Assembly (NCBI RefSeq): GCF_000611675.1
Contig: NZ_JATV01000001.1
Coordinates: 1-64,000 of the forward strand
Direction of reading: 5' to 3'
From: Flavobacterium succinicans LMG 10402
GTDB taxonomy: Bacteria > Bacteroidota > Bacteroidia > Flavobacteriales > Flavobacteriaceae
Length of the DNA stretch: 64,000 bases
Shown: piece after piece, positions 1 through 64,000 of the stretch
How positions within the stretch are numbered: the stretch's first letter is position 1
How the letters are laid out: each line of letters opens with the position of its first letter
Notes under the pieces: model-generated
Databases searched by the model: none
What the model was told of the DNA's origin: nothing
What the model saw: only the letters and a program-made list of their open reading frames with translations
Made by a program: the position numbers and the translations under genes

Positions 1-119
1 ATTTTTAAATTCAAAATACAAAAGTATTCCTTCTTCAAAAATAGTCCGTGAGCTCCTGCTTTTATTGAATAATTCAGTTTCGCTACGAAGTCTAATGCGG
101 ATTCTGGGTTTAATATTTT

Positions 120-230
120 GGGCGTTACCACAAGGGTCGGGCTTTTCGCTACAATCTTTTTTAAGGCAAAAAAAGCCTTAAAAAAGGATTTCCACTACAA
201 TCCCTAACGCAGCTACAACATCGCGTTAGG
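120..230. repeat. Intergenic hairpin repeat, diverged relative of the dispersed family
   Basis: The element starts GGGCGTTACC and ends CCCTAACGC at 210, so its termini are partly complementary. Inside, ATCTTTTTTAAGG pairs with CCTTAAAAAAGGAT. The outer words (CGCTACAAT, CCACTACAATCCC) resemble the flanks of the copies at 9065, 18345, 22322, 42033 and 62717. CCTAACGC (203-210) is followed 12 bases later by its complement GCGTTAGG (223-230), a second small hairpin. Nothing coding was seen in 1-256. Confidence 0.7.
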
Positions 231-256
231 TGCTGAATAGAAGAAATTGAAAAGCA

Positions 257-802
257 CTACTTTTCCTCAAACATTTTCAACAATTGTGTCACCGTATTCC
301 AATTGCGAATAGTAGCGGTTAGGTTCAATTTTTTCTCAATATATTTTTGATCAAATCTCGTTTTCCCAGCACCCACAGCGTATTTAATGTAAATTCTGCT
401 ACCATCAATCTGTGCTTCATCGGGTTTCACTTGACTCATTTTTAAATCATTGATACTGTCACTTTTCAATTCCATCGAAACAAAAGCGACATACAATTTT
501 TTCAAATCAACTTCTTTTTCCTTCAAAAAAGAATTATGGGCAAAACAAGCCTCCAAATCCGATTTCCCAATCACCACCACAGGAACTTCAAGACCAAGCG
601 CTCTAAATAGTTCTTGCTTAATCATGAAACCTACCTTGGCAGGATTTTCCTCTTCGCTATCTACAAAAACATTCCCCGACTGAATATAGGTTTGTACGTT
701 CTTAAAACCAACGGCTTCAAGAGTTGCTTTCAAAACCTCCATTTTAATCATATTATGCCCTGAAACATTGATGCCACGGAGGAGCGCTAAGTGTGTTGTC
801 AT
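257..802 (-). CDS. DUF1697 family protein
   Basis: This 181-residue protein has the pattern of the DUF1697 family: the N-terminal strand ALLRGINVSGHN, a TYIQSGNVFV segment near residue 38, and a C-terminal TIRNWNTVTQL stretch. The family is widespread in bacteria and has no established biochemical role. The length is typical and the gene looks intact. The start ATG at 802 fits the family N-terminus. It is last in a minus-strand run after the yhcH-like gene and a membrane-anchored coiled-coil gene. Its first 12 bases (including one upstream base) recur at the start of that upstream gene, which suggests the upstream gene was inserted here. Confidence 0.85.
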   Translation of the reverse strand: MTTHLALLRGINVSGHNMIKMEVLKATLEAVGFKNVQTYIQSGNVFVDSEEENPAKVGFMIKQELFRALGLEVPVVVIGKSDLEACFAHNSFLKEKEVDLKKLYVAFVSMELKSDSINDLKMSQVKPDEAQIDGSRIYIKYAVGAGKTRFDQKYIEKKLNLTATIRNWNTVTQLLKMFEEK

Positions 803-803
803 T
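792..803. repeat. 12 bp direct repeat, copy at DUF1697 start
   Basis: TGTGTTGTCATT occurs here and again at 1472-1483. Both copies cover the start codon and the first codons (Met-Thr-Thr-His on the minus strand). The pair brackets the coiled-coil gene, as expected if that gene was inserted with duplication of a short target. Confidence 0.6.
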
Positions 804-831
804 ATTTTTAATTAATTATGAAAAAATAAAA

Positions 832-1482
832 TTATTCGCCTAAAAGTTCTCTAAATTTTAATTCTATTTCTTTTTTTAACGGATGTATTATTTCTGGAAT
901 TTTCTTGTAAGTAAAGGCGGACGCTAACCTGTCTTCTGTTTCTAATTTTTCACCCATCGATTTATAAATTTGCCTTTGGTCATAAGCATTAAATATTTCA
1001 CCAGATTCCCTAAAAAAACTAAGCAATAAGATCTCAGTCTCTTCATCGAAGTAAATCGAATTAAAGTTAAAATACTGCAAAAATTCATTATGAGCTTCAC
1101 GATATTCCTTGCTAGCTTTTTGCTCATTTTGATCAAAATCTTCACCCTTTGCAGTAAACTTAAATGGTGAAATATGGTTTCCTAATAAATTTAAATTAGT
1201 GTTCAAGTATTTAAACGATTCTTGTAAAACTTCAAATCGCTTTTCGTGAAGCTTAGTAAACTTGAAATTTTCTTTAGATTTTAGATGATTAAGCTCTGTT
1301 TGAAATTGAGAAAGTTCTTTTGAATGTTCATTTTTGAGTTTTTCAATTTTTTCATCAAAGGAATTTTTAACACTACCTTTAACTCGTTCGTTTAAGTATA
1401 ATGTTAATAATGTTGGTACTAAACCACTAACAAAAACAACTATAAGATTGCTATATTCTCCCAATACCAAATGTGTTGTCAT
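832..1482 (-). CDS. Membrane-anchored coiled-coil protein of unknown function
   Basis: I cannot assign a function to this 216-residue protein. Residues 12-30 form one hydrophobic segment (LIVVFVSGLVPTLLTLYL), probably an N-terminal membrane anchor. Residues 35-75 are rich in Lys, Glu and Leu in a coiled-coil-like pattern. The rest is predicted helical and soluble, and there is no recognisable catalytic motif. The ATG at 1482 opens with MTTHL, the same five residues as the downstream DUF1697 protein. The gene lies 10 bp after the yhcH-like gene and 29 bp before the DUF1697 gene, so cotranscription is likely. Confidence 0.7.
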   Translation of the reverse strand: MTTHLVLGEYSNLIVVFVSGLVPTLLTLYLNERVKGSVKNSFDEKIEKLKNEHSKELSQFQTELNHLKSKENFKFTKLHEKRFEVLQESFKYLNTNLNLLGNHISPFKFTAKGEDFDQNEQKASKEYREAHNEFLQYFNFNSIYFDEETEILLLSFFRESGEIFNAYDQRQIYKSMGEKLETEDRLASAFTYKKIPEIIHPLKKEIELKFRELLGE

Positions 1483-1483
1483 T
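1472..1483. repeat. 12 bp direct repeat, copy at coiled-coil gene start
   Basis: This is the second copy of TGTGTTGTCATT and forms the start of the 216-residue gene. See the copy at 792-803. Confidence 0.6.
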
Positions 1484-1492
1484 CTCTTTCGA

Positions 1493-1939
1493 TTAAATTT
1501 TAACCTTAACCACTACTTTCTTCACTTTCGAAACCTCTCCAGCTTTTATACAAGGACGGTGCAAATCTTCAGGAAAAAACAAGGTAAACATCCCTTCTTC
1601 CACTCGTAATAACGAAGTATCACCTTCATAAAAAGTATAATCTTTTTCCAAGTCCTCTTCTACCATTTTCTGGTTGGTCAAAGGAGCAAATCCCATCAAC
1701 TCCACTCCACTGATGACGTATTGAATATCAATGTATTTGTGATGCCCTTCTAGCACACATTCGGATTCATCTTTGGTGTCATATTCTTGCACAATCGCAA
1801 AAACAGCCTCGCCATCAATCTCGTGCTTTCCTGAGGCAATAGCCTTTAAATCGGTGGTAGTTATAAACTCAAAACCTTTGGCCAAACGTTTAGTCAATTG
1901 GCTGTATAATCGGTAATTCTCAATTTTATCAATAACCAT
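1493..1939 (-). CDS. YhcH/YjgK/YiaL family protein
   Basis: This 148-residue protein matches the YhcH/YjgK/YiaL (DUF386) cupin family. Visible features are GKHEIDGEAVFAIVQEYDTK, the HHKYIDIQYVISGVE core near residues 82-96, and the late MFTLFFPEDLHRPCI segment with the His used in metal or sugar binding. Relatives are linked to sialic acid or other sugar-acid metabolism, but no such genes lie nearby, so the substrate is unknown. It is the first gene of the minus-strand run, with a TATCTTTG box upstream at 1959-1966. Confidence 0.88.
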   Translation of the reverse strand: MVIDKIENYRLYSQLTKRLAKGFEFITTTDLKAIASGKHEIDGEAVFAIVQEYDTKDESECVLEGHHKYIDIQYVISGVELMGFAPLTNQKMVEEDLEKDYTFYEGDTSLLRVEEGMFTLFFPEDLHRPCIKAGEVSKVKKVVVKVKI

Positions 1940-1958
1940 ATTTCTAGTATTTAGTTTC

Positions 1959-1966
1959 CAAAGATA
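1959..1966 (-). promoter_or_regulatory. Putative -7 promoter box for the yhcH-like operon
   Basis: The minus strand reads TATCTTTG, an exact match to the Bacteroidota TAnnTTTG box, 20 bp before the ATG. No well-spaced -33 box is evident, so confidence is limited. Confidence 0.45.
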
Positions 1967-1999
1967 TTGTGAATTGAAGGAAATTCCTAAACAAACCCA

Positions 2000-2031
2000 T
2001 TTCCAAATCTAGAAACAATCTACTATCTTCG
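2000..2031 (+). promoter_or_regulatory. Putative recG promoter
   Basis: TTTC (2000-2003) is followed after 20 bp by TATCTTCG (2024-2031), one mismatch from TAnnTTTG. The downstream leader contains short degenerate repeats of ACTGATAACTCATAACTGACA type at about 2080-2120. Confidence 0.4.
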
Positions 2032-2121
2032 CTTTGCGAAAAAAAATCCTTGAGTTAAGAATATAAAAATTCAAAATAACTGATAACTCATAACTGACAA
2101 CACATAACCGATAACTCAAAA

Positions 2122-4230
2122 ATGTCGAACAATCTCCTAGAAACTCCCATTGAATACTTGAAAGGCGTTGGCCCCACTCGCGGGACTTTGCTTCGCAAAG
2201 AATTAGGGATTCACAAATATGGAGATTTGGTCAATTTTTATCCCAATCGATACATTGACCGTACCCGTTATTACAAAATCAATGAATTGCAAGGCACCAC
2301 AGCCGAGGTTCAAATCGTTGGCAAAATCATCCACATCAAAACGGTGGAGTTTGGTAAAAATCAAAAACGTTTGGTCGCAACTTTCGTTGACGAGACAGGA
2401 CAAATGGATTTGAATTGGTTTCAAGGTCACAAATGGATTAAAGAGAGTTTAAAACTCAATGAAATGTGTGTTGTTTTTGGGAAATGTGCCCAATACGGCA
2501 GTCAGTTCAGTATAGCGCATCCTGAGATTGAATTACTCGCTGAGCACCAACAAAGCTTGCGTTCGGCTATGCAACCTGTGTATCCCTCTACCGAAACTTT
2601 GGCCAACAGAGGGATTAGCAACAGAGTCATCAACAAAATGATGCAACAATTGTTTTTGGAAACACAGGCCTTATTTACCGAGACTTTACCTCAATATCTG
2701 CTTGAAGAGTTGAAATTGATTCCAAAGAATGCTGCGCTTTTCAACATTCACTTTCCAAAAAGCAGTGAAGCCTTAGCCAAAGCACAATTTCGTCTGAAGT
2801 TTGAAGAATTATTCTACATTCAGTTGCAATTGATTACCAAAAATTTGATTCGCAAACACAAAATCAAAGGACATCCCTTTTCAAAAGTAGGAGAATTGTT
2901 CAACGATTTTTATCAAAATCACTTGCCTTTTGATTTGACGAATGCCCAAAAAAGAGTAATCAAAGAAATCCGAACCGATATGGGTAGTAATGCCCAAATG
3001 AACCGTTTGTTGCAAGGAGATGTGGGCTCAGGCAAAACAATTGTGGCATTTATGAGTATGCTTTTGGCTTTAGACAATGGTTTTCAGGCTTGCTTGATGG
3101 CACCCACAGAGATTTTGGCCAATCAACATTTTATTGGACTTTCAGAATTTGCCACTACCTTAAATATCAACATCAAAATTCTAACGGGTTCTACCAAAAC
3201 TGCGGCACGTAAAATCATTCACGAAGAACTCGAAAATGGAAGTTTGCAAATCTTAATTGGTACTCACGCGCTATTAGAAGACAAAGTGCAGTTTCAAAAT
3301 TTAGGCTTAGCCGTAATCGATGAGCAACATCGTTTTGGTGTAGAACAAAGGTCAAAATTGTGGAAAAAGAACACCATTCCTCCTCACGTTTTGGTTATGA
3401 CGGCTACTCCTATTCCTAGAACTTTGGCGATGAGTTTGTATGGCGATTTGGATGTTTCGGTTATTGATGAATTGCCTCCTGGTCGAAAACCGATTCAAAC
3501 TGTGCATCGTTTTGACTCCAACCGTTTGAAAGTTTGGAAATTTATTCGAGATGAAATCGCTTTAGGGCGCCAGATTTATATTGTCTATCCCTTAATTCAG
3601 GAATCCGAAAAAATGGATTTTAAAGATTTAATGGACGGTTACGAGAGTATTTCTAGGGATTTTCCCCTACCCGACTATTCCATTTCGATTTTGCACGGAA
3701 AAATGAAACCAGCAGAAAAAGATGCCGAAATGAAACGCTTCGCCGAAGGAAAAACCAATATTATGGTAGCAACTACTGTAATTGAAGTGGGTGTCAATGT
3801 GCCGAATGCCAGCGTAATGATTATTGAGAGTGCCGAACGCTTTGGACTATCTCAACTTCATCAATTACGTGGTCGTGTGGGACGTGGTGCGGACCAAAGT
3901 TATTGCATCTTGATGACTTCCTACAAACTGACCAGCGATAGTAAAATCAGAATGGAAACTATGGTCAATAGCAACGACGGATTTGAAATTGCCGAAGTAG
4001 ACTTGAAATTACGAGGACCAGGAGATATAATGGGAACTCAACAAAGTGGGGTTTTAAACCTTCAAATTGCGGATTTGGTCAAAGACAAAGACATATTGCT
4101 TTTGGCTAGAAATTACGCTTTCAAAGTATTGAATGACGACCCTTCTATGCAAAAACCAGAAAATACTATCCTTAGAATGGTTTTTATGGAACTTACCAAG
4201 AAAAAAAATATTTGGAACTATATTAGTTAA
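2122..4230 (+). CDS. recG: ATP-dependent DNA helicase RecG
   Basis: RecG is a branch-migrating helicase that remodels stalled replication forks and Holliday junctions. This 702-residue protein has the full layout. An N-terminal wedge/OB domain (about 1-230) begins with the characteristic TPIEYLKGVGPTRGTLL. The helicase core has Walker A GDVGSGKT near residue 300, DEQH near 400, TATPIPRT, and the C-terminal QLRGRVGRGADQSYC and LRGPGDIMGTQQSG motifs. The length is usual for the family (about 690-700). The gene is apparently monocistronic and is followed by a large inverted repeat. Confidence 0.97.
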   Translation: MSNNLLETPIEYLKGVGPTRGTLLRKELGIHKYGDLVNFYPNRYIDRTRYYKINELQGTTAEVQIVGKIIHIKTVEFGKNQKRLVATFVDETGQMDLNWFQGHKWIKESLKLNEMCVVFGKCAQYGSQFSIAHPEIELLAEHQQSLRSAMQPVYPSTETLANRGISNRVINKMMQQLFLETQALFTETLPQYLLEELKLIPKNAALFNIHFPKSSEALAKAQFRLKFEELFYIQLQLITKNLIRKHKIKGHPFSKVGELFNDFYQNHLPFDLTNAQKRVIKEIRTDMGSNAQMNRLLQGDVGSGKTIVAFMSMLLALDNGFQACLMAPTEILANQHFIGLSEFATTLNINIKILTGSTKTAARKIIHEELENGSLQILIGTHALLEDKVQFQNLGLAVIDEQHRFGVEQRSKLWKKNTIPPHVLVMTATPIPRTLAMSLYGDLDVSVIDELPPGRKPIQTVHRFDSNRLKVWKFIRDEIALGRQIYIVYPLIQESEKMDFKDLMDGYESISRDFPLPDYSISILHGKMKPAEKDAEMKRFAEGKTNIMVATTVIEVGVNVPNASVMIIESAERFGLSQLHQLRGRVGRGADQSYCILMTSYKLTSDSKIRMETMVNSNDGFEIAEVDLKLRGPGDIMGTQQSGVLNLQIADLVKDKDILLLARNYAFKVLNDDPSMQKPENTILRMVFMELTKKKNIWNYIS

Positions 4231-4233
4231 ATC

Positions 4234-4438
4234 TAACCCGTTGGGTGAAATTATTTTTTACCACATAGAATCATAGAATTTATAGTTTTTAAAAGAAACA
4301 AATAGACGTTTTACTATTCACATAGCTCATCTATTGTGAGAAATAGTGCTATTTCTATTTTTTCTATGTTGATTACTATTAATCTATGACTCTATGTGGT
4401 TAAGTTTTTATTTTATTTGAATTTCACCCAACGGGTTA
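4234..4438. repeat. 205 bp intergenic inverted repeat after recG
   Basis: TAACCCGTTGGGTGAAATT at 4234-4252 is matched by its exact complement at 4420-4438. Further in, ACCACATAGAATCATAGA pairs with TCTATGACTCTATGTGGT (about 4260-4277 and 4383-4400) with one mismatch. The central 100 bp is AT-rich and not coding. The outer motif recurs in degenerate form at 59333-59360, so this belongs to an intergenic repeat family. The rest of the 4231-4746 gap holds only the promoter of the efflux operon. Confidence 0.85.
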
Positions 4439-4542
4439 AATCTATTATTAAATTCTCTTTGTTTTTAAGAATTTATGCTTTAAAACGAAACGATTCCGAG
4501 TTGTTTTATTAATTTGTATGTACAAATGTTAAATTATTTTTT

Positions 4543-4577
4543 CTTGTTACCGCTTTCTTACAAATGCTTTACTTTTG
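4543..4577 (+). promoter_or_regulatory. Putative promoter of the RND efflux operon
   Basis: CTTG at 4543-4546 and TACTTTTG at 4570-4577 are separated by 23 bp. Transcription would start near 4584, leaving an untranslated leader of about 160 nt before the membrane fusion gene. No regulator gene lies next to the operon. Confidence 0.55.
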
Positions 4578-4746
4578 TTTTTGAACTTTTTTTTCAAACC
4601 AATTAAACCATTGGTTATTTCTGATGTCTCATCTACTTATATTAATAAAAAAGCAAGTTTAAAATTCAATTTATCTTACTTTAGAAGGTTAAAACAAACA
4701 GCTTTCCACACCCAAATATTACCAAAAAAACAAATAATAACTACAT

Positions 4747-5805
4747 ATGAAAATAAAAAACCTTGTTTACACGCTTTTAGTTCTTATCATTGGAGGTTTT
4801 ATCGCCTACAGAGTAGTTTCGAATTCTAAAAAAGGAGGCGATTCAAAAGACAAAGGAGGAAAAGACAAACCGATGAACGTAAGTGGAATTGTAATCAAAA
4901 CACAAGTTTTTGAGAACAACTTATCCCTATCAGGTTCAATAGAAGCCAATGAACAAGTCGAAATTCGAAGTGAAGTTTCGGGAATTGTAGAAGCCATTTC
5001 GTTTCAAGAAGGAAGTTTTGTAAACAAAGGTCAAGTGTTATTTAAAGTCAATGACCAAGAATTAAAAGCGCAACTTATTCAAGCGACAACCAAAGAAGGT
5101 TTGGCCGCAGAGAATGCCAGAAGAGCTAAATTGCTTTTGCAAAAAGAAGCCATAAGCCAAGAAGAATATGATGTAGCCAAAGCCGAGCACAGATCAACAC
5201 AAGCCCAAGTGCAATTGATTAGAGCTCAAATTGCAAAAACATCCGTAAGAGCTCCTTTTTCTGGAAAAATAGGATTGCGTTCCATCTCTCCAGGAACCTA
5301 CATCACTCCTACTATTCTAGTTGCCAATTTGGTTAATATCGGGAAATTAAAAATCACGTTTTCTGTACCAGAAAAATATGCTTCACAAATCAAGTTAAAT
5401 ACCAACATTTCTTTTACCGTTTCTGGTACCACTCAAAAATACCACGGTGTTGTTTACGCTATCGAACCTGAAGTGGCCACCGCAACCCGTACCTTACAAG
5501 TTAGAGCTATTGCCGATAACAAAGAAGGAAAGCTTTTCCCAGGGACTTTTGCAAATGTCGAATTACCTTTAGATGTCATTAAAGATGCTATTATTGTTCC
5601 AACAGAAGCGATAGTTCCGATTCAAAATGGTAAAAAAGTATTCATTTCCGAAAAAGGAATGGCAAAAGAAGTAAAAGTAGAAGCTTCAACCAGAACGGAT
5701 GCTTCCATCTTGATTCTTTCAGGATTAAAAGCTGGAGATACTTTACTGACCACAGGCGTAATGGCGCTGAAAGATGAAACACCTGTAAAAGTTAAAATTA
5801 AGTAG
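4747..5805 (+). CDS. RND efflux periplasmic adaptor (membrane fusion protein)
   Basis: This 352-residue adaptor of the AcrA/MexA type would join the inner-membrane pump to the outer-membrane channel. It has an N-terminal hydrophobic anchor (residues 5-22), a lipoyl/barrel-sandwich half (QVEIRSEVSGIVEAISFQEG, near 78), a helical hairpin (about 115-165), the second lipoyl half (TSVRAPFSGKIGLRSISPG, near 170) and a C-terminal beta-barrel and membrane-proximal domain ending in GLKAGDTLLTTGVMALKD. It is first in the operon with the pump and TolC genes. The substrate cannot be read from the sequence. Confidence 0.93.
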   Translation: MKIKNLVYTLLVLIIGGFIAYRVVSNSKKGGDSKDKGGKDKPMNVSGIVIKTQVFENNLSLSGSIEANEQVEIRSEVSGIVEAISFQEGSFVNKGQVLFKVNDQELKAQLIQATTKEGLAAENARRAKLLLQKEAISQEEYDVAKAEHRSTQAQVQLIRAQIAKTSVRAPFSGKIGLRSISPGTYITPTILVANLVNIGKLKITFSVPEKYASQIKLNTNISFTVSGTTQKYHGVVYAIEPEVATATRTLQVRAIADNKEGKLFPGTFANVELPLDVIKDAIIVPTEAIVPIQNGKKVFISEKGMAKEVKVEASTRTDASILILSGLKAGDTLLTTGVMALKDETPVKVKIK

Positions 5806-5815
5806 TGTTTATAGT

Positions 5816-5931
5816 AATTAGTACTTAGTGATTAGTGATTAGTAATAAACAACAGAAGATTATAAACTAAAAACCAAGAACTGAGCACTGAGGACTAACC
5901 ACTAAGGACTTTAAAAGAAAAAATAAAACAA
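5816..5931 (+). repeat. Short degenerate repeats between adaptor and pump genes
   Basis: This spacer contains TTAGTGATTAGTGATTAGTA-type tandem words (about 5820-5845) and CTGAGCACTGAGGACTAACC-type words (about 5880-5905). It is simple-sequence-like intergenic filler inside an operon. No gene or terminator is visible. Confidence 0.5.
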
Positions 5932-8900
5932 ATGAGTTTATCCACCATAAGCATAAAAAGACCCGTTCTAACGATAGTTTTGAATCTAACTATCATTTTG
6001 TTTGGAGTCATTGGCTACAGTTTTTTGGGAGTTCGAGAATTCCCTTCTATCGACCCTGCTCAAGTATCGGTGAGAACGAATTATACTGGAGCGAATTCAG
6101 ATATTATCGAATCTCAAATTACTGAACCTTTAGAAAAAGCCATAAACTCTATAGATGGGATTCGAAATGTAACTTCTTCGAGCATACAAGGAAGTAGTAA
6201 CATTACTATTGAATTTGATTTGAGTAAAAATTTAGAAGAAGCTGCCAATGATGTACGTGATAAAGTATCACAAGCTGTTCGTAGCTTACCACAAGATATA
6301 GATGCTCCTCCTGTAGTTTCTAAAGCTGATGCTAATGGGGAGTCGATTATTTCAATGACGGTGCAAAGTGACACGAGAAACGCATTAGAATTAAGTGATT
6401 TTGCTGAAAATGTGATTGCGCAACGTCTAGAAACCATTCCTGGTGTAAGTGGTGTACAAATTTGGGGACAAAAAAGATACGCAATGCGTTTATGGATTGA
6501 CCCAGTAAAATTAGCAGCCTATGGTTGTACTGTAGCTGAAGTTCGTAGCGCTCTTAATAAACAAAACGTAGAATTACCTTCAGGAAAACTTACAGGAAGC
6601 AACACTGATTTAACAGTAAAAACAGTTGGTAATCTTTCTAAACCTGAAGAATTCAATAATATCATCATTCGTAGCGAGGGCGATAGAATTGTCCGTTTTA
6701 GTGATATTGGAAATGCTGAACTTGGTGCTGAAAATTTAGAGACCAAAATGAGTCAATCAGGGCTTCCATTATTGGGTGTGGCTATTGTTCCGCTGCCAGG
6801 AGCCAATTATTTAGATATCTCCAAAGAGTTTTATAAAGTCTACAACTCTTTACAAAAAGATTTACCAAAAGACATCAAACTAAACATTGCCATTGACAGT
6901 ACGATTTTCGTAAAAAAATCGGTGGTTGAGGTAGCTGAAACCCTTGGTATTTCTATCATTCTGGTAATCTTAATTATTTACTTGTTCTTTAGAGATTGGG
7001 CCATTGCCTTCCGTCCATTGATTGATATTCCCGTTTCCTTGATTGCAACATTCTTCATTATGTGGCTTTTTGGATTTTCGATTAATGTATTGACGTTGTT
7101 GGCGATTGTTTTGGCCACAGGATTAGTAGTTGATGATGGAATTGTAGTAACCGAAAATATTTTCAAAAAGGTAGAAGAAGGAATGTCACCTATTGAAGCA
7201 GCAATAAAAGGGTCGAATGAAATCTTTTTTGCGGTAATTTCAATTTCGATTACCTTGGCTGCAGTATTTCTTCCTGTAATATTTTTGGAAGGTTTTGTTG
7301 GTCGATTGTTTAGGGAATTTGGGGTGGTGATTGGTGCAGCAGTACTAATTTCAGCTTTTGTTTCTTTGACTTTGACTCCAATGCTAAATGCCTATTTAAT
7401 GAAAGGTGGCGTTCAAAAGAAATCCAAATTCTATTTGATGACCGAACCTTATTTTGAAAAATTAAACAGTAACTATGCAGAATCATTAGGGCGTTTTATG
7501 AAAAAGAAATGGTTGAGTTTCCCTATTTTAATTGCTTGTTTTGGATTGATTTACCTTTTCTTTTCGCTTTTGAAAAAAGAAACAGCTCCTTATGATGACA
7601 GAAGTGCCATTGTAATGTCTATGACGACTCCAGAAGGCGCTTCTTATGAATATACTGACCGTTTTATGCAGGAAGTCTCTAAAATTGTAGACGATTCCAT
7701 TCCAGAGAAAAATGTTTCGCTTATCATAACATCACCAGGTTTTGGAGCTTCTACGGTAAACAGCGGACGTGTTCGTATTGCCTTGAAAGCACCAGAAGAA
7801 AGAAAGCGTTCTCAAAAGGAAATTGCAGAACAATTAACCAAAATCACCAAACAATTTCCTGAAGCTAAAACAGCAGTTATTGAGCAACCAACCATTGCAG
7901 TGAACCGTCGTGGAGGATTGCCAATTCAATATATTATTCAGGCGCCAAACTTTAAAAAATTAGAAGAGAAAATTCCATTGTTTATGGAAGAAGCCGCTAA
8001 AGATTCCACTTTTGCGATTACGGATGTGAACCTGAAATTCAACAAACCTGAAGTCACCGTTACCATCGACAGAGAAAAAGCAGAAAGCTTAGGAATTTCG
8101 GTTTTGGATATTGCACAAACCTTGCAACTTTCGTTGAGCGGACAACGTTTTGGTTATTTTATGCAAAACGGAAAACAATACCAAGTCATTGGACAATTCA
8201 ACCAAGAAGACCGAACCAAACCGCTTGATATTGCCTCTATGTTTGTCAAAAACAACAAAGGAGAACTGATTCAGATGGATAATGTGGTGACCATTCAAGA
8301 ACAAAGTAATCCACCGCAATTGTATCACAACAACCGTTATATGTCGGCCACTGTTTCGGCGGGATTAGCACCAGGCAAAAGTTTGGGCGAAGGAATTGAA
8401 GCGATGAATAGAATCAAAGCCAAAGTTTTGGACGATACGTTTACGACTGATTTAGGTGGAGAATCTCGTGATTTTGTGGAAAGTAGTTCGAATACTTCTT
8501 TTGCTTTTGGATTGGCTTTAATCTTGATATTTTTGATTTTGGCAGCACAATTTGAAAGTTTTATTGACCCGTTTATTATCATTTTGACTGTTCCGATGGC
8601 GGTTGCTGGAGCTTTGTTTTCATTGTGGTTGTTCAATCAGACTTGGAATATTTTCAGTCAGATTGGAACTGTAATGTTGATTGGGTTGGTGACCAAAAAC
8701 GGTATTTTGATTGTAGAATTTGCGAATCAATTACGAGAACAAGGTAAACCGAAATTTGAAGCGATTATGGAAGCATCTGAAGCGCGTTTGCGTCCTATTC
8801 TGATGACGAGTTTGGCGATTTCGTTAGGAGCGTTGCCAATTGCTTTATCACTTGGAGCGGCATCGACTAGTAGAATTGGTATGGGAGTCGTGATTGTGGG

Positions 8901-9027
8901 AGGAACCATATTTTCATTGGTGTTGACTTTATTTGTAATTCCAGCCTTGTATTTGATGTGGTCTAAAGCTAGAAAACATTATCCTGAATTTGATCATATT
9001 GCAGAATACGAAGCCGAATCGAAATAG
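5932..9027 (+). CDS. RND multidrug efflux pump, HAE1 family (AcrB-like)
   Basis: This 1031-residue inner-membrane proton antiporter has the two-fold RND layout: TM1 at 12-30, a large periplasmic domain, TM2-TM6, then the second half from about residue 530. Proton-relay residues are present: adjacent Asp in VVDDGIVVTEN in TM4 (about 400) and Lys in LVTKNGILIVEFANQ in TM10 (about 923). The protein starts SLSTISIKRPVLTIV, typical of the family. Together with the adaptor and the TolC gene it forms a complete tripartite exporter. A hairpin repeat lies between it and the TolC gene. Confidence 0.95.
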   Translation: MSLSTISIKRPVLTIVLNLTIILFGVIGYSFLGVREFPSIDPAQVSVRTNYTGANSDIIESQITEPLEKAINSIDGIRNVTSSSIQGSSNITIEFDLSKNLEEAANDVRDKVSQAVRSLPQDIDAPPVVSKADANGESIISMTVQSDTRNALELSDFAENVIAQRLETIPGVSGVQIWGQKRYAMRLWIDPVKLAAYGCTVAEVRSALNKQNVELPSGKLTGSNTDLTVKTVGNLSKPEEFNNIIIRSEGDRIVRFSDIGNAELGAENLETKMSQSGLPLLGVAIVPLPGANYLDISKEFYKVYNSLQKDLPKDIKLNIAIDSTIFVKKSVVEVAETLGISIILVILIIYLFFRDWAIAFRPLIDIPVSLIATFFIMWLFGFSINVLTLLAIVLATGLVVDDGIVVTENIFKKVEEGMSPIEAAIKGSNEIFFAVISISITLAAVFLPVIFLEGFVGRLFREFGVVIGAAVLISAFVSLTLTPMLNAYLMKGGVQKKSKFYLMTEPYFEKLNSNYAESLGRFMKKKWLSFPILIACFGLIYLFFSLLKKETAPYDDRSAIVMSMTTPEGASYEYTDRFMQEVSKIVDDSIPEKNVSLIITSPGFGASTVNSGRVRIALKAPEERKRSQKEIAEQLTKITKQFPEAKTAVIEQPTIAVNRRGGLPIQYIIQAPNFKKLEEKIPLFMEEAAKDSTFAITDVNLKFNKPEVTVTIDREKAESLGISVLDIAQTLQLSLSGQRFGYFMQNGKQYQVIGQFNQEDRTKPLDIASMFVKNNKGELIQMDNVVTIQEQSNPPQLYHNNRYMSATVSAGLAPGKSLGEGIEAMNRIKAKVLDDTFTTDLGGESRDFVESSSNTSFAFGLALILIFLILAAQFESFIDPFIIILTVPMAVAGALFSLWLFNQTWNIFSQIGTVMLIGLVTKNGILIVEFANQLREQGKPKFEAIMEASEARLRPILMTSLAISLGALPIALSLGAASTSRIGMGVVIVGGTIFSLVLTLFVIPALYLMWSKARKHYPEFDHIAEYEAESK

Positions 9028-9064
9028 TCGTTGATTCGTCTTATGAAAAAGAGAAGTCTCGTAT

Positions 9065-9136
9065 AGCCCCGATAGTAGCGGCATCCTTTTTTTATTTTTC
9101 TTTTCAAAAATAAAAAAAGATATAGCGGATAGCGGG
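9065..9136 (+). repeat. Dispersed hairpin repeat, copy 1
   Basis: Left flank AGCCCCGATAGTAGCGGCAT, right flank GATATAGCGGATAGCGGG. The inner stem is TTTTTTTATTTTT against AAAAATAAAAAAA around a six-base loop. It lies between the pump and TolC genes, inside the efflux operon, so it would be transcribed and could affect the stability or relative level of the downstream message. Confidence 0.85.
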
Positions 9137-9214
9137 AGGAATCGTGTTTTGAAAACAGATGTGGTGCTCCTTGAATTAGAAAATTAGAATTTAATTGGTA
9201 GTTGAAAATAAGAA

Positions 9215-10519
9215 ATGAGAAAAAATATAATTGCGTTTTTGTTATTGCTTTTGTGTGGTCCTTGGGTGTATTGTCAAGATGTATTGACGATACAAGATGC
9301 AGTGGCGATTGCTTTGGAAAATAACTTTGAGATTAAAATCGCAAAGAATAGTCTAAGTATTGATAAAGTCAATGTTTCTGAGGGAAATGCAGGCATGCTT
9401 CCTTCTTTAACGGGCTCTTTTATTGATAATAATAGGATTCAAAATACTTCGCAAACCCTACAATCCGGGCAAGTGAATTCACTCAAAGATGCTAAAAATA
9501 ATAGCATGAATTATGGCGTGAGTTTGGATTGGACAGTTTTTGATGGCTTACGAATGTTCGCGAGATACGATCAATTGAAAGAATTGCAAAAATTAGGAGA
9601 AGCCAAATTAAAACAAACAATTTTGAGCAAAATTGGTGCGGTGAACGCTACCTATTTTGATTTGGTACAACAACAGCAGCAATTGATTGCCATTGACAGT
9701 ACTTTGTTGATTTCTACCCAACGATTACAGTTGGCCGAAAATCGTTTCAAGATTGGGAAGGCTTCTAAATTGGAGGTTTTGAATGCTCAAGTGGATTTGA
9801 ATACCGATAAAGTAGCTTTGTTGCGACAAAAAGAATTGTATGCCAATACCAAAATAAAATTGAACCAAATTTTGGCACGTGATGCTCAAACTTCTTTTTC
9901 AGTTTTAAATGATGTAATAGTGGATAATTCTTTAATTTTAAATGAATTAAACGATTTAGCTAAAAAGCAAAACCCACAATTACAATCACAGATTATTGCC
10001 AAAAATATTTCCGAATTGCAACTCAAACAAGTTAAAGCTGCTCGTTATCCGGTGATTAGTTTGAATTCAGGTTATAATTTTCAAAATACTGAATCGAGTT
10101 TGGGATTTACCACAGAATCTTCGGCTAGAGGTTTTAATTATGGTTTTACTGCTACCTTAAATATTTTTGATGGTTTTGCTCAAAATAGAAATGAGAAAAT
10201 TGCAAAACTAGAAATTGAAAACACCAAATTGGCGATTGAACAACAAACTCAAGCTTTAGAATCGCAATTGTCTACTTTTTATCAAACGTATTTGACCAAT
10301 TTGGAACTGGTTACTTTGGAAGAAAACAATGAAGCTATTGCCAAACAAAACCTTGCCATTACAATCGATAAACTAAAAATTGGTACCATAACCACCATCG
10401 AATTTAGAGCCGCACAATTGAATTATGTGAATGCCAGAGTTAGAAATAGCAACGCACAATATCAAGCCAAATTATCCGAAATAGCCTTAAAAGAGTTGGC
10501 AGGTACTATTTCATATTAA
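9215..10519 (+). CDS. TolC family outer-membrane efflux protein
   Basis: This 434-residue protein has a signal peptide (about 1-20, ending WVYCQ) and two repeats of the outer-membrane efflux domain. Examples are LTIQDAVAIALENNFEIKIAKN near residue 24 and the long helical segment QTILSKIGAVNATYFDLVQQQQQL near 145, followed by a second copy from about 250. TolC-type trimers form the outer-membrane exit duct for the adaptor and pump encoded upstream. The 187 bp gap from the pump gene holds a hairpin repeat, but all genes point the same way and probably form one transcript. Confidence 0.93.
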   Translation: MRKNIIAFLLLLLCGPWVYCQDVLTIQDAVAIALENNFEIKIAKNSLSIDKVNVSEGNAGMLPSLTGSFIDNNRIQNTSQTLQSGQVNSLKDAKNNSMNYGVSLDWTVFDGLRMFARYDQLKELQKLGEAKLKQTILSKIGAVNATYFDLVQQQQQLIAIDSTLLISTQRLQLAENRFKIGKASKLEVLNAQVDLNTDKVALLRQKELYANTKIKLNQILARDAQTSFSVLNDVIVDNSLILNELNDLAKKQNPQLQSQIIAKNISELQLKQVKAARYPVISLNSGYNFQNTESSLGFTTESSARGFNYGFTATLNIFDGFAQNRNEKIAKLEIENTKLAIEQQTQALESQLSTFYQTYLTNLELVTLEENNEAIAKQNLAITIDKLKIGTITTIEFRAAQLNYVNARVRNSNAQYQAKLSEIALKELAGTISY

Positions 10520-10535
10520 TATTTTCAATCCTTTT

Positions 10536-11399
10536 ATGACTTCTTACAACCCTAAAGATTGGTTTCGATTTATTTTCTTTTTCAGCAAAGGAGATACTTT
10601 TAGAAAATTAATTCCAATCATGATTTTAATAGGATGCTATTCAGCTGGAATTGCCTATTTAGAGATGGAATATTGGCATTTACCGGATAGTAGTCATGTC
10701 AAAAACATTTCGCTAATGCATGGCATGTTGGGTTTTGTGATTTCATTATTATTAGCTTACCGCACCAATACAGCTTATGATCGTTGGTGGGAAGGCCGCA
10801 AAATGTGGGGTGGTTTAGTAAATAACAGTAGAAATCTAGCTATTAAGTTATCGGCTATTTTGCAAGACGATAAGGATAAAGTGTTTTTTAGAAAAATGAT
10901 TCCAGGCTATGCTTCGATTTTGCAAAAACATTTAAGCGATGATGAAACTGCACAACAATTATTTGACGATGTCGATCTACAAATTAATCAACAACGACAT
11001 CGCCCGAATCAAATCGCCCAAATGTTGTTTCAAAAAGTAAATGATTTGTACCAATCTCATAAAATAACAGGTGATCAATTGATTATTTTGAACACAGAAT
11101 TACAGTCTTTTACTGAGATTTGTGGCGCTTGTGAACGTATAAAAAATACGCCTATCCCCTATTCGTACAGTGCCTTTATCAAGAAATTCATTTTTATCTA
11201 CGTACTTACTTTGCCTTTTGGTTATGTTTTTAGCTTAGGGTATTATGTAGTTCCTGTAGTCGTTTTTATTTTTTATGTCTTGGCTAGTCTTGAATTGATT
11301 GCCGAAGAAATAGAAGACCCTTTTGGTTCGGATGCCAACGATTTACCTACTGCAAAAATCGCATCCAATATTAAAAAACACATCGAAGAATTGTTGTAA
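10536..11399 (+). CDS. Bestrophin-like (UPF0187) membrane protein
   Basis: This 287-residue protein resembles bacterial bestrophin homologues, which form pentameric anion or cation channels. The signature FVISLLLAYRTNTAYDRWWEGRK lies near residues 68-90, after a hydrophobic segment at 25-45 (IPIMILIGCYSAGIAYL). Two more hydrophobic helices follow near 215-255, and the acidic EEIEDPFGSDANDLP motif near the end is typical. It starts 16 bp after the TolC gene and may be cotranscribed. No role in efflux is implied beyond this proximity. Confidence 0.85.
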   Translation: MTSYNPKDWFRFIFFFSKGDTFRKLIPIMILIGCYSAGIAYLEMEYWHLPDSSHVKNISLMHGMLGFVISLLLAYRTNTAYDRWWEGRKMWGGLVNNSRNLAIKLSAILQDDKDKVFFRKMIPGYASILQKHLSDDETAQQLFDDVDLQINQQRHRPNQIAQMLFQKVNDLYQSHKITGDQLIILNTELQSFTEICGACERIKNTPIPYSYSAFIKKFIFIYVLTLPFGYVFSLGYYVVPVVVFIFYVLASLELIAEEIEDPFGSDANDLPTAKIASNIKKHIEELL

Positions 11400-11442
11400 T
11401 TAGAAGAAGGACGATTGGAGTGTCTAAAAAATAAGCAAAATG

Positions 11443-11474
11443 TTTCTCTCTACAAGGTTCAATCCTTATATTTG
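11443..11474 (+). promoter_or_regulatory. Putative pheT promoter
   Basis: TTTC (11443-11446), a 20 bp spacer, then TATATTTG (11467-11474), an exact TAnnTTTG box 21 bp before the pheT ATG. Confidence 0.65.
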
Positions 11475-11495
11475 CATTCTTATTAAAAATGACAA

Positions 11496-13916
11496 ATGAA
11501 GGTATCATATAATTGGTTAAAACAATTTATTAAAATTGATTGGAATTCAGAAGAAACAGCTGCTTTGCTTACAGATTTAGGTCTAGAAGTTGAAACTGTT
11601 GATAAATACCAATCAGTAAAAGGAGGTTTAGAAGGCATTGTAATTGGACATGTATTGACTTGTGTACCGCACCCAGATGCCGATCGATTAAAAGTAACTA
11701 CAGTAGATTTAGGTGATGGAGTTCCCGTTCAAATAGTATGTGGAGCCAGTAATGTTGCTGCTGGTCAAAAAGTACCCGTGGCTACTATTGGTACCGTTTT
11801 ATTTGATAAAGAAGGAAATCCATTTACCATAAAAAAAGGAAAAATTAGAGGGCAAGAAAGTCATGGAATGATTTGTGCTGAAGACGAATTAGGTCTTGGT
11901 GAAAGTCATGACGGAATTATGGTCTTGGACGAATCCTTAGTTCCTGGCACAAAAGCAGCAACTGTTTTCAAAATAGAAAATGATGAAGTATTTGAAATTG
12001 GTCTAACGCCAAACCGTGCTGATGCCATGAGTCATTTAGGTACCGCTAGAGATTTGCGTGCTGGTATGATTCAAAGTGGACAAAATGTAGAGTTAATCAC
12101 TCCATCCGTAAGTAATTTTAGAGTAGATAAGCGTACGCTTAAAATAGATATTAATGTTAAAGACAGTAAATTAGCACCAAGATATTGTGGGGTTACGATT
12201 TCTGGAATTACCGTTAAAAGTTCTCCAGAATGGTTGCAAAATCGCTTAAAAGCCATTGGAATCAATCCTAAAAATAATATTGTAGACGTTACAAACTACG
12301 TTTTACATGATTTAGGACAGCCCTTGCATGCTTTTGATGCCAACAAAATTACTGGAAAAATACACGTGCAAACTCTAGAAGCGGGTACTAAATTCATCAC
12401 ATTAGATGATGTAGAAAGAAGCTTGCATGAAGAAGATTTAATGATTTGTGATGACAAAGGTCCAATGTGTATCGCGGGTGTTTTTGGAGGAAAAAAATCA
12501 GGAGTTACTGAATATACAACGGCAATTTTCTTAGAAAGTGCTTACTTTAATCCTGTAAGTATTCGAAAAACGGCCAAGAGACACCAATTAAACACCGATG
12601 CTTCTTTCCGTTTTGAGCGTGGCATCGATCCAACAATCACTGAATATGCCTTAAAAAGAGCGGCACTTTTGATTCAAGAAGTGGCTGGCGGCGAAATTAC
12701 ATCTGATATTATCGACATTTATCCTAAAAAAGCAGAAGATTTTACCGTTTTTCTAAATTTCAACAAAGTGGCCAAAATTATTGGTCAAGAAATTCCAAAA
12801 GACACCATCAAACAAATCTTAGCTTCTCTTGAAATTAAAGTCAATAGCGTTACCGATGCTGGGTTAGGACTTATTATTCCTGCCTATCGTGTAGATGTAC
12901 AACGTGAAATTGATGTTATTGAAGAAATTCTTAGAGTTTACGGTTATAACAATATTACTACATCCAAAAAACTTAATGCTTCTGTAGCCAATGCACCAAG
13001 AACGGAAGATTATAAGGTACAAAACACTGTAGCTTCTCAGTTGAATGCACAAGGTTTTCATGAAATGATGGCGAATTCCTTGACTACTGCAACTTACGCG
13101 CAACTCTCAGAGAACTTAAAAGAAGAGCACAACGTTACAATGTTGAATCCTTTGAGTAGCGATTTGTCAACTATGCGTCAGTCGTTATTGTTTTCTGGTT
13201 TAGAAGCTTTAGCGTATAATATCAATAGAAAAAATGCCGATTTGAAGTTGTTTGAATTCGGTAAATCATATCATAATTTCCCTACTGGTTATGAAGAAAT
13301 AAAGCATCTAACTTTGTTTCAAACTGGTAATCGTAACAAAGAAAATTGGAATTACGCCACTCAACCCACTAATTTCTTTTTATTGAAAGGAAATGTAATG
13401 TCCATTCTTGAAAAACTAGGCATTCAAAAGGCTACTAGTATTCCTGTAACAACCGATGTTTTTGCTGAGGGAATTGCTTTAGGAATCGGACAGGAAATCT
13501 TGGTGGAATTTGGTCTGGTAAAAAAATCGATTCTAAAATCATTCGGCATCAAGCAAGAAGTTTTATTTGCTGATTTTAATTGGGCTTTGGTTTTAAAACT
13601 AGTGTCTAACAAAATTAAATTTACTGACATTCCAAAATATCCAGAAGTGCGCAGAGACTTGGCATTACTTGTAGATACTGCCGTTACGTATGATGCTATC
13701 TATAAAATCGCACGTCAAACTGAAAAGTCTTTATTAAAAGAAGTTAATCTGTTTGATGTTTACGAAGGGAACAATTTACCCGAAGGAAAAAAATCATATG
13801 CTCTTAGTTTTATTATTCAAGATGAGAATAAAACCTTGGAAGAAGCACAAATTGATAAAATCATGAGTAAATTGCAACGAAATTTCGAAACAGAACTCGG
13901 AGCTTCTTTACGCTAA
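11496..13916 (+). CDS. pheT: Phenylalanine--tRNA ligase beta subunit
   Basis: PheT pairs with PheS to charge tRNA-Phe. The 806-residue length is normal. Visible domains are an N-terminal MKVSYNWLKQFI segment, the tRNA-binding EMAP-like domain (GHVLTCVPHPDADRLKVTTVDLGDG, near 51), the B3/B4 editing region (about 210-390), B5 (about 405-480), the catalytic-like core and a C-terminal anticodon-binding FDX-ACB domain (FTDIPKYPEVRRDLALL, near 710). pheS is not adjacent, as is common in Bacteroidota. It has its own promoter and a strong terminator. Confidence 0.97.
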   Translation: MKVSYNWLKQFIKIDWNSEETAALLTDLGLEVETVDKYQSVKGGLEGIVIGHVLTCVPHPDADRLKVTTVDLGDGVPVQIVCGASNVAAGQKVPVATIGTVLFDKEGNPFTIKKGKIRGQESHGMICAEDELGLGESHDGIMVLDESLVPGTKAATVFKIENDEVFEIGLTPNRADAMSHLGTARDLRAGMIQSGQNVELITPSVSNFRVDKRTLKIDINVKDSKLAPRYCGVTISGITVKSSPEWLQNRLKAIGINPKNNIVDVTNYVLHDLGQPLHAFDANKITGKIHVQTLEAGTKFITLDDVERSLHEEDLMICDDKGPMCIAGVFGGKKSGVTEYTTAIFLESAYFNPVSIRKTAKRHQLNTDASFRFERGIDPTITEYALKRAALLIQEVAGGEITSDIIDIYPKKAEDFTVFLNFNKVAKIIGQEIPKDTIKQILASLEIKVNSVTDAGLGLIIPAYRVDVQREIDVIEEILRVYGYNNITTSKKLNASVANAPRTEDYKVQNTVASQLNAQGFHEMMANSLTTATYAQLSENLKEEHNVTMLNPLSSDLSTMRQSLLFSGLEALAYNINRKNADLKLFEFGKSYHNFPTGYEEIKHLTLFQTGNRNKENWNYATQPTNFFLLKGNVMSILEKLGIQKATSIPVTTDVFAEGIALGIGQEILVEFGLVKKSILKSFGIKQEVLFADFNWALVLKLVSNKIKFTDIPKYPEVRRDLALLVDTAVTYDAIYKIARQTEKSLLKEVNLFDVYEGNNLPEGKKSYALSFIIQDENKTLEEAQIDKIMSKLQRNFETELGASLR

Positions 13917-13987
13917 TTTATTTATTGTAAACACAATATGCATTTAACCAAAATCAGAACTTCGATTGGTTATAGAATACAAAAGCT

Positions 13988-14026
13988 GAATCTCAAAGCC
14001 AACATCGGTTTTGAGATTCTTTTTTT
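13988..14026 (+). terminator. Rho-independent terminator of pheT
   Basis: GAATCTCAAAGCC and GGTTTTGAGATTC form a 13 bp stem with one G-T pair around AACATC, followed by a run of seven or more T residues. Confidence 0.85.
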
Positions 14027-14102
14027 ACTGAATCGTTAATTGAATATTTATTTATTAATAAAATTGAGTTTGAAAACAATTTTCAAAGTGAAAATTGCTA
14101 TT

Positions 14103-14110
14103 TAAATTTG
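14103..14110 (+). promoter_or_regulatory. Putative -7 box of the DUF3822-rsmD operon
   Basis: TAAATTTG matches TAnnTTTG and lies 30 bp before the ATG at 14140. It lies downstream of the more upstream in-frame start at 14095, which argues for 14140 as the real start. A -33 box is not clear. Confidence 0.5.
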
Positions 14111-14139
14111 TAAGTTTGCTAGAGGTCAAAAGCACAAAA

Positions 14140-14946
14140 ATGAGTATAACGGAGAAAAAATATAATAAACTTGCAATTCAAGTATCCTTGACAGGATTAT
14201 CCTTTTGTTGTTTCGATACCTTAAATGGAAAGATCCTATCTTTTAACGAAGTACTTTTCGATACATTTCACAAGGCGAATAAAATTGAAGAGCTTTTTTC
14301 AGATGCTTTTCAACAGTTTCCTGTCTTAAAAGAAAAATATGATGAAATCACGGTAATTCACAATAACAGCCTTTCTACTTTTGTTCCAGCACCCTTGTTT
14401 GACGAAAACTATTTAGGTAGTTATTTGCAGTACAATACTAAAGTATTTGAAACTGATTTTTTCACCTATGATACCATTGCCAATTACGAAATGAAAACCG
14501 TTTATATTCCGTACGTAAATATCAATAATTTTTTTATTGATCAATTTGGTTCGTTTGATTATAAACATGCTAATAGTATTTTGGTAACCAAAATTTTAGA
14601 AGCTTCCAAAAATAATGACACCAAGAAAATGGTGATACATTTTAATACCGGCCATTTTGAAATTATTGTAGTGCAAAATCAACAGTTGTTACTCTTCAAT
14701 TCCTTTGATTATACTACACCCGAAGATTTTTTATACTATATACTTTTCACAGCCGAACAACTGAGTTTAAATCCAGAAAATTTCCCATTAGAAATTATTG
14801 GAAATATTACTACTGAAAGTTTGTATTATCAAATCGCTTACCAATACGTTAGAAATATCTCTCTTTTTGATGTGAGTGCCTTACAACGAAACAATACTTT
14901 TTCAGAAGCTATCAACAGACAACATTTTATACTCTTCAACTCATGA
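14140..14946 (+). CDS. DUF3822 family protein
   Basis: This 268-residue protein belongs to a Bacteroidota-specific family (DUF3822). The folds of its two halves resemble the actin-like ATPase domain seen in pilus-assembly proteins, although no nucleotide-binding motif is evident to me. It opens MSITEKKYNKLAIQVSLTGLSFCCF. The start at 14140 is preferred over 14095 because a -7 promoter box lies between them. Its stop overlaps the rsmD ATG by 4 bp, a pairing that suggests translational coupling. Function is unknown. Confidence 0.78.
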   Translation: MSITEKKYNKLAIQVSLTGLSFCCFDTLNGKILSFNEVLFDTFHKANKIEELFSDAFQQFPVLKEKYDEITVIHNNSLSTFVPAPLFDENYLGSYLQYNTKVFETDFFTYDTIANYEMKTVYIPYVNINNFFIDQFGSFDYKHANSILVTKILEASKNNDTKKMVIHFNTGHFEIIVVQNQQLLLFNSFDYTTPEDFLYYILFTAEQLSLNPENFPLEIIGNITTESLYYQIAYQYVRNISLFDVSALQRNNTFSEAINRQHFILFNS

Positions 14947-15539
14947 GAATCATTTCAGGAAAATACAAAGGTAGACGCATCTCACCACCAAAGAATCTTC
15001 CGGTTCGCCCTACCACAGACATGAGCAAAGAAGCTTTGTTCAATGTCTTGAATAATCATTTCAATTTTGAAGGCTTAAAAGTTTTGGATTTATTTGCAGG
15101 CACTGGCAATATCAGCTACGAGTTTGCTTCACGAGGATGCTCCCCTATCACTTCGGTAGATGGCGACTTTGGATGTGTAAAATTCATCAAGCAAATTACA
15201 GCAGAGTTTGATTTTACGATTGCCGCTACAAAAAGTGATGTTTTTAAATTTTTAGAAAATTGCAAAACCAGCTATGATATCATTTTTGCCGATCCTCCAT
15301 ATGGATTGGATCAAGCTACTTTTGAAAAAGTAGTGCTTTTAGTTTTTGAAAATAATTTACTAAACGAAGAAGGCATGATGGTTATTGAGCATTCAAAATA
15401 CACCAAAATGTCGCATTTGGATAATTTTTCATTTCAAAAAAGTTATGGTGGGTCTTTTTTCAGTTTTTTTGAATTCAACAATACCGATGAAGAAGAAGAA
15501 TTAGAAGGAGATTTTGATGTAACTGATTCGGAAGAATAA
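14943..15539 (+). CDS. rsmD: 16S rRNA (guanine(966)-N2)-methyltransferase RsmD
   Basis: RsmD methylates G966 of 16S rRNA using S-adenosylmethionine. The 198-residue protein shows the family start MRIISGKYKGRRI, then RPTTDMSKEALFN. The SAM-binding motif I is VLDLFAGTGNISYE near residue 44, and the catalytic DPPY motif (FADPPYGL) is near 118. The tail after residue 180 is very acidic (EEEELEGDFDVTDSEE), a feature outside the conserved fold. It overlaps the DUF3822 gene by 4 bp and is followed by a two-way terminator. Confidence 0.94.
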   Translation: MRIISGKYKGRRISPPKNLPVRPTTDMSKEALFNVLNNHFNFEGLKVLDLFAGTGNISYEFASRGCSPITSVDGDFGCVKFIKQITAEFDFTIAATKSDVFKFLENCKTSYDIIFADPPYGLDQATFEKVVLLVFENNLLNEEGMMVIEHSKYTKMSHLDNFSFQKSYGGSFFSFFEFNNTDEEEELEGDFDVTDSEE

Positions 15540-15543
15540 AAAA

Positions 15544-15577
15544 AGAGCGTCTTTGGTAAAACAAAGGCTTTTTTTTG
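15544..15577. terminator. Bidirectional terminator between rsmD and rnpB
   Basis: AGCGTCTTTG and CAAAGGCT form an imperfect stem. It is followed by eight T residues on the plus strand and preceded by seven A residues, so it can end rsmD on one strand and rnpB on the other. Confidence 0.7.
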
Positions 15578-15585
15578 TAAAAAAA

Positions 15586-15900
15586 ATGCAGACCTATAAG
15601 CCGGATTCTGTATTTCGATTACTCGAAACCCTTATCATTTATCTAGACTTACAATTACTCATAAGTTCAAGCTATCTACCCTTCAGCAACGAACGAGAAG
15701 CCCTTAAATGCTGATATACTTGATATTTCACCGCATAGAGTTTACCTGGTTTCACTACAGCATTACCTGTACATACTTTCTGTTGCACTTGTCCTAATCC
15801 CAACGAATTGGAACCGACGGGAATTACCCGCTATGCTTCTCTGTGGTGTCCGGACTTTCCTCCCTTCCAAAAACGGAACGACGATAAGGCGGTCTGCGGT
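15586..15900 (-). ncRNA. rnpB: RNase P RNA (bacterial type A)
   Basis: The minus strand starts ACCGCAGACC, and GCAGACC pairs with GGTCTGC at the 3' end to form P1. The conserved core GGAGGAAAGTCCGGACACC is near the 5' end, and ACAGAATCCGGCTTAT is near the 3' end, the universal RNase P signatures. GGTAAACTC and the GGGTAATTCCCGTCGG segment also fit. RNase P RNA is the catalytic subunit that removes tRNA 5' leaders. The length of about 315 nt is slightly short but typical for Bacteroidota. Exact ends are inferred from P1. Confidence 0.95.
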
Positions 15901-15901
15901 G

Positions 15902-15932
15902 CAAAAGTAACTTTTTTAAACCATTTTTCAAG
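15902..15932 (-). promoter_or_regulatory. Putative rnpB promoter
   Basis: The minus strand reads CTTG (15932-15929), a 19 bp spacer, then TACTTTTG (15909-15902). The box ends just 2 bp before the inferred 5' end, so the true RNA start may be a few bases inside the range given. Confidence 0.65.
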
Positions 15933-16018
15933 ATTAAAATGACTTTAATCCCAATTACAATAAGACTATTTCATAAAGACTGAAAGGATAAAAATAGTTT
16001 ACTTTATTATTCACATCA

Positions 16019-16057
16019 AAAAAAAAATCTAACTAGGTTTTACGCTAGTTAGATTTT
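16019..16057 (-). terminator. Terminator of the NupG-like transporter gene
   Basis: AAAATCTAACTAG and CTAGTTAGATTTT form a perfect 13 bp stem with an 8-base loop, followed on the minus strand by a long T run. Confidence 0.88.
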
Positions 16058-16073
16058 GAATGATCTTATTTTT

Positions 16074-17453
16074 TTATGAATGGTTAACCGATTCGACTTC
16101 ATTGGGATGATGCTCATGTTTGAACAATATCGCAAAAGCAATAGCGATTACTAATGAATAAATAGCAAAAGCCAACCAGATCGTATGCCAATCTTTCATC
16201 AATATTGCAGAATCAAAGATCCCATTTTCAGTGATCTTCTTGCCTTGACTTTCAATAAAACCAAGCATTTTTGGATTAGAAGTTTCAGTTTCTAAAAAAA
16301 CGGCTAAGTCGCTAGTGCTTTTGAATGACTTCGTGAAAAATTGATCAATCGCCCAACCTGAAGTAAAACTTCCTAAAACCGCACCGATACCGTTGGTCAT
16401 CATCATAAACAATCCTTGAGCAGAAGAACGGTTTTTTGAATCGGTATTGGTTTCTACGAACAAAGAACCTGAAATATTGAAAAAATCAAAGGCCATTCCA
16501 TAGACTACGCAGGAAAGAATTATCATCCACAATCCATTTACAGGATCACCAAAAGCAAATAATCCAAAACGAAGAACCCACGCCAACATACTAATCAGCA
16601 TTACCTGTTTGATACCAAAACGTTTCAAAAAGAATGGAATAGCCAAAATAAATAAAGTTTCCGAAATTTGAGAAATCGACATAATAATAGTAGAATATTC
16701 CACTACAAACGAATCAGCATATTTTGGAAAATGTTTAAATTCATCTAAAAACACATCACCATAAGCGTTCGTCAATTGTAACGCAGCTCCCAAAAACATA
16801 GAAAAAATAAAAAACAAAGCCATCTTGTAATTGGCAAAAAGCTTAAATGATTCTAAGCCCATCATTTCCATGAACGATGCATTTTCTTTTAGTAAATTTT
16901 GAGGTTTACATTTGGGTAACGAAAAAGAATACAGTCCCAAACAAATCGCTGCAATTCCTGCTATATAAAACTGATTAGCCGAAGCTTTATTGTCAGTTAG
17001 ATTAGTAATCCACATTGCGGCTATAAATCCTACAGTTCCAAACACACGAATTGGCGGAAAATCTTTCACTACATCGCAATTGTTTAATTTAAGGGCGTTG
17101 TAAGAAATCGAATTACTCAAGGCAATTGTTGGCATATAACAACACATCGCCAAAAGCATCACATAAATAAAATTGTCTGGAGTAGTAATCTGTGGCAAGT
17201 AAAACAAGACTAAAGCATATAAAATATGCAAAATGCCATACAACTTTTCTGCATTTACAAATCGATCTGCTATAATTCCTGATAACGTTGGCATGAACAA
17301 AGAGGCAATCCCCATTGTACTAAAAACCAATCCAAATTGGGTACCATCCCATTGTTTTGTGCCAAACCAAAAATTGGCAATAGTGATAAGCCAAGCTCCC
17401 CAAACAAAAAATTGTAGGAAACTCATGATAATCAATCTAATTTTAATTCCCAT
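16074..17453 (-). CDS. Nucleoside:H+ symporter family MFS transporter (NupG-like)
   Basis: This 459-residue inner-membrane protein has about 12 hydrophobic segments and begins MGIKIRLIIMSFLQFFVWGAWLITI. This matches the NupG/XapB nucleoside permease branch, as do the WDGTQFGLVFSTMGIASLFMP stretch and the late VVYGMAFDFFNISGSLFVE motif. The family imports nucleosides using the proton gradient. No nucleoside catabolism gene is adjacent, so the substrate is inferred from family only. It follows cmk on the same strand but has its own terminator. Confidence 0.85.
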   Translation of the reverse strand: MGIKIRLIIMSFLQFFVWGAWLITIANFWFGTKQWDGTQFGLVFSTMGIASLFMPTLSGIIADRFVNAEKLYGILHILYALVLFYLPQITTPDNFIYVMLLAMCCYMPTIALSNSISYNALKLNNCDVVKDFPPIRVFGTVGFIAAMWITNLTDNKASANQFYIAGIAAICLGLYSFSLPKCKPQNLLKENASFMEMMGLESFKLFANYKMALFFIFSMFLGAALQLTNAYGDVFLDEFKHFPKYADSFVVEYSTIIMSISQISETLFILAIPFFLKRFGIKQVMLISMLAWVLRFGLFAFGDPVNGLWMIILSCVVYGMAFDFFNISGSLFVETNTDSKNRSSAQGLFMMMTNGIGAVLGSFTSGWAIDQFFTKSFKSTSDLAVFLETETSNPKMLGFIESQGKKITENGIFDSAILMKDWHTIWLAFAIYSLVIAIAFAILFKHEHHPNEVESVNHS

Positions 17454-17522
17454 AGAGTTGAATTGAAGTAGTAAAAAAAATAAGCAGTAAACTTACTATT
17501 TTAAATAGGTATTTACAAAAAA

Positions 17523-18218
17523 TTAAACCGCTTTAATCGCATCTTGAACCAAATCAAATACAATGTCAAACTGCTCTTTTTTATTTAAATAGGAATTGTC
17601 AATTTCTATGGCGTCTTCCGCTATGACCAATGGAGAATCCTCTCGATGCGTATCAATATGATCGCGTTCCATTACATTATGCAGCACGGCTTCATAACTC
17701 ACTTCATCTCCTTTTTCTTTCAATTCATCAAAACGACGTTGCGCCCTAGTTTCTGCACTAGCAGTCATAAAAATCTTCAATTCAGCCTCTGGAAAAACAA
17801 CCGTTCCAATGTCACGACCGTCCATAACAATGCCTTTGTTTTTGCCCATTTCTTGTTGCTGTTCTACTAATTTTGATCGCACTTCCGAAACTTCAGCTAC
17901 TTTACTCACAAAATTTGAAACGGCAATGGTACGTATTTCATTTTCTACGTTTTTTTGGTTCAAAAACATCTCGGCATAACCAAGCGATTCATTGAATTGA
18001 AACGATAATTGAATACTAGGTAAGGTCGCAATCAAAGCTGTTTTGTCAAAATTTTCTTTAGTAATCAAACCGTTTTGCATGGCAAAGTACGCCACGGCTC
18101 GGTACATAGCTCCAGTATCTACATAAATATAGCCTAATTCTTTCGCTAATTGTTTGGCCAAAGTACTTTTCCCAGTAGAGGAAAAGCCATCAATAGCAAT
18201 GGTGATTTTTGTGTTCAA
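17523..18218 (-). CDS. cmk: Cytidylate kinase
   Basis: Cmk phosphorylates CMP and dCMP with ATP in pyrimidine nucleotide recycling. The 231-residue protein has Walker A near residues 8-19 (IDGFSSTGKSTLAKQ), the YVDTGAMYRAVAYFA substrate-binding motif near 32, VMDGRDIGTVVFPEAELKIF near 133, and the LID segment RAQRRFDELKEKG. Length and motifs are normal. It follows porQ on the same strand across a 266 bp gap that carries a hairpin repeat. Confidence 0.96.
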   Translation of the reverse strand: MNTKITIAIDGFSSTGKSTLAKQLAKELGYIYVDTGAMYRAVAYFAMQNGLITKENFDKTALIATLPSIQLSFQFNESLGYAEMFLNQKNVENEIRTIAVSNFVSKVAEVSEVRSKLVEQQQEMGKNKGIVMDGRDIGTVVFPEAELKIFMTASAETRAQRRFDELKEKGDEVSYEAVLHNVMERDHIDTHREDSPLVIAEDAIEIDNSYLNKKEQFDIVFDLVQDAIKAV

Positions 18219-18344
18219 AATGAAAATAATTTATGATAATCTTTCCTGCTGGATAGGATTACGAATTTATAAAATAAAGATCTTTACCTAAGTGCGCTTT
18301 TTTTTTAGGAACAGCAACTCTGGGCATTTTTAATAAACAGGGTT

Positions 18345-18413
18345 CCCGCTATCCGCTATATCTTTGTTTTTTTTGCAAAAAAAAAAACAAAGGATGCCGC
18401 TGCTATCGGGGTT
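18345..18413 (-). repeat. Dispersed hairpin repeat, copy 2
   Basis: On the plus strand it reads CCCGCTATCCGCTATATC, then a T-rich/A-rich inner stem (CTTTGTTTTTTTTGC / AAAAAAAAACAAAG), then GATGCCGCTGCTATCGGGGT. This is the reverse orientation of copy 1. It lies between porQ and cmk, which are codirectional. Confidence 0.85.
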
Positions 18414-18484
18414 AAAGAGCCACAATGGTCTTTATTAACCATCAATCATAACTAAAAAAATCAGGCTGCAAAGTTAACAAACTC

Positions 18485-19510
18485 TTATTGCAAGTTCAAA
18501 GACAAACCAAACAAACTTGTGTTGGCAGCCAAAGTATATCGTGAATACGAATAATTAAAAGTCAATCGATTCATCTTTAATCCAAACCCAACCGATAGAC
18601 CCGAAAAATGCCGTTGATCAACCACACGCAATTCTTCCGAACGACGAAAATTATACCCCAAACGCACATTAAATTTTCTTCTAGGAAACAGCTCTACACC
18701 AAAAATAACATGACGCAAGGCATTATTAAAAAATGAAACCTTTTCAGCGGTTACTGTGCCATCGATGGAGGTCTCTCCTCGAATCGGATTTGAAAAAGCA
18801 ATATTCCATTGTTGCAAATTCTCTAAAGTCAAGTGCCATCGAATGGGTACATTGTCCAATTCTTGCGAAACCCCAAGCATAATTTCTAAAGGCAATGGTT
18901 CACGAAGCCCTGAATAGGTGGTGAATTGTGTTCCAATATTTCGAATCACTAACGCCCAATTCACATCATTTGGCTCGTCTATGTATATTATTCCAAGATC
19001 TAGTGCGCCACCCAATGAATTATAATTTTCTAATACAGATGAAATTACTTTGACATTGGCACCAAGATGCAAGTTAGTATAAGGAACCGTATAGGCATAA
19101 CCCAAGGAAACGGCTACTTCGCTACCAGTAAATGAACTCGTAGCCAAGCCATTTTCGTCATACCCTTCAAATTGTCCATAATTAATGTAATTAACACCCG
19201 CATGAAATGTTTGCAAATGCTGATCATAGGTATAAGCGTACGATGCCGTGCCATAACTCACTTCGCCGAAGTAACTACCGTAGTTCAAAGCCAACTGATT
19301 GTGCATTTCTGGATTAATCGAAGCCGGATTAAAATGTACCTGATTCACATCGTCGTCATAAATTGTAACGGTTTTTCCACCCAAAGCTGCTTGACGTGGA
19401 GCAGTCATCAAATTCAAAAACTGATAGGTATACCTTCCTCCTATTTGCCCAAAAACAGGCAAACTAAGTAAAATGACGAGTAAAACGATCTGCTTTTTTA
19501 TGATCCTCAA
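18485..19510 (-). CDS. porQ: Type IX secretion system protein PorQ
   Basis: This 341-residue protein has a signal peptide (about 1-21, ending LPVFGQ). A predicted beta-barrel follows with PorQ hallmarks: GGRYTYQFLNLMTAPRQAALGGK at residue 24 and the late LRHVIFGVELFPRRKFNVRLGYNFRRSEELR. PorQ is an outer-membrane component of the T9SS attachment machinery that, with PorU, PorV and PorZ, processes and anchors cargo. Placement between lon and cmk is one I recall from other flavobacteria. porX also lies in this window at 36.4 kb. Confidence 0.9.
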   Translation of the reverse strand: MRIIKKQIVLLVILLSLPVFGQIGGRYTYQFLNLMTAPRQAALGGKTVTIYDDDVNQVHFNPASINPEMHNQLALNYGSYFGEVSYGTASYAYTYDQHLQTFHAGVNYINYGQFEGYDENGLATSSFTGSEVAVSLGYAYTVPYTNLHLGANVKVISSVLENYNSLGGALDLGIIYIDEPNDVNWALVIRNIGTQFTTYSGLREPLPLEIMLGVSQELDNVPIRWHLTLENLQQWNIAFSNPIRGETSIDGTVTAEKVSFFNNALRHVIFGVELFPRRKFNVRLGYNFRRSEELRVVDQRHFSGLSVGFGLKMNRLTFNYSYSRYTLAANTSLFGLSLNLQ

Positions 19511-19590
19511 AATGGCATTTTTTTGATTAACTAAAACGACAAAACGAAGATAAAATTATATCCAACATAAATATGCTTTTCTTTATAAAA

Positions 19591-19638
19591 AAAGAAATTC
19601 CAAATCCCTAAACTGATGCACAGCAGGAATTTGGAATT
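19591..19638 (-). terminator. Terminator of lon
   Basis: AATTCCAAATCC and GGAATTTGGAATT form a stem with one bulge. On the minus strand it is followed by TTTCTTTTTTTAT. Confidence 0.7.
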
Positions 19639-19654
19639 ACTATAATTCTTGGCT

Positions 19655-22108
19655 TTATTTTAGCTCTTTAGCGTTTTTAACTTTCTGATCCGTAATAGCG
19701 ATGGCTAAAACTTCGCTCATTTCTTTTACGTAATGAAACGTCAAACCTTCAAGGTATTCTGCTTTTATTTCGTCAATATCGCTTTTGTTCTCATGACAAA
19801 GAATAATCTCTTTGATGTTGGCTCTTTTGGCTGCCAAGATTTTTTCTTTGATTCCTCCTACTGGCAATACTTTGCCACGTAAGGTGATTTCGCCTGTCAT
19901 GGCCAAATTTTTCTTCACGCGCTTTTGCGTAAATAACGATACTAAAGAAGTCAACATTGCGATACCTGCACTTGGACCATCTTTTGGTGTTGCTCCTTCT
20001 GGAACATGAAGATGGATGTTGTATTTGGCAATAATTTCAGGATTCAACCCTAATAACTCGGCATTGGCTTTAATGTATTCTAATGCTATGGTAGCAGATT
20101 CTTTCATGACTGTACCCAAATTTCCAGTAATGGTCATGTTTCCTTTTCCAGCAGAAATCAACGATTCAATAAAAAGGATATCACCACCTACACTTGTCCA
20201 AGCCAAACCAGTAACTACACCAGCCACATCGTTGCTTTCGTACTTGTCGCGTTCTAATCTTGGAACACCGAGTACCGCAATAATATCTTCGTCGGTTACT
20301 TTTTTGTTGTACTCCTCCTCCATCGCTACACATTTGGCAGCGTTACGAACTATTTGTGCAATTTTATTTTCTAAGCCACGAACACCAGATTCTCTAGTGT
20401 AGCCTTCAATAATTTTTTCTAATTGTTTTTTACCAATAGTTAAATCTTTGCTGGTTAAACCATGAGCGGTTAATTGCTTTCCAAACAAATGTTTCTTGGC
20501 AATTTCAACCTTCTCTTCAATGGTATAGCCGGACATTTTGATCACTTCCATACGGTCACGTAAGGCAGGCTGAATCGCCGACATGTTATTGGATGTTGCC
20601 AAAAACATAACTTTAGACAAATCATAGCCCATTTCTAGGAAATTGTCATAAAATGCATTGTTTTGTTCTGGATCTAACACTTCTAGCAAAGCCGAAGATG
20701 GGTCTCCGTTATGACTACTAGACAATTTGTCAATTTCGTCTAACACAAATACAGGGTTAGACGTTCCCGCTTTTTTCAAGCTCTGAATGATACGACCTGG
20801 CATGGCTCCAATATAGGTTTTACGGTGGCCACGAATTTCTGCTTCGTCACGTAAACCGCCTAAAGAAATACGAACATATTCTCTTCCTAAAGCCTCAGCA
20901 ACCGAACGCCCAATAGAAGTTTTACCAACACCCGGAGGGCCTGTCAAACAAATAATTGGCGACTTCATGTCGTTTCTTAGTTTAAGTACAGCCAAGTGTT
21001 CGATCATTCTTTTTTTGACTTCTTCTAAGCCAAAATGATCTTTATCTAATACTTTTTGAGCGTGTTTTAAATCGAAATTATCTTTGGAGAATTCGCCCCA
21101 AGGTAATTCCAAAAACAACTCTAAATAGTTGCGTTGTATACCGAAATCAGGAGCCTGTGGATTCATGCGACGCATTTTAGACAACTCTTTTTCAAAATGT
21201 TGTTGTGTTTTTTCGTCCCACTTTTTGGTTTTGGCTTTCTGACTCATTTCGTCCATTTCTTCTTCCTGTGAAACGCCACCCAATTCTTCTTGAATGGTTT
21301 TCATTTGTTGATGTAAGAAATATTCACGTTGTTGTTGATCTAAATCAAAACGAACTTTGGACTGAATATCGTTTTTAAGCTCTAATTTTTGAAACTCAAT
21401 ATTCATGAATTTCAAAGTAGCTAAAGCTCTCTCTTTTAATCCATTGATTGCTAGTAGATCTTGTTTTTCTTTAACTGAAAGATTCATGTTTGAGGAAACA
21501 AAATTCACTAAAAAAGAGTGGCTTTCTATGTTTTTTATTGCAAAAGTAGCCTCGGTTGGAATGTTGGGACTTTCTTGAATGATTTGAATGGCCAATTCCT
21601 TGATCGAATCAATAATGGCAGAAAACTCAGAATCATTTTTTCGAGGTTTTTTCTCTGCTACTTCTTTAATTGTAGCAGTAAGATAAGGCTGCTCGGTTAC
21701 CACTTCGTCAATTTCGAAACGTTTTTTACCCTGTAAAATAACAGTTACATTACCATCAGGCATTTTAAGAACACGTAGAATTCTTGCTACAGTTCCAATT
21801 TTATTGATGTCATTTTTGGTGGGATCCTCGTCGGCTTCATTGATTTGTGCTACTACTCCAATCACTTTACCCGAAGCGTTTGCATCGTTGATTAATTTGA
21901 TCGACTTGTCGCGTCCAGCTGAAATAGGAATCACAACGCCTGGAAACAATACGGTATTGCGCAAAGGCAAAATGGGTAATGTTTCGGGTAATGATTCGTT
22001 GTTCATTTCCTCTTCGTCCTCGGGGGTTAAAAGTGGAATTAAATCGGATTCGGAATCAAATTCTTGAAGTGACAAGTTGTCAATTGTAAGTATTTTGTGG
22101 TTTGACAT
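19655..22108 (-). CDS. lon: ATP-dependent protease Lon
   Basis: Lon is a homohexameric AAA+ serine protease that degrades misfolded and regulatory proteins. The 817-residue protein has an acidic extension (about 1-40), the LonN substrate-binding domain (ETLPILPLRNTVLFPGVVIPI, near 42), and Walker A GPPGVGKTS near 390. Walker B is VFVLDEIDKL, and the protease domain has Ser in KDGPSAGIAM (about 711) and Lys in GGIKEKILAAKRA (about 754). Length is typical. It has its own -7 box upstream, and porQ follows on the same strand. Confidence 0.97.
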   Translation of the reverse strand: MSNHKILTIDNLSLQEFDSESDLIPLLTPEDEEEMNNESLPETLPILPLRNTVLFPGVVIPISAGRDKSIKLINDANASGKVIGVVAQINEADEDPTKNDINKIGTVARILRVLKMPDGNVTVILQGKKRFEIDEVVTEQPYLTATIKEVAEKKPRKNDSEFSAIIDSIKELAIQIIQESPNIPTEATFAIKNIESHSFLVNFVSSNMNLSVKEKQDLLAINGLKERALATLKFMNIEFQKLELKNDIQSKVRFDLDQQQREYFLHQQMKTIQEELGGVSQEEEMDEMSQKAKTKKWDEKTQQHFEKELSKMRRMNPQAPDFGIQRNYLELFLELPWGEFSKDNFDLKHAQKVLDKDHFGLEEVKKRMIEHLAVLKLRNDMKSPIICLTGPPGVGKTSIGRSVAEALGREYVRISLGGLRDEAEIRGHRKTYIGAMPGRIIQSLKKAGTSNPVFVLDEIDKLSSSHNGDPSSALLEVLDPEQNNAFYDNFLEMGYDLSKVMFLATSNNMSAIQPALRDRMEVIKMSGYTIEEKVEIAKKHLFGKQLTAHGLTSKDLTIGKKQLEKIIEGYTRESGVRGLENKIAQIVRNAAKCVAMEEEYNKKVTDEDIIAVLGVPRLERDKYESNDVAGVVTGLAWTSVGGDILFIESLISAGKGNMTITGNLGTVMKESATIALEYIKANAELLGLNPEIIAKYNIHLHVPEGATPKDGPSAGIAMLTSLVSLFTQKRVKKNLAMTGEITLRGKVLPVGGIKEKILAAKRANIKEIILCHENKSDIDEIKAEYLEGLTFHYVKEMSEVLAIAITDQKVKNAKELK

Positions 22109-22153
22109 ATCGTTATTAAGTCATTTTGTCATTAAATGAAAAATCATGTAATG

Positions 22154-22161
22154 CAAAGTTA
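22154..22161 (-). promoter_or_regulatory. Putative -7 box of lon
   Basis: The minus strand reads TAACTTTG, matching TAnnTTTG, 46 bp before the lon ATG. No clear -33 box is seen. Confidence 0.45.
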
Positions 22162-22321
22162 ATGATTTATACTTTTTATTTATCTAGAATTCAGTACTTA
22201 ACCTATAGTGCTGGGTACTAATCTTAATAATAAAGACAATCTTTGTGCCACTCTTGTCAAACGAAAAATGAGCTTCTTTATTTTTGAAGATGACAATAAA
22301 TCAAGACTATTGCTGCTTCGT

Positions 22322-22405
22322 AGCCCTGATGGAAGTGGCATCCTTTTTTTGGCTACGAAAGCGATTAGCTGAAGTAGCCAAAAAAAGATACAACGAACAG
22401 CAGGA
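22322..22405 (+). repeat. Dispersed hairpin repeat, copy 3
   Basis: Left flank AGCCCTGATGGAAGTGGCAT and right flank GATACAACGAACAGCAGGAC. The inner stem is TTTTTTTGGCTAC against GTAGCCAAAAAAA, with an extra 21-base interior. It lies in the 463 bp gap between the divergent lon and sigma-factor genes. The rest of that gap holds only the two promoters. Confidence 0.85.
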
Positions 22406-22507
22406 CGATGTAGATAAATACTCCAAATGTTTCTGCTCCAAAATTTTAGTTGCCTATATCCAAGAATTGAGCGGATAAAAAAAGGAATATTATTGATATC
22501 TTTAAAA

Positions 22508-22515
22508 TACTTTTG
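22508..22515 (+). promoter_or_regulatory. Putative -7 box of the ECF sigma operon
   Basis: TACTTTTG matches the housekeeping TAnnTTTG box, 57 bp before the TTG start. ECF sigma genes are often autoregulated, but no second distinctive motif is visible. Confidence 0.4.
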
Positions 22516-22572
22516 ACCAAACTGTAACACTAGGCCAATACCACCGTCTTTACTAAAAACATAACTAGCTAC

Positions 22573-23142
22573 TTGTCTTACCAAACATTACATATCGAAG
22601 CATTGGTGCTACTTTGCCAACAACAAAACCAAAAGGCTCAATTTGAGGTCTACAGCAGGTATAGTAAGGCCATGTACAATGTGGCGTTTCGTATGGTAAA
22701 AGATGCGCATTTTGCCGAGGATGTAATGCAAGAAAGTTTTTTGAAAGCGTTTACCAAAATTGATTCGTATAAAAAAGAAGTGGCTTTTGGTGCATGGTTA
22801 AAACGCATCGTAATCAATTATAGTATTGATTTTTGTAAAAAGAATAACAAACTCAAAGTGGATGATTTCGAGAAAAACCTTTACATAATTGAAGATAAAG
22901 AGACCGAATTTACCGAAACTTTCAACTTTGAAACCTTAAAAGTAAAAGAAGTTTTACTGGCTATAGAGTCGTTAAAAAGCAGTTATAGTACAGTTTTGAC
23001 TTTGTTTTACATTGAAGGGTACGATCAAGAAGAAATTAGTGAAATCCTGAAAATAAGTTATGCGAATTGTAGAACGACTTTGAGCAGAGCCAAGGAAAGT
23101 TTAAGAACGAAATTATGTGACTATGAAAAACGAATGGGATAG
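22573..23142 (+). CDS. ECF-type RNA polymerase sigma factor
   Basis: This 189-residue sigma-70 family protein has sigma region 2 (ARFEVYSRYSKAMYNVAFRMV-like, about 20-90, including DVMQESFLKAF) and region 4 (SYSTVLTLFYIEGYDQEEISEIL, about 136-160) with the helix-turn-helix SYANCRTTLSRAKE. It lacks regions 1 and 3, as expected for ECF factors. The only plausible start is TTG at 22573, because a stop lies at 22531 and no ATG falls between. It heads a four-gene plus-strand operon and overlaps the next gene, which looks like its anti-sigma factor. Confidence 0.92.
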   Translation: MSYQTLHIEALVLLCQQQNQKAQFEVYSRYSKAMYNVAFRMVKDAHFAEDVMQESFLKAFTKIDSYKKEVAFGAWLKRIVINYSIDFCKKNNKLKVDDFEKNLYIIEDKETEFTETFNFETLKVKEVLLAIESLKSSYSTVLTLFYIEGYDQEEISEILKISYANCRTTLSRAKESLRTKLCDYEKRMG

Positions 23143-23668
23143 ATTAGAGGAATGGTTGACCAGCAAGGATACGACATGGGATATTGAGGAGACGCCACAA
23201 AATCATGAGTATCGTTTTATGCAGAAACTAGAAAACAGAAGTGTAAAACGTAAAAAAAGAAACCTATATACCGCAATTGGAATTGCAGCTACGGTTGTGT
23301 TGATGTTTAGCGTGTCTTTCTTTTTTAAGCCTGAGACGAAGGCTAAACATTTGAATTTTGCATCGGTGGAAACCAAACAAACGGATTCTATTTTTACGGT
23401 TATGATCCAACAAGAATTGAACAAGCTAAAAGAAATTAAATCACCAAAAAATCAAAAGATGGTTTCTGATGCCCTACTGCAAATGAGAAAGTTGGACAGC
23501 GATTACCAAAAAATAACCGAAGAAATTGCTGCTAATGGAGAAAACAAACAACTTATCTATGCGATGATTAGCAACTTACAAGTTCGCATTTCTTTTTTAC
23601 AAAACGTATTGAATCAAATTGAAGCTACAGAACAACTTAACAGCATAACTGATGAAAAAACTTTATAA
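23123..23668 (+). CDS. Probable anti-sigma factor / single-pass membrane protein
   Basis: This protein of about 181 residues has a short acidic, Trp-rich N-terminus (MKNEWDRLEEWLTSKDTTWDIEETP), a basic segment, one membrane helix near residues 48-65 (TAIGIAATVVLMFSVSFFF) and a helical outer domain. The layout fits an anti-sigma factor: a cytoplasmic sigma-binding part, one TM, then an external sensor. The role is inferred from position only, since no zinc anti-sigma HxxxCxxC motif is present. The ATG at 23123 is preferred to the GTG at 23117. It overlaps the sigma gene by 20 bp and the next gene by 17 bp. Confidence 0.7.
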   Translation: MKNEWDRLEEWLTSKDTTWDIEETPQNHEYRFMQKLENRSVKRKKRNLYTAIGIAATVVLMFSVSFFFKPETKAKHLNFASVETKQTDSIFTVMIQQELNKLKEIKSPKNQKMVSDALLQMRKLDSDYQKITEEIAANGENKQLIYAMISNLQVRISFLQNVLNQIEATEQLNSITDEKTL

Positions 23669-24713
23669 AACAATCTTACTATTTTTCCTTTTTCCATGGC
23701 TTTGTTTGGCGAATGAAAGCATCATTATTTCCAAGCAAAAAAACATCAAAAAAGCGTTTATTGTCAATGCTGACGCAGGAATTGATATCACAAATTCGTA
23801 TGGAACCGTTTTTGTAACCACTTGGAACGAAGATAAAATAGAATTGGATATTTTGATCAAAGTTACTGGCGACAGTGAAAATTGGGTCAATCAACGCTTG
23901 AACGATATTACCGTTGACATCAATGCGCTAAAATCATTGGTGACGGCAAAAACACAAATTCAGAACAACAATTATCGTTCAAAAGGAAGAAATAATAGTT
24001 TTGAAATCAATTATATCATCAAAATTCCGAAGAATGGAAGTGTAATTCTTGATAATAAATACGGGAACATTACTACTTCTGACTTATATGCGCCTACCAC
24101 AATTACTTGTAAGTATGGTAAAATTAATTTAGGAAAATTGAATCATCCTAGAAATACGATCACTATAGAATATTGTTCCAATTCTACCATTGGTTTTATG
24201 AAAAATGGTCTGGTGACTGCTCGTTATTCAGGATTAACTATTGATGCGCTGTCGAAAATTGAATTGCTTTCAGATTATACAGATACCTCAATTGGCGATG
24301 CCAATGATATAAAATACACTAGTAAATACGGCACCGTAAAAATTAAAGAAACCAACACTCTTGAAGGAATAGGGAATTACTTAACCATAAAAGTAGGTAC
24401 CGTGAATCAACAACTTAAGCTGAATACCAAATTTAGTAGTATCGATATTGGAGTATTACAACCTAATGTGCAATCCGTATGGATAAATGCGGGTTATACA
24501 GGTGTGAAAGTTGGTTTTAATCCCAATTTCATCTTTGATTTTGAAGTTAGTTTGCGTTATGCCGATTTTAAATATGACAGTGAATTAGAGTTTTCAACTA
24601 AAGCCGAAACTAATTACAGCAAAAGCTACAACGGCTTTTACAAGAAAAGAGGCGCAAACTCATTGGTCATCAACTCAGAATATGGTAATGTATCGTTAAC
24701 AAAAAAACTATAA
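23652..24713 (+). CDS. Exported beta-repeat protein (DUF4097-like)
   Basis: This 353-residue protein has a signal peptide (about 1-20, ending PWLCLANE). The body is a series of short strands with recurring [IV]x[ND]xYGx[IV] words, for example ITNSYGTVFV, LDNKYGNITT, CKYGKINLG, SKYGTVKIK and NSEYGNVSL. This is the ladder expected of a right-handed beta-solenoid adhesin-like domain (DUF4097 type). It overlaps the anti-sigma-like gene and precedes a head-GIN protein gene, so it is probably an envelope protein in the sigma factor's operon. Function is unknown. Confidence 0.72.
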   Translation: MKKLYKTILLFFLFPWLCLANESIIISKQKNIKKAFIVNADAGIDITNSYGTVFVTTWNEDKIELDILIKVTGDSENWVNQRLNDITVDINALKSLVTAKTQIQNNNYRSKGRNNSFEINYIIKIPKNGSVILDNKYGNITTSDLYAPTTITCKYGKINLGKLNHPRNTITIEYCSNSTIGFMKNGLVTARYSGLTIDALSKIELLSDYTDTSIGDANDIKYTSKYGTVKIKETNTLEGIGNYLTIKVGTVNQQLKLNTKFSSIDIGVLQPNVQSVWINAGYTGVKVGFNPNFIFDFEVSLRYADFKYDSELEFSTKAETNYSKSYNGFYKKRGANSLVINSEYGNVSLTKKL

Positions 24714-24729
24714 CTAAAAATATAATCTT

Positions 24730-25467
24730 ATGAAAAATCTAACTATTACCAGTGCAATACTCCTTTCTTTGAGCGGGTTCTTCTCTTACGGACAATGGAA
24801 TAATGGGAAACAAATTAAAGGCAACGGCAATGAAATCACAGAAACCAGAACCACCACAACGTATGACGGTATAAAAATTTCAGGTTTTTTTGATGTAGAC
24901 TTAGTAGCAGGAAAAGAAGGAAGCATCACCATCAAAGGAGAGCAAAACATTTTGGACTATATTGATGTGGAAGTGGTAGACAACGTATTAAAAATTGGTA
25001 CAGAAAAAGGATATTATTTTAAAACTTCCACAGGAAAGTCAGTACACATAACAATTCCTTTTGAATCCATCAGTGCGCTAGTTTTGAGTGGTTCAGGTGA
25101 CATTATTAGTAAAAACATCATTAAAGCTGATGCATTTGATGCCAAACTTTCAGGATCTGGAGATTTAAAATTAATGGTGGATACGCAAAAATTCAACATG
25201 AATTTGAGTGGATCAGGCGATATAATTTTAAAGGGAACAACAGACGATTTTATGAGCAGTATTTCGGGTTCCGGAGATATTAATGCCTCTGATTTAAAGT
25301 CAAAAACTGTGAGTGTAAGCATCTCTGGATCTGGGGACACCAAAGTAAATTGCTCCGAAAGTTTGTATGCTAGAGTTTCTGGTTCAGGCGATATTGTATA
25401 CTATGGAAATCCAGCAAAAAAGGACACCAAAGTGGTTGGTTCTGGTGAAATTTCAAGAGGAATGTAG
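24730..25467 (+). CDS. Head GIN domain (DUF2807) exported protein
   Basis: This 245-residue protein has a signal peptide (about 1-21, ending FFSYGQ) and the head-GIN fold. Six copies of [LIV]SGSGD[ILT] and a final VGSGEI recur about every 17-23 residues from residue 118 on (for example LSGSGDIIS and ISGSGDINA). The family is abundant in Bacteroidota, envelope-associated and biochemically uncharacterised. It starts 16 bp after the previous gene and ends the sigma-factor operon, before the hairpin at 25573. Confidence 0.88.
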   Translation: MKNLTITSAILLSLSGFFSYGQWNNGKQIKGNGNEITETRTTTTYDGIKISGFFDVDLVAGKEGSITIKGEQNILDYIDVEVVDNVLKIGTEKGYYFKTSTGKSVHITIPFESISALVLSGSGDIISKNIIKADAFDAKLSGSGDLKLMVDTQKFNMNLSGSGDIILKGTTDDFMSSISGSGDINASDLKSKTVSVSISGSGDTKVNCSESLYARVSGSGDIVYYGNPAKKDTKVVGSGEISRGM

Positions 25468-25572
25468 TTTTTATTGTTGTTATTGAAAAGGAGTAAAAAA
25501 TCCAACAAGTAGCAATTAAAAATAAAGGATACAGTACTTGGGTATCATTTATTACCAATTCAATAAAACACT

Positions 25573-25605
25573 AAGCGTCTTAAAAAATTAAGACGCTTTT
25601 TTTGG
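25573..25605 (+). terminator. Terminator after the GIN gene
   Basis: AAGCGTCTTAA and TTAAGACGCTT form a perfect 11 bp stem with an AAAA loop, followed by T residues on the plus strand. The stop codon of the convergent MFS gene lies inside the right arm. Confidence 0.85.
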
Positions 25606-26910
25606 AGGTACACGTTTCAATAAAAACAGGGCTATAAAGAAAAATAAAGCCAAGAAAACAATTGCAAATCTTGGACTTCCAGTGATTTGATCAATTAAAC
25701 CATATACACACATTCCGATTACAATGCCTACTTTTTCGGCTACGTCATAAAAACTAAAAAAGGAAGCGGTATCTGTAGTTTCAGGTAAATATTTAGAATA
25801 AGTGGATCTTGATAAAGCTTGAATACCTCCCATTACTAATCCAACAAAGGCAGCCATAATATAAAATTGTATCGGTAAGGTTATAAAAATAACCCCTAGA
25901 CAAAGTAAAAACCAAAAACTATTGATGACAAGTAATGTTTTTATGTTGCCAAATTTTTCTGAAGCTTTGGAGGTCAAATAAGCGCCCAAAACCGCTACTA
26001 ATTGGATCACCAAGATACAAATGATTAGTCCTGTAGTACTATCGCTTTTAGACTCCCACGCAATTTCTTGAGCTCCAAAATACGTTGCTACAAGCATAGC
26101 GGTTTGTACGGCCATACTTGATACAAAAAATGCATACAAATAGCGTTTCAAAGGCAAATTCTCCTTTAAAATTTGACTAACTTTTTTTAATTCTTTAAAA
26201 CCTTGAAATAAAACATCTTTATGTATGGGTTTTGTAGATTTTTTAGTGCCTTTTGGCAAAAAGTAATAGGTGTATTGACTGAATACAATCCACCAAACAC
26301 CCACCAATACAAAGGAATAACGCATAGCTTTCATGGCAGCTTCTCCTTCAGTACCAGAAATGCCAAACATTTTTGGTTTCATAATCATGGCCAAGTTGAG
26401 GATTAACAAAAGAACACTACCAATATAACCCAAAGAATAACCTTTGGCACTTATAGCGTCTTGTTGGTCTTCAAAAGCAATATCAGGCAAATAGGAATTG
26501 TAAAAAACCAAGCTTCCCCAATAGCCAATCAAACCTAAAAAATAAAATAACAATCCGCTGTATATGGTTTCCAATGAAAACCAGTACAAACCCATACAGG
26601 AAAGAGAGCCTAAGTAGCAAAAAAACTTCATAAAACTTTTTTTGTTTCCTACATAATCGGCAATACCAGATAAAAATGGAGAAATGATGGCCACTACCAA
26701 AAATGCGAATGCCGTAATAAAACTGATAAGCGCTGAATTTTTTAAATTCATTCCAAAAACAGTAATATAAAGCCCTTTGTCTATAAACAAAGCCCCGTAA
26801 AAAATAGGAAATACCGCCGAAGCGATGGTTAGCGTATACACTGAATTGGCCCAATCATAAAATGCCCAAGCGTTTAATAGTTTTTTATCTCCTTTTGATA
26901 AGTTTGCCAT
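25588..26910 (-). CDS. MFS transporter, UMF1 family
   Basis: This inner-membrane protein of about 440 residues has about 12 hydrophobic segments. The N-terminal LLNAWAFYDWANSVYTLTIASAVFPIFY is the signature of the UMF1 (BtlA-like) MFS branch, and GGIQALSRSTYSKYLPE near residue 355 is the other conserved stretch. The substrate is unknown. The start at 26910 (MANLSKGDKK) is preferred over 26925 (MNLII...) because the family begins there. Its 3' end sits inside the terminator hairpin of the convergent operon. Confidence 0.85.
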   Translation of the reverse strand: MANLSKGDKKLLNAWAFYDWANSVYTLTIASAVFPIFYGALFIDKGLYITVFGMNLKNSALISFITAFAFLVVAIISPFLSGIADYVGNKKSFMKFFCYLGSLSCMGLYWFSLETIYSGLLFYFLGLIGYWGSLVFYNSYLPDIAFEDQQDAISAKGYSLGYIGSVLLLILNLAMIMKPKMFGISGTEGEAAMKAMRYSFVLVGVWWIVFSQYTYYFLPKGTKKSTKPIHKDVLFQGFKELKKVSQILKENLPLKRYLYAFFVSSMAVQTAMLVATYFGAQEIAWESKSDSTTGLIICILVIQLVAVLGAYLTSKASEKFGNIKTLLVINSFWFLLCLGVIFITLPIQFYIMAAFVGLVMGGIQALSRSTYSKYLPETTDTASFFSFYDVAEKVGIVIGMCVYGLIDQITGSPRFAIVFLALFFFIALFLLKRVPPKKAS

Positions 26911-26990
26911 AATAATCAAATTCATTATTTGCAGTAAAAGTATCTTTTTTCTTCAATTTAAAAAACAGATTCACTTTAAATAATTGCAAC

Positions 26991-27017
26991 AAAAAAGCCA
27001 AGTTAAGTACTTGGCTT
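26991..27017 (-). terminator. Terminator of the M48 peptidase gene
   Basis: AAGCCAAGT and ACTTGGCTT form a 9 bp stem with a short loop, and T residues follow on the minus strand. Confidence 0.75.
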
Positions 27018-27039
27018 ATATAAGAGCTAGCCCTTCTTT

Positions 27040-27855
27040 TTAATATATTTTGCCAAATTTTGCGACTATGGCTTTCGCTTCTGGTATCAAACTTTGCAAA
27101 TTGGCAACTCTGGTCGCATCAGCTGGATGCGTACTCATAAATTCGGGTTGTGCTTGGCCTCCCGATTGAGCGGACATTCTTTTCCAAAAAGCAATGGCTT
27201 CTTGTGGATTATAACCAGCAATAGCCATTAAAATTAATCCTATTTTATCGGCTTCGCTTTCATGAGCACGACTAAAAGGCAGCATCACTCCTACTTGCGA
27301 TCCTACTCCATATAATTGTTGCCACAAATTTCGATTTTGCTCAGATTGACCTCCCGTTGCTACGGCTACGCCAAGAGCACCGTAGCCTTGTAATTTTGCT
27401 GCACTCATACGTTGTGCACCATGATTGGCTAAGGCATGTGATACCTCATGTGCCATTACAGTGGCTAATCCAGCATCGTTTTGGGTAACAGGCAAAATAC
27501 CTGTATATACTACAATTTTACCGCCAGGCAAGCACCAAGCATTTACAGCTTTATCATCTATTAATTTGTACTCCCAACGGTAGTCTGTCAAGTATTGATT
27601 TTGTCCTATGGAATTCAGATATTTTTCTGCGGCTTCTTTTATTTTAATACCAATACTTTCTACTCTTTTGGCATCTGTAGTTCCTTGCACTACTTTGTTT
27701 TCTTTCAGAAATTGTCCGTATTGTTGGAATGACGCTGGAAACAGTTCACTGTTAGTCACTAAATTTAATGTTTTTTTTCCTGTCATAGGATTTGTAGCAC
27801 AAGCACTACAAATCAATGCTAGAAGAGTGCTCAAGTAAAAAGAATAATTTTTCAT
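27040..27855 (-). CDS. M48 family metallopeptidase, probable lipoprotein
   Basis: This 271-residue Zn protease of the M48 (HtpX/Oma1/BepA-like) family has a signal sequence with lipobox-like cysteines (Cys16 or Cys19 in LICSAC), the zinc motif HEVSH at 136-140, and the third ligand Glu in ESEADKIGL near 198. MTGKKTLNLVTNSEL near residue 24 is also typical of the group. It is probably a periplasmic lipoprotein that degrades damaged envelope proteins. It has its own terminator; the nearest upstream gene ends about 190 bp away. Confidence 0.92.
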   Translation of the reverse strand: MKNYSFYLSTLLALICSACATNPMTGKKTLNLVTNSELFPASFQQYGQFLKENKVVQGTTDAKRVESIGIKIKEAAEKYLNSIGQNQYLTDYRWEYKLIDDKAVNAWCLPGGKIVVYTGILPVTQNDAGLATVMAHEVSHALANHGAQRMSAAKLQGYGALGVAVATGGQSEQNRNLWQQLYGVGSQVGVMLPFSRAHESEADKIGLILMAIAGYNPQEAIAFWKRMSAQSGGQAQPEFMSTHPADATRVANLQSLIPEAKAIVAKFGKIY

Positions 27856-27978
27856 GATGTAAAATTCATTTAGCTAAGAATAAAATTAATATAATTTTCC
27901 ATTAATTCAAGCTTGTAAACCAAGAGAGAATTTCTTTAAATTAGAAAAAACTAATAACTGACTAAAACTATCAGATTA

Positions 27979-28013
27979 AAAAAAATCCCATAGTTTAATG
28001 TACTATGAGATTT
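27979..28013 (-). terminator. Terminator of the GIY-YIG-like gene
   Basis: AATCCCATAGT and ACTATGAGATT form a stem with one mismatch, followed on the minus strand by a T run. Confidence 0.75.
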
Positions 28014-28047
28014 GATTATTATAAAAACAAGATGTATCCTACTTTTA

Positions 28048-28470
28048 TTAAAAAGCAACGTTCCATCTAGGTAATTTACCACTTTTGTCTAAAAAGCTTT
28101 GCAAAATTTGCCCTTCTACGCTTGTAGGAATTGCTTTTGTAGTACTGTTAAATGTTTCGTACCAAACTACTTCAATAGCAGTAATACCCTCTAACTTCAT
28201 TTGTGCAGGCCATGAGTACTTTCTGCCCGTTTTAGCAAACTGATGTCCTTCGACAATTTTTTCTGCTAAACCACCTTTTTTAATCTTTAAAGTACCATCA
28301 TTCTGCACGGTTCCTGATGAACCTACCATAATTAGTTCTCTGTCCGAAGTAAGATCAAACACTAAAAACACACCACATCCTTCTGTTGCGTTGCATACTT
28401 GCTCTAAACTATCTTCTGGAGAGAAGTTAAAACTATTGGTTACCGAAAACTTTTCTAATTCTTTATTCAT
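28048..28470 (-). CDS. Hypothetical protein with a GIY-YIG-like core
   Basis: This 140-residue protein has GVFLVFD (near 33) and ELIMVGSSG (near 45) in the arrangement of the two short strands of the GIY-YIG nuclease fold, followed by GGLAEKIVEGHQF, with a conserved-looking Arg/His/Glu set. The C-terminal VEGQILQSFLDKSGKLPRWN resembles small GIY-YIG-like proteins of Bacteroidota. The canonical tyrosines are replaced, so activity is uncertain. The start is taken at 28470 because the alternative at 28488 lies inside the sucD terminator stem. Confidence 0.5.
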   Translation of the reverse strand: MNKELEKFSVTNSFNFSPEDSLEQVCNATEGCGVFLVFDLTSDRELIMVGSSGTVQNDGTLKIKKGGLAEKIVEGHQFAKTGRKYSWPAQMKLEGITAIEVVWYETFNSTTKAIPTSVEGQILQSFLDKSGKLPRWNVAF

Positions 28471-28486
28471 GACTTTAAATTTAAAC

Positions 28487-28516
28487 AAAATGCCTCACAA
28501 AATCGTGAGGCATTTT
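28487..28516 (-). terminator. Terminator of sucD
   Basis: AAAATGCCTCAC and GTGAGGCATTTT form a perfect 12 bp stem with a 6-base loop. The T tract is within and just after the arm. Confidence 0.82.
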
Positions 28517-28542
28517 GGGATTTATAATTGTAGCTTCAGGAA

Positions 28543-29415
28543 TTAACCTAAAACCTCTTTAACTTTTTTACCAATTTCTGCTGGAGAATCTACAACGTGA
28601 ATTCCGTTATCTCTCATAATTTGTTTTTTCGCTTCGGCAGTATCATCAGATCCACCAACAATAGCACCTGCATGTCCCATTGTACGACCTGCTGGAGCAG
28701 TAACTCCTGCAATGAAACCTACAACTGGTTTGCGGTTACCATCCGCTTTGATCCATTTAGCAGCGTCTGCTTCTAATTGACCTCCAATTTCACCAATCAT
28801 TACAATACATTCAGTTTCAGGATCGTTCATTAACAATTCTACCGCTTCTTTTGTAGTAGTTCCAATGATTGGATCTCCACCAATACCGATCGCTGTAGTG
28901 ATTCCTAAGCCTTGTTTTACAACTTGATCAGCAGCTTCGTAAGTTAATGTTCCCGATTTAGAAACAATACCAACAGTACCTTTTTTGAAAACAAAGCCAG
29001 GCATAATACCTACTTTAGCCTCACCTGGTGTGATTACTCCTGGGCAGTTTGGTCCAATCAATCTTGCGCTTCTTTCTTTAACATAAGCATTTGCTTTGAT
29101 CATATCGGCCACTGGAATACCTTCGGTGATAGCGATAATTACTTTAATACCAGCATCAGCTGCTTCCATAATGGCATCGGCAGCAAAAGCGGGTGGTACA
29201 AAAATGATCGTAGTATCAGCACCTGCCTGCTCTACCGCATCTTTTACTGTGTTAAAAACAGGTAAATCTAAATGTGTAGTCCCTCCTTTTCCTGGAGTCA
29301 CTCCTCCTACAACATTTGTTCCATATTCAATCATTTGAGAAGCGTGAAATGTTCCTTCGCTTCCTGTAAAACCTTGAACAATAATTTTAGAATCTTTATT
29401 AACTAAAACACTCAT
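28543..29415 (-). CDS. sucD: Succinate--CoA ligase subunit alpha
   Basis: SucD with SucC converts succinyl-CoA and NDP to succinate and NTP in the TCA cycle. The 290-residue protein (from ATG 29415) starts [21 protein letters not shown] and contains the CoA-binding [14 protein letters not shown], the IGPNCPGVI motif and the phosphorylated His in [13 protein letters not shown] (about residue 248). A longer reading frame to 29499 is rejected because a promoter lies inside it. sucC is not adjacent, as is common in Bacteroidota. Confidence 0.96.
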
Positions 29416-29454
29416 GATATATATTTTATGTAGTTTTTTAAAAAAAATGCATTG

Positions 29455-29484
29455 CAAAAGTAAGATTTCTGAGATTAAATCAAA
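29455..29484 (-). promoter_or_regulatory. Putative sucD promoter
   Basis: The minus strand reads TTTG (29484-29481), an 18 bp spacer, then TACTTTTG (29462-29455), 39 bp before the chosen ATG. It decides the start of sucD. Confidence 0.7.
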
Positions 29485-29500
29485 GTCATTTATTAACAAA

Positions 29501-29866
29501 TTATTTAGAAATTTGACTCATTTGATATCCTCTATATAATTTATCTTCTTTGATTTGCCAAAATACCGTAAAATTAGCCAATAGTAGCTCCTCTCTTGGG
29601 TTTTCAACTGTCTTTACAAAATGTGCATAACGTACAGCTATCAAGTCTTCTTCTTCAATAATATGACTAATTCTGACTTTAGACCGTACATACGCTTTTT
29701 GAAGTTGTGTTGTATAGTGTAGTAAAACTTGGTAATCCATTTGAATATTTCCTTCAGAAGATTGCCAATCTAAAATGATGTTAGGATGAATGAATTCTTT
29801 TAAAACCGCACTATCAATGAGCGCATCAGATTTATAAAAAGCAATAACAAATTCTTTTGTAGTCAT
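29501..29866 (-). CDS. NTF2-like (SnoaL-fold) protein
   Basis: This 121-residue protein has the look of the NTF2/SnoaL alpha+beta barrel: [30 protein letters not shown] at the start, then strands RYAHFVKTV and [24 protein letters not shown] at the end. Proteins of this fold bind small hydrophobic ligands or act as isomerases; no specific substrate can be named. It begins 1 bp after the second LpxD-like gene and is probably the last gene of the lipid A operon. Confidence 0.72.
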
Positions 29867-29867
29867 A

Positions 29868-30797
29868 CTATTTTAGTTTATCTAAAATTTCAGGAATTTT
29901 TTTGATATTGGCCAATTGCTTTAATTTTTCTCTAGATTCTTGAATGGGTGTTCCAAAATATGTTTTTCCTCCTGCTACTGATTTAGTCACACCCGTTTGT
30001 CCCATGACAACGGCTTTGGTTCCAATGGTTATTCCGCTAGTTGTACCTACTTGACCCCATAAAGTAACTTCATCTTCAATGATAACACAACCAGCAATAC
30101 CGGTTTGTGAAGCGATAAGACATTTCTTTCCAATTACAGTATCATGACCTACATGTACTTGATTGTCAATTTTGGTACCTGCTCCTATTGTGGTATCTCC
30201 CGTAACACCTTTGTCAATAGTACAAAGCGCACCGATTCCCACATTATCTTCGATTATTACACGACCTCCAGAACGCAATTGATCAAAACCACTTTCGCGT
30301 TTTTTGTAATAAAAAGCATCCGCTCCTAAAACCGTTCCTGCATGTATAATTACATTGTCTCCAATTACCGTATGATCATAAATAGCCACGTTGGCATGAA
30401 TTACACAATTGTCACCTATGGTCACGTGGTTACCCACAAATACATTGGGTTGAATAATAGTATTTAGACCTATCTTGGCTGTTGGACTAATAGAAAGACT
30501 ACAAGATTCAAAAGGTTTAAAATGTTGTGTCAACGTATTAAAATCCCTAAATGGATCATCAGAAATCAATAATGCTTTTCCTTCTGGGCAAACTACTTCC
30601 TTGTTTATTAGAATAATGGTTGCAGCTGATTGCAGTGCTTTATCATAATATTTGGGATGATCTACAAAAACGATATCGCCTGGAGTTACTACATGAATCT
30701 CATTTAATCCTAATACAGGAAAATCTGGATCTCCAACATACGGGCAATTTAGTAAGGACGCAATAGAAGCTAGGGAGTATTCTTTATGAAATTTCAT
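29868..30797 (-). CDS. LpxD-like UDP-3-O-acylglucosamine N-acyltransferase (second copy)
   Basis: This 309-residue left-handed beta-helix acyltransferase has many hexapeptide repeats (for example IGLNTIIQPNVFVGNHVTIGDNCVI) from about residue 105 to 270, and an LpxD-type N-terminal domain (ASLLNCPYVGDPDFPVLGLNEI). The candidate catalytic His is in QVHVGHDTVIG. It is a second LpxD homologue besides the one at 33780-34820, shorter by 37 residues and differing through most of the N-terminal part. It may accept a different acyl chain or sugar. It follows efp after an 84 bp gap with a 15 bp perfect stem. Confidence 0.8.
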   Translation of the reverse strand: MKFHKEYSLASIASLLNCPYVGDPDFPVLGLNEIHVVTPGDIVFVDHPKYYDKALQSAATIILINKEVVCPEGKALLISDDPFRDFNTLTQHFKPFESCSLSISPTAKIGLNTIIQPNVFVGNHVTIGDNCVIHANVAIYDHTVIGDNVIIHAGTVLGADAFYYKKRESGFDQLRSGGRVIIEDNVGIGALCTIDKGVTGDTTIGAGTKIDNQVHVGHDTVIGKKCLIASQTGIAGCVIIEDEVTLWGQVGTTSGITIGTKAVVMGQTGVTKSVAGGKTYFGTPIQESREKLKQLANIKKIPEILDKLK

Positions 30798-30823
30798 AGT
30801 TTATTATTCGTTTTTTTTATTCG

Positions 30824-30871
30824 TTTTCAGTCACAGTAACGTAGCATTACGCCGCATACTGTGACTGAAAA
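30824..30871. other. Perfect 15 bp inverted repeat between efp and the LpxD-like gene
   Basis: TTTTCAGTCACAGTA and TACTGTGACTGAAAA are exact complements separated by 18 bases. Neither side has a long T tract beyond the arm, so it is a weak terminator at best and could instead be a processing, stability or protein-binding site inside the operon. Confidence 0.8.
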
Positions 30872-30881
30872 TAAATAAAAA

Positions 30882-31448
30882 CTATTCTTTTACGCGCTCC
30901 ATGTATGAACTTGTAGCGGTATCGATTTTGATTTTGTCTCCTTCGTTAATAAAAAGAGGAACGTTAATTGTTGCTCCAGTTTCAACTGTAGCAGGTTTTG
31001 TAGCATTAGTTGCAGTGTTTCCTTTTACACCTGGTTCAGTATATGTTACTTCCAATACTACAGAAGGTGCCATATCTACTGAAAGAGGCAAATCTGTTTC
31101 AGTATTGATCTGAATCATTACATTTTCTCCTTCTTTCAATAAATCTGGAGCGTCTAATACATTTCGGTTTAAAGTAATTTGTTCGAAAGATTCAGCATTC
31201 ATAAAGTGAAACTCATTTCCTTCTGGATATAAAAACTGAAAAGTATGCGTTTCTACACGTACTACATCAATTTTGTGTCCTGCAGAAAAGGTATTATCTA
31301 ATACTTTTCCGTTGGTTACTGACTTTAATTTTGTTCTTACAAAAGCTGGACCTTTCCCGGGTTTTACGTGAAGAAATTCGATAATTTTATAAATATCGTG
31401 GTTGTGCTTAATACAAAGTCCGTTTTTAATATCTGAAGTTGATGCCAT
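30882..31448 (-). CDS. efp: Elongation factor P
   Basis: EF-P relieves ribosomes stalled at polyproline stretches. The 188-residue protein has three beta domains. The domain I loop is HVKPGKGPAFVRTKLKS (residues 28-44); its tip KPGKG carries the Lys that is modified in some bacteria. The final GDKIKIDTATSSYMERVKE is also typical. It sits inside the lipid A gene cluster between lpxA and the second LpxD-like gene. Confidence 0.97.
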   Translation of the reverse strand: MASTSDIKNGLCIKHNHDIYKIIEFLHVKPGKGPAFVRTKLKSVTNGKVLDNTFSAGHKIDVVRVETHTFQFLYPEGNEFHFMNAESFEQITLNRNVLDAPDLLKEGENVMIQINTETDLPLSVDMAPSVVLEVTYTEPGVKGNTATNATKPATVETGATINVPLFINEGDKIKIDTATSSYMERVKE

Positions 31449-31542
31449 TATTTTTTCTGTTTTAATTTAAATATTTTTCACTTAACTGTTTGTTTCTGGT
31501 TTTGTAAAAATGAAATAGAAAACAAACCGTTTTTTTTACCTT

Positions 31543-32328
31543 TTAATAATTTCCTGAATATCCTTTCATAATTCCTCTTGAAGAATTACGAATAAAATCA
31601 ATAATTTCATCACGCTCAGGTGTAGCTTCCATTTCGGCTTCAATAATGCCTAATGCCTGAGTAGTATTGTAATTTTTTTGATATAAAATTCTATAAATAT
31701 CTTGAATTTCTTTGATTTTTTCGGTAGAAAATCCTCTTCTTCTCAATCCCACGGAATTGATTCCAACATACGAAAGAGGTTCTTTTGCTGCTTTTGTAAA
31801 AGGAGGCACATCCTTTCTGACCAATGATCCACCTGAAACCATGGCATGATCACCAATATGAATGAATTGATGTATTGCTGCTAAACCGCCTATTACGGCA
31901 TAATTACCAACTACAACATGCCCTGCTAATGCTACTCCATTCACTATAATAGCATTGTCGCCAATATGACAATCGTGAGCGATGTGAGCCGTAGCCATTA
32001 CTAGACAATTTTTACCTAAAATTGTTTGTCCTGACGCCACCGTTCCTCGGTTGATTGTTACGCATTCTCTGATAGTACAATTGTCACCAATGATTGCTAA
32101 TGAATCTTCACCACCAAATTTTAAATCTTGTGGAACGGCAGATATTACAGCTCCTGGAAAAATATTACAATTTTTACCAATTCGAGCGCCTTCCATAATA
32201 GTTACGTTTGAACCAATCCAGGTTCCATCACCAATTACTACATTATTATGAATGGTTGTAAAAGGTTCAATTACTACATTTTTGGCGATTTTGGCACCTG
32301 GATGTACATATGCTAAAGGTTGATTCAT
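31543..32328 (-). CDS. lpxA: Acyl-ACP--UDP-N-acetylglucosamine O-acyltransferase
   Basis: LpxA adds a 3-hydroxyacyl chain to UDP-GlcNAc, the first step of lipid A synthesis. The 261-residue protein starts with hexapeptide repeats (VHPGAKIAKNVVIEPFTTI), has the catalytic His region in MATAHIAHDCHIGDN (near 111-125), IGGLAAIHQFIHIG, and the helical C-terminal GLRRRGFSTEKIKEIQDIYRIL typical of LpxA. It lies 70 bp after lpxC-fabZ in the operon. Confidence 0.96.
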   Translation of the reverse strand: MNQPLAYVHPGAKIAKNVVIEPFTTIHNNVVIGDGTWIGSNVTIMEGARIGKNCNIFPGAVISAVPQDLKFGGEDSLAIIGDNCTIRECVTINRGTVASGQTILGKNCLVMATAHIAHDCHIGDNAIIVNGVALAGHVVVGNYAVIGGLAAIHQFIHIGDHAMVSGGSLVRKDVPPFTKAAKEPLSYVGINSVGLRRRGFSTEKIKEIQDIYRILYQKNYNTTQALGIIEAEMEATPERDEIIDFIRNSSRGIMKGYSGNY

Positions 32329-32398
32329 TGTTTTTGTTTAATCGTTTACTTACGGCAGTAATTAATCATATTTATGAAGGAATTATGCCACAAAAAAA

Positions 32399-33787
32399 TT
32401 ATTGTTTTCTTGCAATTTGAGCCATCAACTCTGCTTCGGCCACTAGCCTTCCGTTAGCGTAGGCATTGGCTTGCATGTGACAAATTCCTCTACGAATAGG
32501 AGTAATCAAATCACATTTAAAAATTAATGTATCGCCAGGTAACACTTTATGTTTGAATTTTACTTTATCTATTTTCATGAAAAAAGTCAAGTAATTTTCT
32601 GGATCTGGTACAGTACTTAAAACTAAAATCCCTCCTGTTTGTGCCATGGCTTCTACAATTAAAACTCCTGGCATCACTGGAGCATCTGGAAAATGCCCCA
32701 CGAAGAAATTTTCATTCATGGTTACATTCTTCATTCCTACCACATGAACGTCTGACATTTCAATGATGCGGTCTACCAATAAAAATGGTGGTCTGTGTGG
32801 CAATACTGACATGATTTTATGAATATCCATCAACGGTTCTTGATTCAAATCATAAACAGGAACATAATTACGCTGTTCGATTTTGATCAATTTAGCCATT
32901 TTCTTAGCAAATTGTGTATTCACAAAATGCCCTGGTTTATTAGCAATTACTTTCCCTTGAATTTTGGTGCCAATTAAAGCTAAATCACCTACCACATCCA
33001 AAAGCTTATGTCTAGCAGCCTCGTTAGGATAATGCAACGTTAAATTATCTAAGATTCCGTTTGGTGTTACCGCGATAGAATCTTTTCCGAAAGCAACTTT
33101 TAAATTTTCCATAGTACTAGCCGATATTTCTTTATCCACATAGACTATTGCATTATTTAAGTCGCCCCCTTTTATTAGTCCGTTGTCCAACAACGATTCT
33201 AATTCGTGTAAGAAACTAAAAGTTCTTGAAGAGCTAATTTCGCTTTTAAATTCAGAAATGCCTTTCATAGTAGCATTTTGAGTACCTAAAATTTTAGTTC
33301 CAAAATCAACCATTGCTGTCACACAATATTGATCACTTGGCATTACTAATATTTCACTGCCAGTGGTTTCATCTGTAAAAGAAATGATTTCTTTAACCAC
33401 GTAAACATTACGTTTGGCATTCTGTTCTTCAATACCAGCTTGCTCAATAGCTTCAACAAAAAACTTAGAAGAACCATCCATTATTGGTAGTTCAGAGGCG
33501 CTTAATTCGATAATAACATTATCGAGATCACAACCTTCCAAAGCAGCCAAAACATGCTCAGGTGTTTGAATTTTAACACCTAGTTTTTCTAAATTTGTTC
33601 CCCTTTGGGTGTTTACAACATAATTAGCATCTGCTTCAATAATTGGATGACCTTCAAGATCAATTCTAACAAATGTAAATCCATTGTTTACTGGGGCAGG
33701 TTTAAAAGTCATGGTAACTTCTCTTCCTGTATGCAATCCAACACCGGTTAATGAAACTTCCGTTTTGATGGTTTTCTGTTTAACCAT
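32399..33787 (-). CDS. lpxC/fabZ: Bifunctional UDP-3-O-acyl-GlcNAc deacetylase / 3-hydroxyacyl-ACP dehydratase
   Basis: This 462-residue fusion, typical of Bacteroidota, has two parts. The N-terminal LpxC (about 1-305) shows [10 protein letters not shown], the zinc ligand His in EHVLAALEG and the [20 protein letters not shown] motif. The C-terminal FabZ (about 315-462) has [16 protein letters not shown] and the active-site His/Glu in [20 protein letters not shown]. LpxC catalyses the committed step of lipid A synthesis, while FabZ dehydrates 3-hydroxyacyl-ACP, which competes for the same precursor. The start at 33787 (MVKQKTIK) overlaps lpxD by 8 bp. Confidence 0.95.
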
Positions 33788-34820
33788 TATTTCCATTTTT
33801 TTGATTTATTATTTTTTTTAGTTCTTCAATTTCAGCTACCAATTGTGGTAATTTTTTAAAATAAATATACGATTTATTAAAATCATTATAAGCAAAAGCG
33901 GGGGTTCCCTGAATTACCTCTTCATTTTTTATACTTCTAGTCACACCGGATTGCGCTTGAATTTTTACATTATCCCCTATAGATAAATGCCCTACAATTC
34001 CAACTTGTCCACCTAACATTCCGTTTTTACCTACTTTAGACGATCCTGCTATACCAGTTTGCGCAGCTATAACAGTGTTCTCACCTATTTCTACATTGTG
34101 TGCAATTTGAATCTGATTGTCTAGTTTTACTCCTCTACGAATAATGGTAGATCCTAAAGTTGCACGATCGATAGTGGTGTTTGCTCCTATTTCAACTTGG
34201 TCTTCTAAAACAACGTTGCCTATTTGTGGGATTTTATCAAAAGTGCCGTCTGGTTTGGGTGCAAATCCAAAGCCATCTGAACCTAAAACAACACCCGAAT
34301 GCAGGACACAATCATTTCCAATTACGGTTTCGGAATAAATATTAACACCGGCAAAAATAGTGACATTATTTCCAATGACAACATTGTCACCAATAAAACT
34401 ATTGGGATAAATTTTTACATTATCCCCAATACTAACGTTTTGGCCTAGGTAACTAAAACTACCTAAATATAAATTCTTGCCATAGGTTACATTCTCCGAA
34501 ATAACGGAAGGTTGTTCTATTCCTGATTTATTATTTTTGACCTCATTGTAAAACTCTAATAGTTTAGTAAAAGCTGCATAGGCGTCTTTTACTTTGATCA
34601 ATGTGGTTGTAATTTCTGATTCAGGTTCAAAAGTTTCATTAACTATCGTAATGGAAGCCTTTGTAGTGTAGATATAATTTAAATATTTTGGATTGGATAA
34701 AAAAGTTAATGATCCCTCGGTTCCTTCTTCAATTTTCGATAATTGATAGACCCATGCATTAGGATTACCTACCACTTCACCTTCTAAAATAGCTGCTATT
34801 TGTTCTGCTGTAAATTTCAT
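33780..34820 (-). CDS. lpxD: UDP-3-O-acylglucosamine N-acyltransferase
   Basis: LpxD adds the second acyl chain in lipid A synthesis. The 346-residue protein has the N-terminal uridine-binding domain ([20 protein letters not shown] and the [14 protein letters not shown] segment near 38), many hexapeptide repeats (about 100-310), and the catalytic His region in [25 protein letters not shown]. The tail has the typical short helix. It is the first gene of the lpxD, lpxC-fabZ, lpxA, efp, lpxD-like, NTF2-like run and has a promoter at 34917-34950. Confidence 0.96.
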
Positions 34821-34916
34821 CTTATTGAATTGTATTTTTCATAGGAATAAGATGGAACTCTCTATAAAATGTTCTGCTTACACTTAAAAATAAATTATGA
34901 TCTCGTTTCATCCCGA

Positions 34917-34950
34917 CAAAAGTATAAAAAATAGGTTTTATTTGTTCAAA
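34917..34950 (-). promoter_or_regulatory. Putative promoter of the lipid A operon
   Basis: The minus strand reads TTTG (34950-34947), 22 bp, then TACTTTTG (34924-34917). The leader to the lpxD ATG is about 90 nt. Confidence 0.65.
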
Positions 34951-34951
34951 A

Positions 34952-36181
34952 TTATAAAAGTTGTTTTGGAAAGCAGATATAATACTTGGTTACAAACTTA
35001 GATACTGATTTAAAATTAAGTTGATCCGAAGCATCGACAATATCTTCTATCGTTTTGTCTTTCATTAAAATTCTGATGGGTTCCGCATCTTTACTGTAGG
35101 CTTGATTTTTAATTTTTCCCCTAAAAATGAAGTAATTAGTTTCTTGTAATGAAATGCCATGTTCTTGTGCAAAACGTTCTTTGAGCGGTTGTAAACTCTC
35201 GGTCGTTATTTTATCACCGCTCAGTTTTATCTTCAATAAATCTCGGTTGATAATCATTTTACTTAAGGAAGATAAAATAAAATCTGGGTGATCTTGCCAC
35301 GATTTTAGGGCGCTTATGATGTCAAAATCGTCTAATTTTGAAAACAAAGCCAAGGTTTCTGAATCAAAAGTAGCGAGCATAACCTTGTTTTTTATGAAAA
35401 AAGTCAACGGACTACTAGCCGGTAACTCCTCGCCTTTTAAGCTCAACTCTTTGGCGCGCTTTAATATTTTGGTCAAAACGGACTCCGCTACCAAACTCGT
35501 TTTATGCAAATAGACTTGCCAATACATTAATCGTCTTGACATTAAGAATTTTTCAACAGAATAAATGCCTTTTTCTTCAATCACCAAAACATCGTCTACA
35601 ACGTTCATCATTTGTATGATACGCTCTGAATTGACATTTCCCTCCGATACACCCGAATAAAAACTATCTCTTTTGAGGTAATCCATTCGATCCATGTCTA
35701 ATTGACTTGAGATCAGTTGCAACATAAAAGTTCTCGGGTATTCTCCTTTAAATACTTGAATCGCTAAACTCAAAGCACCGTTAAATTCCTCGTTCAAAGC
35801 TTCCATAAACAACAACGAAATCTCTTCATGATGCACATCCTCCACGATACTACTTTCCATGGCGTGTGAAAAAGGACCATGCCCAATATCATGCAATAAA
35901 ATAGCGATATAGAGAGCGTTTTCTTCCTCAACTGAAATGGTTGTGCCTTTAAATCGAATGGATTCTACGGCCTTTTGCATAATGTGCATACAGCCCAGCG
36001 CATGATGAAATCGGGTGTGGTTGGCACCAGGATAGACTAAGTAAGAAAGACCCATCTGTGAAATTCGACGCAAACGCTGAAAATAAGGATGCTGAATTAA
36101 ATCGTAAATCAGAGCGTTGGGAATGGTAATAAACCCATAAATGGGATCATTGAATATTTTAAGTTTATTGATTTGACTCAC
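34952..36181 (-). CDS. HD-domain phosphohydrolase
   Basis: This 409-residue protein belongs to the HD superfamily of nucleotide triphosphohydrolases (SamHD1/dNTPase-like). It starts SQINKLKIFNDPIYGFITIPN and has PYFQRLRRISQMG (near 34), the metal-binding H...HD signature RFHHALGCMHIMQKA followed by AILLHDIGHGPFSHAME (about 91-110), and a later Asp-containing motif QLDMDRMDYLKRD. It is probably a dNTP- or nucleotide-hydrolysing enzyme. The start codon is GTG at 36181. Conserved synteny with porX in flavobacteria is an impression from memory. Confidence 0.88.
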   Translation of the reverse strand: MSQINKLKIFNDPIYGFITIPNALIYDLIQHPYFQRLRRISQMGLSYLVYPGANHTRFHHALGCMHIMQKAVESIRFKGTTISVEEENALYIAILLHDIGHGPFSHAMESSIVEDVHHEEISLLFMEALNEEFNGALSLAIQVFKGEYPRTFMLQLISSQLDMDRMDYLKRDSFYSGVSEGNVNSERIIQMMNVVDDVLVIEEKGIYSVEKFLMSRRLMYWQVYLHKTSLVAESVLTKILKRAKELSLKGEELPASSPLTFFIKNKVMLATFDSETLALFSKLDDFDIISALKSWQDHPDFILSSLSKMIINRDLLKIKLSGDKITTESLQPLKERFAQEHGISLQETNYFIFRGKIKNQAYSKDAEPIRILMKDKTIEDIVDASDQLNFKSVSKFVTKYYICFPKQLL

Positions 36182-36204
36182 TTCTATTCGTTTAAAAAAG
36201 AGAG

Positions 36205-36212
36205 CAAATATA
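36205..36212 (-). promoter_or_regulatory. Putative -7 box of the HD-domain gene
   Basis: The minus strand reads TATATTTG, an exact TAnnTTTG box 23 bp before the GTG start. The -33 side is weak. Confidence 0.5.
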
Positions 36213-36400
36213 AGGATTTTAGATGGTATTGTCTTACGCTTGTTTTTTAGTCGTTTAAAATCATTTGAAAGGGAATTTTTCGTTTACCGAAGTAGTATTT
36301 TTCATAAAATAAATACTAAAAAAAAAGCAATTCCGTTTCTAACCTAATATAATTAATTAAATTGGCTCAAATATTGCAACAGTAGAGCCAAACCAAACTT

Positions 36401-37984
36401 ATGGATAAAATACAAATATTATGGGTAGATGACGAGATCGATTTACTCAAACCGCATATCCTTTTTTTAGAAAAGAAAAATTATAGTGTTACCACTTGTA
36501 ACAACGGATTAGACGCTATTGCTATTTTTGAAGAGCAAAATTTTGATGTCGTATTTCTTGATGAAAATATGCCCGGTATGAGCGGATTGGAAACCCTTTC
36601 GGAGATGAAAGAGAAAAAATCGCATATTCCCATGATTATGATTACCAAAAGCGAAGAAGAATTCATCATGGAAGAAGCCATTGGTTCAAAAATCGCCGAT
36701 TATTTAATCAAACCTGTTAATCCCAATCAAATTTTACTCAGTTTAAAGAAAAACTTAGACCATTCGCGTTTAATTTCTCAAAAAACGACTTTAGATTATC
36801 AAAAGGAGTTTAGGAAAATTACCCTCGAAATGAGTATGGTGCATTCTTTCGAAGATTGGATCGAATTGTACAAAAAGTTACTGTTTTGGGAATTGGAATT
36901 GGAAAATATCGATGATCAAAGCATGATCGAAATTTTAGAATCACAAAAAATAGAAGCCAATTCACAATTTGGAAAATTCATAGAACGAAATTACGAAGAT
37001 TGGTTTCTGCCTCAAAAAGGAAAATTAGGAAAAGGGCAAACTGATGAAAGTCGTCCCACGCAATCGCATACTTTATTCAAACAATTGGTGGTGCCAGAAA
37101 TTCTTAAAAAAGATAAACCAGTACTGTTTATTGTAATTGATAATTTACGATACGATCAATGGAAAGCATTTGAAAATGTGGTCGCTAACTATTATAAATT
37201 AGAAAAAGAAGTACCGTATTATTCCATCTTACCTACTGCAACGCAATACGCGCGTAATGCCATATTTTCGGGATTAACGCCACTTGAAATGGAACAAAAA
37301 TTCCCCCAATACTGGAAAAATGATCCAGAAGAAGGTGGAAAAAATTTGTATGAAGCCGAATTTTTAACCGCTCAACTCAAACGTTTAGGCCTTAATATTA
37401 AAGAAGATTATTTTAAAATCACCAATCTCGCAGGAGGAAAAAAACTAGTAGACAACTTCAAGTCCTTAAAAAATAATGATTTAGTAACCATTGTCTATAA
37501 TTTTGTCGACATGTTGTCACACGCTAAAACAGAAATGGATGTGGTCAAAGAATTAGCCGCCGATGACAAAGCCTATCGCTCTCTCACGCTAAGCTGGTTT
37601 AAGAATTCTCCCTTACTTGAAATCATTCAACAAGCACAAAAATTAGGCTTTAAATTAATTCTAACCACCGATCACGGCACTATTAATGTAAAAAATCCCT
37701 CGAAAGTTGTTGGTGACAAAAACACCAGTTTGAATTTACGCTATAAAACAGGCCGAAGCTTGACCTACGAACACAAAGATGTTTATGCTGTCAAAGATCC
37801 CAAAGTGATTGGTTTACCAGCTATTAACATGACTAGTTCTTATATTTTTGCCAAAAATGATTTGTTTTTAGCCTATGTAAACAATTACAACCATTATGTG
37901 AGTTATTACAAAAACACCTATCAACACGGAGGAATTTCGCTCGAAGAAATGATTATTCCCTTCTTAGTATTCAATCCTAAATAG
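36401..37984 (+). CDS. porX: Type IX secretion response regulator PorX
   Basis: PorX, together with the sensor PorY and the sigma factor SigP, controls type IX secretion in Bacteroidota. The 527-residue protein has a receiver domain (1-120) with Asp10/Asp11, the phospho-acceptor Asp54 in VVFLDENMPG, Thr82 and Lys104. It is followed by a PglZ/alkaline-phosphatase-like domain (about 200-527) with VIDNLRYDQWK near 247 and the metal-binding TTDHGT near 425. The second domain has been reported to act on nucleotides. In other flavobacteria I recall tsaE directly downstream; here it is not present. Confidence 0.95.
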   Translation: MDKIQILWVDDEIDLLKPHILFLEKKNYSVTTCNNGLDAIAIFEEQNFDVVFLDENMPGMSGLETLSEMKEKKSHIPMIMITKSEEEFIMEEAIGSKIADYLIKPVNPNQILLSLKKNLDHSRLISQKTTLDYQKEFRKITLEMSMVHSFEDWIELYKKLLFWELELENIDDQSMIEILESQKIEANSQFGKFIERNYEDWFLPQKGKLGKGQTDESRPTQSHTLFKQLVVPEILKKDKPVLFIVIDNLRYDQWKAFENVVANYYKLEKEVPYYSILPTATQYARNAIFSGLTPLEMEQKFPQYWKNDPEEGGKNLYEAEFLTAQLKRLGLNIKEDYFKITNLAGGKKLVDNFKSLKNNDLVTIVYNFVDMLSHAKTEMDVVKELAADDKAYRSLTLSWFKNSPLLEIIQQAQKLGFKLILTTDHGTINVKNPSKVVGDKNTSLNLRYKTGRSLTYEHKDVYAVKDPKVIGLPAINMTSSYIFAKNDLFLAYVNNYNHYVSYYKNTYQHGGISLEEMIIPFLVFNPK

Positions 37985-38059
37985 GCTATTAGTTACCTCT
38001 CGAAAACACTGCAAGTTTTTAAAGCTACTATTATTATATAACACAAGAGAATCGACTTC

Positions 38060-40126
38060 TTATTTTTCGAGTAAGAGTCGGTTGAGTTGTGTAACTTCGG
38101 TAGCATTTAACTCAGGTAATAGTTGCTCAAATTGCGCTCTGTAATCGGGCATTTTTAAAATTTTTCGGATAGTTTCTCTACCAAATTTTGAAAATTGCCA
38201 CATGTGATGCGTCGTAGCGTTGACTAAATTTTTCAACACTTCAGGCGTAAGCATTCTAAATTCAAAGAGGGTTTCTAAGGCATTTTGTCGGGTTGTAGCT
38301 TCAAAATCAGGCGATGAAAAGCGAATCAATTCTTGTAGCAAATCTTGTGGATTAGGACTGTAATTCGGCGTATTTAAAGCCAATGCCAACCATAAAATGC
38401 GCAAGTTATAATCGTTAAATCCAATCCAATGTTGGGTTTGATCCAAGTACTTATAACGATCGTTCTCAAAAGAATTCCATAACGTAAACAAGGATATTTC
38501 ACGCGTTTGATAGGAAGCATCCTCCAACAAAGTCTCGTAGTTCGTTTTAAAATCATCTGGTATTTGCGAAAAATGACTCGCTATTTTTTGACGAATCGAT
38601 AGGTTTTGTGTGGAGAAAGCCAAGGCAATTAATTCCTTAATGTCTTCGTATTTTTCTTTTCGTAATTGGGCGATGCTATTTTCTTTGACTGTAAAATATA
38701 CATCAGATTGTAGCAGATCCAGAAAGAAAGCTTTTTTCTCAGATAACGATTTTGCTTTATATTGATCTAGCTGTAATTGTATTTTTATGCTTCTATTTTT
38801 ACTCAATAACTCATTGGCTTCAAGAGTATTGAATTTAAAGTCTTCAAGCCATACTTTAGAAAAGTTGTGTGTGTCAAAATCAGCTACTTTTCGAATTTCA
38901 GCTAAGAAATCTTCCGTATTTACCGTTTGGTATGCATAGCGGTTAAGGTAGTTTTTGATTGCTTTTTTAAAAGCCTTATCCCCTATTTTTTGGTGCAAAT
39001 AAAACAAAGCCCAAGCCCCTTTTTCGTAAAACGTCAACGAACTGGCTTTGGCATGCAACACCGGAATAGTATCGGTACGGGAAGCAAACTTCAATTGCTG
39101 TGCTTTTTCATACAAATAACTATAAAAATAATCTTCACCATAGCTATCTTTTTCTGCAAGCAAGGCAAAATAAGTTGCAAATCCCTCCTGCAACCAATGG
39201 TGTTGACTGCTCTCGGCTGTAATCAAATTACCAAACCATTGATGAGCCAATTCGTGTGCATTAACATTCGTATATTTTCGATCAAAAAAACCAATAGTAT
39301 CTACCACATAGCGAGTCATAAAGGTGGTAGCTGTGGTGTTTTCCATCCCTGCATACAAGAAATCTCGCACGGGCACCTGCTTGTAATTCCCCCAAGGATA
39401 TGGAATGCCGATTTCTTTTTCTAAAAAATCAAACATCTTTTTGGAATAGCGATAGGTAGGTTCAAAACGAGCTACATCTTTAGCTTCAATATAAAATTCC
39501 AATGGGACACCTGAGTCTGATTTTTGGGTCTTTTTTTCATAATTTCCAATCGCTAGCATTAATAAATACGAACTCATGGGCTGTTGCATGCGGTAGCGCC
39601 AAGTGGTTAGGGAATCTTGAGTGTTTTTTTCCTTTAAAGTGCCATTCGAAATCACTTGATACTTTTGATCCGCTACAATGTCTAGATGGAATACCACCTT
39701 TTCGTTCACATCGTCAAAACTTGGAAACCAATGACTGGTGTATTTTCCTTGTCCTTGGGTCCATATTTGTCCCGTTTGGGTGTTGGGATTACCCACAAAG
39801 TACAAGGCTTGCTTGGGTTGGGCTTCATAGGAAAAGCTAACGCTGTGTTTTCCTTTTGTAAAGGGAAAAATAAGTATCAATTGCTTGCCATTGGTAGTGA
39901 AGGGAATTTCTTTTCCATTACGTTTGACCTGAGTAAACAGCATATTTTGGGCATCCATTTTTACCGTATCAACGGCTGATAGTACTTTAAAATCATAGCG
40001 AACGTTACCAGTGATGGTTTTGGATTGGGCATCAATGGATATCGAACCGTAAGCGGTTTTAAAATCAACTTTTCGCGTTTGTTGGGCAAAAAGAAACGAA
40101 CTTAACAAAAGAAAAAAATACTTCAT
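38060..40126 (-). CDS. M1 family aminopeptidase (exported)
   Basis: This 688-residue zinc metallopeptidase has a signal peptide (about 1-15, ending FAQQ). The exopeptidase motif GMENTTATTF (family GAMEN) is near residue 256, and the zinc motif HELAHQWFGN near 291 has the third ligand Glu about 18 residues later in WLQEGFATYF. The C-terminal half is helical and HEAT-like, as in other M1 enzymes. It is likely periplasmic or outer-membrane-associated and trims peptides during nutrient uptake. A TAACTTTG box lies upstream. Confidence 0.93.
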   Translation of the reverse strand: MKYFFLLLSSFLFAQQTRKVDFKTAYGSISIDAQSKTITGNVRYDFKVLSAVDTVKMDAQNMLFTQVKRNGKEIPFTTNGKQLILIFPFTKGKHSVSFSYEAQPKQALYFVGNPNTQTGQIWTQGQGKYTSHWFPSFDDVNEKVVFHLDIVADQKYQVISNGTLKEKNTQDSLTTWRYRMQQPMSSYLLMLAIGNYEKKTQKSDSGVPLEFYIEAKDVARFEPTYRYSKKMFDFLEKEIGIPYPWGNYKQVPVRDFLYAGMENTTATTFMTRYVVDTIGFFDRKYTNVNAHELAHQWFGNLITAESSQHHWLQEGFATYFALLAEKDSYGEDYFYSYLYEKAQQLKFASRTDTIPVLHAKASSLTFYEKGAWALFYLHQKIGDKAFKKAIKNYLNRYAYQTVNTEDFLAEIRKVADFDTHNFSKVWLEDFKFNTLEANELLSKNRSIKIQLQLDQYKAKSLSEKKAFFLDLLQSDVYFTVKENSIAQLRKEKYEDIKELIALAFSTQNLSIRQKIASHFSQIPDDFKTNYETLLEDASYQTREISLFTLWNSFENDRYKYLDQTQHWIGFNDYNLRILWLALALNTPNYSPNPQDLLQELIRFSSPDFEATTRQNALETLFEFRMLTPEVLKNLVNATTHHMWQFSKFGRETIRKILKMPDYRAQFEQLLPELNATEVTQLNRLLLEK

Positions 40127-40156
40127 GTGGTGTGATTAACTAGAGCATTGGAGATT

Positions 40157-40164
40157 CAAAGTTA
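40157..40164 (-). promoter_or_regulatory. Putative -7 box of the M1 aminopeptidase gene
   Basis: The minus strand reads TAACTTTG, 30 bp before the ATG. TTG lies about 16 bp upstream of the box, slightly short for the usual spacing. Confidence 0.45.
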
Positions 40165-40192
40165 CAAACCTAGCGGGAATCAATGAGAGAAA

Positions 40193-40960
40193 ATGTGTAA
40201 GTTTACCACCAAATTACCAAAATTGAAAACAAAAGCCTTATTCAACTGGAGCAGCGGTAAAGATTCTGCTCTTGCCTTATACAAAATACTTCAAAATCCA
40301 GCTTTAGAAATCGACTGTTTGTTGACCAGTGTCAATCAGAAACACCAGCGCGTGTCCATGCATGGTCTACGTGTGGAACTACTGGAACAACAAGCTCAAA
40401 GTATTGGTTTGCCCCTACACATAGTACCTATTCCTGAAATGCCTACCATGCAAGCCTATGAAGAAGCCATGCAAAATGCTTTGCAACCGCTGCGCGCCAA
40501 AGGGATCACTCATGCAGTATTTGGTGATATTTTTTTAGAAGATTTGCGTTTGTATCGCGAAGAAAAATTGGCTTTGGCGGATTTAAAAGGGATTTTTCCG
40601 CTTTGGAAAATACCAACGAAAGATTTACTACAAGAATTCCTGCAACTTGGTTTTAAAACGATCGTGGTATGTGTAAGCGAGCGCTATTTGGATCAAAGTT
40701 TTGTAGGACGTGTCATTGATCAAAAATTCATAGACGATTTACCTGAAAACGTAGACATTTGTGGTGAAAATGGCGAGTTTCACACTTTTACCTTTGATGG
40801 ACCTTTGTTTACTAAACCCATTTCGTTTGATCTCGGCGAAGTTGTTTACCGTAAATACGAAAAACCCACCACAACCGACACTTCAGGTACAGCTTGCGAC
40901 ACCAACACCGATGATCCTTATGACTTTGGCTTTTGGTACTGCGACTTACTCCCAAAATAA
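40193..40960 (+). CDS. DUF71 / diphthine--ammonia ligase-like PP-loop ATPase
   Basis: This 255-residue protein has the ATP pyrophosphatase P-loop variant WSSGKDSALAL near residue 19 and the family motif CGENGEFHTFTFDGPLF near 188. It matches the DUF71/Dph6 family. Eukaryotic Dph6 amidates diphthine on EF-2, a modification absent from bacteria, so the bacterial substrate is unknown; a role in cofactor metabolism has been proposed for some members. The C-terminal Cys-rich tail (DTSGTACDTNTDDPYDFGFWYCDLLPK) is unusual. Confidence 0.83.
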   Translation: MCKFTTKLPKLKTKALFNWSSGKDSALALYKILQNPALEIDCLLTSVNQKHQRVSMHGLRVELLEQQAQSIGLPLHIVPIPEMPTMQAYEEAMQNALQPLRAKGITHAVFGDIFLEDLRLYREEKLALADLKGIFPLWKIPTKDLLQEFLQLGFKTIVVCVSERYLDQSFVGRVIDQKFIDDLPENVDICGENGEFHTFTFDGPLFTKPISFDLGEVVYRKYEKPTTTDTSGTACDTNTDDPYDFGFWYCDLLPK

Positions 40961-40969
40961 ACCACTATA

Positions 40970-41089
40970 GACTAAAAGTCCATAGACTTGGTTTGGCAAA
41001 CTGAAAGTCTGCAAAGTTGGAATATAATTTAACCGCAGATTCGCAAATTATTATAATTATTACTCTTTTAAAATCTGCGAATCTGCGGT
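40970..41089. repeat. Intergenic repeat cluster before the accessory island
   Basis: ACTAAAAGTCCATAGACTTG (from about 40970) and ACTGAAAGTCTGCAAAGTTG (from about 41000) are imperfect direct copies. Further on, ACCGCAGATTCGCA (41032-41045) and TGCGAATCTGCGGT (41076-41089) are exact complements with a 30-base loop. The gap 40961-41316 holds nothing else recognisable. Confidence 0.75.
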
Positions 41090-41316
41090 GTAAAAATTTT
41101 TAGAAGCTATACCACTTTATCCATTGGAAATTTAGTAACAAAAAACGAAAACGTTAATTAAAAGTTAACAAAATTGTGATTTTATTTTATGTTTTAAGAT
41201 AATATTAGTAATTTTACAACAATTACCTCATTTCCAACACAATATAAAACCATAAGTATAAATTTTCTATTTCAGCACAGCAATCATTACTATAAATCAT
41301 TGCAAACAAAACACTT

Positions 41317-41583
41317 ATGAATTACAAAAAAATAATCCTAACGGCAATTCTGACAGTACTTATTATTTATGTAGTGTCCTCAGTTGTGCTCTTGCTTTCC
41401 AGCGGAGGCCCTAGCGATTATTGGCAAGCTTTTAACCCCATCTACCAACACGAAACTTGGATGTTTGTTTTTAGTTGGTCCCTTGGCGATTGGGGCTTTT
41501 TGGTGATGACAATTTTATGGTTCCTACTCTACTCTTCTATATTTCTTATTGTAGATAAACCGTTTTTTGAGAAGTATCTTTGA
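41317..41583 (+). CDS. Small two-TM membrane protein of unknown function
   Basis: This 88-residue protein has hydrophobic segments at about 6-28 and 60-80, linked by a hydrophilic, Trp-rich loop (SDYWQAFNPIYQHETWMFVFSW). No family is recognised. Its TGA stop is directly followed, in the same frame, by sequence coding for the C-terminus of an acetyltransferase-like protein, so a fused or truncated arrangement is possible. The upstream region is AT-rich with only a near-consensus -7 box. Confidence 0.55.
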   Translation: MNYKKIILTAILTVLIIYVVSSVVLLLSSGGPSDYWQAFNPIYQHETWMFVFSWSLGDWGFLVMTILWFLLYSSIFLIVDKPFFEKYL

Positions 41584-41772
41584 AGGAAGCAATTAGTAAC
41601 TCAGGCTTGCAAAGGTTCTATCAAAAAAGGATTTGATGGTTTTGTAGCATTTACCGCTAAAACAAACCTAATTAAACATTACGAAGAAAATTTAGGTGCT
41701 TATCATTTTAAAAATCAAAGAATGATTATTGAAACCGAAGCAGCAAAAAAATTAGTAAAAAAAATATTTTAA
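41584..41772 (+). pseudogene. 5'-truncated GNAT-like acetyltransferase remnant
   Basis: Reading in the frame of the preceding gene, the codons after its stop give a 62-residue stretch containing GFDGFVAFTAKTNLIKHYEE, LGAYHFKNQRMIIET and KLVKKIF, then a stop at 41770-41772. This resembles the C-terminal end of short GNAT-like proteins of Bacteroidota, in which an acyl-CoA-binding half would precede it. No start codon or N-terminal half is present, so I call it a truncated remnant. Confidence 0.55.
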
Positions 41773-41783
41773 ATCGTAAAAAT

Positions 41784-41945
41784 ATGAACATCATAAAAGA
41801 ACCCAAAGGTGTAGATTTTATCATTCAAAGCCCACCTTTAACCGATGTTGAGAGAAAAGAAATTAGTGATTTTATTGCTAGTAGAAAAGCTAAAAAAGTA
41901 GTTGTAAAAACAATTGTAAAAGAAAAAACTACGATAAAAAAATAG
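41784..41945 (+). CDS. 53-residue protein, possible partner of the lost GNAT gene
   Basis: The ORF ATG 41784 to TAG 41945 encodes a small basic protein: MNIIKEPKGVDFIIQSPPLT, DVERKEISDFIASRKAKK, then a Lys-rich tail. It starts 11 bp after the GNAT remnant. The tandem arrangement resembles two-gene modules seen in Bacteroidota (GNAT-like gene plus a small partner), so it may be an orphan partner or antitoxin; this is inference only. Confidence 0.5.
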   Translation: MNIIKEPKGVDFIIQSPPLTDVERKEISDFIASRKAKKVVVKTIVKEKTTIKK

Positions 41946-42032
41946 ATACTAATAAAATCCACTTTGACTATTGAAATAACGCTATCGATTATCCTTTTTG
42001 GGAGCACCCCGCCTAAGGATCGAAAGAACGTT

Positions 42033-42102
42033 CCCTCCCGTGATTCGCTCTATCTTTGTAGCCGAACCCCGGCCACAAAGGATGCCACTACTCCCGGGGC
42101 TA
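42033..42102 (-). repeat. Dispersed hairpin repeat, copy 4
   Basis: On the plus strand: CCCTCCCGTGATTCGCTCTA, the inner stem CTTTGTAGCC / GGCCACAAAG around GAACCCC, then GATGCCACTACTCCCGGGGC. It has the same orientation as copy 2. It lies at the left edge of the restriction-type cluster. The stretch 41946-42032 before it has no recognisable feature. Confidence 0.8.
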
Positions 42103-42140
42103 GTCAGAACGAATAAGGTTTCGAATAACATTAAAGAAAT

Positions 42141-42174
42141 AACGCTTCTCTGGGAATGGAGAAGCGTTTTTTTT
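42141..42174 (+). terminator. Terminator hairpin at the cluster edge
   Basis: AACGCTTCTC and GAGAAGCGTT form a perfect 10 bp stem with an 8-base loop, followed by eight T residues. It points rightward, ending any read-through from the 53-residue gene, and lies just beyond the 3' end of the convergent HNH gene. Confidence 0.85.
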
Positions 42175-42204
42175 ATTACAATATGAAAAACTAGATTGAG
42201 AAAG

Positions 42205-42978
42205 CTACTTCAAAAAAATCGTATCCAAATGAAACTCTAAAAACTCTTTCTTTGGTAAGTACTTTAACGGCTCGCTAATTTTTAAATTCTCAATTGGTGC
42301 AAAGTTGTTTTTATAAAACGAAGTCTCTTTTTTACTTTTAAGCGAAGTCGAAAAGATCACTTCATAATTTGGTGCAATACCAATAATTCCTTTGTCATAG
42401 GCTTTATCGTAAAGAGCCGACAGACAAATGCCATTTTCTGGATTTAAACGATGTTCTTCATTTTTTGACCAAGGCATTATGTGACTGGCTAAAAGTAACT
42501 CAGGAATATCAATACCAGTAATGGCGCATTTAGCAGAATAATTTGCTAAAACCATTTGCCTAAAAACCGATTGATTCACTCTAGTTTTAACTTGACGTAT
42601 AGCGGTTTCTCCTTTTAAATCTTTGATATCAAAAAGTAACTCTTGGTATTTATTTTCTATGGAAGTGTTTTCTTTTTGGGCAAGAATTTGTTCACTTAAA
42701 AAAACTAACTCTTCTTGATTATTATAGAATTCATCCCAAATGGGTTTAACTTGATTCATACCGCCTTTTAAGCCACCAACTCCTCTAGCTTGCAAATGAG
42801 GGTCGCAACTAGCAAAATTCCCTAACCTCATACCGATAGAACTTGCTGTTCTATTTAAAAGATTGGCGAGCTCAATAATCTCTGGAGTTTGTTTGTGCAT
42901 TTTGCCAAACGGCAGCTTCAAATAGAGATTGAAGGCTAGAATGAGTTCTTCTTTTGTCCAGAGTTTTTTTACAAGCAT
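42205..42978 (-). CDS. HNH endonuclease (restriction-type)
   Basis: This 257-residue protein has a C-terminal HNH_2-like nuclease domain: AKCAITGIDIPELLLASHIMPW with Cys151 and His166, then NPENGICLSALYDKAYDKG with Asn182 and later Asp residues. The N-terminal part (about 1-80, WTKEELILAFNLYLKLPFG and NRTASSIGMRLGNF) looks like a small DNA-binding helical domain. Proteins of this type (COG3440) are often called predicted restriction endonucleases. It is the last gene of a four-gene operon headed by a DNA cytosine methyltransferase and starts immediately after the receiver-domain gene stops (0 bp gap). Confidence 0.9.
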   Translation of the reverse strand: MLVKKLWTKEELILAFNLYLKLPFGKMHKQTPEIIELANLLNRTASSIGMRLGNFASCDPHLQARGVGGLKGGMNQVKPIWDEFYNNQEELVFLSEQILAQKENTSIENKYQELLFDIKDLKGETAIRQVKTRVNQSVFRQMVLANYSAKCAITGIDIPELLLASHIMPWSKNEEHRLNPENGICLSALYDKAYDKGIIGIAPNYEVIFSTSLKSKKETSFYKNNFAPIENLKISEPLKYLPKKEFLEFHLDTIFLK

Positions 42979-43893
42979 TTATTTTATTTTAACTTCTAAC
43001 TTCTCTAAGTTCCCTTTGTGCTTTATAATATTTTTTCTAATTTCTTTACACAGATCTTCATCAAATATCAACTCGTCTTCTTTTCCTTCAATTCTTACTT
43101 TAAAAAATTCTTTTCCAACCTCATTAACAAAAATTTCAGCATGAGCGAACTGATTTCTAAACCAAATTATTTCTTTGTTATAATCTTCTGAAAAATCAGT
43201 TTCTCCAACTAATTCTAAAATTTTACCTAGTGCAAATATTTTCTGGGACGCACTAAACAAAACATTATCCTTTAATATTTTACTTGGCTTATTTGAATAC
43301 GCTTTGTCGCATTTTTCTTTAGCATTCTTCTGAATTTCTAAAAAAATATGAGGTAAAATTTTATCAATATTTGCTTTATTTTTAGAATCTTCAATGTAAT
43401 TCTTAACAAGGCAATTCATTAGAACATCCAGACTACTAGTTTCATGCATTATCATACCCCGCATTGCAACAATGTGTTGAAATTTCTTTATCGTTTGATT
43501 TATTACCGCTAAAATCTCATCTTCCAATTCTTTATAGTCTCCTCCTGTTAATTGAAAAAAAGTTATACGGTTATTACTAAAAAGCTTTACATCTTTTACA
43601 TTATCATTTGCTGAATAAAAAAATATTTCTGTGAAATTATGTTGACTATCTCTAATAAAATCGATTACCTGACTGCCAAAAGTTCCTTCATTTAAAGAAT
43701 AATCAGTTATAATAATATCAAACTCTTTTTTCTTTGAAAATATCTCTACAAACTCATTGAAATCTTCAGCTTCAATAATATTACAATTAAAATATTGATT
43801 TAAAAGAAATCCTTTTGTTTCTCCAAGAATTTTTTGAAAAGGACGTTCCTTAATTCTGTCATCAACCCATAAAATGTTGTAATCTAATTTCAT
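42979..43893 (-). CDS. Receiver-domain protein with Rx4H (HEPN-like) C-terminal half
   Basis: This 304-residue protein has an N-terminal response-regulator receiver (about 5-125): acidic pair Asp11/Asp12 (ILWVDD), candidate phospho-acceptor Asp64 in IIITDYSLNEG and Ser94 in FFYSAND. The usual switch lysine is not evident near residue 114. The C-terminal half (about 130-304) is helical and has RNQFAH at 246-251 and RGMIMH at 145-150, both fitting the Rx4H motif of HEPN ribonucleases; RN...H is the classic form. The HEPN assignment is inference. It overlaps the GHKL gene by 4 bp and abuts the HNH gene, so it is a plausible effector or switch. Confidence 0.78.
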   Translation of the reverse strand: MKLDYNILWVDDRIKERPFQKILGETKGFLLNQYFNCNIIEAEDFNEFVEIFSKKKEFDIIITDYSLNEGTFGSQVIDFIRDSQHNFTEIFFYSANDNVKDVKLFSNNRITFFQLTGGDYKELEDEILAVINQTIKKFQHIVAMRGMIMHETSSLDVLMNCLVKNYIEDSKNKANIDKILPHIFLEIQKNAKEKCDKAYSNKPSKILKDNVLFSASQKIFALGKILELVGETDFSEDYNKEIIWFRNQFAHAEIFVNEVGKEFFKVRIEGKEDELIFDEDLCKEIRKNIIKHKGNLEKLEVKIK

Positions 43894-46268
43894 AATGGAA
43901 ATGTTATTATAAATTCAACTCCTTTTTTAAAATCATTATTAATAGTTATCGATGCTCCTAATTTTCTTAATGTTTCTTTTGTTTGATATAGACCAATTCC
44001 TGATCCATTTGTTTTAGTATAACCAAAATCAAATACTTTATCTTTAATTTCATTTGGAATTCCATCTCCATCGTCTTTAAAATACAGAATGAGGTCAGAT
44101 TTAGTTTTAGTCCAATTAATAAATATATTTTTTGAATTGGCTTTTTTTGAATTACTAAATAAATTATCAAACAAAACAGTTATTTCTAATGGTCTAAATT
44201 TGGTTTTATACCCTATATTTTCTATTGGTTCAAATTCTATATTAATTGGTCTTTTTTGATGAATAAATGAATTAATTGGAATATAATTATTTACAACATA
44301 ATCATATGAAAACTGAACTATATCTTCCGTTATTCTTTCACTTTCCATGCTAAAGCCGGCATTTGTGACAAATCTTGATGCACTTAATATTTTTTTGACT
44401 TCCAGATTAATATTCAGAACTTCTTCAATTAACTTGTCTTTGGACAAATTACTATTTATTGATTTTATCAATTCATCAAGACTAAAAGTTATATTTCCAG
44501 CTGTGTGAACTATTTGATGTTGCAACGTTAATAAATCATCTTTATCTCTATTATTTATTGAATTATCAAATAATTTTCTGGAAATTTCTTCATTTAATTC
44601 TTTAGAAATTTTTTCGTTTTCTATAAGTTTTTCAAACGCTTCTGCTTCTGCTTCGTCTTTTACTTTACGAAGTTCATCAATTTTCTTTTCTGCTTTCTTA
44701 ATTGTACTAATGACTTCTTCTTTATTAAAAGAATCCGTTTTTATTTGTTCGGTAAGATTGCTTAAAACTGTGTTTATAGAGTTTTCGGATTTTTTATTTA
44801 AAATACTTAAAATTTCATCTGAAACCTCGAATCGTATAACATTCTTAGAATTTGTTAAACCATTCAATAACTTCCTTAAGTTATCATTAATATCATTAAT
44901 CTTTTCATTTTCTTGGCCTTTGTTTTTTATAAAAACATTGTCAAAATTGATGAATTCTTCTGGAGAAAGTGAATTTCCCCAATCAGTAATTTCAATAGTA
45001 TATTTTTCGAGTTTTTTTAAAGTTTCATAAAACCAATTTTCTAAATCTAAATAGGTTTGAGTTTTTATTAATCCATCACCTCTACTGGATGTTTCACGAA
45101 GATTATTGTTTGTCCCTTCTATTGATATGTAACCTATTACCTCACGTGTTCCTAAATAACGACTGTGCCCTTGGGCTTTCCTATTATCCATTTTTAGTGG
45201 ATCATTTCCTCTTTCTCCATAAGGAAAAATTCTTAACCCATTTTTGTAAACAAAAATATGCCCATATTCAACAGGCTGTAAGCCCATTCTTCTACTAAAA
45301 GTTAATTTTGCAGATAGATTTAAATAGTAAATTGAAAAATTCAGATCTTTAAAATTTTCAAATGGATTTTCTTCAGTTACTGAATACACCATTTTACCTG
45401 CTTCAAATAATGTTGTAATTATTTCTGAATCATAAACTTTAGACTCTATGTAAGTAGTTTTGATTCCTAAAGTATCAAATATTAAATTTTGAATATCTCC
45501 ATTAACAATCTTTATATATTTGACTAAGCTTTGATCAATTGGACTTTTAGGATGATTGACTTGTTTCTTGTTTTTAAGAATTTGTTCTTTATCGTTTTCA
45601 AGTTCCTCTTTGACTTTTAACAAGATGTTAAAAGAATCATTTTCATTAATTGTATTGGGATTTATTAATCTTGAAAGTGCATCCTTTAATTGAAGAAACT
45701 TATCTCTATTCCATTTGCTTTTTAAATTAGTTATTTCAAGAACTGTTCCGTGTTCAATATCATAATTACTTTCTTCAATAGTTTCTTGTAATACAGTTAT
45801 GTTAACAAATTCATCTTTGATGTCTCCTTCAAACTTATTCCAGTCAGTTATTAAAACTTCAACTTTTGGATTTGTTTCATCTTTTATAGTTTCCAAATAA
45901 AGATTACTGCCAAGTCTATCACAAGAGAAACGACCAATTCCTTTTGCACCTGCATAGGCTCTTTTCACTTTAATTTTATCACGATAATCATAACTGTCTT
46001 CCTCTGTACCTTCAATTTTAGCAGAATACGCTACAAATAACCATTTATTTATAAGGTCGTCATAGTTCATCCCTTTTCCATTATCCTTGATAATTATTTT
46101 TGCCCTACTTGAATAAATGTTTTCAAAAATAATTTCAACTTTTGTTGCGTGAGCATCATAAGCATTTTTCACTAACTCAAATACAGCAATAAAATCATCA
46201 TTGATTAAATCACTTCCTATAATATTCTTTAAAGCAGAACTAACTTTAAATGATAATGGGTTTTGCAT
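43890..46268 (-). CDS. Protein with two GHKL ATPase modules (Hsp90/MORC-like plus histidine-kinase-like)
   Basis: This 792-residue protein has an N-terminal GHKL ATPase of the MutL/Hsp90/MORC kind: N-box FELVKNAYDAHATKVEI (30-46), DNGKGM (62-67) and GAKGIGRFSCDRLG (107-120). A linker and long coiled coil (about 500-570) come next, then a possible His-containing helix LQHQIVHTAGNITFSLDEL (His584/His588). A second C-terminal GHKL domain follows with N-box LFDNLFSNSKKANSKNI (Asn702/Asn706), DDGDGIP (732-738) and GSGIGLYQTKETL (755-). No membrane segment is seen. It is probably a cytoplasmic sensor that could signal to the downstream receiver protein. Prokaryotic MORC-like ATPases are associated with restriction systems. 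Confidence 0.87.
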   Translation of the reverse strand: MQNPLSFKVSSALKNIIGSDLINDDFIAVFELVKNAYDAHATKVEIIFENIYSSRAKIIIKDNGKGMNYDDLINKWLFVAYSAKIEGTEEDSYDYRDKIKVKRAYAGAKGIGRFSCDRLGSNLYLETIKDETNPKVEVLITDWNKFEGDIKDEFVNITVLQETIEESNYDIEHGTVLEITNLKSKWNRDKFLQLKDALSRLINPNTINENDSFNILLKVKEELENDKEQILKNKKQVNHPKSPIDQSLVKYIKIVNGDIQNLIFDTLGIKTTYIESKVYDSEIITTLFEAGKMVYSVTEENPFENFKDLNFSIYYLNLSAKLTFSRRMGLQPVEYGHIFVYKNGLRIFPYGERGNDPLKMDNRKAQGHSRYLGTREVIGYISIEGTNNNLRETSSRGDGLIKTQTYLDLENWFYETLKKLEKYTIEITDWGNSLSPEEFINFDNVFIKNKGQENEKINDINDNLRKLLNGLTNSKNVIRFEVSDEILSILNKKSENSINTVLSNLTEQIKTDSFNKEEVISTIKKAEKKIDELRKVKDEAEAEAFEKLIENEKISKELNEEISRKLFDNSINNRDKDDLLTLQHQIVHTAGNITFSLDELIKSINSNLSKDKLIEEVLNINLEVKKILSASRFVTNAGFSMESERITEDIVQFSYDYVVNNYIPINSFIHQKRPINIEFEPIENIGYKTKFRPLEITVLFDNLFSNSKKANSKNIFINWTKTKSDLILYFKDDGDGIPNEIKDKVFDFGYTKTNGSGIGLYQTKETLRKLGASITINNDFKKGVEFIITFPL

Positions 46269-46271
46269 TCT

Positions 46272-47489
46272 TTAAATAAGTTGTTTAAGAATCAATCCAC
46301 TTTGTTCACTAAAAAGTGGCGGAATTGCATTTCCTATTTGTGTATATCTTGGTACTTCTTGCGTTCTTCTTTTTCCTCCAGTGGTGTATTTACCCTGAAA
46401 AATATACCAATCTGGAAAAGATTGAATGCGAGCATATTCACGAACAGTTAAAATTCGTGGTTCTTCATAATGAATATAATCGTCAGGAAGCGTTGTTATG
46501 GTTGGGCTTTTGTCTAAACCATTTAAAGGAATAACCGTATGTTTTTTTATATTGAAACGTTCTCTAACTTCTTTGCTTAAATCTAAATTTCTTCTATTAT
46601 GAGTAACAGCTAAAATATCTTCAAATCTTTTTGAAATTACAGGAGAGTGCTTTGGAAAACGATGACTGTCAGGAATTTTTACTTCAATTCCTTCACGCAT
46701 TAATTTTTGATAACTATTTTTTTCTTTTCCATACAAACCAGAATTAAAATTTGGAAAATCTGGTGTTGGTTTTAATCCGTTTGTTTTGAATAAATCAGAA
46801 ATAGCATCTTGTAAGTTAGTTTCAGTTGTTAATCCTTTGGCTTTTAAAAAATCAAACTTATTTTCTTTTAACATAGAAAAAAATGTTTCTACTTTTTCTT
46901 GAGAAGCATTTTTCAACTCTTTTTTTATACCAACAAGGATAAAACGGGTTCTTTTTTGAGGAACTCCATATTCACCAAAATTAACAAGTTGTCCTTTTAC
47001 AAAGTAACCTGCTTCGTCTAATCTTTTTGTAACAATTGAGGAATAAGCAATTCCTTTTTCTTTGTTCTTTTTGAATTCCATTGTAAACCCCTTTACATTT
47101 TCGAAGAAAATAATTTTAGGTTCTACGGTTTCTACAAATCTTATGTAGGAATTAATTAAATCATTTCTTGAATCATTTTCATTTCTTCTTCCAGCCATAG
47201 AAAATCCCTGACACGGCGGTCCGCCCGCTATCATAGTAACTTTCCCTTTTAATTGATTTAAGTGATTGTCATAATTTAAAAGTACTTCGTTTATTTCATG
47301 GTGGCTTTTGGGAAGCCAATCGGGCCAATCAAAATGATTTTTATTTTGAATAAGATTGTAATCTAGTGTTTTAAATGCATCTGGGCTTTTTTCAATAGCA
47401 AAGAGACCTTTCCAACCAGCTTGATGTAAACCTAAAGATAGTCCACCACAACCAGCAAATAAATCAATGTAAAAAAGTTTTTTTGTCAT
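46272..47489 (-). CDS. DNA (cytosine-5)-methyltransferase
   Basis: This 405-residue C5 methyltransferase has all key motifs in order: SAM-binding DLFAGCGGLSLGL (9-21), catalytic GGPPCQGFSM with Cys93, FFENVKGF (129-135), PQKRTRFILVG (motif VIII, about 177), a target-recognition region (about 200-330) and TVREYARIQSFPDW (near 348) plus TQIGNAIPPLFSEQ. It should protect host DNA at one recognition sequence, which cannot be read from the sequence. It is the first gene of the operon, 3 bp upstream of the dual GHKL gene, with a promoter at 47507-47538. Confidence 0.96.
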   Translation of the reverse strand: MTKKLFYIDLFAGCGGLSLGLHQAGWKGLFAIEKSPDAFKTLDYNLIQNKNHFDWPDWLPKSHHEINEVLLNYDNHLNQLKGKVTMIAGGPPCQGFSMAGRRNENDSRNDLINSYIRFVETVEPKIIFFENVKGFTMEFKKNKEKGIAYSSIVTKRLDEAGYFVKGQLVNFGEYGVPQKRTRFILVGIKKELKNASQEKVETFFSMLKENKFDFLKAKGLTTETNLQDAISDLFKTNGLKPTPDFPNFNSGLYGKEKNSYQKLMREGIEVKIPDSHRFPKHSPVISKRFEDILAVTHNRRNLDLSKEVRERFNIKKHTVIPLNGLDKSPTITTLPDDYIHYEEPRILTVREYARIQSFPDWYIFQGKYTTGGKRRTQEVPRYTQIGNAIPPLFSEQSGLILKQLI

Positions 47490-47506
47490 AAAAAATGCAA
47501 TTTAAA

Positions 47507-47538
47507 CAAAAGTATAATAAAAAACTTTTTAATTGAAA
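47507..47538 (-). promoter_or_regulatory. Putative promoter of the methyltransferase operon
   Basis: The minus strand reads TTTC (47538-47535), 20 bp, then TACTTTTG (47514-47507), 17 bp before the methyltransferase ATG. The architecture matches that seen at pheT. One promoter would serve the whole four-gene set. Confidence 0.65.
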
Positions 47539-47660
47539 AATAAAGTAATTAAATCAGTAATCTTATTTGAATTAAAATCAATTTTTCACAACAAAACAAC
47601 TTCAATTGAATAAAATATACTTAACAAACAATCAACTGTTACTCCAGTCCCAAACCCCCA

Positions 47661-47692
47661 CTTGCAATTTCCCACTAAAAAAAGTACTTTTA
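47661..47692 (+). promoter_or_regulatory. Putative tamB promoter
   Basis: CTTG (47661-47664), 20 bp, then TACTTTTA (47685-47692), one mismatch from TAnnTTTG. It is divergent from the methyltransferase promoter across the 220 bp gap. Confidence 0.45.
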
Positions 47693-47709
47693 TAATAAAA
47701 TAAGCCCAT

Positions 47710-50700
47710 TTGAAACCCTATTTACAAAAAAGTATTGCCATTATACGCCGAATTCTTCCTGGAATTATGGGCGTATTCTTGCTTTTGCTTCTATTGATTC
47801 ATTTTCCTTTTGTGCAACGATTCGCCAAAAATCAGGCCGTTGCCTATTTGCAAAATAAAATCAAAACGACTGTCCAAATCGATACCCTTTCGTTTGGATT
47901 ATTCCAGCCCATTCGCGTGAAAGGCCTCTTTTTGGCCGACCAAAAAAAAGATACTTTACTTGCAGGTCGTGAACTCAACGTGGACATCAATTGGTTGGAT
48001 TTGGCTAGCAATCAACTAACGTTCAGTAGTATTGCATTAGATGGCATCACGATTAAAGTGGACCAAAATAACCGCGGAAAATTCAATTTCGACTATATCC
48101 TTAAGGCTTTTCAAAGTAACGATCCACCTAAGGATTCTTCCTCGAATGCTATGGCGATCGTCTTGCAAAAAATCAAGTTGAAACAAGTGCGTTTGGTCTA
48201 TCAACAGGCCAAAGATCCATTGCAAACCAATATAAAAATCAAGCATTTTGATACGCAATTCCAAACCTTCGATTTGGAAAATCAAATAGTGACTATTCCA
48301 AAAATCAATCTTGTGGGTCTGACGGCTACTATTAGCCAAACGCTAACTACTTCACTACAAAAAATTGCGCCAAACGCGATTGTTTTACCTCCAAATCGTC
48401 CGTGGAAAGTATCGGTAGGTGAAATTGATTTGAAAAAAGTGCATGTAGACTATGCCGAGAGCAGCCAAAAAATGAAAGGTCAGGTTTCCTTTAGACGTTG
48501 GTACACCAAACTAGAACTGCTGGATTTGGCTAATGAATTGGTGGTGATCAACAAAACCCAATTCGAGAATTTGCGAGGTGCAGTATCTTTAGGAAAAACT
48601 ACTTCAATAGCTGCCCCCTCTACAGAAACTCCCCAAACAAAACCCAATGCATGGGAAGTAAAAATCAAACAAACCGAAGTGGCACAACTGTTTTTTCAGT
48701 GGGACAATCACAATGTCAATCCTATTACAAAAGGTTTAGATTTTAATCATTTGCAATTAAAAAACAGCCATTTCAAAGCCAAGAATTTCCATTACACTTC
48801 ACAATCTATTGCCGCCAACATTGTAGCTTTTGCAGGAAAAGAACAAAGTGGTTTGCAAATCGACTCCTTGCATACCGATTTTTTCTACGGTCCTAGAAAC
48901 AGCTATTTGAAAAAATTATATCTCAAAACTCCTCAAACTGTGGTGCGCAATGAGGTGCTTGTTGGGTATCCTTCTATTGCTCAAGTGGCTAAAAATCCAA
49001 AAGAAATAAGTATTAAAGCCAACATTAGCAATAGCAAATTAGGTTTTAAAGATGTATTGCTACTGGCGCCACAATTGGCAAAAACCAATCCATTTGATAG
49101 TAATCCAAATGGCATTTTGATCCTAAACAGTGTCGTTTCGGGCAAATTGAATCGCCTCGAAATTCCAAATCTCGAACTCAGCGGCATCGGAAACACAAAA
49201 CTAAAAGCCAGTGGACGCATCCTTGGACTTCCCGATATGGACAAAGCACAATTTGATATTGCTTTGCAAAATTTTGAATCCACTGCCAAAGATATTACGG
49301 TTTTCGCTCCAAAAGGAAGTCTTCCAAAAACCGTGACTTTACCCTCAAAGCTCAGTGCCAAAGGAAGTTTTAAAGGAACGATGCATTCGTTTTTAACCGA
49401 TTTGGCCCTACAAAGTAGTTTTGGATCCGCCAAAGTAAAGGCTACCTTCGATCAAAGTATAAAAAATCATCCCAAATATAACGCACAAGCCGAATGGATT
49501 CGTTTTGACTTAGGCCAACTCCTACAGCAAAAATCGCTAGGTAAAATTTCGGCTAAAACCAAGATCACAGGAACGGGATTCGATCCAAAAACAGCGAAAA
49601 TTAAGGCCTCTGGAACTATTTCTAATGTGATGTATAACCAATACACCTATCAAAATTTTGTTTTTTCCGCTACCGCCTACAACGGATTTTATACTACACA
49701 TGCCACAATCAATGATGCCAACTTGAGCGCCAAAATTGACGCCAATGGAGATTGGAAAGATAAATTTCCAAAAGGAACCGTAAAACTCAATTTGGATATT
49801 GCCGATTTAGAAAAACTACACCTCCATGCCGGCCCCTTAAAGTTAAAAGGAGAAATGGATGCCTCAATCCTTGCCGCCGATTTGAATTTTTTAACCGGTA
49901 CAGTCACTGCACATCATTTGGTGGTGACCAACGAAAAAGGCAGTTTTCCGATAGATTCTATTGCTATACAAACCGCAGCCAATGCCGAAAAAACGACTTT
50001 AACTCTTGACACTGGTTTCCTCGAAGCCTCAATCGAGGGCGGTTTTCAATGGAGTGCTATTGGTGGAGCACTTGAGCGTTCCCTCCGCTCCTACTTTAGC
50101 ACCCAACCTATCAAAACCATCAAACCTGGGCCTGCTCAGCAATTTTCTTTCCACCTCGCCACCAAAGAAAGTCCGATTTTTGGACAATTGGTGCCAAATC
50201 TAAAAGAAATGGCGCCTGTTACAATTAGTGGAAATTACCAATCGGTTTCTGATTCCTTAGCCTTACAAATACAGGTTCCAAAATTAGCACTCGGCGATCA
50301 AGTAATTACCAATGCTACTTTCGACTTAAATACTGCCAATAAAGCGTTGCACTATCAACTACAAATTGCTGCAATAACCAATCCTCAAATGCAATTGCCC
50401 ATGACGGTGTTCGCTGGAAAAGTGGCTAATAATCAAATCGATTATGCATTGCAAGTAAAAGATGTAAATAACAAAGAGCGTTATAGCCTTGCTGGAGCCG
50501 TGAATAGCGAAAAGGACGAACTTTTACTGCATTTTGTACCTAACAGCGTGCTTTTGAACTATGAAAACTGGGCGCTACCAGAAAACAATCTTATTCGATT
50601 ATCGCCCAAAGGTCTTACGGTTTCTGATTTTGGATTGGAAAATAAAGACAGTAACATCCGCATCGCGTCACAATCCGCAGTTCCGAATGCACCACTCGAA

Positions 50701-52659
50701 ATTGCTTTTGAAAACTTTAATATCAGCACGCTCACCAGCATGGTCGAGAAAGACGATTGGCAAATGAGCGGAAACGTAAATGGAGCGGTACTTCTTAAAA
50801 AAGGCATCACCCAACCTCTTTTTACTTCGGATATCAAAATTGAAGATTTTAGTTTTAAGAAAGATACTGTTGGAACAATTTCCATTCAAGTAAAAAATGA
50901 AAACGAAAACCTTTATCTAGCCGAAGTAACATTAACCGGACAAGACAATAAGGCAACGTTATTGGGAAATTATGAAAGTAAATCCGGTGATTACGGAGTT
51001 ACACTAGCTTTAGACCAATTGAATATGAAAAGTATTCAAGGGTTTGCCATGGGACAGTTAACACAAAGTACTGGCTTTTTGTCGGGTAGTTTCGAAGCTT
51101 CCAAAAACAAGGACGCCAGTGTGATGAATGGAAAACTACAATTCAATCAGGTAGGTTTTAAGGTAAAACCACTCAATGCTACTTTTCATTCCCTTAATGA
51201 TGCGATTACTTACGATGGTCAAAACTTGATGCTAGATCATCTGACCATTAAAGATGAAAAAGGGAATAATTTGATAGTTGATGGTGCCATAAAAACCGAA
51301 GTTGGAAAAAATATGGCTTTTGATATTAGCATTGAAGCTGATAATTTCAAAGCCATCAATTCTAAAGCCACTGACAACGACTTGTTTTACGGTGAATTAT
51401 TTTTAAACAATCACATCACCATTCAGGGCGATACGAAAAACCCAAAAATAGCGGGAGTAATTCAGGTGAATAAAGAAACTAAATTCACCATAGTCGTACC
51501 ACAATCAGATCCATCCATTGCCGATCGCGAAGGAATAGTCGAATTTATAGACCAAGATCATCCTGCAGAAGCTAGTGCCTTAGCTAACGCAAAAGACTTG
51601 AATCAAAGTGAGATTATGGGATTCAATGCTTCCATGGATATTGTGATCGATAAAGAGGCAGAATTGACCTTGATTATGGATAAAACAACGGGCGATTATG
51701 TCAAAGCTAAAGGAAAAGCTAACTTAAGTGGTGGTATAGACGAATCGGGGAAAACAACCTTAACAGGTAAATATGAGTTGGATGAAGGGGTATACGAATT
51801 GTCTTTTAGTGGTATCAAACGAAAATTTGACATCAAAAAAGGAAGCTATATTTTATGGAAAGGTGATCCAATGGATGCCGATGTGAATGTAACAGCCGTT
51901 TATAAAGTAAATACCGCTCCGATTGATTTGGTATTGAATGAAATTAGTAATTTCTCTGAAACCGAAAAAACGACTTTTAAAGAAAAAATTCCGTTTGAAA
52001 CCGAATTGAAAATTACAGGCGAAATCCTTAAACCTGAGGTCGATTTTGACATCACGCTGCCTGATAACAATTCCGTTTCTTCCAAAGTAATGAGTACGAC
52101 CAAAGCCAAACTGGAACAATTGCGTCAAGAACCCAACGACATGAACAAACAGGTATTTGCCTTGTTGGTGTTGGGTAATTTTATCGGTGACAATCCGTTG
52201 TCGAGCGAGTCAGGTTTTTCGGCAGCATCGATGGCAAGAGGTAGCGCAAGTAAAATTTTGTCGAACCAATTGAACAATCTCGCTGGCGATTTGATCAAAG
52301 GAGTCGAATTGAATTTTGACGTTCAATCCACCGAAGATTATTCGTCAGGCAGTAAAGATGAAAGAACCGATTTGAACATAGGCATCTCCAAAAAATTATT
52401 CAAAGATCGGGTGAAAATAACTGTCGGTAGCAGTTTTGGATTGGAGGGCAATCAACAAGCCAATGAAAAAGCGACCAATATTGCTGGTGATGTTTCTATT
52501 GATTATCAAATTACCAAAGATGGTCGTTATAAAATAAGAGGCTATCGTATCAACAAATATCAGGTGGCACTTCAAGGGGAAGTACTAGAAACTGGGGTTT
52601 CTTTTATTATCACCATGGATTACAACAAGTTTAAAGAATTGTTTCAGAAAAGTAAATAA
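47710..52659 (+). CDS. tamB: Translocation and assembly module TamB-like protein
   Basis: This 1649-residue protein has an N-terminal membrane helix (about 14-32, ILPGIMGVFLLLLLLIHFPF) and then very long repetitive beta-strand sequence expected of the TamB/AsmA-like beta-taco that carries lipids across the periplasm. The C-terminal DUF490 region (about 1250-1649) is clear, with SNQLNNLAGDLIKGVELNFD near 1517 and DYNKFKELFQ at the end. The start is TTG at 47710, since a stop precedes it 9 bp upstream and the membrane helix follows. It is followed after 27 bp by a TamA-like gene. Confidence 0.93.
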   Translation: MKPYLQKSIAIIRRILPGIMGVFLLLLLLIHFPFVQRFAKNQAVAYLQNKIKTTVQIDTLSFGLFQPIRVKGLFLADQKKDTLLAGRELNVDINWLDLASNQLTFSSIALDGITIKVDQNNRGKFNFDYILKAFQSNDPPKDSSSNAMAIVLQKIKLKQVRLVYQQAKDPLQTNIKIKHFDTQFQTFDLENQIVTIPKINLVGLTATISQTLTTSLQKIAPNAIVLPPNRPWKVSVGEIDLKKVHVDYAESSQKMKGQVSFRRWYTKLELLDLANELVVINKTQFENLRGAVSLGKTTSIAAPSTETPQTKPNAWEVKIKQTEVAQLFFQWDNHNVNPITKGLDFNHLQLKNSHFKAKNFHYTSQSIAANIVAFAGKEQSGLQIDSLHTDFFYGPRNSYLKKLYLKTPQTVVRNEVLVGYPSIAQVAKNPKEISIKANISNSKLGFKDVLLLAPQLAKTNPFDSNPNGILILNSVVSGKLNRLEIPNLELSGIGNTKLKASGRILGLPDMDKAQFDIALQNFESTAKDITVFAPKGSLPKTVTLPSKLSAKGSFKGTMHSFLTDLALQSSFGSAKVKATFDQSIKNHPKYNAQAEWIRFDLGQLLQQKSLGKISAKTKITGTGFDPKTAKIKASGTISNVMYNQYTYQNFVFSATAYNGFYTTHATINDANLSAKIDANGDWKDKFPKGTVKLNLDIADLEKLHLHAGPLKLKGEMDASILAADLNFLTGTVTAHHLVVTNEKGSFPIDSIAIQTAANAEKTTLTLDTGFLEASIEGGFQWSAIGGALERSLRSYFSTQPIKTIKPGPAQQFSFHLATKESPIFGQLVPNLKEMAPVTISGNYQSVSDSLALQIQVPKLALGDQVITNATFDLNTANKALHYQLQIAAITNPQMQLPMTVFAGKVANNQIDYALQVKDVNNKERYSLAGAVNSEKDELLLHFVPNSVLLNYENWALPENNLIRLSPKGLTVSDFGLENKDSNIRIASQSAVPNAPLEIAFENFNISTLTSMVEKDDWQMSGNVNGAVLLKKGITQPLFTSDIKIEDFSFKKDTVGTISIQVKNENENLYLAEVTLTGQDNKATLLGNYESKSGDYGVTLALDQLNMKSIQGFAMGQLTQSTGFLSGSFEASKNKDASVMNGKLQFNQVGFKVKPLNATFHSLNDAITYDGQNLMLDHLTIKDEKGNNLIVDGAIKTEVGKNMAFDISIEADNFKAINSKATDNDLFYGELFLNNHITIQGDTKNPKIAGVIQVNKETKFTIVVPQSDPSIADREGIVEFIDQDHPAEASALANAKDLNQSEIMGFNASMDIVIDKEAELTLIMDKTTGDYVKAKGKANLSGGIDESGKTTLTGKYELDEGVYELSFSGIKRKFDIKKGSYILWKGDPMDADVNVTAVYKVNTAPIDLVLNEISNFSETEKTTFKEKIPFETELKITGEILKPEVDFDITLPDNNSVSSKVMSTTKAKLEQLRQEPNDMNKQVFALLVLGNFIGDNPLSSESGFSAASMARGSASKILSNQLNNLAGDLIKGVELNFDVQSTEDYSSGSKDERTDLNIGISKKLFKDRVKITVGSSFGLEGNQQANEKATNIAGDVSIDYQITKDGRYKIRGYRINKYQVALQGEVLETGVSFIITMDYNKFKELFQKSK

Positions 52660-52686
52660 TTTTTTAACCCTTAAATGAAATAGAAG

Positions 52687-54975
52687 ATGAACAAAATAAT
52701 AGTATTCATTCTAGTGGCTCTTTTAGCATTACAAAGCTGCTCTCCTACTAAAAATTTGGCAGAAGGCGAATTGCTGTACACAGGGGCTAAAGTGATTATT
52801 GAAGGAGAAAGTTCATCAAAAAACAAGAAAGCTTTGACAGCGGAGTTGAACGCACTCACCCGTCCGATTCCTAACCAATCTTTATGGGGTTGGTATCCAA
52901 AATTAGCGATTTACAATCTCGCAGGAACACCAAAAAAAGAAAAAGGACTACGCCATTGGCTGAGAACCAAAGCTGGAGAAGCACCTGTTTTAAATGCCAA
53001 ATTTGATCCAGAATACAATCGGTTGGTGCTTCAAAATCACCTTGAAAACAAAGGTTATTTTAACACCAAAACCAAAGTTGATACTCTCGTAAAAGGTAAA
53101 ACCATTCGAGCCGTATATACCGTAAACCCGTCGAAGCCCTTTACAATTAAAAAAATCATTTTTCCACAAGATTCTTCGGCGCTATCCAAAGCCATACGAG
53201 CTACAGCCAAAAGAAGTTTGTTGAAAGTAGGAGCCATTTACAACCTAGAGACTATTAAGGAAGAACGAATTCGAATTGATGAGAGAATTAAAGAACAAGG
53301 ATTTTACTATTTTAGTCCTGACTACCTCAAAATTCAAGTAGATTCTACCGTAGGTCGAGCCGAAATTGATGTGTTGATCAAAGTGAAAGACGAAACACCG
53401 ATCAAAGCAACATCCATTTACAAGATTAACAATATTGTGATCTATCCGAATTATACTTTAGGACAAGATACCCTGAGCAATACTAATCAAACGGCAACAC
53501 AATACCGTGATTTTACCATTATTGATCCCGATTCCTTATTCAAGCCCATTATTTTTGATCGTTCGCTTTTCTTCAATAAAGACGATGTTTATAACAGAAC
53601 CAATCATAATTTATCACTGAATCGTTTGGTAAATTTGGGTACCTTCAAAATGGTGAAAAATGAGTTTAAGCCTTCTTTGAAAACAGGAAATTATTTGGAT
53701 ACCTATTACTTTTTATCGCCTTTGGAAAAAAAGTCCTTGCGCTTTGAACTCTTAGCCAAAAGCAATTCTGCCAACTATCAAGGAACCGAATTGAATGCCA
53801 ATTGGAGTCACCGCAATACATTTAAAGCGGCCGAACTGCTTTCCGTTTCTATTTTTGGCGGATTTGAGGTTCAAATTTCTGGACAAAATCAAGGTTTTAA
53901 CGTGTATCGTATTGGTACCGAAGCCAATTTAATTTGGCCGAGAATGATTTCACCTATCCGTTTTAAAATGACAGACCGATTCACCCCAAAAACCAAAGCT
54001 ACTTTGGGGTATGAATTTCAAGAGCGCCAACAATTGTATACCTTACAAACTTTTAAAGCACTGTTTGGATACAGTTGGAAAGAGAATGCCCGACGCGAGC
54101 ATACTTTTAATTTAGGTGAAGTTATTTTTGCCCGACCACAAAACGTAACCGAATTGTATCTTAATGAAGTAGATATAAATCCCTCACTAGGTAAAGTAAT
54201 TGAGCGCCAACTTATTTTTGGCCCTACTTACTCTTACACCTACTCTAACACGGCACAGAAAAGAAAGAAAAACACCATCTATTACAAAGGTACAGTAGAC
54301 TTATCGGCAGCAGTTACGGGTTTGATTGCTGGTGCTAATATTGATAAAAAAGATGCTTTAAAAGTCTTTGGCGTGCCTTTCAGCCAATATGTGAAGTTCG
54401 AAAATGAATTCCGCCATTTTTTAAAACTAGGAAAGGAAACCCAATTGGCGAGTCGGATTATAGTTGGCACTGCTTTACCGTTTGGAAATTCGAAAGAAAT
54501 GCCTTTTATCAAGCAGTTTTTTATTGGAGGAACCAACAGTATTCGTGCCTTTAGAGCGCGTTCTATTGGACCGGGAAGTTTTCTTGATAAAGCGGCAAAT
54601 ACGGATGGTTTTTTGGCGGATCAATCAGGTGATATTAAAATAGAACTCAATACCGAATACCGCACTACGCTGTTTAGCTTTGTGAAAGGTGCCGCTTTTA
54701 TCGACGCAGGAAATATTTGGTTGCTCAATGAAAACAAAGACAAACCAGGAGCCAAATTTTCTAAAAACTTTATGAAAGAAATGGCAGTCGGCGCTGGACT
54801 TGGATTGCGCTTTGACTTTAATTTTTTGGTTCTCCGAACGGATTTTGCTTTCCCGCTTCGCAAACCTTACCTACCTGAAGGCAATCGCTGGGTTATTGAC
54901 CAAATCAACTTAGGGAATGGAGCGTGGAGAAAAGAAAATTTGATTTTTAATTTGGCGATTGGATATCCGTTTTAG
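52687..54975 (+). CDS. TamA/BamA-family outer-membrane protein
   Basis: This 762-residue protein is made as a lipoprotein (lipobox LQSC, Cys18). It then has POTRA-like domains (about 100-320) and a C-terminal Omp85 beta-barrel (from about 380) ending in a strand AIGYPF. FFIGGTNSIRAFRARSIGPG is the Omp85 barrel lid-loop signature. With the adjacent tamB it probably forms the envelope-spanning Tam machinery used for lipid or outer-membrane-protein handling. Use of a lipid anchor instead of a plain signal peptide is a Bacteroidota trait. Confidence 0.92.
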   Translation: MNKIIVFILVALLALQSCSPTKNLAEGELLYTGAKVIIEGESSSKNKKALTAELNALTRPIPNQSLWGWYPKLAIYNLAGTPKKEKGLRHWLRTKAGEAPVLNAKFDPEYNRLVLQNHLENKGYFNTKTKVDTLVKGKTIRAVYTVNPSKPFTIKKIIFPQDSSALSKAIRATAKRSLLKVGAIYNLETIKEERIRIDERIKEQGFYYFSPDYLKIQVDSTVGRAEIDVLIKVKDETPIKATSIYKINNIVIYPNYTLGQDTLSNTNQTATQYRDFTIIDPDSLFKPIIFDRSLFFNKDDVYNRTNHNLSLNRLVNLGTFKMVKNEFKPSLKTGNYLDTYYFLSPLEKKSLRFELLAKSNSANYQGTELNANWSHRNTFKAAELLSVSIFGGFEVQISGQNQGFNVYRIGTEANLIWPRMISPIRFKMTDRFTPKTKATLGYEFQERQQLYTLQTFKALFGYSWKENARREHTFNLGEVIFARPQNVTELYLNEVDINPSLGKVIERQLIFGPTYSYTYSNTAQKRKKNTIYYKGTVDLSAAVTGLIAGANIDKKDALKVFGVPFSQYVKFENEFRHFLKLGKETQLASRIIVGTALPFGNSKEMPFIKQFFIGGTNSIRAFRARSIGPGSFLDKAANTDGFLADQSGDIKIELNTEYRTTLFSFVKGAAFIDAGNIWLLNENKDKPGAKFSKNFMKEMAVGAGLGLRFDFNFLVLRTDFAFPLRKPYLPEGNRWVIDQINLGNGAWRKENLIFNLAIGYPF

Positions 54976-54995
54976 TGTTTATTGAAAGCTGAAAA

Positions 54996-55500
54996 AACTT
55001 AACCACAAAGGGCACAAAAATTTAACCGCAAAGTTCACAAAGGGTTACGCAAGGGACGCTAAGAATAAACGATTAAACAGTTAACCGATTTTTTAAAACA
55101 TATAAGGCATATAAGGGCATTTAAGTTGTAATGTGTTACAGCTTAGTAAAATGGAAGTACAAATAAGTCTTAAAATATTCGTGGTAAAAACTTAACCGCA
55201 AAGGACGCAATGATTTACGCTAAGAACGCTAAAAATAAACGATTAAACAGTTAACCGATTAACCGATTTTTTAAAACATATAAGGCATATAAGGTCATTT
55301 AAGTTGTGGTGTGTAAAGTAAAAATAAAAGGGCATATAAGTATTCTTAAAATATTCGTGGCAAAAACTTAACCGCAAAGTTCGCAAAGGGTTACTCAAGG
55401 GACGCAAAATAAACTTATAATCTTTGTGTTGCTTCGTGACTTCTTCGTGTTTCTTTGTGGTAAAATAAATTAACCGCAAAGAACGCAAAGTTTTTTTTTC
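54996..55500. repeat. Tandem intergenic repeats of about 170 bp
   Basis: Direct copies begin TTAACCGCAAAG at 55022, 55192 and 55368, spaced 170 and 176 bp, and a fourth word occurs near 55470. The units share AAACGATTAAACAGTTAACC, TTAAAACATATAAGGCATAT and AAAATATTCGTGG. The third unit is cut after about 45 bp, and the last segment (55410-55470) is rich in TTCGTG words. The reading frames in this region are by-products of the repeats, and no gene is supported. Confidence 0.9.
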
Positions 55501-55542
55501 ACTTTCTAATCTGTGAAAATCTGTGTCAAGACAAATAACCAT

Positions 55543-55573
55543 AAAAAAAGCGCAACTCTAAGAATCGCGCTTT
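55543..55573 (-). terminator. Terminator of the M14 peptidase gene
   Basis: The minus strand reads AAAGCGC, a loop of about 13 bases, then GCGCTTTTTTT, a short stem with a T tract, 22 bp after the stop codon. Confidence 0.75.
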
Positions 55574-55594
55574 GTTGTTTAAGATAAATAAAGG

Positions 55595-58096
55595 CTAGTT
55601 CACCAAGAACAAAGCGTTGCTAAAGAGTAAATTTCCGTTTTCCCAGAAGGCTCTAAACAAAGGATTATCTACCATATAAATTACTTTTCCAGAACCTTTA
55701 TAGTCTATGGCGAAATTTACCGTTTCTGGTAATTCTTTACCAATTTCGTGACCAACAAAACCATAGCTTTTGTAACCTTTAGGAACATACGCAATATTTG
55801 AAGCGTTTTTCAATAAAGCATAATGACGGCTATCGGTTTTTAAACTGAAATATTTTTTGCCTAAACCAAAGGCCATCGGATGGGTAACATCCAATACATT
55901 TTCGATAATTGCGCCTGGAATAGCATCCGACATCGCGCGACGCTCTTCGTTGGCTGAATCTAAGAAACGTTTTTTCAATTCTTTTTCTTTGGCGGTTTTT
56001 TCTGCTTTTTGCTTGTCATCATCAGTCGCGTGCGCATTCAATGCAAAACCATCTTTTCCGTCAAAAATATCCAAAGCTCCGTTCATAGCAATGATTTTTC
56101 CACCGCTACTCACCCATTCGTTGATACGTTTTTGTTCCCCATCAGAGAAATCATAATTGCCATCCGCCAAAATCAAAGTATTGAATTCTTGCAATTTCAC
56201 TCTTCGGAAACGGTCCAAATCTACAATACTTACAGGATAGCCAACGGTTTCTTCTAAATAAAACCAAACCGAACCAAAGTCAGTAGAATTTACTCCTCTT
56301 CCTGATAAAAACAAGATTTTTGGAGCCGTCAACAGCGGGAAGTTTTCTCCACCTAAATCTCTAGCATTTTTTGAAAACCCAGAAGACAGTATAGAGAAAT
56401 CTGATTTCTTCTTCACGATTTCACCCACTACTTTTTCAAAATCTACCACCTTTGGATTATCGCCTTTGCTTACAATTAACCCACCTGGTGCTACAGTAGT
56501 GCTTCCAAAAACCGATTGCTTCATCGCTGAACGTACTTTGATTCCTTTTTGGTGCAATAGCGCTACCACTTGAGCCGAAGTACGGTTGTTCCAAGGAATA
56601 TGAAACGCATACACTGAACTCGGTATAGAAGATGAAGTCGTTTCAATCGTAGGTTTTGTTTTGATATTGATGGCATTTTTCAAAGCATAGCCTTCTACTC
56701 CATACGCTAATGGCAACGCCCAAGCCGTAATGTCATAAGACAAACTATCATTCAATTTATGATTAGGTTCGAACAAAATTTGAGCAAAAACTGCTTTTTG
56801 TTGGTCCACTTTTACAATCATATCATTGGGTTCGATGGTAAAGCTGTTCTCTTTTTTCGTTTGGTAATTAAAACCACTTGCTGATTGTTTGGCATCGGCA
56901 TACGAAAATTCGATTTTGTTTTTTTGCAACAAATCGGCCAATTGCTCCAACTTAGGATTGCTTTTCATTACATAAGTTGCATACTTCCCTTTCATTGTTT
57001 TTCTAGAAGTATTCATAAACCCTCTAAACCCTTTCAACAAAGGTTCCACTTGAGAAGCAGCCGATTCCACTATCGTTAAAACAGTGGTAGCGTGATGTGT
57101 CAAACGGTCTTTGATGGTCACACTTACACCGTTTTCCATAGTCACTTCTCTTCCTGCTCCAATTCCGCCTTGCTCTACAGTCATCCCTACAGCACCATTA
57201 TAAGTTGGATAGGTATCTCCATAACTCGGATAAAATAAATCGAAACGCTCGCTAGTGTTGTACAACCAATTTTGAGCATCGAATTTAGCTGAAATATTAT
57301 TTCCCAACAAAGCGTGAAAATCTCTTTGATACGGCTCAATAAACTCGTGCAAAGGTTCTGCTGAAGGTGGAAAAAAGTATGGCGAATTATAACCTTGTTC
57401 GTGAACGTCTGTATGCACTTGCGGCATCCATTGGTTGTACAAAGCAATACGTTGTTGGCTTTCTTTTTGTGTTTGCCAAGCCCAATCTCTATTCAAATCA
57501 AAAATATAGTGATTGTAGCGTCCACCTGGCCATTCTTCCATATGTTCTCTATCGGTAAGACCTGGATGCGTGTTTTTTCCAGCGATTTCGTGCAACCAAT
57601 TTCCGTATCTTGAATACCCATCAGGATTCACACAAGGGTCAAGAATTACCACGGTATTTTTCAACCATTCTTTGGTTGTTTTATTTTCTGGATTTGTCAA
57701 TTCGTAGGCAACAGTCAAAGCGCTTTCTGTTCCTGCCCATTCGTTTCCGTGCACATTGAAGCTCAACCAAACAATTAGTTTATCGCCTACAGTTTTCGAT
57801 TGATTAGGTGCCATACCAATGGCTGCTAAATTGTTCAAACGAATTTGCTCCAAATTGGCTAAATTCTCAGGAGTAGAAATATAATACACATTCAAGTTGC
57901 GGTGCTCGGCAGTTTGTCCGTATCTGTAAGGTTTAATGTAGGACGTTTGTGCAACCAAATGCTCAAAATAATCTTCAACTTGGTGGTAAAAAGTAATGTG
58001 TTTGCCATAATCAGGAATGAACTGAGAAGGGCTTTTTACTTGAGCCGAAACCCAAGCAGTGGTGGCTAAAAATAAAGATAGAATTAGTTTCTTCAT
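55595..58096 (-). CDS. M14 family zinc carboxypeptidase, multidomain
   Basis: This 833-residue exported protein has a signal peptide (from 58096, MKKLILSLFLATTAWVSAQ) and an M14 carboxypeptidase domain (about 30-370). The zinc motif HGNEWAGTESAL is near 125; the later catalytic Glu was not pinned down. It also has a C-terminal domain (about 550-830) with LFLSGRGVNSTDFGSVW, resembling a class I glutamine amidotransferase-like fold. It probably trims C-terminal residues from peptides in the periplasm or at the surface. The longer frame to 58171 is rejected because a signal peptide and a -7 box support 58096. Confidence 0.92.
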   Translation of the reverse strand: MKKLILSLFLATTAWVSAQVKSPSQFIPDYGKHITFYHQVEDYFEHLVAQTSYIKPYRYGQTAEHRNLNVYYISTPENLANLEQIRLNNLAAIGMAPNQSKTVGDKLIVWLSFNVHGNEWAGTESALTVAYELTNPENKTTKEWLKNTVVILDPCVNPDGYSRYGNWLHEIAGKNTHPGLTDREHMEEWPGGRYNHYIFDLNRDWAWQTQKESQQRIALYNQWMPQVHTDVHEQGYNSPYFFPPSAEPLHEFIEPYQRDFHALLGNNISAKFDAQNWLYNTSERFDLFYPSYGDTYPTYNGAVGMTVEQGGIGAGREVTMENGVSVTIKDRLTHHATTVLTIVESAASQVEPLLKGFRGFMNTSRKTMKGKYATYVMKSNPKLEQLADLLQKNKIEFSYADAKQSASGFNYQTKKENSFTIEPNDMIVKVDQQKAVFAQILFEPNHKLNDSLSYDITAWALPLAYGVEGYALKNAINIKTKPTIETTSSSIPSSVYAFHIPWNNRTSAQVVALLHQKGIKVRSAMKQSVFGSTTVAPGGLIVSKGDNPKVVDFEKVVGEIVKKKSDFSILSSGFSKNARDLGGENFPLLTAPKILFLSGRGVNSTDFGSVWFYLEETVGYPVSIVDLDRFRRVKLQEFNTLILADGNYDFSDGEQKRINEWVSSGGKIIAMNGALDIFDGKDGFALNAHATDDDKQKAEKTAKEKELKKRFLDSANEERRAMSDAIPGAIIENVLDVTHPMAFGLGKKYFSLKTDSRHYALLKNASNIAYVPKGYKSYGFVGHEIGKELPETVNFAIDYKGSGKVIYMVDNPLFRAFWENGNLLFSNALFLVN

Positions 58097-58118
58097 GCTG
58101 TTTTGGTTTATTAGAATC

Positions 58119-58126
58119 CAAAAATA
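58119..58126 (-). promoter_or_regulatory. Putative -7 box of the M14 gene
   Basis: The minus strand reads TATTTTTG, 22 bp before the ATG at 58096 and inside the longer reading frame, which favours the shorter start. Confidence 0.5.
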
Positions 58127-58267
58127 GGGAAACCTAAGGTATTGACCTAAATAAATTACAAACTTACCCATAAGCCGATTTTGAACGACTTTTTAGCTAG
58201 AAAAACAAAAAATACTGGCATACAAGGCTTTAAAAAATCACAATTAAAAACAATCGGTATTATTTTA

Positions 58268-58299
58268 TTTTCATACAATAAATTAAAAAAGTAAATTTG
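58268..58299 (+). promoter_or_regulatory. Putative ppk2 promoter
   Basis: TTTC (58269-58272), 19 bp, then TAAATTTG (58292-58299), 54 bp before the ATG. Confidence 0.6.
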
Positions 58300-58353
58300 A
58301 GTAAACCTATTGAAAAACAACCATTTAAAAACGCGTTTTAAAACCAAATATTC

Positions 58354-59295
58354 ATGAGTAAAGAAGAAAAACCAAAGAAAAAAAAGCTTCTTTTTGAAAA
58401 GTTAAGTTCGAAAGAAAGAATTGAACGAGCCAAACAATTTTCAGCTCAATTCAAAGTCAAAGAAGAAGATAACTTTCAATTATCAGATTACAAAACCGAT
58501 ATTGATATAGAACTAAGCAATAAAAAATTGGATAAGATTCTAACGCTTGGCGTGGAGGCTTTGGCCGATATGCAAGAAATCTTATACGCTCAGGACAAAT
58601 GGTCGTTATTACTCATTTTTCAAGCGATGGATGCCGCTGGAAAAGATGGCGCCATCAAACATGTGCTTTCAGGCGTTAATCCACAAGGGTGTCAAGTCTC
58701 TTCTTTCAAAGCACCGAGTTCGGAAGAATTGGACCATGATTTTCTTTGGCGTTGCCAAAAACATTTACCCGAACGAGGTCGAATCGGTATTTTCAATCGT
58801 TCGTATTATGAAGAAGTATTGGTCGTTCGGGTGCACGAACAAATTCTGAAAGCCCAAAAACTTCCTCAAGAATTGGTTACCGAATCTATTTGGGAAGAAC
58901 GTTTTGAAGACATTCGCAATTTTGAAAAATACCTGAATCGCAATGGAACTATCGTGATTAAATTTTTCTTGAATGTATCCAAAGAAGAGCAAAAGAAACG
59001 TTTCATAGAGCGCATCGACGACCAAGATAAAAACTGGAAATTCAGTACATCCGATGCCAAAGAAAGAGGTTTTTGGGACGATTATATGAATGCTTACCAA
59101 GATTTAATTCAAAAAACAACCACACCCCACTCGCCTTGGTACGTAGTTCCCGCAGATAATAAATCGTATGCGCGCATTGTCATTGCTTCGGCCATTATCA
59201 ATGCCTTAGACGAAATGGGATTAGAATACCCAAGAGTAAGTCCCGAAAAAGTAGCCGAATTACAAGAAATAAAAAAAGCCTTGTTGGGAGAATAA
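58354..59295 (+). CDS. Polyphosphate kinase 2 family protein
   Basis: PPK2 enzymes move phosphate from polyphosphate to nucleotides. The 313-residue protein has Walker A IFQAMDAAGKDGAIKHVLSG (near 88), GRIGIFNRSYYEEVLVVRVH (near 147), a lid with FRKRFIERIDD-like residues (about 210), and the WYVVPADNKSYARIV motif near 262. It is a class that typically phosphorylates AMP or ADP; the exact class is not resolved. The C-terminal end lies in a terminator hairpin. Confidence 0.92.
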   Translation: MSKEEKPKKKKLLFEKLSSKERIERAKQFSAQFKVKEEDNFQLSDYKTDIDIELSNKKLDKILTLGVEALADMQEILYAQDKWSLLLIFQAMDAAGKDGAIKHVLSGVNPQGCQVSSFKAPSSEELDHDFLWRCQKHLPERGRIGIFNRSYYEEVLVVRVHEQILKAQKLPQELVTESIWEERFEDIRNFEKYLNRNGTIVIKFFLNVSKEEQKKRFIERIDDQDKNWKFSTSDAKERGFWDDYMNAYQDLIQKTTTPHSPWYVVPADNKSYARIVIASAIINALDEMGLEYPRVSPEKVAELQEIKKALLGE

Positions 59296-59322
59296 TATTT
59301 TTATTCCAACAAGGACTTTTAA
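59279..59322 (+). terminator. Terminator overlapping the ppk2 stop
   Basis: CCTTGTTGG (59279-) with AATAA and TTATTCCAACAAGG form a stem with a small bulge around TATTT. The stop codon lies in the left arm and TTTT follows. Confidence 0.65.
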
Positions 59323-59332
59323 ATCATATGAT

Positions 59333-59360
59333 ACACCCGTTGAGTAAAATTCAAATAAAA
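59333..59360 (+). repeat. Degenerate copy of the 4234-4438 repeat terminus
   Basis: ACACCCGTTGAGTAAAATTC, followed by AAATAAAA, matches the complement of the right arm of the inverted repeat after recG (TAACCCGTTGGGTGAAATTC and then AAATAAAA) with three or four mismatches. Confidence 0.6.
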
Positions 59361-59383
59361 AACAACGGATTGCTATAGATCCA

Positions 59384-60460
59384 CTAGGATTGATTTTCTG
59401 ACGCTAACCATGCTAAAAATAATTTGTAGCCAATAGTTAAAATTACAGCTCCTAAAAACAAACCCAAGAAACCACTCACAATAAAACCACCAATAGCACC
59501 CAAAAAGACAACCATCATAGGTACTGGAGCATTTTTACCCAATAAAATAGGTTTCAAAATATTATCAGAAATCAAAATAATAAAAAACCAAATCGACAAC
59601 AACACTGCCGAAGTGGTGTCCGAAACTGAAAACATATAAATAGCAACAGGAATCAAAACAGGTCCTACCCCAATTTGAATAATTGCTAAAACCAAACAGA
59701 CAATCGTCCATAAACCCGCAAATGGCACATCGGCAATAAAAAATCCAAGGCCAGACATCGCCGCTTGTATGATCGCTACTCCAAGAAATCCTTTGACAAC
59801 ATTTTGAATCGTCTTAACCGTAATGGATGAAAAATGATCGCCATGGTCTCCCGCTAATTTTTGAAACACTTTCTTTGACACTAACTTCAAATCTTCTGAA
59901 TACGCCAAAATAAAACCCGCTATGATGATCGAAATATTAAATTGAATAATACCTTTTCCGATACCTGTTAAGGCTGTTAATAGCCACGATCCAGCTACCG
60001 TAACTTGATCTGAGTACTCTACAATCGTTTCCTGTAAATTATCAGAAGCATGTTTCCAAAAATCAATTATGGGTGTAGCAAACTTAGGCCAATTGGCAGT
60101 AGTTTCGCCAGGAGGCGGAATTAAAGGTTTCCCTTCTTGATAGGTTTGAGTTAAATACGAAACACCTTCGTAAAGCGATTCCGTAACTAACATACTAGGA
60201 ATAATAATTACACTCAGCAAGAGTAATGTCAAGAAAAATACAGGGATTTTTTTTCTTCCTTTCATCAATTTCACAAACGATTTGTAAACAGGATACATTG
60301 CAATGGCAATGACTACGGCCCAAATCAACATTAAAATAAAGGGTTGTAAAATAGAAAAACACCAGAATAAAATAATGGCTAGCACACCAAGTCGAATAAT
60401 AATATCTGTGATTTTCTCAAAGTTATGTTCTTTTGCTTCCGATGCAGAATCTTGTTTCAT
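59384..60460 (-). CDS. AI-2E family transporter (TqsA/PerM-like)
   Basis: This 358-residue inner-membrane protein has the family layout: hydrophobic segments at about 26-60 (LGVLAIILFWCFSILQPFILM), 75-92, a periplasmic loop (about 95-160), then TMs in 170-350, including FLGLFLGAVILTIGYKLFLAWL at the end. The conserved VPFAGLWTIVCLVLAIIQIG segment is also present. The family is named for AI-2 export, but members also act as Na+/H+ antiporters or other exporters, so the substrate is uncertain. Confidence 0.87.
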   Translation of the reverse strand: MKQDSASEAKEHNFEKITDIIIRLGVLAIILFWCFSILQPFILMLIWAVVIAIAMYPVYKSFVKLMKGRKKIPVFFLTLLLLSVIIIPSMLVTESLYEGVSYLTQTYQEGKPLIPPPGETTANWPKFATPIIDFWKHASDNLQETIVEYSDQVTVAGSWLLTALTGIGKGIIQFNISIIIAGFILAYSEDLKLVSKKVFQKLAGDHGDHFSSITVKTIQNVVKGFLGVAIIQAAMSGLGFFIADVPFAGLWTIVCLVLAIIQIGVGPVLIPVAIYMFSVSDTTSAVLLSIWFFIILISDNILKPILLGKNAPVPMMVVFLGAIGGFIVSGFLGLFLGAVILTIGYKLFLAWLASENQS

Positions 60461-60686
60461 ATTTAATTTTTTTATAGTAAATATAGCATTTTACTACTAT
60501 TTTTTGTTAAATCAAGTGCGAAAATAACCGAAAGCTTCGCAAGAAAACACCAAAAAAAGCCTAAAATTACGTTAACAATTGAGGACTGTTTTAGCAAGCA
60601 TTCGTTCCAAATAAAATTATGATATATTCAAATTGCGTCATATTTAAAACGGATTCGATAAGAGAATTTATATTTTGAAATAATAT

Positions 60687-60719
60687 TTTGCAGATTTGAC
60701 ATTGATTCCTATATCTTTG
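60687..60719 (+). promoter_or_regulatory. Putative sdaA promoter
   Basis: TTTG (60687-60690), 21 bp, then TATCTTTG (60712-60719), 24 bp before the chosen ATG at 60744. The box lies downstream of the alternative ATG at 60696, which it rules out. Confidence 0.7.
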
Positions 60720-60743
60720 TTTTACAAATTTTACTCTAGAATT

Positions 60744-62171
60744 ATGGAAGAATGCATTTCTGTTTTTGATATGTTAAAGATTGGCGTAGGGCCATCTAGT
60801 TCTCATACCTTAGGTCCGTGGCGTGCTGCCGAACGTTTTCTTGAAGAATTACGTCAGGATTTTGATTTGAATAATATCACTAGAGTAAAAGTAGATTTGT
60901 ACGGTTCTTTGTCTTTGACTGGAAAAGGTCACGCTACCGATTTGGCCGTGATGCTAGGTCTAAGTGGTCAAGACCCTGAATACATTCCCGTGAAAGATAT
61001 TGACGGCATCATCAAAGCCATAGAAAACAATCATTTGATTCAATTAGGCAACGAGAAAGCGCTACCTTTTTATATTTTACAAGACATTGTTTTTCATAAA
61101 GAGTTTCTTCCCTTTCACGCCAATGGATTAACCTTTACCGCTTATTTTGAAAATGAAACCGAATATGCTTCCACTTTTTATTCGATTGGAGGCGGATTTG
61201 TGGTAAAAGAAGAGCGTAGCAATGCCAAAAAGAAAGTCGCTATAAAATGTGCTTTCCCCTTCCCTATCAACAATGCAGCAGAATTACTAGACTATACCCA
61301 AAAAGAAAACAAAAGCATCTCAGAAATAGTTTATGCCAATGAGATTTCTATGCGTCCCGAAACAGAAGTGCATAGCGAATTAATGCGCATTTGGCACACG
61401 ATGCTAGAATGTATGTACATTGGCTGTCATTCAGAAGGCATATTGCCTGGTGGACTCAATGTTCGCAGAAGAGCCTTTGATATGCATCAAAATTTGATTG
61501 GGTTATCCAATTATGATTCGCCACAATCTTGGTTAGAAGAAATTCGTAAAACCGAAGTAAAGTTTCGTCAAATTCTGAAATGGGTAAGCTGTTTTGCCTT
61601 AGCGGTAAACGAAGTAAACGCAGCTTTAGGACGCGTAGTAACAGCGCCAACCAACGGAAGTGCTGGGGTTATTCCAGCCGTATTGATGTATTATATGGTG
61701 ATTGAAAACCACCAAGCCGACGAAAAACAAATCAAACAATTCTTGATGGTAGCGGGAGAAATTGGAAGTATTTTCAAAAAAGGAGCCACTATCTCTGCCG
61801 CTATGGGTGGCTGTCAAGCCGAAATCGGCGTATCATCGGCGATGGCTGCGGGAGCATTATGCGAAGTAATGGGCGGAACCCCTGCACAAGTATTGATGGC
61901 TGCCGAAATTGCTATGGAGCACCACTTGGGCTTAACTTGTGACCCAATTGGTGGTTTGGTTCAAATTCCGTGTATTGAGCGCAATACGATGGGCGCTATA
62001 AAAGCCATCAACGCAGCAGAATTGGCACTCGAAACCGATTCTAAAAACGCCAAAGTTCCTTTAGACAAAGTAATTGATACGATGTGGCAAACCGCCAAAG
62101 ATATGAACTCTAAGTACAAAGAAACCTCAGAAGGTGGATTGGCTATAGCGGTTAATATGGCGGATTGTTAA
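60744..62171 (+). CDS. sdaA: L-serine ammonia-lyase (iron-sulfur dehydratase)
   Basis: This enzyme turns L-serine into pyruvate and ammonia with a [4Fe-4S] cluster. The 475-residue single-chain protein has the N-terminal [27 protein letters not shown] segment of the beta domain. The alpha domain follows with cluster-region cysteines: [36 protein letters not shown] and [16 protein letters not shown], and [15 protein letters not shown] in between. The start at 60744 is chosen over 60696 because of the promoter. The DUF2809 gene follows after 5 bp and is probably cotranscribed. Confidence 0.96.
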
Positions 62172-62176
62172 TACAA

Positions 62177-62548
62177 ATGAGACCTCGTTTCGTATACTTT
62201 ATTCTTGCCCTTCTTACGATTGTATTGGGAATTGCTTCCCGAAAAATAGTGGGTATTCCCTTGTTTGTGGGCGATATCTTGTATGCCATATTGGTTTATT
62301 TTGGTTTTCGGTGGCTGTTTTTGAAAAGCAAAATGTTGTGGCAAATTGGATTTCCTTTACTGTTTTGCTTCGCTATAGAAATACAACAACTTAGTACAGC
62401 CAAAGCACTGGTAGCAATTCGGGAGACTACTATAGGACATTATGTCTTGGGACAAGGTTTTTTGTGGAGTGATTTGTTGTGCTACTCGATGGGTATTGGA
62501 TTAGCGTATGCTGTAGACCAATTTTGGTTCAAACAAAAGGTGTCTTAA
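62177..62548 (+). CDS. DUF2809 family membrane protein
   Basis: This 123-residue protein has about four hydrophobic segments (about 4-22, 28-48, 55-70 and 93-114). It starts MRPRFVYFILALLTIVLGIASRK and has the family pattern FVGDILYAILVYFGFRWLF and VLGQGFLWSDLLCYSMGIGLAY. Function is unknown. The ATG at 62177 is preferred to the TTG at 62165. It follows sdaA by 5 bp on the same strand. Confidence 0.85.
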   Translation: MRPRFVYFILALLTIVLGIASRKIVGIPLFVGDILYAILVYFGFRWLFLKSKMLWQIGFPLLFCFAIEIQQLSTAKALVAIRETTIGHYVLGQGFLWSDLLCYSMGIGLAYAVDQFWFKQKVS

Positions 62549-62618
62549 TCCCTAAAATCTCTCGAAATAACGATTGCCCTAGCCCAATGTCATTAAGTTA
62601 AGAGAGAGAGAAAAAAAG

Positions 62619-62677
62619 CACGCAGATTTAACTGATTTTAACTGATTTTTCTGCGTTAAACCTGCAAAATCTGCGTG
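62619..62677. repeat. Intergenic inverted repeat with CTGCG arms
   Basis: CACGCAGATTT (62619-62629) and AAATCTGCGTG (62667-62677) are exact complements. The loop has two TTTAACTGATT-type copies. The words resemble the 41032-41089 hairpin. Confidence 0.7.
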
Positions 62678-62716
62678 AAAACAAAAAGAGTACTTAAGGT
62701 AATAACATTGTTCCCT

Positions 62717-62782
62717 AACCCTTATGGGAACGGCATCCTGTGGCGCTGGGGTTCGCCACAAGAGATATAGTGGACAGCAGGA
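62717..62782 (+). repeat. Dispersed hairpin repeat, copy 5
   Basis: Left flank AACCCTTATGGGAACGGCAT, right flank GATATAGTGGACAGCAGGA. The inner stem is TGTGGCG / CGCCACA around CTGGGGTT. It lies between the convergent DUF2809 and histidine kinase genes. Confidence 0.85.
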
Positions 62783-62789
62783 TTAGCTC

Positions 62790-64000
62790 CTAAACACTCC
62801 CTAATTTAAAATAAAAAGTACAACCCAATCCGAGTTCGCTTTTTACGCCAATGGTTCCGTTTTGCGCCTCGATAAATTCTTTTGAAATGGCCAATCCAAG
62901 TCCTGTACCCGTTTTATGGCTTCCGGGAATTTGGAAATATTTATCGAAAACTTTGTTTTTGTATCGAACATCTATTCCTTTTCCTTTATCGATTACCGCA
63001 AATACAACTTGATGTTTTTCGCTTTTTAACTGTATCATAATCGTGCTTTTTTCGGAGGAATATCGTATGGCATTGGTCAAAAAATTAATCAAGACCCAAA
63101 CGGTTTTTTCGCTATCTGCTTTGATGCTTGGGAGGTTTTCATCGGCTTCAATGACTAGTTCAATTTGCTTTTGTTCTGCTTGTACTTTTACGGCTTCTGT
63201 GGCATACTGTGCAATATCATACGGATTGCTTTTTTCGATATTCAACTGAATGTTTCCAGTTTCTACTTGTGAAAGTTCCAATAATTCTCCTGTAATTTTC
63301 AACAAGCGCTGACTGTCTTCTTTGATGCTGTCCACCAAATGCTTTTGTTCTTCGTTAATGACACCTGTTCTTTCACTTTCAAGCAATTGCAAACTCATTT
63401 TTATCGAAGCAATAGGCGTTTTCAATTCGTGGGAAACGGTGGCAATAAAATTGGTTTTGGCAAAATCTAATTCTTTGAAAAAAGTAATATTTCTCAAAAT
63501 AATTACATTTCCAATAGCTATCGCTTGGTCTTCGCCTGTTGGTTTTATGGTGATTTTTACAATTTCTTTTTCAAAATAACTTTCTTTATCATCGGCGAAA
63601 ATTTTCATTATTTGCGCTTTTTCATTTTCTGATTTCTCCACAAGCAAAGATTGCATCAAATCATTCGTCAAGCCCAATTTTTCAGCCGACTTTCCGACAA
63701 CCTCCTCTTGTTTCAAGCCCATAATTTTGATGGCTTCATCATTGATAAACAAAATCACGCCCTCATTATCTAAACCTATAATTGGGTCGTGCATATTGTT
63801 GATTAAAGTCTCTAAACGCTTTTTCTCAAAAGACAATTTGTACAAATTACTATTGTGGTATTCTTGCAATTTTTCGGCCATTGTATTAAAGGAATTGGCT
63901 AAGTCTCCAAATTCGTTATGGTGTCTAAAATGAACCCTTTCTGAATAATTCTTATTAGCAATTTGCTTGATACTTTCGGTCAATTCTTTGATGGGATTTG
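62790..64000 (-). CDS. Sensor histidine kinase, N-terminus beyond the window
   Basis: The visible part (about 400 residues) has a HAMP domain (residues 1-45, NKNYSERVHFRHHNEFGDLANSFNTMAEKL), a PAS domain (about 55-165), a HisKA domain with phospho-His in SHELKTPIASIK (His185 in the visible numbering) and a HATPase domain with NFLTNAIRYSS, DKGKGI and TGTGLGLAISKEF. The frame stays open to the window end through NPIKELTESIKQ, so the membrane-spanning N-terminus is cut off. It would signal through a response regulator not in view. A role with potassium-uptake genes is possible but not shown. Confidence 0.93.
   Translation of the reverse strand, partial: NPIKELTESIKQIANKNYSERVHFRHHNEFGDLANSFNTMAEKLQEYHNSNLYKLSFEKKRLETLINNMHDPIIGLDNEGVILFINDEAIKIMGLKQEEVVGKSAEKLGLTNDLMQSLLVEKSENEKAQIMKIFADDKESYFEKEIVKITIKPTGEDQAIAIGNVIILRNITFFKELDFAKTNFIATVSHELKTPIASIKMSLQLLESERTGVINEEQKHLVDSIKEDSQRLLKITGELLELSQVETGNIQLNIEKSNPYDIAQYATEAVKVQAEQKQIELVIEADENLPSIKADSEKTVWVLINFLTNAIRYSSEKSTIMIQLKSEKHQVVFAVIDKGKGIDVRYKNKVFDKYFQIPGSHKTGTGLGLAISKEFIEAQNGTIGVKSELGLGCTFYFKLGSV

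Follow-up and report, generated by a model that had tools for sequence, protein, structure and literature searches.

The window, a stretch of 64,000 nucleotides, forms the left end of contig 1 of Flavobacterium succinicans LMG 10402, whose genome is 3.65 Mb in size. The genes and repeat considered here are listed in Table 1. A coiled-coil gene (CC) stands between a yhcH/DUF386 gene and a DUF1697 gene, and the gene at the opposite border of the interval is presumably recG. Codons 9–11 of DUF1697 read CGTGGCAT and are equivalent to the inferred attachment core of the relatives discussed below.

Table 1. Genes and repeat copies at the recG–DUF1697 locus of the window
Feature	Position	Strand	Remarks
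DUF1697 gene	257–802	minus	181 aa; protein start MTTHL
Right 12-nt repeat copy	792–803	minus	DUF1697 base −1 and first 11 nt; native, attB-type start
Spacer, CC stop to DUF1697 start	804–831	minus	local DNA similarity to the G226 element crosses the spacer to the DUF1697 ATG
CC (coiled-coil gene)	832–1482	minus	216 aa; protein start MTTHL
Left 12-nt repeat copy	1472–1483	minus	probable DUF1697-start relic, now ATG and first codons (MTTHL) of CC
yhcH/DUF386	1493–1939	minus	10 nt upstream of CC; resident next to DUF1697 in relatives
recG (name presumed)	2122–4230	plus	opposite border of the variable interval; points away from the minus-strand genes

For comparison, we sampled 72 loci, which were selected either as top-ranking matches to DUF1697 or as carriers of CC and are therefore not a random sample. 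DUF1697 is present in 68 of the 72, and in 57 of those recG is also present, always divergent. The gap between the two genes ranges from 87 to 5257 bp in these 57 loci, and the frames within it fall into 31 clusters, with 70 of 72 frames pointing towards DUF1697.

The first-pass annotation had reported a 12-nt direct repeat and a common Met-Thr-Thr-His-Leu opening of the CC and DUF1697 proteins, and we confirmed both: TGTGTTGTCATT is found at the two places given in Table 1, and both frames open MTTHL. The 12-mer AATGACAACACA has exactly two copies in the 3.65 Mb genome, one where CC starts and one where DUF1697 starts. At up to one mismatch the window contains four matches to the repeat, two of them exact, a number reached by none of 100 shuffles. 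Among 514 adjacent same-strand gene pairs from the sampled loci, CC/DUF1697 is the sole pair identical at all 12 positions from −1 to +11, the next-best sharing being 10 bases (7 pairs). The sampled loci have 70 forward cargo frames ahead of DUF1697; when the leading bases of each were compared with those of its own DUF1697, only CC of the window (11 nt) and CC of genome G112 (12 nt) had more than 7 in common. Blind Smith–Waterman alignment of the DUF1697 5′ end with the window interval gave a score of 23, below the best of 20 shuffles (26); the same alignment reached 140 versus 27 for shuffles at locus L087 and 54 versus 29 at L090, and of the other loci a few exceeded their shuffles by small margins, so that scores far above shuffles were confined to L087 and L090. 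A scan of the window for the 32-nt relic described below likewise gave 20/32, under the control maximum of 23. The repeat is noteworthy for its position and rarity, not for its length.

The earlier annotation had also predicted that homologues of CC elsewhere lack MTTHL, whose conservation in distant homologues would have spoken against an insertion. None of 40 other CC rows has it (one record is repeated, and four rows are without an assignable start). In an alignment of 11 sequences, the Met of the homologues falls at window codon 7 (TTG, 1462–1464) in 8 of 10, the remaining two having entered the alignment without their Met. Because the first Met of the homologues aligns with codon 7, codons 1–6 (MTTHLV) constitute an N-terminal extension. 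Of 398 genomes of the genus, 23 have a CC homologue, as do 6 of 397 genomes of the family; the window's genome is counted in each figure, and the family figure contains one further genome of the genus. In a tree of 31 CC rows, the window CC forms a clade with its counterparts from G139, G226 and G304 (99/98), all of which lie beside recG at this same locus.

The CC protein itself has few recognizable features. Its description as a membrane protein refers to one N-terminal hydrophobic stretch judged by eye, and a structure model is all helical with a mean pLDDT of 73.6 and a better-defined C-terminal part. Matches to Pfam, NCBIfam and PHROGs were weak and are taken as coiled-coil noise; where a curated cut-off exists, they fell far short of it. 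A sequence-profile search of the PDB gave a best E of 0.35, and a structure search with the model gave 423 PDB matches at E ≤10 and none at 0.001. No match was found in phage records, and plasmid records yielded one weak match (29.5%, E 8e-3, Haloferax). IMG/VR contains CC at four loci, among which L083 repeats a stretch of F. hibernum and L086 repeats L081. In five distinct loci (L063, L068, L081, L084 and L232, which L086, L229 and L234 repeat), CC is adjoined by a membrane-type protein with the motif GGLWQ..FFSISQ..PDG, which is likely to be a partner gene. At locus L092 of F. hibernum (1136–2957), elsewhere than the recG–DUF1697 interval, a distant serine-recombinase-like gene (25%) directly precedes two CC genes. 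PADLOC placed CC in none of its known anti-phage defence families (0 at E 1). Among the genes that keep company with CC at the locus are restriction genes and a DUF3800 frame that matches a model in PADLOC. On that basis one may guess that CC acts in phage exclusion or defence, although we hold this to be tentative and would not expect it on balance.

According to the first-pass annotation, CC had been inserted at the DUF1697 start, and a relative lacking CC should have yhcH and DUF1697 adjacent. Genome G105 is such a relative, with yhcH 13 nt upstream of DUF1697, and when the flanks of the window are joined without CC, 277 of 310 aligned bases are identical to it. Of the 57 intervals with both recG and DUF1697, 12 contain yhcH, and the gap between yhcH and DUF1697 is free of frames of at least 90 aa in 11 of these 12; the exception is the window, with CC. 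The window thus combines the two marks of an insertion with target duplication, a direct repeat at both ends and an empty relative, and the duplication is not classed as long because the repeat is only 12 nt. A close relative, G046, carries hsdR and a DUF1016/PDC-S02 gene at this locus (L094, 11263–15654) and provides an example of a joint between an element-like gene and native DUF1697: the element-like hsdR (78% over 3,040 columns) is followed by a yhcH scrap consisting of its last ~20 nt and then by native DUF1697. A second match to the DUF1697 5′ end (80%) lies on a different contig of this genome (G046:C152:2275–2377).

Longer copies of the DUF1697 start are found in other species. Five of them (G226, G304, G099, Flavobacterium sp. 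HTF and F. limicola) have a ~32-nt relic ahead of CC, and the break point is identical in all five: the relic is joined to a common leader at GGCAT|AATATAA, or variants of it, and the leader is followed by CC's own ATG. We scanned 70 stretches with 67 DUF1697 starts as queries, the 204 control values having a maximum of 23, and found at least 26/32 in six stretches (G226, L147, G099, HTF, G139 and limicola). The relic of G304 was recognized via its position and leader because a gap lowers its score to 22. What lies upstream of the relic and CC differs among relatives: the bare recG–DUF1697 spacer in G226, G304, limicola and G112, a lipoprotein-like frame (c0) in G099, a DUF6892 gene in HTF, another frame in G139 and yhcH in the window. 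CC has entered differing resident contexts, and that it entered at the DUF1697 start follows from G099, where c0 is 82 nt from the relic compared with 84–85 nt between c0 and DUF1697 in L145, L149 and L151.

Two further loci deserve description. L087 (G139, 4200–8130) resembles a fossil record of insertions, with a number of truncated DUF1697 starts interspersed among cargo frames; the cargo comprises a 243-aa frame of unknown type, CC, a DUF3800 frame and a reverse frame. The name AbiGi, considered for one of the G139 frames, was dropped after Pfam and PADLOC searches came back empty. In L147 (G164) a 167-nt relic of the DUF1697 5′ end, with a stop at codon 2, lies 0.95–1.1 kb before DUF1697.

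The relic of the window extends over 15 nt at most, and it matches ACACATTT-type DUF1697 starts, present in seven other species, at 14/15 positions versus 13/15 for the window's own DUF1697. It may therefore stem from a relative, since the ACACATTT-type starts fit better than its own. Across hosts, the relic matches its own DUF1697 best or joint best in G099, G139 and G112, and not in the window, G304 or limicola; in this comparison the limicola start is offset by a few bases, and G226 and HTF have no own start in the set. We had considered that relics might track the DUF1697 of their own host, as independent insertion would have it, and set this aside as evidence in view of the mixed result. 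The empty site in G105 and the homologues without MTTHL support the earlier reading that a duplicate of the DUF1697 start serves as the start of CC. An exact self-copy is doubtful given the 14/15 versus 13/15 match.

A candidate agent for the break in DUF1697 is visible in the relatives. In G226, CC is followed by an 18-kb stretch with type I restriction genes that ends in a large serine recombinase of 630 aa, which abuts DUF1697 in divergent orientation; its HTF counterpart (623 aa) occupies the same place. Homologues of the G226 recombinase were found in 18 of 398 genus genomes at E 1e-20, and DUF1697 adjoins the recombinase in 3 of 19 recombinase loci (G226, G270 and G292). In G317, a recombinase frame cut near a contig end, recognized by eye, also lies beside DUF1697. 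The native start MTTHLALLRG is replaced by an element-type start, mostly MVHLCLLRG, in G226, HTF, G270, G292 and G317, and F. limicola has the related form MTHLCLLRG. A pattern search for the element-type start with two mismatches gave five places in 4 of 398 genus genomes (twice in G226, and in G270, G292 and G317), and the weight of this pattern rests on context, with DUF1697 or CC at all five places, because a reversed control pattern also matches, once in each of 3 of 398 genomes. IMG/VR contained no element-type site. At one end, an attL-like joint consists of the native start cut at ~nt 32 and then the element; at the other, an attR-like joint consists of the element-type start and then DUF1697; CGTGGCAT is common to both. 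In both G226 and HTF the target is split, attL and attR are present and the recombinase gene lies alongside, the two ends of HTF sitting on separate contigs. To judge from these sequences, serine-recombinase elements of Flavobacterium appear to use the DUF1697 5′ end for attachment; it is a recurrent insertion site, apparently of such elements.

CC looks like cargo of these elements, carried just inside the left end. In G226, an element-type match lies ~45 nt after the CC stop, where an element-type start is joined to an element-type left end. CC is flanked by two sites in units of ~0.8 kb, 847 bp in G226 and 791 bp in the solo unit of limicola, and both units are recombinase-free between their sites, as in a cis-mobilizable element (CIME); in limicola the left site is decayed (26/32) and the element-type site diverged (22/33). 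CC accompanies serine recombinases elsewhere as well. In L232 (G324, ~3497–3570 and from 14300 on), a gene that we take to be comM-like is split by a serine-recombinase element carrying CC, in which CC lies ~1 kb in from the left joint while the recombinase occupies the right one. In G202 and G264 a CC homologue and a serine recombinase lie on one contig, 12–14 kb apart. Among 398 genomes, CC and the recombinase co-occur in 5, compared with 1.04 expected (P 0.002, uncorrected for kinship), and with the 17 strong CC genomes only they co-occur in 4 (P 0.005, likewise uncorrected for kinship). One could imagine a cassette system docking at the DUF1697 start, in which recombinase-free one-gene units of ~0.8 kb are moved in trans by the serine recombinases of larger elements and the cassette gene repeatedly captures the start codon of the docking site, in frame in the window and at a 10-nt offset in G112. 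We regard this as doubtful; if true, it would be the equivalent of integron cassettes for serine recombinases, with expression signals provided by the docking site.

The window itself retains little of such an element. Its genome has no match to the G226 recombinase at E 0.001 and no element-type start by the two-mismatch pattern. The 32-nt joint is absent from the window, where the relic stops after 11–15 nt, before CGTGGCAT, and the insert has neither the recombinase gene nor attL/attR joints at the core; nor does it retain the attL and attR of a CIME. Local similarity between the window and the G226 element extends from the G226 CC ATG, which corresponds to codon 7 in the window, as far as the DUF1697 ATG, and no element remnant was found in the window beyond CC and the spacer. 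No convincing recombinase remnant or element-type site was found in the intervals of the window, G139, G304, G099, G112, G046 and L098. G112 has the same flush form as the window with a CC only 48% identical; there the ATG of the relic is 10 nt upstream of the ATG that belongs to CC, and the two are in different frames. Downstream of CC, the window, G112, G304 and G099 have a native DUF1697 start and G139 has a native fragment. The window appears to be a decayed derivative, in which CC is without its own leader and start and the relic would now open the frame.

We consider it probable that CC owes its first codons to a relic of the DUF1697 start, left by the attachment site of a serine-recombinase element, and that the CC frame now begins there. 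Integration at DUF1697 codons 9–11 would split the gene so that its native first ~32 nt stay at the element's left end, while at the right end DUF1697 acquires a replacement start from the element; a relic would precede CC because, on this proposal, the DUF1697 5′ end is the attachment site. The window would have passed through such an integrated state. A loss of ~150–160 nt would have removed the CC leader and start codon and brought the relic ATG, which follows yhcH, into the reading frame of CC. Borrowing of the start probably came about by this later loss of the leader because CC elsewhere has its own leader and ATG, and transcription of CC probably continues from yhcH. As for the native start of DUF1697, it may have been kept or, as is likely, restored via recombination with an unoccupied allele. 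Several observations weigh against the proposal: the window lacks the recombinase, the element-type start, the 32-nt joint and any element remnant beyond CC and the spacer; the flush form of 11–12 nt occurs in two species, the window and G112, for which decay needs coincidence or selection; native DUF1697 starts lie behind CC, which integration alone does not yield; and the site pattern depends on its context, given the matches of the reversed control.

Other explanations were weighed. CC and the spacer fragment alone might have been inserted directly, with a target duplication of ~12 nt and immediate use of the existing start, as in the first-pass annotation, by a recombinase of unknown type or by illegitimate recombination. 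This would account for the fact that the window and G112, with CC proteins only 48% identical, both have ~12-nt repeats lying flush with the insert at either end, and for the G226 similarity, which starts at the CC ATG and stops at the DUF1697 ATG. However, five relatives carry the 32-nt relic and leader at the same place, so the longer state does exist, and our analysis turned up no enzyme with such a site; we judge direct insertion unlikely.

Less likely still is that a yhcH allele and a CC allele of the recG–DUF1697 interval were joined with the serine recombinase uninvolved in this lineage, one junction arising through homologous recombination and the opposite one through short homology or an illegitimate event. 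The high variability of the interval fits such stacking of alleles, as do the several truncated DUF1697 starts between cargo genes in G139 and the junction of element-like hsdR, yhcH scrap and native DUF1697 in G046, but the common break point at ~nt 32 and the recombinase with its replacement starts would be left unexplained. That unrelated genes open with the same 12 nt by chance is scarcely credible: although blind alignment does not lift the repeat above shuffles, its only two copies in 3.65 Mb are both at this locus, the sharing is found in 1 of 514 adjacent pairs, and homologues are without the segment.

The relic of an attachment site, with the decay described above, thus remains our preferred account of the CC start. 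The locus would then be a readable case of a mobile-element scar becoming a gene start, in which the relic of the target gives a cargo gene its initiation codon and first residues. It suggests that the DUF1697 5′ end is an integration place of serine-recombinase elements in Flavobacterium, it marks the recG–DUF1697 interval as a place to seek phage-related cargo, and it supplies defined attB, attL and attR sequences that are open to testing.

The G324 target, comM-like by our presumed naming, resembles the magnesium chelatase genes targeted by other elements. Such genes are a frequent serine-recombinase target in the portion of PMC10083194 that bears on this point. As far as the relevant sections of PMC5704250 and PMC10083194 describe site-specific integrative elements with large serine recombinases, the elements of the relatives are alike in having the recombinase gene at one end beside the target, attL/attR-like joints and a specific target gene. 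They differ in that the target is the DUF1697 5′ end, which gains a replacement start, and in that the window retains the cargo gene alone. DUF1697 is absent from the main text of PMC10083194, and our searches for DUF1697 in an open-access library found nothing on its start as an integration site. CIMEs and tandem accretion, as outlined in part of PMC5704250, are matched by the recombinase-free units with two sites in G226 and limicola and by the tandem of such a unit with a complete element in G226; unlike the CIMEs of that account, the units here are of ~0.8 kb with one gene, and the window has lost the sites themselves, its relic acting as a start codon. Minimal mobile elements, characterized in sections of PMC3082526 as gene cassettes between two conserved genes, are similar by cassette arrangement, since varied whole-gene cassettes lie between recG and DUF1697 in the 57 loci, whereas here a recombinase is implicated at one border. 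Finally, to the extent set out in passages of PMC1643837 and PMC3154945 on insertion with long target duplication, and of PMC5361080 on arrays arising via homology-facilitated illegitimate recombination, the locus shares a partial target copy flanking the insertion and truncated leftovers of earlier alleles; the difference is that the copied piece is here the start of the target, turned into the start of the inserted gene.
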